A stretch of 21,677 nt of DNA, taken from a virus. The stretch covers positions 1-21,677 of IMG/VR virus record IMGVR_UViG_3300028030_000145. One strand, written 5' to 3'. Positions 1 to 21,677 of this stretch are shown here, one piece after another (within the stretch, counting starts at the first letter, position 1; every line of letters begins with the position of its first letter). Position numbers and translations under genes: made by a program. The notes below the pieces were generated by a model. That model was not told the DNA's origin. It worked only from the letters and a program-made list of their open reading frames with translations, and did not search any database.

Positions 1-2
1 AC

Positions 3-149
3 TCAACCTCACTCCTGATCGAGCCCACGCCTGATGCGCTCGCGATGATGGGCTTCAGCACGATGGCCCGAAACGTGGGCCAAGAGGTGATCGAGGTCGA
101 GGCGCGTGTCCTGCCAGCCCGAGAGGTGTCGGATGGTCATGGCGACTAA
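3..149 (+). CDS. C-terminal fragment of an upstream gene, function unknown
   Basis: The frame is open from the left edge to a TAA at 147-149, giving 48 residues that read IEPTPDALAMMGFSTMARNV in the middle and VEARVLPAREV near the end. The fragment overlaps the preferred terminase start (ATG at 133) by 17 bases, which fits the tight packing of the whole window. In many phages the gene before the large terminase is the small terminase subunit. Nothing in these 48 residues (no helix-turn-helix is visible) proves that here. The frame could also be open by chance, because the region is short and GC-rich. Confidence 0.4.
   Translation, partial: STSLLIEPTPDALAMMGFSTMARNVGQEVIEVEARVLPAREVSDGHGD
121..127 (+). 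promoter_or_regulatory. ribosome binding site deciding the terminase start
   Basis: GAGAGGT ends five bases before the ATG at 133. This favours ATG 133 (or the second ATG at 139) over a GTG at 106 in the same frame. Starting at 106 would add nine residues and deepen the overlap with the upstream frame. Confidence 0.5.
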
Positions 150-1725
150 ACCGCAAGTCAAGGAGGCGATGGGCAACGTGGTGAGGCTCTCGCCGTCCAT
201 CGTCAAACTGATGCGCTACAGGGGCCAGGAGGCTCTTTTGGAGGGGCCTGCCCGCACCGGCAAAAGTTTTGGCCTCTGCCTCTACGCCCGCACCCTCTGC
301 GAATGGTTCCCCGGCGTGAAGGGCCTCTTCGTGCGTCAGACGCGCAAGTCGCTGAACGCCTCGATCCTCACTCTCTGGGAAGATCTCTTAGGCAAGGACC
401 ACCCGGTACTGCTACCTCGCAGGCAGAAGCGGACGCGGGACGACTACATCTTCCCCTACGCCGAGAACACGGTCGACGAGGTGACCTACAAGGGCGTGAG
501 CGAGATTCACCTGATCGGGATGGACAACCCCGAGCGGCTGATGAGCACCGAGTACGACTTCATTTTCGTCTTCGAGGCCACGGAACTCTCGCTGCGGGCG
601 TGGGCTCTTGCGTTCTCGCGCTTGTCGAACGGCCACCTTCCGTGGAACTTCCAAGTCGCCGACTGCAACCCGGCAGCCGAGACACATTGGCTAAACCTGC
701 GTGCCGACGAGCCCGAGATGGAGGGCAACCAGGAGACGGGGCAGAACAAGATGCTGCGCATCCCCACGAATCTGAAGGACAACCCGAAGTTCTGGGACTC
801 GGAGCGCAAGGCGTGGACGCCGCAAGGTGTCGCGTACAACCGCAAGCTCGACAACCTCCCACCGCTTGAGAGGGCTCGCCTTAGAGATGGCAAGTGGGTG
901 AGCGCCTCGGGGCAAGTCTTCGAGGCTTGGCGGCAGGACCACCACGTTGTCCAAGGCAAACTGCGCAAGCGGCAGCTCGAGTCCCACCACGAGTGGTATC
1001 TCGATCCGATCCGAGACGAGTTCGGCAACGGCGACTTCGAGCAGCGCACGGTCGAGTATTTCCTCGTGGGTGTGGACTGGGGCTTCCGTCCAGACCCCGG
1101 CACAGCGGCTCTCTACGCGGTGGACGATCACGGGCGCTTGTTCGTGGTCTTCGAGTACTACATCACCGGCAAGGCGCTCGACTGGTGGGCGCAGAAGATC
1201 GTCGGGTGGCAGAAGCGATACGACGTTCGCGCCATCATCTGCGACGTGCCCGAAGAGAAGAGCCGGACGCTGAACGACATGATGGGGCACAAGCTCGGCA
1301 TGGACGGCAGGCCGATAGCTCGAGTCGCGAAGAAGGGGACGGGCTCGGTGGCTTCGGGCATCGACATCTTGCGCTGGCACTTGGACGACGACGAGGACGG
1401 CGAGCCCCGCTTGCGCTACTTCGCAACCTCCCCGATGGTCACAGACTCCTACCTCGTGGATGAGATGGTGCCGACCTGCGGGCCGAAGGAGTACCCCGGC
1501 TATGTCTACCACGTTCGCGTTGATGGCAAGCCCAACAAGGACGCGCCGGTCGATCTGAACAACCACGCCATCGACAGGGACCGCTATGTCGCCACCTACA
1601 ACTGGGACAACAAGCACCGATCACGCAAGGTCCCCGAGCTAGTCAAGAACCCCGGAACGCTCGGGGCTCAACTGAACATGTCCAAACGAATCAAGGACGC
1701 CTTCAAAGCGGCGCAGAGCAAATGA
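133..1725 (+). CDS. terL: terminase large subunit (DNA packaging ATPase and nuclease)
   Basis: This is the motor protein that pumps phage DNA into the prohead at the portal and cuts the concatemer. Counting from ATG 133 it has 530 residues, a normal size for the family. The N-terminal ATPase half has a Walker A motif GPARTGKS at about residues 38-45 and a Walker B strand FIFVFE at about 143-148, followed by a conserved ATE. The C-terminal half looks like the RNase H-fold nuclease: VGVDWG with Asp about 315, IICDVPEE with Asp about 371, and NNHAIDRDRY with Asp about 481, which are the expected acidic metal ligands. The stop overlaps the portal start (ATGA), so the two are probably translationally coupled. 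No small-subunit gene is confirmed in this window. Confidence 0.95.
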   Translation: MVMATKPQVKEAMGNVVRLSPSIVKLMRYRGQEALLEGPARTGKSFGLCLYARTLCEWFPGVKGLFVRQTRKSLNASILTLWEDLLGKDHPVLLPRRQKRTRDDYIFPYAENTVDEVTYKGVSEIHLIGMDNPERLMSTEYDFIFVFEATELSLRAWALAFSRLSNGHLPWNFQVADCNPAAETHWLNLRADEPEMEGNQETGQNKMLRIPTNLKDNPKFWDSERKAWTPQGVAYNRKLDNLPPLERARLRDGKWVSASGQVFEAWRQDHHVVQGKLRKRQLESHHEWYLDPIRDEFGNGDFEQRTVEYFLVGVDWGFRPDPGTAALYAVDDHGRLFVVFEYYITGKALDWWAQKIVGWQKRYDVRAIICDVPEEKSRTLNDMMGHKLGMDGRPIARVAKKGTGSVASGIDILRWHLDDDEDGEPRLRYFATSPMVTDSYLVDEMVPTCGPKEYPGYVYHVRVDGKPNKDAPVDLNNHAIDRDRYVATYNWDNKHRSRKVPELVKNPGTLGAQLNMSKRIKDAFKAAQSK

Positions 1726-3518
1726 GCACACTATTCAGCAAGGAACTACAGCGATGGTCCGGCATCAACGCCGCGCAGAAGGCTGACAAGGAGGCGATTG
1801 AGAAGTTCAAGAGCATCCGCAACTCGATCCAGGGCAAGGACAAGGCCCCAACAAATATCGCGTGGGAGTACATCACGCTCGTCCTGCCGCAGATGGTCTG
1901 GAAGAACCCTGGCCTGGTGGTCGAGTCGTCTGTCCCCGGTGAGGCGGCCTATGACTCCATCGGCTTACAGTTCGCCTTGCAGGCGCTCATGGACGATCAG
2001 AAGCTTGCCTGCGAGTGGGAGCAAATTTTCGCGGACTCGCTCGCCTTCCGAGGCGTGTCGATGGTGACGACTGAACTCAACTACGCGCCACGGTTCGCGG
2101 ACGGGATCAAGTTCCTGGGCTGGGACGGGAAAGAGGCCACGCTGAAGAGTGGGCAGGAGGTCGAGACCCCGCGCATGGTCAGGCTCGACCCGACCGATTT
2201 CGTGGTGGATCCAGACGCACTCTCGCCGTCTCGAGCCCGCTTCATGGGCCATTGCTGGGATGCCTATGTCGAGGACCTCGAGGAACTCTCAGAGCAGGGC
2301 GAGGCTTGGAACATGGACCGCATCCTGGCAATCTCTGGAGATCCTGGCTATGCGAGTGCGACGAACACCGAGCGCGAGACGCTCAAGGTCTGGGAGATGT
2401 TCGTCCCTGGCAAGTTGGACCCCATCGCCCTTGATGCGCACGAAGGCCCCGAAGACCCCGAGAGTCCACAGTACGCAGACCTCTACAACGGCACCGTTTA
2501 CACGATGGCGAGCGGCGGAGAGGGCGGCAAGGACATCCGCAAGCCACGCCTCTACCGGGGACCAAAGTGCGGCCCCTACGGGATCTACACGGGTTCGCCA
2601 ATCCCTGGGGTTGGAACGCGCATGGCCCCCCTCATGGCCGTGCACCACCAGATCACCGAAGCCACGCGCATGGAGAAGGCACTTGTGCGCGCCGTGGACG
2701 CTTACAAGCGCATCGTGCTAACCGCCTTCAAGGAGTATGAGGAAGCGATCAAGGACGCGGGCAACGATGGCATTGTGAGCCTGGAGATCTCGGGCCAACT
2801 GCTCAAGGACGCGATCAAGGAGGTGGTTGTCGGTGGCCCGTCGAAGGAGCTGATCGACTCCGTGTCTATGGCGCGGCAGAACCTTGACGAGGCCCTGGGG
2901 CTCTCGCAGACGAAGAAGGGCATCGCTACGGCTGGAACCACGGCAACCGCTGAGAGCATCGCCGACAAGGCCGGAGACATGCGCCTAGCCATGCACCGCG
3001 AGGGAGTCCAGCGCACCGCCTGCGAACAGGTGTGGGTCATGGGCTGGCACGTTGAAAACTCGCCCGACTTCATGATTACGCTGCCACCGGCTGCGCTTGA
3101 GAAGTCCATGCAGAGCCTTGGAGTGCAGATGGACCAAGGGGACGGCGCTGTTGCGGTCTACCAGGGCGGTGGTTCACTCCACGCCTTCGACCCAACAACC
3201 CCAGGGACAGCCTACGACGGCAAGCGGATCAAGTTCGAGCCGCAGTCGATGGAGCGCACGAGCGAGGGCGTCCAGCAGCGACGAGCCATGCAAACCCTCG
3301 AGGCGGTTCAGATCATCTCACAGATGGACCCTGCCCTTCCACGAGACAAGATCGCTGAGGATCATGGTCGGAGGCTCAACATCGAGGGCCTAGGAACCTA
3401 CTTCAAGGACACTTCGGCTCAAGAGCCACAACAGCAGCAGATGGCCAGGATGAGCCCTGACGGGGCCTCTCTTGACGGTGTGCGTGGCGGCGGGCAGTCG
3501 CAGGCGGACAACCTCTAA
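1722..3518 (+). CDS. portal protein
   Basis: This is probably the portal, which forms the twelve-subunit ring at one capsid vertex through which DNA enters and leaves. The call rests on its position directly after the terminase and before the scaffold and capsid genes, its length of 598 residues (typical), and its sequence character. The N-terminus is helical and charged. The segment PRMVRLDPTDFVVDPDA at about residues 150-166 is of a kind seen in podovirus-type portals. Long helices follow around residues 310-430. The last 30 residues are rich in Gln and Gly and probably disordered (QEPQQQQMARM). It begins inside the terminase stop codon and ends in a TAATG overlap with the next gene. No strong Shine-Dalgarno precedes it, so translation probably depends on coupling. 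Confidence 0.85.
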   Translation: MSTLFSKELQRWSGINAAQKADKEAIEKFKSIRNSIQGKDKAPTNIAWEYITLVLPQMVWKNPGLVVESSVPGEAAYDSIGLQFALQALMDDQKLACEWEQIFADSLAFRGVSMVTTELNYAPRFADGIKFLGWDGKEATLKSGQEVETPRMVRLDPTDFVVDPDALSPSRARFMGHCWDAYVEDLEELSEQGEAWNMDRILAISGDPGYASATNTERETLKVWEMFVPGKLDPIALDAHEGPEDPESPQYADLYNGTVYTMASGGEGGKDIRKPRLYRGPKCGPYGIYTGSPIPGVGTRMAPLMAVHHQITEATRMEKALVRAVDAYKRIVLTAFKEYEEAIKDAGNDGIVSLEISGQLLKDAIKEVVVGGPSKELIDSVSMARQNLDEALGLSQTKKGIATAGTTATAESIADKAGDMRLAMHREGVQRTACEQVWVMGWHVENSPDFMITLPPAALEKSMQSLGVQMDQGDGAVAVYQGGGSLHAFDPTTPGTAYDGKRIKFEPQSMERTSEGVQQRRAMQTLEAVQIISQMDPALPRDKIAEDHGRRLNIEGLGTYFKDTSAQEPQQQQMARMSPDGASLDGVRGGGQSQADNL

Positions 3519-3832
3519 TGGCCACCTACACGTTCCGGGACTCGGCCACGGGCGGCGAAGTGCTGGTCTCGATGTCCATGCGCGAGGCCGTGAGCATTGG
3601 CGAGTCGATCACGAGGGGCGGGCGCGAGCTTGTCCGCCTCCCAGACATGCCACAGAAGGCCATCGTCTCGAAAGGCGTTGGCCACGTCTCGAACACTCTC
3701 CCGCCCTGGACTCCAGGCGCGGACTCTTACGACTCCACAGGCCGCCCCATCATCTGTGGGCAGGCCGACGTGGACCGCATCAAGCGGAAGAACCCAGGCT
3801 TTGACTACGGCGAGGACGCCATAAAACGATGA
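3518..3832 (+). CDS. small FmdB-like phage protein lacking the zinc cysteines
   Basis: A 104-residue protein begins at an ATG that shares one base with the portal stop (TAATG) and ends in an ATGA overlap with the scaffold gene. Its first 25 residues (MATYTFRDSATGGEVLVSMS) follow the layout of the FmdB-type zinc-ribbon proteins common next to phage head genes, which usually begin M-P-x-Y-x-F/Y. The CxxC pairs are missing; the only cysteine is in RPIICGQADVDR near residue 85. The C-terminal part, with DSTGRPII followed by a charged helix, resembles the tail of similar small phage proteins. Its role is unknown. A head-assembly accessory function is an inference from position only. Confidence 0.45.
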   Translation: MATYTFRDSATGGEVLVSMSMREAVSIGESITRGGRELVRLPDMPQKAIVSKGVGHVSNTLPPWTPGADSYDSTGRPIICGQADVDRIKRKNPGFDYGEDAIKR

Positions 3833-4767
3833 TTGACCACCAAGAAGCAGACGACCAAGCACCCGATCCGTTCGACGCCGCCCTCATGGAGGCCATCCCT
3901 GATGAGGCTGGCGACGTGGAGATGGAGGCTCCCACCGTTGAGACATCTGAGGAAGTTTCCCTTGACCCTGCGCCCGCAGAGGCCCAAGATAGCCTCAATG
4001 GTGAAGACCCGAGCCCATCGGGATCCTCCGCGCTCATGCGAGCGATGGACGAAATCAACAGGGCTCGCATCCCGTCCGCAATCCTCGACGGAAAATCCGA
4101 GGACGAGCTACTAGCGATTGGGAAGCAAGCGGCACTTGACCGGGCGCAGCGCGATCGCGAGTGGCACGAAAGGCAAACTCAAGGACGCGAAACAAGCGCC
4201 GGGACTGCCGAGGAAGAAGGCCCTGCGGGTGAGCTTGACACGGGTGGCACCGAAGAAAGCGACGAAGCGGAAACCCCGTTCGACCTCGATGCCGTCCGCA
4301 CCGCGCTGGTGGAAGAGTACGGAGAGGAAGCCGCCCGCCCGCACATCCAAGCCTTAGAGGCACAAGAAGCTCACATGAAGCGACTTGAGGCTTCACTTGA
4401 AGAAGAGCGACAGGCCCGCCAGCTTGAACCTCTGAACCGGAAGATCGAGGAAGTCTGGGAGGGATTGGCCGTTGATCGGCCCGCTCTTTCTGAACCTGAG
4501 ACTCGACAGAAGGTCGAGGTGCTTGCTCAACAACTCCACGAGTTAGAGCCGGACCTCTACAAGGACAAGACCCCCGAGGAGTGGATTCCAATCGTTCTCG
4601 AACGTGCGGCGACCACGATCCTGGGACCCCTGCCAACTCCTGCGAGTCCACGGCGGCGCTCTCACGCGCAACCGACCGCCCCCTCGGCACGCTCGAAGGA
4701 TCGCCCGCTTACTGCGGATGAACGCTTCGAAGCCGCGCTCTTGGAAGCAGTCCCGGATGAGTCCTGA
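3829..4767 (+). CDS. probable capsid scaffolding protein
   Basis: The call rests mainly on position, between portal and major capsid protein, and on composition. The 312 residues are strongly acidic and rich in Glu, Ala and Gln, with predicted helix or coiled coil around residues 165-210 and 220-265. The ends look disordered. No enzyme motif or protease triad is visible. Scaffolds guide assembly of the capsid shell and leave before or during packaging. Residues 15-27 (FDAALMEAIPDEA) and 300-312 (FEAALLEAVPDES) are clearly related to each other, so the same short helix plus PDE tail caps both ends of the protein. The start overlaps the previous stop (ATGA). A GAGGA sits 12 bases upstream, which is rather far. 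Confidence 0.65.
   Translation: MIDHQEADDQAPDPFDAALMEAIPDEAGDVEMEAPTVETSEEVSLDPAPAEAQDSLNGEDPSPSGSSALMRAMDEINRARIPSAILDGKSEDELLAIGKQAALDRAQRDREWHERQTQGRETSAGTAEEEGPAGELDTGGTEESDEAETPFDLDAVRTALVEEYGEEAARPHIQALEAQEAHMKRLEASLEEERQARQLEPLNRKIEEVWEGLAVDRPALSEPETRQKVEVLAQQLHELEPDLYKDKTPEEWIPIVLERAATTILGPLPTPASPRRRSHAQPTAPSARSKDRPLTADERFEAALLEAVPDES
3871..3909 (+). repeat. scaffold terminal motif, copy 1 (N-terminal)
   Basis: Encodes FDAALMEAIPDEA, residues 15-27 of the probable scaffold. Nine of 13 residues match the copy at the C-terminus and the rest are conservative changes. The two DNA copies differ mainly at third codon positions. Confidence 0.7.
4726..4764 (+). repeat. scaffold terminal motif, copy 2 (C-terminal)
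   Basis: Encodes FEAALLEAVPDES, the last 13 residues of the probable scaffold, immediately before the stop. It pairs with the copy at residues 15-27. Confidence 0.7.
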
Positions 4768-4793
4768 GCGCCGCTGACACTCAACATCAAACC

Positions 4794-4799
4794 GGAGGA
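4794..4799 (+). promoter_or_regulatory. strong ribosome binding site of the capsid gene
   Basis: GGAGGA ends five bases before the ATG at 4805. It is among the best matches to the anti-Shine-Dalgarno sequence in the window and sits in one of the few true gaps between genes. This fits the need for very high capsid protein output. Confidence 0.8.
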
Positions 4800-4804
4800 C
4801 AGTA

Positions 4805-5971
4805 ATGTCCATTGCTCAGTTCAACGATCTTGCGATCAAAACCGGCGATACCATCGTCGGGTCGGAAGACCACATGCTCAACCTGGTGCAGGCGCGAGCC
4901 CACACCCCTGCGTTCCTGATCGCTGGAAAGTCGGCAGAAGAGGTCTTCGAATCATCTCCTACCCTGCGAGACATCCTCTACCTGAAGAAGGAGGATCGTG
5001 GCCAGCGCTACGACATCGCAGACCTCGACGTGAACTTCACAAACCCCCAGGTCGGAACTCCGGCCACAGCGGAGTGGAGCTTCTACTACAACTACATGGC
5101 GTGGTCGAAGCCAGAGATCGAGCTCAACGCGACCAGTGACATGGGGCCGAAGTTCCGCCGCACGCGGTACAAGAAGGTCCTTCGTGGCAAGCAGCAGAAC
5201 CTCTGGCAGTCGATGATTGACCAGATGGAAGATGAGTGCTGGGCCGCTGCGGATGACGTTGCGATGCGGACCACGTACAAGGCCCCAATGTCGATCCCGT
5301 ACTTCATCACTGAAGAGACGGGCGGCGTTCCTCTTGACGCTCAGACCGGTGCGCCCCTTGCTTCGGGTTCGGTCATGGGTATCTCGCCCGCTACCTATCC
5401 GACGTGGGACAACCACCGCTTGCGGTACACGTCCACGGGCCTCCCTGTTGACGGCGGCACGGACTTCATCTCGAAGTGCGTGGCGATGACCACGAAGTTG
5501 GGTTACCGCAAGATCCGTGGCTTGAAAGAGCACGGAGAAGGCGAGACCCGCTCGGACGTGGCGTTCATCTCTGACACGGGCCTTGGATACCTCACGGCGG
5601 CTCTCCGTCTTGGCCAGGACCAGTGGAACAGTCGCGAACTTGCGAACGGTGACTTGATGCTCTCGGGCGTTGCGTACCAGAACATCCCGTCTCTCGATAC
5701 GGCTGCTGTCTACACAGACGGCGCTGGCGGACTGGCAACGGAAGAGAAAGGTGGCGCTGCCTCCAACACGGGACCCCGTGTCTACTTCTGCACGAAGGAC
5801 GCGCTCAAGCCCTTCTTCTTCAAGGGGCAGCACTTCTCTGTTGACGATCCCGTCAACCTCACCGCGATTGGCAAGCCGAACAACTGGGTCCAGGGTGCAA
5901 ACATCTGGAACCAGCTCTGGTGTGGCCTTCGCAACCGTCTCGGAATCGTTAGCCCGACTGGCGCTCTGTAA
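4805..5971 (+). CDS. major capsid protein (probably HK97-type fold)
   Basis: This is probably the shell-forming head protein. It has 388 residues, follows the scaffold, is preceded by a strong ribosome binding site, and is followed by a decoration-like gene. No catalytic motif is visible. The N-terminal region (residues about 20-75) is helical and charged and may act as an N-arm or in scaffold contact. The segment FYYNYMAWSKPEIELNATSD near 92-112, followed by a basic RRTRYKKVLRGKQQNLW stretch, is the sort of extended loop and spine helix seen in HK97-fold proteins. The C-terminal half holds the Gly-rich, aromatic region ending WNQLWCGLRNRLG. Assignment is by context and general character. No motif that would be conclusive for the fold can be read by eye. 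Confidence 0.8.
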   Translation: MSIAQFNDLAIKTGDTIVGSEDHMLNLVQARAHTPAFLIAGKSAEEVFESSPTLRDILYLKKEDRGQRYDIADLDVNFTNPQVGTPATAEWSFYYNYMAWSKPEIELNATSDMGPKFRRTRYKKVLRGKQQNLWQSMIDQMEDECWAAADDVAMRTTYKAPMSIPYFITEETGGVPLDAQTGAPLASGSVMGISPATYPTWDNHRLRYTSTGLPVDGGTDFISKCVAMTTKLGYRKIRGLKEHGEGETRSDVAFISDTGLGYLTAALRLGQDQWNSRELANGDLMLSGVAYQNIPSLDTAAVYTDGAGGLATEEKGGAASNTGPRVYFCTKDALKPFFFKGQHFSVDDPVNLTAIGKPNNWVQGANIWNQLWCGLRNRLGIVSPTGAL

Positions 5972-5975
5972 GCCT

Positions 5976-5980
5976 GGAGG
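5976..5980 (+). promoter_or_regulatory. ribosome binding site of the decoration gene
   Basis: GGAGG lies nine bases before the ATG at 5990, in an 18-base gap after the capsid stop. Confidence 0.7.
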
Positions 5981-5989
5981 CTTCAAATC

Positions 5990-6463
5990 ATGCAGATCAA
6001 CACAACACTCCCCGGCAACGCGGGTTTCCGCATTGACGAGCAAGACGCTCCAATGACCATCGCCGCAGGCGTGACGGTCACAAAGGGCAAGGTCTATCAG
6101 GTGGACAACACGACGGCAACGGAGGCGGCACACGGGGTCCTCTCTGAGGTCAAGGCCGTCGTTGCGGCCGATTCCATCATCCCTCAAACCCTGTACGTTG
6201 TCGCCTTGGAAGATGGCGCGGCGGGGGAGACCAAGATGTTCCGGTTTTCCGGCTGGGTCGAGGCTCGGATGGACGCGGGTTTCACGCCTGCGGCGAACTC
6301 GAAACTCGGCGCAGCGTTTGGCGACACGATGGCGGCGGCCTCCATCGAGGGCGCAAAATGCATTGCGTTCAACCCTGAACTGGCTCCGGCTGCCGGTGCC
6401 CTGATCTACGTCTACTTCAAAGGCGACGGGTTCGGCACCTTCGCCCTGTTCGGTACCGCGTAG
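5990..6463 (+). CDS. probable capsid decoration (cement) protein
   Basis: A 157-residue, beta-rich protein lies directly after the major capsid gene. It is rich in Ala, Gly, Val and Thr, with alternating hydrophobic strands such as VTVTKGKVYQVDNTT and ALIYVYFKGDGFG. The pattern of an N-terminal PMTIAAGVTVTKGKVYQV strand pair followed by GVL and FRFSGWVEARMD resembles phage head-decoration proteins, which bind the outside of the mature shell and stabilise it against DNA pressure. No enzyme motif is seen. The role is inferred from position and strand pattern. A head-fibre or minor capsid protein is the main alternative. Confidence 0.6.
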   Translation: MQINTTLPGNAGFRIDEQDAPMTIAAGVTVTKGKVYQVDNTTATEAAHGVLSEVKAVVAADSIIPQTLYVVALEDGAAGETKMFRFSGWVEARMDAGFTPAANSKLGAAFGDTMAAASIEGAKCIAFNPELAPAAGALIYVYFKGDGFGTFALFGTA

Positions 6464-6480
6464 GTCGCCTGACGCTTGAG

Positions 6481-6512
6481 GCTCCCCGCGCACCTGATCC
6501 TGCGTGGGGGGC
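6481..6512 (+). other. strong RNA hairpin between decoration and adaptor genes
   Basis: Bases 6481-6492 can pair with 6501-6512 to give a 12-base-pair GC-rich stem with two G-U wobbles, around an 8-base loop (CCTGATCC). No T-run follows, so it is not a standard intrinsic terminator. It lies in the largest gap of the window (73 bases), just after the two most abundant head proteins. It may stabilise the upstream mRNA end, act as a processing site, or attenuate reading into the tail genes. Confidence 0.6.
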
Positions 6513-6524
6513 CGACCACACACC

Positions 6525-6530
6525 CGGAGA
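6525..6530 (+). promoter_or_regulatory. ribosome binding site deciding the adaptor start
   Basis: CGGAGA ends six bases before the ATG at 6537. A GTG at 6504 in the same frame lies inside the right arm of the hairpin and has no such site, so 6537 is the better start. Confidence 0.6.
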
Positions 6531-6536
6531 CTCCAC

Positions 6537-7511
6537 ATGGTTCTCGTCGCTCGAAAAGTCAGCGCTTACATCAAGCACGCCCTCGGCGGCGAACTCTCGG
6601 CGGATGTCCCGTGCCTGGACGTAGCGAACCAAGCCGCAGTCTCTATGGAGTCGTCTCGTAAGTGGTCGTATCTGATCCGAAGTGCGAGAGGCTTGAACTT
6701 CCGCTCACCCGTGACGGGCACAGGTGCGACCTACACGGCGGCCACGAAGACGTTGACCGGAACGGAGTTGGGGTCCTATCTCTACGTCCCCGGCGATAGC
6801 GTCTCCATCACGTTCGGCGGCGCACCGTTCGGCACCTACGATATTGTTGGGTCAGACGCTGCCGCTGGAACGGTGACGCTCGACGCGCCCGCCCTGACGG
6901 CCAACGTCATCGAGCTGGGCTTCACGGTCAACCAGCCGCGCATTCTCCTACCTAGCGACTTCGGGCGGCTTATCAGCCTCCACGGGGCGACGAACGGTTC
7001 TCTTCGGTACATCTACCCGGATTCCATCTCGGGTCTCGTCGAAGAGGAGGCTTACTTTAACGCCAACACGTCCTTCACCACCGGCTACCACGTTGAGTGG
7101 AACAGCGGGGCGGATAAGACGCAGCCAGTCGCCACATTGCGTATCACGCCCGAGCCTACCGCTGGGGAGTTTGACGCTCTCTCTGCGGTCTACTATCGCG
7201 AGTGGCCTGACCTGACGGCGGACGATGACATTGTTCCGATCCCTTCGTACATGGAAGCGCTCTACATTCAGTTCTGCCGAGCCTTCGCGATCGGGTACGA
7301 AGGCTCGGGCGAAACAATCGCGGCGATGCAGGGGGCCGTGGCTGCGGTCCAGGCTGGTCCGATCTACCGCAATGCCGTGGTGCGCGACTCTGCGCAACAG
7401 CTCGAGGAGGGCCGCATCCGTAACCGTGGAATCTCGTCTGCCGTCGATGGTGGAGTGTCGTTGACCGATGCACTCGCTCGGACGCAGACCTCGGACGTGG
7501 ACTTCTTCTAG
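6537..7511 (+). CDS. probable head-tail adaptor protein
   Basis: A 324-residue protein (from ATG 6537) stands where podoviruses carry the adaptor ring that joins portal to tail nozzle. The N-terminus MVLVARKVSAYIKHALGGEL is helical. The middle (residues about 50-160) is beta-rich, including TLTGTELGSYLYVPGDSVSI, and could be an inserted barrel. The C-terminal third has YREWPDLTADDDIVPIPSYM followed by a helix EALYIQFCRAFAIGYEGSGE (about residues 219-260) and a helix with RNAVVRDSAQQLEEGRIRN. A 'DD-P-IP-ME' turn leading into a helix of this kind is seen in several phage adaptors. The stop is followed at once by the next ATG (TAGATG). The function is inferred. A minor head protein is the alternative. 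Confidence 0.5.
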   Translation: MVLVARKVSAYIKHALGGELSADVPCLDVANQAAVSMESSRKWSYLIRSARGLNFRSPVTGTGATYTAATKTLTGTELGSYLYVPGDSVSITFGGAPFGTYDIVGSDAAAGTVTLDAPALTANVIELGFTVNQPRILLPSDFGRLISLHGATNGSLRYIYPDSISGLVEEEAYFNANTSFTTGYHVEWNSGADKTQPVATLRITPEPTAGEFDALSAVYYREWPDLTADDDIVPIPSYMEALYIQFCRAFAIGYEGSGETIAAMQGAVAAVQAGPIYRNAVVRDSAQQLEEGRIRNRGISSAVDGGVSLTDALARTQTSDVDFF

Positions 7512-7862
7512 ATGGCGGGCTCCTTCACAATGGCAGTCGAAGGGATCGCGGCCTACGTGGCTGGAACGAAGGTCTACCCGCTCGATGGGAAGGGCGGCTA
7601 CACGACGGACGAGAACCTTGCCTTCGTGCGGCGTGACCAGACCTCGGTGCTGAACTTCATGTTCGCGAGCATCGAGGCGGCCCTGTCTGACGTTGAAGTC
7701 TTCCACGGTGACGGCTCGCGGGCGCTCTACTTCACGCAGGGCGACACGGGGCTCGACATCTGGCAGCCCAACCTTCAAGGCGGTGTGCGCCTCACGGGCA
7801 CCTGGTACGTCACGTTTGGCGATGCCACCCCCTCGTGGAACTTCGGCTTCGAGGTGAAGTGA
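7512..7862 (+). CDS. small hypothetical structural protein
   Basis: I do not recognise this 116-residue protein. It looks beta-rich, with strands around LYFTQGDTGLDIWQPNLQGG and GTWYVTFGDATPSWNFGFEV, and has no signal peptide, membrane segment or catalytic motif. It starts directly after the adaptor stop (TAGATG), without a visible Shine-Dalgarno, and ends in a TGATG overlap with the large tail gene. That placement suggests translational coupling and a role at the head-tail joint or as a partner of the tail protein, but this is inference from position only. Confidence 0.6.
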   Translation: MAGSFTMAVEGIAAYVAGTKVYPLDGKGGYTTDENLAFVRRDQTSVLNFMFASIEAALSDVEVFHGDGSRALYFTQGDTGLDIWQPNLQGGVRLTGTWYVTFGDATPSWNFGFEVK

Positions 7863-10800
7863 TGGGCGACACTAAGATCCCATTCCCCACGGGCGGCCTG
7901 AACGATAACTGGGCGCAGTCAACCCAGCCATCGGACACAACGCCCGACTCGCGCAACATGCGCAGTGTGGACGACACGACGGGGCGCACGCGGGGAGCCA
8001 AACGCTCGGGGATGTCGAAGCACTTCGATGACCTCGCGGCTGCGGCTCCGGTTCGATTCGCTACCACCATCGTCTACGACAACAAGACGATCACTTACGA
8101 GGCGCTCGAGGGCGAGCTTGACTCGTTTGGTGCTGGCCTCGAGAAACTGAGCGAGGTCTGGGCCGAGAAGACGAAGCCGAACCTCGATGCCAAGAACGTG
8201 GATACCGACTTCGCGGGCAACGTCTTCACGCTGTCGGGCGCTACGGTCGAAAAGCACAACCCGGACGGGCTCCTCCTGTGGTCATTCGCCATCCCGCTAG
8301 AAGTCCCTACGCACGTCCTGGGGCCTCTCGTTGTGGCGGATGACCTTGGAGTCTATGTTGCGGTCGAAAGCGGGTCAGGCGGCTCCAAGGGCGCTGCTGT
8401 GTACCGCATCGGTCAGAGCCCCGTGGCGAACTCCAACGACACCGAGCCGGTCCTTGATTGGACCTGGACCACGAACCGGTGGAACCGTGAACTGCGTGTG
8501 GTCAACGGGCTGCTCTACATCCTGGAGCAAGACGACGAGCAACACGCTTCGGTGGTTGAGTCGCTAACGAACGTGCAGGCAGCGATCCCGCTCCTCGCGT
8601 CTGCCGTGTCGGTGCCGTACCCCTCGACGTGCATGGTGGTTAAGGGCGATGGCGCTGTGGTCACGGGCCACCCGTACCAGCTCGACCGCGATAGCCTTCT
8701 CAAGTATCCCGGCGTGGGCATTCCGCTTGAAGCGTGGACTCCCGAGGACGCCCCGGAAGGCTCGTTCGAGGTGTGGGCAGACCTTCGAGCGGAGGATATC
8801 GGTCTGGATGACGGCGAAAGCGTGTTTTCGTGGCTCGACAGGAGCGGTAACGGGCGGCACTTGTACCAGGGCAGCCAGCCCAACGGCGACAAGGTTGCTA
8901 TCGAGGCCCCAACTTTCAGGGCCAAGGGCAGCACGGGGCAGCCAAGCGTTGAGTTCGACGGCACGCAAGGGCTCTTCTCGGTTGCTGGTGGCGGGACCTA
9001 CGCTCAGAGCGATGCGTGCAAGAGCCTGATCCCGAACCACGGGGACGGCGCGTTCTGCGTGATGATCCTCTGCAGGCCCGCAACCTCGAAGGCTTCTGAC
9101 GAAGTGAACGATGTCGGGGCCGATGTCGACTCGCCGCGCTGGCTCTTCGACCAGTTGCACCACTCGCACTTCGAGGGCAGCGGCGCGGGCGCAGCTAACT
9201 TCGATCAGGACTACACCGAGGCGCACCGCTCGAGCCTGATCGTGAACTCGAAGGGCATGACAGGTTCGGGCGAGCACTACACGTGGTCGGGCAAAGATGA
9301 CGTGAAGCACGGTATCCACTCGCCGGGCTACGTCCGTGCGCTGACTTCTTCGTCTGGGTACAACCTCACGGGCTCGGACGCCACGGGTTCAACGGACGCG
9401 GCGTTCATGCCTGCGAACCGAGGGGCAGCGTGGGCAGCTTGGCCGAAAGAGGCGCAGTTTGATGATGCGACTGCCGACTCCCCAGGCGAAGGGCTCACGG
9501 TCCTGACGTTTATGAACGGTGGCGGGCTCGATGAGTGCGAGGAGATTGCTGGGTCCTACGACTCCACGCTCTTCCACTTCACGATGGATGATCCCGACCA
9601 GCTCAACCGACTGCAAGCGAACGCGGCGGTGACGCTGTGGATCAACGGGCAGTCGTCGGCGGGCACTTACGTTCATGGGTCCGGCGTGATTACGACTGCC
9701 GGATTCGCGCCACCACTCGCGTCAGGTTCCTACACGGGGCATGTCGTGCTCCCACGCAACGACATGACGCGCTCGATGCTTCGTGCTGCCGGCGTCACCT
9801 CTGACCGCTGGGAGGCACTCCCCATGTCCTACGCGGGCGCTGACGGGCTCCTCGCTCCTGACGCGGTGTTCAATAAGAACGTGACGGCGAATGTGACCGG
9901 CGTTGGCTACCCGATGGCTGATGGGACGCTCAAGGGCTTCAAGGGCGAGATCATGCAGATCCTCGTCCTGGGTCGCCGCAAGCCAAATTCGGATCGCGTG
10001 GACCTCGGCGGCACGCTCTACCACGAGTGGCCCACGGTGGTCGAGCATCCGCTCTGGGCAGCGAACCAGCGCACGGGTGAGGCTGCGGACCCGGCCTATG
10101 CCTCAACCTCGACGAACCTCGACTCGACGATCTTGGAGAAGCTCGAGGGCTGGATGGTTCACCGGCACGGGGTCGCGAAGAAACTACAGGCGCTCGCCGA
10201 CACATACCCGCACCCGCACTATCCGGCGACAACGGTACAGACCTTCGACATCCCGCTGGTGTCGCTGATCGACGAGTCGGGCCAGGCGTGGCTTCCCCGC
10301 AAGCGGTTCGATGAGGCTATGGTTATCAAGCACGACGCATCTGGGAAGATGATCTGGTGCCTACTCGCGGACACGGGCTCGGGCTACGGCGACATCTTCT
10401 CGGAAGACCTCAACGGAAACCCAGGAGTGCTGGGCGTGTCCAATGCTCGTTGCACAGGCGGCTTGGCTCTCGGCCTTGACGGCGCGATCTACGTTGCTGG
10501 GCCAGGCTCGGGAACGAACAATGAAGAGTTCGCTTTCGGCGTCATCTACGACCTGACCGACGACGACCAAGACTTGCCGCTGAGAAGTGTTGGCTGGTGG
10601 TACATCTCCGGGACCGTTCCGCCCAACATGCTCAAGCTCGGCTATCAAGCCGACGTAACAATCCGCATCGTGTCCGATGAGTTCGGGAACCTATTTGCCC
10701 CGGTGCCGCCTGGTACCACCTACCTCGGAGCCGTAGCTCCTGACGCGATGCGGGCTTTCTCCAAGGACGGCGGATACCTCTTCCGCTTGACCACACTCGG

Positions 10801-10876
10801 CGGCGGCGGCTCTGCCCCGTACCAGAACGGCTACGCCGTTGCTCTCCCCCCGGTGAACCCGGACTACCACATCTAA
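7862..10876 (+). CDS. large tail protein with a LamG-type lectin-like domain
   Basis: The start is taken at ATG 7862, which overlaps the previous stop and follows a GAGGTGAAG site; the length is then 1004 residues. The first 50 residues (PTGGLNDNWAQSTQ, then a TPDSRNMR and GRTRGAKRSGMSKHF pattern) resemble tail-associated proteins of many uncultivated podoviruses. Residues about 60-300 contain strands such as GLLLWSFAIP and LLYILEQDDEQ that look like propeller blades. Residues about 304-723 have the hallmarks of a LamG/concanavalin-type jelly roll: FEVWADLRAEDIGLDDGESV, then WLDRSGNGRHLYQ (324 on), SVEFDGTQGLF (363 on), and a closing strand GEIMQILVLGRRKPNSDRVD. The rest returns to blade-like repeats (SGKMIWCLL, LGLDGAIYVAGPG, GGYLFRLTTLG). 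It is probably a tail component that binds host surface sugars. The exact role is uncertain. Confidence 0.65.
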   Translation: MGDTKIPFPTGGLNDNWAQSTQPSDTTPDSRNMRSVDDTTGRTRGAKRSGMSKHFDDLAAAAPVRFATTIVYDNKTITYEALEGELDSFGAGLEKLSEVWAEKTKPNLDAKNVDTDFAGNVFTLSGATVEKHNPDGLLLWSFAIPLEVPTHVLGPLVVADDLGVYVAVESGSGGSKGAAVYRIGQSPVANSNDTEPVLDWTWTTNRWNRELRVVNGLLYILEQDDEQHASVVESLTNVQAAIPLLASAVSVPYPSTCMVVKGDGAVVTGHPYQLDRDSLLKYPGVGIPLEAWTPEDAPEGSFEVWADLRAEDIGLDDGESVFSWLDRSGNGRHLYQGSQPNGDKVAIEAPTFRAKGSTGQPSVEFDGTQGLFSVAGGGTYAQSDACKSLIPNHGDGAFCVMILCRPATSKASDEVNDVGADVDSPRWLFDQLHHSHFEGSGAGAANFDQDYTEAHRSSLIVNSKGMTGSGEHYTWSGKDDVKHGIHSPGYVRALTSSSGYNLTGSDATGSTDAAFMPANRGAAWAAWPKEAQFDDATADSPGEGLTVLTFMNGGGLDECEEIAGSYDSTLFHFTMDDPDQLNRLQANAAVTLWINGQSSAGTYVHGSGVITTAGFAPPLASGSYTGHVVLPRNDMTRSMLRAAGVTSDRWEALPMSYAGADGLLAPDAVFNKNVTANVTGVGYPMADGTLKGFKGEIMQILVLGRRKPNSDRVDLGGTLYHEWPTVVEHPLWAANQRTGEAADPAYASTSTNLDSTILEKLEGWMVHRHGVAKKLQALADTYPHPHYPATTVQTFDIPLVSLIDESGQAWLPRKRFDEAMVIKHDASGKMIWCLLADTGSGYGDIFSEDLNGNPGVLGVSNARCTGGLALGLDGAIYVAGPGSGTNNEEFAFGVIYDLTDDDQDLPLRSVGWWYISGTVPPNMLKLGYQADVTIRIVSDEFGNLFAPVPPGTTYLGAVAPDAMRAFSKDGGYLFRLTTLGGGGSAPYQNGYAVALPPVNPDYHI

Positions 10877-10879
10877 GCC

Positions 10880-11338
10880 ATGACCGACAATCCAACCTAT
10901 CCGCCCACGGGCCTCGCGATTGCCGCCGATGACGTTCTTGGCGCACTCCATCAGATCATCAAGGTGGCCTATGGTGCTGACGGTTTCGTGACCTTAGTGG
11001 ACGAAGCCAATCCGTTCCCTGTGCGGCAGCGCCTCGATGACGTCACGGTATCCAAGGACTCGGGCCTCGACGCGAACGCTGCAACCGCTGGCACCGCGCT
11101 CGACCTCACCAACAAGCACCGCGTCGGCATGGTCGTTGACGGTGCCACGGGAACTCACGCCACGCACATCGTCACGCTCCAGGTGAGCGCCGACAACTCG
11201 GCGTGGCATAACACCTCGACGACGATCACGGGCGCGGGTGCGGCTCAGGCCGAGGTCTTCCATAAGTACGCTCGCGCCCTCGTGACAACTCTCGAAGGCG
11301 GCGCATCCACGATTGACATCACCCTCCAAGCCAAGTGA
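10880..11338 (+). CDS. small beta-rich structural protein
   Basis: 152 residues. The N-terminal segment LAIAADDVLGALHQIIKVAY, then GADG and NPFPVR, matches a pattern I know from many phage structural proteins (roughly 'IA-D-x-G-hhQxxKhxxGxDG ... NPLPV'). The C-terminal half has VTLQVSADNSAWHNTSTTIT and FHKYARALVTTLEGG, typical of small beta-sandwich domains found in phage tail or head-surface proteins. The ATG lies three bases after the previous stop with no clear ribosome binding site, and the gene ends in a GTGA overlap with the next one. It is probably a minor tail or decoration protein. The exact role is unknown. Confidence 0.55.
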   Translation: MTDNPTYPPTGLAIAADDVLGALHQIIKVAYGADGFVTLVDEANPFPVRQRLDDVTVSKDSGLDANAATAGTALDLTNKHRVGMVVDGATGTHATHIVTLQVSADNSAWHNTSTTITGAGAAQAEVFHKYARALVTTLEGGASTIDITLQAK

Positions 11339-12849
11339 CCCTCCTTCTCCTCCTCGGGGGCACAACCTCCACCAGCCTTGCCGCGAGCTTCGCGGGTGAC
11401 TTCACGTTCGACGGCGTGAAGCGCCCCGAGTTCGTGTACTTGGCGCTTGAGGGGACGGACAACCAGGGGACGCCGACAAAAGAGGGGGCGCTCGCTAAGT
11501 GGCGCACGGCTTCAGCGACCTCGGCAGCGAACAGCCAGGGGCGCTTGCGGCAACTCGTGAGCATCGTCGCGGGCAAGGTCTACGTCCAAGGGCTTGGCGT
11601 GTGGACCGAGTTCACGGACCCGGTTCTCTCGCCAGCAGCCGCGCACTACTGGGGCGTTGTCCACAGTCAGAAGCTCTACATGGGCGACGGGCTCACCTAC
11701 GTGGTATACGACCCCAAAGCGGGGACGCTGGAAGAGTGGCAGTCCGAGGGCTCAGGCTCCATCCCGGAGAAGTGTGCGCTTGCCACGGTCTACAACTCAC
11801 GCCTGATCCTCGCTCGTCCCGATGGGCAGAAGCAGAACTGGTACATGAGCGAGATCGAGAAGCCGGGCGACTTCGACTTCTTCCCGCCGACGATCACGGT
11901 GACGCAGGCCGTCGCGGGCAACAACGCCGAGGCGGGCAACTGCCCCGACATCATCAACACGATGATTCCCCACAACGACGACCTCCTCATCTTCGGGTGC
12001 GACTCGTCGATCTGGGTTCTTCGTGGCGATCCGCTCTCGGGTGGCCGGTTCGACCGCGTGAGCGACTCGACGGGCATGGCCTTCGGGAACTCGTGGTGCA
12101 AAGATCCCACGGGCATCATCTACTTCTTCGGGAGCAAGGGCGGCGTTTATCGCATGGCCCCCGGTGGTGTCCCTCAGTACCTCTCGGATGCGCGAGACGG
12201 ACAGAGCAAGAGCATCCAAACGCGGCTCACGGGGATCGACCTCGGCAAGTTCAAGATCGAAATGCAGTGGGACTTCGAGCGCCAAGGCTTGATCGTGGTG
12301 CAGATCCCCTACGACCTCACGGCGACGAGCGCGAGCCTCGCCTGGTTCTGGGACTCGAAGAACAATGCCTGGTGGGAAGACGACCTCGGGACTGTTGGGC
12401 TTCAACCTTACACCACGTTCGTGGCTGATGGAGACCTCCCAGGGGACCGGCGCGTGGTCTTCGGGTGCCAAGATGGCTACTTGCGCGAACTGGACTCAAC
12501 GGCCACCAGCGACGACGGGACGGCCATTGACGCCTACGTCACGATTGGGCCAATCTCAGCGGGATCCGGGGTTGACGCTGAAGTCATGGTGAACCGCATC
12601 AAGGCGGTGCTCGCGTCCGAGCTATTTGGATGCACCTATGAGGTGTACTCTTCTGACACGCCGGGCGACCTGGGCAACGTGGTGGCGAGCGGTGACTTCC
12701 CTCCCGGCCAGAGCCTTCGGATGCCTGTGCGCAAGCGCGGAGCCTACATCTGGATCAAGCTGCGCAACAAGGCCACGGGGCAGCGGTTCGCAGTTGAGGA
12801 GCTGATCGCCGACCTTGGCGCGGCTGGACTGCGGAGGCAGCGGGCATGA
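11335..12849 (+). CDS. tail nozzle-like beta-propeller protein
   Basis: 504 residues, starting at a GTG that overlaps the previous stop (GTGA). The body reads as a series of propeller blades: KVYVQGLGVWTEF, QKLYMGDGLTYVVYDP, NDDLLIFGCDSSIWVLRGDP, TGIIYFFGSKGGVYRMAPGG, LAWFWDSKNNAWWEDDLG and RRVVFGCQDGYLRELDS. This resembles the tail nozzle ('stabilisation', P22 gp10-like) proteins of podoviruses, which close the short tail and hold the DNA in. The last 100 residues form a separate beta domain (TIGPISAGSGVDAEVMVNRI and onward). The extreme N-terminus MTLLLLLGGTTSTSLAASFA is hydrophobic but has no positive residue, so it is not a convincing signal peptide. The family call is by pattern, not by alignment. 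Confidence 0.6.
   Translation: MTLLLLLGGTTSTSLAASFAGDFTFDGVKRPEFVYLALEGTDNQGTPTKEGALAKWRTASATSAANSQGRLRQLVSIVAGKVYVQGLGVWTEFTDPVLSPAAAHYWGVVHSQKLYMGDGLTYVVYDPKAGTLEEWQSEGSGSIPEKCALATVYNSRLILARPDGQKQNWYMSEIEKPGDFDFFPPTITVTQAVAGNNAEAGNCPDIINTMIPHNDDLLIFGCDSSIWVLRGDPLSGGRFDRVSDSTGMAFGNSWCKDPTGIIYFFGSKGGVYRMAPGGVPQYLSDARDGQSKSIQTRLTGIDLGKFKIEMQWDFERQGLIVVQIPYDLTATSASLAWFWDSKNNAWWEDDLGTVGLQPYTTFVADGDLPGDRRVVFGCQDGYLRELDSTATSDDGTAIDAYVTIGPISAGSGVDAEVMVNRIKAVLASELFGCTYEVYSSDTPGDLGNVVASGDFPPGQSLRMPVRKRGAYIWIKLRNKATGQRFAVEELIADLGAAGLRRQRA
12833..12837 (+). promoter_or_regulatory. ribosome binding site inside the nozzle gene
   Basis: GGAGG lies eight bases before the ATG at 12846 and is embedded in the last codons of the nozzle-like gene. 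It supports the overlapping start of the small coiled-coil gene. Confidence 0.55.
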
Positions 12850-13091
12850 AGCAACTCAGGCGGAAGCGCGTGAGCGGAGCGGCTCGAGCGATTGACTCGC
12901 AGCGTCTCAGGCGAGCGGACCCGGCGATCAAGGACCGGGACCTTGGGATGGGTCTCGAACTGGACAAAGACGGTCGGCTCTCTGTCGATGCGTCGAAACT
13001 AGGACTTGCCACGGCGGATAACGTTGCGGCGTTGGAGGCTAAGATAGCCACTCTGGAGGCCGTCTTGAAGGCGGAAGGATTTTTGACATGA
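12846..13091 (+). CDS. small basic protein with C-terminal coiled coil
   Basis: 81 residues. The first 30 are very basic (MKQLRRKRVSGAARAIDSQR). The segment LELDKDGRLSVDASKLGLAT looks like the short beta turn-strand unit common in phage fibre stems. The end, VAALEAKIATLEAVLKAEGF, is a clear short coiled coil with leucines in heptad spacing, likely to oligomerise. It overlaps both neighbours by four bases (ATGA at each end). It may be a small tail-fibre adaptor or a trimerisation element. No closer identification is possible. Confidence 0.6.
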   Translation: MKQLRRKRVSGAARAIDSQRLRRADPAIKDRDLGMGLELDKDGRLSVDASKLGLATADNVAALEAKIATLEAVLKAEGFLT

Positions 13092-13648
13092 GTTTCTTCA
13101 GTAAGCTATTGGACGGCGGGAAAGGCGAGGCCCAGGATAAGAACGAGGCAAACGCCGGGAAACTCTGGGACCTATTCGGAACCGAGAGCGCGTTCGGCAA
13201 GAGCCAACTTTTCAAAGGCTTGGCCGCGCTCGATACGGGCAAGACGAACGCGCTCGCCAACGCCTCGAAGTACGGAACGCAGGCCACGAACCAGATCCTT
13301 GCGGGGCAGAAGCAAACGGACGCCGCGAACACCGCGAGCCTTGCATCCAAGGGGCTTCTGAACACAACCGTTGGAGCGAACATGCAGGCGCAGACGCAGA
13401 GCGTGACGAACAACTCGCTCTCGACGCTTGGCGAGAAGCTTGGTCTGTTGAACGCGAACATCGAGACGGACTACGCGGCGAAGAAGAACGCTGGGCTTCA
13501 GACGCTCGCTCAGTACGCGATGGGTACAGTCGGAACGGCAAGCAGCATCACACCGCAGTACCAAGGTGGGCAGGGGCTCGCTGGTGGCATTGGTCAAGGT
13601 CTCGGAACGGCATTGGGCGCTTGGGCTGGTTCCAAGTTTGGGGGCTGA
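13088..13648 (+). CDS. probable internal virion (ejection) protein, small
   Basis: 186 residues after a good ribosome binding site (GGAAGGA about 9 bases upstream). The N-terminus MSFFSKLLDGG is amphipathic. The middle is rich in Ala, Asn, Gln and Thr and helical (NQILAGQKQTDAANTASLAS). The C-terminus GLAGGIGQGLGTALGAWAGS is a glycine-zipper-like hydrophobic segment able to sit in a membrane. Small Ala/Gly/Gln-rich proteins of this kind, placed after the tail genes, are typical of the podovirus proteins that leave the virion with the DNA and line a channel across the cell envelope (P22 gp7 or T7 gp14 type). Homology to a named family is not shown. Confidence 0.55.
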   Translation: MSFFSKLLDGGKGEAQDKNEANAGKLWDLFGTESAFGKSQLFKGLAALDTGKTNALANASKYGTQATNQILAGQKQTDAANTASLASKGLLNTTVGANMQAQTQSVTNNSLSTLGEKLGLLNANIETDYAAKKNAGLQTLAQYAMGTVGTASSITPQYQGGQGLAGGIGQGLGTALGAWAGSKFGG

Positions 13649-13651
13649 TCT

Positions 13652-15283
13652 ATGGGTTTGTTGATACAAACTGGAGGCGCGGCAGCGCAGTTCGGCGCGG
13701 GCCTGGGAGCAGGGATCGCGGGCGGGGTGCAAACCGGAATGGCCCAGGCTCGCGAGGACGAACTCCGTCAAGAGGAACTCGCGCGCCAACAAGCGGACGC
13801 TGACCAAGTGATCGCCGTGCTTGGCGACTCGATGGACCGCAAGTTCGAGAACGAGGCGGGCAAAGTCCCCGACACGGTTTCGATGCGCGACCGCTACGGA
13901 GACGAGACTCCTGGGATGAGCCCTGTCCGGTCGATGCTTGACGGGCAGATGGAGAACCCCGAGGACGCGAGGATCCGCAAGGCGCAGGCTCACTACGAGG
14001 CTCTGCTAGGCTCGATCTCGAACCCCGAGGCTGCGGCGATGCTTGCGCAGTCGGCTGACCAGAAGCTCCTCTCGATGCGTCAAGGGCGAGCCATGACCGT
14101 GCTTGAGAAGTCGCTTGAGTCGTCGGTGGCTTCTGGGCGACTCTCCGAAGACGAGGCTCGTGGGTACGCCGAGGCTCTCCAGTCTGGCAAGGACCCGATC
14201 TCAGTTCTCGACGCATGGCAGACCGACAGGGAACATCGGCTCAAGATCGAGAAGGCTGGGCGGCTGAAGCAGAAGAAGATCCTGAGCTTCGGTTCGATGG
14301 CCGAGAGCATGGCCGCGAAGGCTGAGGCTGAGAAGACTGGGCAGTACGGTCCGTGGTACAGCCAGCAAGCCGAGTTGATGCAGGAGTTCACCGACGAGCA
14401 GCAAGCCCGCTACGAGATGGACCCCGAGGGGTACGATGCCCAAGCGGCTGAACAGATCGCGAACAGCATCCGGTACGCGCCGAATCCGTGGATCGCGAAG
14501 CAACTGCGTGAGGAGAAGGCCGCAGCGACGATGGAACTCAAGCGTAACGAGGCCCTGTGGCGTGGCGCGAACGACCGCGTGGTTGCCGCAGCCAAAGCCC
14601 TCCAGGCGGCAGGCTCGAGTCTCGATCCGACGGCCCTGAAGGCTGCACAGGGCGAGATGGAGGCGGCGACGAAGAACGCGGAAGAAGTCTTCGCTGGTGG
14701 CGGTTCGGGCCAAGCGGCTCCGGTGGCTGACCCCGGCGTGGTTGATCCTGCAACGGGTGGAGGCGATGCCGAGAAGAGTCCTGAAGCGAAAGCGGTCGAG
14801 TACGCTCGCCGTGGGGCCTCGGGCCAAGAGGCTTGGGATAAAGCGAAGACGGTCGAAGAGGTTGATGCGATCACAGCCGAGAAGATTGCTCCCGCGTTGT
14901 CGGTGCTCGGGATCTCCATTGAACCTGGCGATCTAGCCGACTTCGGCGCAAAGGCTGATGAAGTGGTTGCTGCGGTCCAGGAACTTCGGACGACCAGCCC
15001 CGAAGCCGTTGACGAGATTGTTGGGCTCATCATGGCGTCAGTCCAGATGGGTGACTCGGCCCGAGAGGCCATTGCTGAACGAGAGGCGGCGAAGAAGGCC
15101 AAGGCCGACAAGCGCATGTCTCGCCGCAAGGAGCAGCATGCCGACATGCAAGCCGCTGAGGCCCGCGACAAGGACAAGCGCACGGCATACCAGCGGTCCC
15201 AGGACGAGAAGGGGCGCAAGGCCAACAAGAAGGCCACGAACTCCCGCAAGTCAGGCACCACGCAAATCCCACTTCCCGAGTAG
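13652..15283 (+). CDS. probable internal virion (ejection) protein, large
   Basis: 543 residues, starting three bases after the previous stop. It opens with a Gly/Ala hydrophobic segment, AAAQFGAGLGAGIAGGVQTG, then long charged helices rich in Ala, Glu, Gln and Lys for most of its length, broken by a Gly/Pro-rich linker near residues 348-375. The last 63 residues (about 481-543) are strongly basic (KKAKADKRMSRRKEQ, then RKANKKATNSRKSG) and could bind DNA. The glycine-zipper start resembles the hydrophobic C-terminal segment of the preceding protein. Position and character suggest a partner in the ejection apparatus. No lytic transglycosylase or peptidase motif is visible. Confidence 0.55.
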   Translation: MGLLIQTGGAAAQFGAGLGAGIAGGVQTGMAQAREDELRQEELARQQADADQVIAVLGDSMDRKFENEAGKVPDTVSMRDRYGDETPGMSPVRSMLDGQMENPEDARIRKAQAHYEALLGSISNPEAAAMLAQSADQKLLSMRQGRAMTVLEKSLESSVASGRLSEDEARGYAEALQSGKDPISVLDAWQTDREHRLKIEKAGRLKQKKILSFGSMAESMAAKAEAEKTGQYGPWYSQQAELMQEFTDEQQARYEMDPEGYDAQAAEQIANSIRYAPNPWIAKQLREEKAAATMELKRNEALWRGANDRVVAAAKALQAAGSSLDPTALKAAQGEMEAATKNAEEVFAGGGSGQAAPVADPGVVDPATGGGDAEKSPEAKAVEYARRGASGQEAWDKAKTVEEVDAITAEKIAPALSVLGISIEPGDLADFGAKADEVVAAVQELRTTSPEAVDEIVGLIMASVQMGDSAREAIAEREAAKKAKADKRMSRRKEQHADMQAAEARDKDKRTAYQRSQDEKGRKANKKATNSRKSGTTQIPLPE

Positions 15284-15286
15284 CCC

Positions 15287-18200
15287 ATGACTTCCGCAGC
15301 CGAAGCCCTCGCCGCATCTCTCGACAAGGCAGGCATCGCCCCCCCGCAAGAGGTTAGCCCGTCCGATGTCGCCGGGTTCGGGGACGTGCTTGAGGAGAAG
15401 TTGCGGGCGGCTGGGTTCACGCCGAAGCCGATCCCTCCATCCAAGCTGGAGTTCGCTCGGGAGCGCATGGCACCCATCGAGCGCGCTGCTGGCAACGTTG
15501 CGAACGCGGCCCAGGGGTTCTCCGAGAACCTCGCAAGCCTGTACGCCTCGGTCCCTGAAACGGCGGGCATGGCGAGCCAAGCCATAGCGGGTTCGCCGAA
15601 CACGCCGGAGATCGTCAGTAGGTTCATGGGGAAACTCGGCGGCCTCGAGCGCGGTTTCGCGGGCAAGATGCGTGAGGCGGCGGCGGTCATGCCTGACTCG
15701 TACTACGTGGAAGGGCAGCCACTCGTTGAACCTGGGTTTGGCACCTCCATCGCACAAGGCTTCGGGTCAGCCGTCGGTTTCATCGCAGGAGGCGAAGCTC
15801 TCGCGGCAACGGGCATCGCTCGCGGGCTCGGAATCGCCGGGCTCGGCGCTCTCGTCGAAGGCGAGTCGATGGTCCGGGAAGCCGAGGCTGCCGGAGCGAA
15901 CACCGAGCAGAAGTGGCTCGCGTGGATGATCGGTGCTGGCGCTGGCGCTACCGAGGCCGTTGGTGCTTCGTCCGTCCTGGCCCCCCTCGACGCCCGCATG
16001 GGCGGGGCGCTCCTGAAGAGACTCGCGGGGTCCAACCTCGCGGTCAAGATGATCGCTGAGGGCACCGAGGAAGGCGCGCAGGAGACCGTGCAGCAGCTCA
16101 TCGAAGACTTCGGGCGGCAGTACGTCGCGCAGTACGGCGAAGACAAGACGTGGAGCGAGATCATCTCCGACGCCACGGAGCAGGGCGCTCCAGCGTGGGT
16201 GGTCGGCGCACTCCTGGGTGGCGCTGTTGACGTTGCCGGAATCCACAAGCAGAAGTCGGACCGCAAGAAGGCCGCGAAGGAAGTCGTCTCCACCATCGGC
16301 GACATCGGCCTCGAAGAAGCCTCGAAGGCAGAAGGCAATGGCAAGGACAAAGACCTCACGCCCTACGCCGCCGTCGAAGCCTTCCGAGCCGACAATCTCA
16401 AAGCCATCGACGCCAAGCTCAAGGCCGCTGAAGGGAAGATCGCAGCCGGTGACGAGTCAGGGACGTGGGCCGAGGAGAAGACGAGGCTTGAGGCGGCACG
16501 GGAAGCCGTGGCAAGCGCAGACACGCACGTTCTCGGTGAGAGCGAAGACCCAGCCGAAGAGAAGCTATCGGGCACCCTGGAGCTTCTCAGGCAGTCTGGG
16601 GCCGATATCCCCAGCGTTATCATGGTGGACTCTGCGGAGAACCTGCCGATCCAAGGCGCGCAGTTCGGGGGCCAGATCCTCCTTGACGCGAGCCGGACCG
16701 AGCAAGTGCTGCAGGGACTCCTCTTCCACGAGGCGTTCCACCACGCGGTTCCGATTGGATCACCGCAGATGCAGGAGCTCGTGGGTACGGCGCGTGAGCA
16801 GTTCCCCGAGTTGACTGAACGGTTGCGTGCGCTCTACATGGCGCGCCTGACTGACGCGGGCCACGGCGACGCCTTCGCACACCTGCCGACCGAGGAGCGT
16901 CTTGCCAAGGAGTTCGAGGAAGCCTTCGCGATTGGCGCGGAGTTGATGCCCGAGCTGATCGACAACACGCTTCGAGACGGGATGGACGCGGAGAAGTTGC
17001 GGACCCAGCCCGGCCTTCGGGGGATGCTCGCCCGCGTGATCGACTACGTGTTCGGCGCGCTGAACAAGTTGGGTATCAACATCAAGACGGGCCGGATGAA
17101 GGAGGTCGCCGCGATCCGCGAGGCCCTCCTAGGCCCCGTGCAGGACTTCGACGGCGACCAGATCGCGGACTTCGTGAAGGCCGTCTCGAAGGCGTACAGC
17201 GGGCTCTCAGAGGAGCAGAAGGCGTCGGCGGCTGAGGAGTTCGGGAAGTCCGACTGGTGGGCGAGCGAGACGCCGCTGCTGGGTGAAGGCCAACGTGAGG
17301 AGCAAGGACCTCTCGCTGGTGTGGCGTCCGAGGACATCCAGGCAGCGCAAGCGGTAGACGTGGACGCGCTTGAGGCCGAGGTCGCAGCGGAAGAAGCGAA
17401 ACCGAAGAAGGCCAAAGCGCCCACGCCGAAGGTGACGGTCCAGGAGCCGATGACTCCGCAGAAGGCTCGCGACGAGATGACGCCCAAGCAGCGCCAACGC
17501 GAGGCCCGTCAACGCAAGCGGCTCCGTAGGCAGATCGACGCAGCGAAGGCTGAAGGCGACACGAAGAAACAGCAGCGGCTTGAGCGCAAACTCGGGCAGA
17601 TCGACCCGCACCGTGGGGCGCGTAGAGTTGAGCCGTCGAAGAGCCAGCAAGCGAAGGACATCGCGGAGTTCGGCAGCGACGAAGAGGCGGTCGGGCGCTT
17701 CTCCATCGCCCCTCAGACCCAACTCGGCTTCTACTCGAACACCGAGGAAGCCTTCGAGAAGATGGTCGCCAAGTCGGGTGCGAAGAAAATCCGAAGCGAC
17801 ATCCTCGTCCAGCGTGTGCTTGCAGCGGGCGGGAACAAAGAAGAGATCGCGTGGATGGGGCTTGCGGACTGGGCAAAGGAGCACCCCGAGAAGCGCATCC
17901 CCGTTGAGGAAGTGCGCGAGTTCATGCGCGAGAACGGGATCGTGGTGGGTGAGAAGTTGCTGGGGGTAGATGCCAAGCACGCCACCTACCAGCTCCCCGG
18001 TGGCGAGAACTACCGCGAGTTGCTGCTCACGCTGCCGGACAAGGGTGGGGCGTGGAACATCGAGGACCGAGACACGGGCGAAGTCCTAGAGAGCCATCTA
18101 TGGAGAGCGCAGGCGGAACACCGGATTGAACCACTAGAGAGGGAGTACACGGGAATCAACCTCCGCATCGCACAGGAGGCTCCTCGTGCAAACTACGACC

Positions 18201-21200
18201 ACGGCCACTATGGTGACACCCCCAACGTCCTTGCGCACGTCCGCTTCAACGAGCGTACAGGCCCTAACGGCGAGCGCGTTCTGTTCATCGAGGAAGTGCA
18301 GAGCGATTGGCACCAGGCCGGGAGGGAAAAGGGGTACGCCGGGATCAGCGCCGACGCACTAGAGGCTGAGTACAAAGTAGACCTGGAAGCGTTCTATTCC
18401 GGCAAGGGCAGCAAGAGTGAAGCCGAGTGGACGAGGCTTTCAGAGCGAGTACGCGAGTACGACGAGCGGGAGAGCAAGCGAAGAAAAGGCGTCCCCGAAG
18501 CCCCGTTCAAGACCGCGTGGGAGAAGCTGTCCTTCCGCCGCATGGTGCGCTGGGCGGCAGAGAACGGCTTCGACACGGTTGCGTGGACGACAGGGGTGCA
18601 GCAGGTTGAGCGGTACGAGACTGAGATGCGCCAGAAGATCGAGAGCATCGAATGGCGTCCAGGCAACGAGGAGTTGACATCGGTTGTGGTGCAGCCCGTC
18701 TCTGGCAGCACGATGACCTTCGAGGTGGATGGCGAGGGCATCGTCAAGGACGCCTCCGTAAATGGCGCGGTAGACAAGCACGCTGCCGAGTTGTTCGGGA
18801 AGTCCATCGCTGCTCGCGTTATCGCAGAGCCCTCGGGTAAGATCGAAGGCGACGACCTCACAATCGGCGGCGAGGGCATGAAGGCCGCCTACGACCAGCG
18901 GCTCGTTGGGATCGCCAACAAACTCGGCAAGCAGTTCGGCGCGAAGGTGGGGAGCATCTCCATCGACGCGGGAGATGGGTTCCGTGTCGAGAAGTACGGA
19001 GACATCTATCGACTAACCGAGAACGGCGTGGTGAAGGCCACGTTCTCGACCGCCGAGGAGGCTTGGGCAAAAGCCGAAGAGATGGGCGGCGCTCCCGTCC
19101 ACGCTCTCCCCGTAACGGAGAAGATGCGCGACTCGGTGATGCAGGGCCAAGCGATGTACTCCATCGCCCCCACAGAGGGCGAAGCGTTCCAGGACGACGG
19201 AGCGCAGCGTGAAGCGAAAATGCTTCGTGTGGTGAATGAGCATGGCGTTGAGGTTGTGCCAGTAATCTACGCCCCAAGCGAAGAGAAGAGGGGCCTTGAG
19301 AAGCGAACGGACGGGCAGATGGTCTTACACGCGAGCGGTGTGTTCGCAAACGACCTAGGGTCCCTAAGGCGCGTTTTGTTCCGCGAGGTTGACAAGTTAC
19401 TGAGTTCACTCCCCGCTGGGGTGTTTGTGCGAACAACGAATAGGAAGGAAGATTATGAGCACCTATCCAACGGCACACATCACGGGTCAACAGACTGGTC
19501 CTCTGGGGGTTTCGAGACAGGCCATGAAGTGATCAAAGAGGGTGGCCTGTCCGTGGCCTTGAGGCTCGAAACTCCAGCAGACTACGCATATCTTGTTAGC
19601 GGCACAGTCGTTGGCGAGGGAACAGATGGCGAACCGTTGCTCGATTCGTCTACGGCTAAACCGGTATCGCGCCTCATGTCGCACACGGACATGGTTAAGC
19701 ATCTCGCAAAGGGCAGGAAGACGCGCTTGCGGGAGATAGGCTTGAGTGAGGATGACGCACGAGCCCTTGCGGTTCAGCCATACCTGAAACTCGTCGACGC
19801 GAGCGACCCCGACATCCGCCGGAGCGTAGAGGCCACCTACGCGCACTCCGAGCTACGCAAGCGAGGGTTTACCCTTGAGCGTAACAGGGGCGGTTCGGCT
19901 TACTTCCAGCGTGGAGGACTATCCGTGCGGGTGTCTGACCATGACGTGCCCATGACTCCTGAGCGTGAACACGCTGCGGCCAACGGCGGGTTCACGTGGG
20001 CGGACTCTGGGTGGAACTTAGTCTTGGACGCCGACACCGACAATGCCGAGATCGACGAGTTCTTGGCGAGGCTAGATTCAGAGCACCCAGCGCCCCCGCA
20101 AGCAACTGGGCAAGTTCGTAAGGCTGCCAAACGTCTCGTGCGAGAGCTGCGTGAAAGCGGTTCTAAGTGGATTCTCCTCGAAGGGTCTGAGACGCCGTGG
20201 TTTGAGTCGCAATACATTCTCGATAGAGCTAATGCGTGGAAACAACTCCTTGATGACGGCTCGCCAAATGCTTTGTTTCGTGCTATCGAGCACACTCTCT
20301 CCAACCCAGAGGCTGCAAACCAGAAGCTGGACATCAGGCGGAGCGTAGCCGGTGACGAGCACGAGACGATTGCCTTCAACCGAGGCTGGGGAGCCGAAGC
20401 CGAGTCCTGGCTTGCTGACTCGCTGATCCACGTCCGCAAACTCCAGAAGTCCCTCTACGTCCCCGAGGGCGCAGATTGGGACGAGCGCGAGGTGCGGAGC
20501 AAAGGGAAGCTCATGCGCGACGTGGATAAGTTCGACGCCGAGTTCGTTCAGCCAATGGTTGAAGCGATGAACGCCGGGGACATCAGCATCGACGAGGCGC
20601 ACCTGTACCTTGCGGCCCTTCACTCGTTGGAGCGGAACGCTACGCTGATCGGTAGGGATGCAGCCCTCGCAAAGCAATGGCAGAAGTACGAAGCGCGGAA
20701 GGCCGAACTCGACATCTGGTCAAAGAAGAAGACCGCGTTCGACAAGTGGAACCGCGAGAAGGCCGATGGGGTCAAGAAGCGCACCGCGCGGCCCGAGAAC
20801 CCAGGGCGCAAGCCTGCGAAGATCGCCAAGCCTCGAAGCAAGCCGAAGGGCTGGAGCACCGAGAAGAAGCCCGGCGCGTGGTTGGCGAAGAGCGAGGCCG
20901 AGCGGGTCATCAGCGACATGATGGCGCGCCCCAACGCCAAGCGCTTCCGCAGGCTCCGCAGGCTGAACCGGAAGATGCACGAGTGGAAGCTGAACCTCAT
21001 CGAAGAGGCGGGGCTCGAGCCGCCCGAAGTGATCGCGAAGATCAAGGCGCTCGGCTGGAAGGATTACGTCCCGATGGTCTCCGTGATGAAGGGCAGACGC
21101 GCCATCGGTCGGCCCAAGGGCTACTCGGTTGGCGGCAAGGACGTTCGCCGCATGGGTGGGCGCAGAAGCGAGCCTGACAACGTGATGGTTGCCGGGATCA

Positions 21201-21677
21201 CGGACGTTCTAAGTGCGCTTGAACGGCGCGAGAAGAACGAGGTGATGAACACCTTCGCCAAGCTCGTCGAGGCCAACCCGGATCCGGGGCTTTGGGAGAC
21301 GGTTGAGGCTTCGCTGGCTGACGTGAAGATGACAAGCCAGGAAGACCTTGAGGCGGGCGTCGAGCCCAACGTCTTCCGCGCCTTGTGGGATGCGAGGATC
21401 GACAAGCGCGATGCCGCTGTGGGCTTCAAGCGCGACGGGAAGCAGCACTTCATCGTGTTCCACCCTCGCGGCAAGCACCTTGCGGAAGCCCTCGATGGTT
21501 CCAACATGGTGGACCTTCGCGGCATCCTTGGGCCGTTCTCGAAGATTAACCGCTACTACGCTGCGGCGAACACGTCCTGGTCGCTGAACTTCATCGTGGA
21601 CAACTTCCGCCGTGACTCCCTCTTGGGTGGCTTGCGCATCGCGCTTGAGCTTTCCACGAAGGACGCGGCGAAGGTTC
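15287..21677 (+). CDS. giant multidomain 'polyvalent' protein, 3' end beyond the window
   Basis: The frame is open from ATG 15287 to the right edge: 2,130 complete codons without a stop. The Shine-Dalgarno is weak and the start lies three bases after the previous stop. In order: a Gly-rich hydrophobic region (about residues 150-192), an EGTEEGAQETVQQLIEDF helix (258 on) and a hydrophobic WVVGALLGGAVDV (304 on); a metallopeptidase-like module with HEAFHH (481-486) and a LAKEFEEAFA helix (539-548); a Lys/Arg-rich linker (about 733-780); RFSIAP (804-809); a conserved region with YRELLLTLP (909), QSDWH (1005), PFKTAW (1073) and WTTGVQQVERY (1100); YSIAP (1291-1295); unassigned modules with EGTDGEPLLD (1444) and SDHDVPMTPERE (1550); a second basic linker (about 1806-1865); and a C-terminal region with INRYYAAANTSWSLNFIVDN. 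This matches phage polyvalent proteins, thought to be injected with the DNA. Confidence 0.85.
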   Translation, partial: MTSAAEALAASLDKAGIAPPQEVSPSDVAGFGDVLEEKLRAAGFTPKPIPPSKLEFARERMAPIERAAGNVANAAQGFSENLASLYASVPETAGMASQAIAGSPNTPEIVSRFMGKLGGLERGFAGKMREAAAVMPDSYYVEGQPLVEPGFGTSIAQGFGSAVGFIAGGEALAATGIARGLGIAGLGALVEGESMVREAEAAGANTEQKWLAWMIGAGAGATEAVGASSVLAPLDARMGGALLKRLAGSNLAVKMIAEGTEEGAQETVQQLIEDFGRQYVAQYGEDKTWSEIISDATEQGAPAWVVGALLGGAVDVAGIHKQKSDRKKAAKEVVSTIGDIGLEEASKAEGNGKDKDLTPYAAVEAFRADNLKAIDAKLKAAEGKIAAGDESGTWAEEKTRLEAAREAVASADTHVLGESEDPAEEKLSGTLELLRQSGADIPSVIMVDSAENLPIQGAQFGGQILLDASRTEQVLQGLLFHEAFHHAVPIGSPQMQELVGTAREQFPELTERLRALYMARLTDAGHGDAFAHLPTEERLAKEFEEAFAIGAELMPELIDNTLRDGMDAEKLRTQPGLRGMLARVIDYVFGALNKLGINIKTGRMKEVAAIREALLGPVQDFDGDQIADFVKAVSKAYSGLSEEQKASAAEEFGKSDWWASETPLLGEGQREEQGPLAGVASEDIQAAQAVDVDALEAEVAAEEAKPKKAKAPTPKVTVQEPMTPQKARDEMTPKQRQREARQRKRLRRQIDAAKAEGDTKKQQRLERKLGQIDPHRGARRVEPSKSQQAKDIAEFGSDEEAVGRFSIAPQTQLGFYSNTEEAFEKMVAKSGAKKIRSDILVQRVLAAGGNKEEIAWMGLADWAKEHPEKRIPVEEVREFMRENGIVVGEKLLGVDAKHATYQLPGGENYRELLLTLPDKGGAWNIEDRDTGEVLESHLWRAQAEHRIEPLEREYTGINLRIAQEAPRANYDHGHYGDTPNVLAHVRFNERTGPNGERVLFIEEVQSDWHQAGREKGYAGISADALEAEYKVDLEAFYSGKGSKSEAEWTRLSERVREYDERESKRRKGVPEAPFKTAWEKLSFRRMVRWAAENGFDTVAWTTGVQQVERYETEMRQKIESIEWRPGNEELTSVVVQPVSGSTMTFEVDGEGIVKDASVNGAVDKHAAELFGKSIAARVIAEPSGKIEGDDLTIGGEGMKAAYDQRLVGIANKLGKQFGAKVGSISIDAGDGFRVEKYGDIYRLTENGVVKATFSTAEEAWAKAEEMGGAPVHALPVTEKMRDSVMQGQAMYSIAPTEGEAFQDDGAQREAKMLRVVNEHGVEVVPVIYAPSEEKRGLEKRTDGQMVLHASGVFANDLGSLRRVLFREVDKLLSSLPAGVFVRTTNRKEDYEHLSNGTHHGSTDWSSGGFETGHEVIKEGGLSVALRLETPADYAYLVSGTVVGEGTDGEPLLDSSTAKPVSRLMSHTDMVKHLAKGRKTRLREIGLSEDDARALAVQPYLKLVDASDPDIRRSVEATYAHSELRKRGFTLERNRGGSAYFQRGGLSVRVSDHDVPMTPEREHAAANGGFTWADSGWNLVLDADTDNAEIDEFLARLDSEHPAPPQATGQVRKAAKRLVRELRESGSKWILLEGSETPWFESQYILDRANAWKQLLDDGSPNALFRAIEHTLSNPEAANQKLDIRRSVAGDEHETIAFNRGWGAEAESWLADSLIHVRKLQKSLYVPEGADWDEREVRSKGKLMRDVDKFDAEFVQPMVEAMNAGDISIDEAHLYLAALHSLERNATLIGRDAALAKQWQKYEARKAELDIWSKKKTAFDKWNREKADGVKKRTARPENPGRKPAKIAKPRSKPKGWSTEKKPGAWLAKSEAERVISDMMARPNAKRFRRLRRLNRKMHEWKLNLIEEAGLEPPEVIAKIKALGWKDYVPMVSVMKGRRAIGRPKGYSVGGKDVRRMGGRRSEPDNVMVAGITDVLSALERREKNEVMNTFAKLVEANPDPGLWETVEASLADVKMTSQEDLEAGVEPNVFRALWDARIDKRDAAVGFKRDGKQHFIVFHPRGKHLAEALDGSNMVDLRGILGPFSKINRYYAAANTSWSLNFIVDNFRRDSLLGGLRIALELSTKDAAKV
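16727..16928 (+). other. HExxH metallopeptidase-like module in the giant protein
   Basis: HEAFH at residues 481-485 fits the zinc-binding HExxH motif, here within GLLFHEAFHHAV. About 60 residues on, LAKEFEEAFAIG offers glutamates (542, 544 or 545) that could serve as the third ligand, as in related phage peptidase modules. Zinc binding and activity are inferred. Confidence 0.6.
18011..19168 (+). other. conserved QSDWH / PFKTAW / WTTG region of the giant protein
   Basis: Residues about 909-1294 carry a string of motifs that I recognise as recurring together in very large phage proteins: YRELLLTLP, NVLAHVRF, IEEVQSDWHQ, PFKTAW, WTTGVQQVERY, an AYDQRLVGIANKLGKQFGAK segment and a closing ALPVTEKMRDSVMQGQ. 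Its biochemical function is not known to me. Histidine, aspartate and tryptophan in QSDWH suggest a possible active site. Confidence 0.55.
21533..21677 (+). other. C-terminal polyvalent-associated region (LPD38-like), cut by the window edge
   Basis: From residue about 2083, PFSKINRYYAAANTSWSLNF and IVDNFRRDSLLGG resemble the helical 'N-x-F-hh-N-hhRD' pattern of the large-polyvalent-protein-associated domain 38, usually close to the C-terminus. The match is from memory of the family, and the region is truncated here. Confidence 0.4.

Follow-up and report, generated by a model that had tools for sequence, protein, structure and literature searches.

The locus and its gene neighbourhood

The DNA analysed here (the window) is an entire IMG/VR virus record of 21,677 bases, and its right end is taken up by one very long open reading frame on the plus strand, which starts with an ATG at 15287 and runs to 21676 without an in-frame stop. 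No stop is reached before the record terminates at 21677, so that the gene is cut at the right edge and lacks its 3' end. The 2,130 codons present make up 29.5% of the window, in agreement with a preliminary description, which had reported an unterminated frame covering nearly 30% of it. At this GC content a random open run of 2,130 codons has a chance of ~1e-27, and the frame shows coding composition along its whole length (GC1/2/3 = 0.66/0.44/0.77). The gene starts 3 bases past the stop of the preceding gene and lacks a clear ribosome-binding site there; the two genes are likely to be coupled in translation.

Directly ahead lie two genes on the same strand, encoding 186 aa (13088..13648) and 543 aa (13652..15283), which occupy the positions of gp14-like (first) and gp15-like (second) ejection protein genes, respectively. 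In the podovirus ejection operon gp14-gp15-gp16, a gene of ~200 aa is followed by one of 430-980 aa and by a larger gene (PMC8954989). The window order of 186, 543 and >2,130 aa follows this pattern and places the giant gene at the gp16 position; likewise, it resembles the order of gp67-69 in phage JC1 and of gp52-gp51-gp50 in phage N4, and a similar small-medium-giant order is seen in several relatives. The 186-aa product is 61% identical to its counterpart in the relative L025 (see below). As neither product has detectable sequence similarity to the JC1 or N4 ejection proteins, their assignment to ejection rests on position and size, and in this sense the giant gene does follow two ejection-type genes, as had been claimed.

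Further upstream and on the same strand, terminase, portal-like, capsid and adaptor-like genes are present. With the product of 6504-7511, the Pfam SU10 adaptor family scored narrowly above the cut-off (E=4e-6), and the SU10 portal was matched weakly by the gene at 1722-3518. A nearby cultured phage was not found: the portal and capsid had no match, and the terminase was ~31% identical at best.

A complete syntenic relative and the integrity of the frame

A protein search using an alignment of the QSDWH region (described below) retrieved L025 (IMG/VR 3300038306_000113), a viral contig of 40,668 bases in which the giant gene is complete (L025:2859-13055; 3,398 aa with stop). The two contigs are syntenic over terminase, portal-like, capsid, adaptor-like, tail and ejection-cluster genes; all window head/tail genes from g1 to g13 except g6 are matched in L025 at 29-61% identity (terminase 48-51%, portal-like 40%, capsid 41%, g9 40-47%, g11 58%, g13 61%). 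The giant proteins themselves share five in-frame blocks, comprising window residues 396-615, 804-893, 897-1295, 1499-1612 and 1704-2130. Block 1499-1612 follows the QSDWH domain in the window and precedes it in L025, where it lies beside an ART-PolyVal domain, indicating that modules move.

A frame of this length could also be an assembly artefact, i.e. a chimera of unrelated pieces or the product of a missed frameshift. The record does terminate within the gene, and GC3 (the GC content of third codon positions) shifts at residues ~1301-1700. However, the five blocks shared with L025 keep a single frame from residue 396 to residue 2130, speaking against a frameshift or chimera in this stretch; gene g13 upstream and the blocks flanking the GC3 dip all match this one relative, and the small module within the dip is present in L025 as well. 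No in-frame stop was found in 15287-21676. We consider an artefact extremely improbable.

The missing end can be estimated from 93 relatives that carry a region matching window residues 1690-2130 and whose frame closes inside the fetched DNA. In all 93, an LPD38-type tail follows this region in the same frame, and the part lying past the equivalent of window residue 2130 has a median length of 526 residues (quartiles 511-531). Extrapolated from these relatives, the complete window protein should comprise ~2,650 aa.

The N-terminal and zincin-like regions

Residues 1-395 (15287..16471) are rich in alanine and glycine and contain hydrophobic stretches at residues 172-190 and 301-319, suggesting a possible membrane or ejection region. 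A weak lead comes from phrog_2206 (virion RNA polymerase), which matched the region with E=0.07 and the corresponding region of L025 with 7e-4.

The adjoining residues 396-640 (16472..17206) are 31% identical to L025 and contain a HEAFH motif of the HExxH type (residues 481-485; 16727..16741), which reads HELQH in L025. H481, E482 and H485 as well as E545 (16919-16921), a candidate third zinc ligand, are retained in L025, and a model of low confidence puts both sites in helices. An HExxH motif with a downstream Glu on a second helix is what characterizes zincin-like metallopeptidases, so that the earlier assignment of a metallopeptidase-like module is upheld at the level of the motif. JC1 gp69 likewise carries HEAFH, and a hydrophobic-HExxH motif occurs in 32 of 193 related giant proteins, as compared to 0.38 expected from shuffles. 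An iterative profile search with the region found L025 as the sole relative, and a zincin fold was not among the structural hits for this region, which was modelled at low confidence. Motif and model suggest a possible peptidase. For polyvalent proteins, Iyer et al. suggested that zincin-type domains act in self-processing or in cleavage of host proteins (PMC5512222).

Weak Pfam and NCBIfam matches (DUF1090, PspA and others) fall on a charged coiled-coil stretch around residues 690-800 and were attributed to composition. None of the models in these libraries matched the window protein above the cut-off.

The QSDWH domain

The central part of the protein is a conserved, unnamed domain (residues 804-1305; 17696..19201) named here after its QSDWH motif (residues 1005-1009; 18299..18313), in which Q1005, S1006 and D1007 are invariant in 86 sequences. 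Altogether, 15 columns are invariant in 79 divergent sequences, and many of them are polar or charged. The domain was detected in 390 viral contigs and in 29 bacterial or archaeal assembly contigs, mostly MAGs, and it occurs on plasmids too. It is covered by no model in the copies of Pfam and NCBIfam searched. The proposal of a QSDWH module is supported, and this module is common to many phage polyvalent-type proteins. Two other labels were considered and dropped: LPD23 is not part of the domain, as it maps after QSDWH in L015, and the 'endolysin' label of phrog_7348 is uninformative, because this profile of 2,564 positions matches here only with its positions 1805-1954.

An AlphaFold2 model was obtained for residues 396-1312, which is confident over most of the QSDWH domain. 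Upon structural re-alignment, the best 50 rows were without exception chains of GNAT or GNAT-like type (Z 7.2-10.2, rmsd 2.9-5.2 A over 105-189 residues). Isocitrate lyase 2 ranked first with its C-terminal domain (Z 10.2, 3.5 A over 148 residues), and NatD and the toxins TacT and AtaT were further leading matches; we take these chains to be members of the GNAT superfamily. Foldseek gave a weak signal with the same model (E 0.18 at best). Assignment to GNAT by sequence was tried and abandoned: hhalign comparison of the 86 QSDWH sequences with 8 GNATs yielded a non-significant probability of 0.2%, and profile searches against the PDB returned no match. In the acetyl-CoA loop motif Q/RxxGxG/A, R1013xxG1016 is conserved, whereas the third position is not. 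Two other GNAT families have been listed in polyvalent proteins by Iyer et al. (PMC5512222).

Taken together, the predicted model makes a GNAT-like fold about an even bet, and an active acyltransferase, suggested by motif and model, is a more tentative proposal. Equally tentatively, QSDWH may represent an unrecognised family of GNAT-like acyltransferases injected by many bacterial phages and present on plasmids too, with a catalytic signature of its own, for which H974, H984, R986, E1003, Q1005-S-D, G1012-R, W1078, R1085 and Y1202 would be the candidates. If true, one host-modifying enzyme would be common to hundreds of giant proteins of phages.

Two relatives deserve separate mention. A protein of Dolichospermum phage Dfl-JY45 (L003:9406-16569; 2,387 aa) has the QSDWH domain twice and four stretches of ART-PolyVal. 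The cultured pelagiphage HTVC028P carries the QSDWH domain in gp34 (L005:12582-15446), the gene of which is placed between internal virion protein genes, making this phage a good system for addressing packaging.

Inserted modules

Behind the QSDWH domain, two modules are arranged differently from L025. Module 1 (residues 1320-1498; 19244..19780; GC3 0.57-0.70) is not found at this place in L025. Its residues 1378-1493 are 35% identical to an ORF of a gut phage, the sole relative found; this ORF (L006:18076-18402) lies directly behind a minor-capsid-like gene in the gut phage contig. Module 2 (residues 1499-1612; 19781..20122) is a small domain that also occurs in L025, at another position, and in L172. 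In L025, the ART-PolyVal domain (residues 1363-1510) adjoins module 2 upstream of QSDWH, pointing to cargo exchange within one phage lineage.

The best PDB sequence match of module 2 was 1whz (E=0.079), a weak lead to an entry deposited as 'hypothetical protein', which is presumably HicA. A phage 'toxin' family gave a further weak hint (E=0.4). The catalytic His of HicA (G-S/G-H motif) is absent from module 2, in which GGSAYF/GGSAYY replaces GGH; accordingly, if the HicA link is real, an RNA-binding remnant is more likely than a toxin.

GC3 amounts to 0.57-0.74 at residues ~1301-1700 as compared to mostly 0.73-0.94 elsewhere in the giant frame. The dip (19187-20386) coincides with the two modules ordered differently from L025 and can be regarded as a compositional mark of recent insertion. 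Dip and changed module order together mark residues ~1301-1700 as inserted.

The preliminary description had considered that the combination of modules may be new, and this idea is weakened. The general design is known: QSDWH together with the pre-LPD38/LPD38 tail occurs in 33 proteins, i.e. 32 besides the window, always with QSDWH first (33/33), and several of them also carry a zincin-type motif. By contrast, the inserts at residues 1320-1612 look particular to the lineage, and the exact set of inserted modules was not seen in the other proteins compared, as is usual for the class. Its further claim that unrelated modules are joined is well founded, as at least four separate modules can be told apart, each having different relatives and different positions in them, and no single family was found over the full length.

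The C-terminal tail

The visible C-terminus (residues 1704-2130; 20396..21676), which is cut by the record end, had initially been described as LPD38-like. This needs correction: the window stops ~200 aa short of LPD38, and the visible end is a largely helical domain without family name just N-terminal of it, designated pre-LPD38. In complete relatives pre-LPD38 always precedes LPD38, which lies ~200 aa downstream of the shared region; in L025, residue 2882 aligns to window residue 2130 and LPD38 spans 3080-3277. The window protein should likewise reach LPD38 ~200 residues past the edge. Pfam LPD38 (PF18857) is absent from the part present in the window and was found in all aligned members (42 of 43) but the truncated window protein itself. 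Pre-LPD38 is covered by no Pfam family in any of the 43 members.

The helical tail is the best conserved part across the family. A profile of pre-LPD38 and LPD38 matched residues 3595-4508 of JC1 gp69 with E ~1e-178, and pre-LPD38 alone matched this protein with E 9e-93. Structure comparison of the tail with the PDB gave a helical bundle at best (Z 7.7), which was judged not meaningful. Homology to the C-terminus of the N4 virion RNA polymerase was considered and rejected, as the profile comparison scored no better than unrelated or reversed controls.

Interpretation

We propose, with a probability of about 0.78, that the product of the giant gene is a polyvalent protein of ~2,650 residues which serves a short-tailed-type phage as its third ejection protein, the largest of the set, and which is packaged and injected together with cargo modules. 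The proposal is built on the open frame, synteny, sequence homologies, the conserved order of modules and a tail with a homologue in a virion protein. The largely helical pre-LPD38 + LPD38 tail (~950 aa) would be a conserved chassis, probably the packaging/ejection part, by which the protein would be held in the head; tail homology and gene order suggest packaging and injection. The protein might then be threaded into the host, either before the DNA or together with it, and its hydrophobic N-terminus probably contacts the envelope. A peptidase and one or more probable cargo enzymes would travel with it. The zincin-like HEAFH domain probably acts on the protein itself, cutting modules loose, or else on a protein of the host; QSDWH is the likely candidate for the cargo enzyme and might acylate a host protein, and residues ~1320-1612 would be exchangeable cargo. 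Action of polyvalent proteins against host defence is a proposal made by Iyer et al. for the class (PMC5512222), and by analogy the window protein may act there too.

Alternatively, the protein might be a purely structural conduit like gp16, with modules that are scaffolds or inactive remnants and have no effector activity. Gene order and position are just as known for gp16-type proteins, the part best conserved in the family is the helical tail, and module 2 has lost the catalytic His of HicA. On the other hand, the invariant and often polar or charged columns of QSDWH look enzymatic given the divergence of the sequences, HExxH and E545 are retained in L025, and enzyme domains, ART-PolyVal among them, occupy similar sites in relatives. 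This possibility is hence unlikely, but deserves more credit than the idea that the protein is made in the infected cell and never packaged, e.g. as a late host-takeover protein encoded beside structural genes. The latter would fit the finding of QSDWH proteins in contigs of bacteria and archaea and on plasmids, but it is hard to reconcile with a giant gene that closes an ejection gene cluster, with a tail homologous to JC1 gp69, which has been detected in virions, and with the location of the HTVC028P QSDWH protein between internal virion protein genes; we regard it as quite improbable.

With the giant gene read as an injected polyvalent ejection protein, the window protein belongs to a known class, and its interest lies in the QSDWH domain, which has no family name and may be GNAT-like. 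QSDWH and pre-LPD38 are among the most conserved domains of this class, and the searched copies of Pfam and NCBIfam contain a model for neither. Naming both, together with a result on QSDWH acyltransferase activity, would explain what a large set of injected phage proteins does.

Comparison with known systems

The giant protein of the syntenic relative L025 shares the zincin-like, QSDWH and pre-LPD38 regions with the window protein, but differs in its length of 3,398 aa, its ART-PolyVal domain, the placement of module 2 before QSDWH and another insert ahead of the tail. Phage N4 also has a giant third ejection protein, encoded behind genes of 150 aa and 644 aa: in its gp50 virion RNA polymerase, an HExxH domain is present and the C-terminal domain is large and mostly helical (PMC12633501). 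In contrast to gp50, no RNA polymerase domain was seen in the window protein, and the tails show no homology beyond controls.

With polyvalent proteins as defined in PMC5512222, the window protein has in common its giant modular build, with several unrelated domains in one large polypeptide, its late-gene setting among phage packaging and structural genes, and a zincin-type motif. Of the domains inventoried for this class, the window part contains the HExxH motif without a Pfam match, while its homologues carry LPD38, LPD1, LPD5, LPD23 and ART-PolyVal, with LPD38 and ART-PolyVal found in close homologues. The window part differs from the class in matching no catalogued domain, and QSDWH and pre-LPD38, which are its two best conserved domains, are without Pfam or NCBIfam model.

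A further comparison is with the DarB-like proteins gp69 of Burkholderia phage JC1 and gp75 of Bcep22, which share the pre-LPD38/LPD38 tail, the gene order and HEAFH. Unlike the window protein, JC1 gp69 has 4,515 aa, contains transglycosylase, methylase and helicase regions and lacks QSDWH. In purified JC1 virions, mass spectrometry identified gp69 by 51 unique peptides; the products of the two genes just ahead of it, gp67 and gp68 (196 and 510 aa), were detected as well (PMC9144972). The link between the tails makes packaging into virions directly testable.
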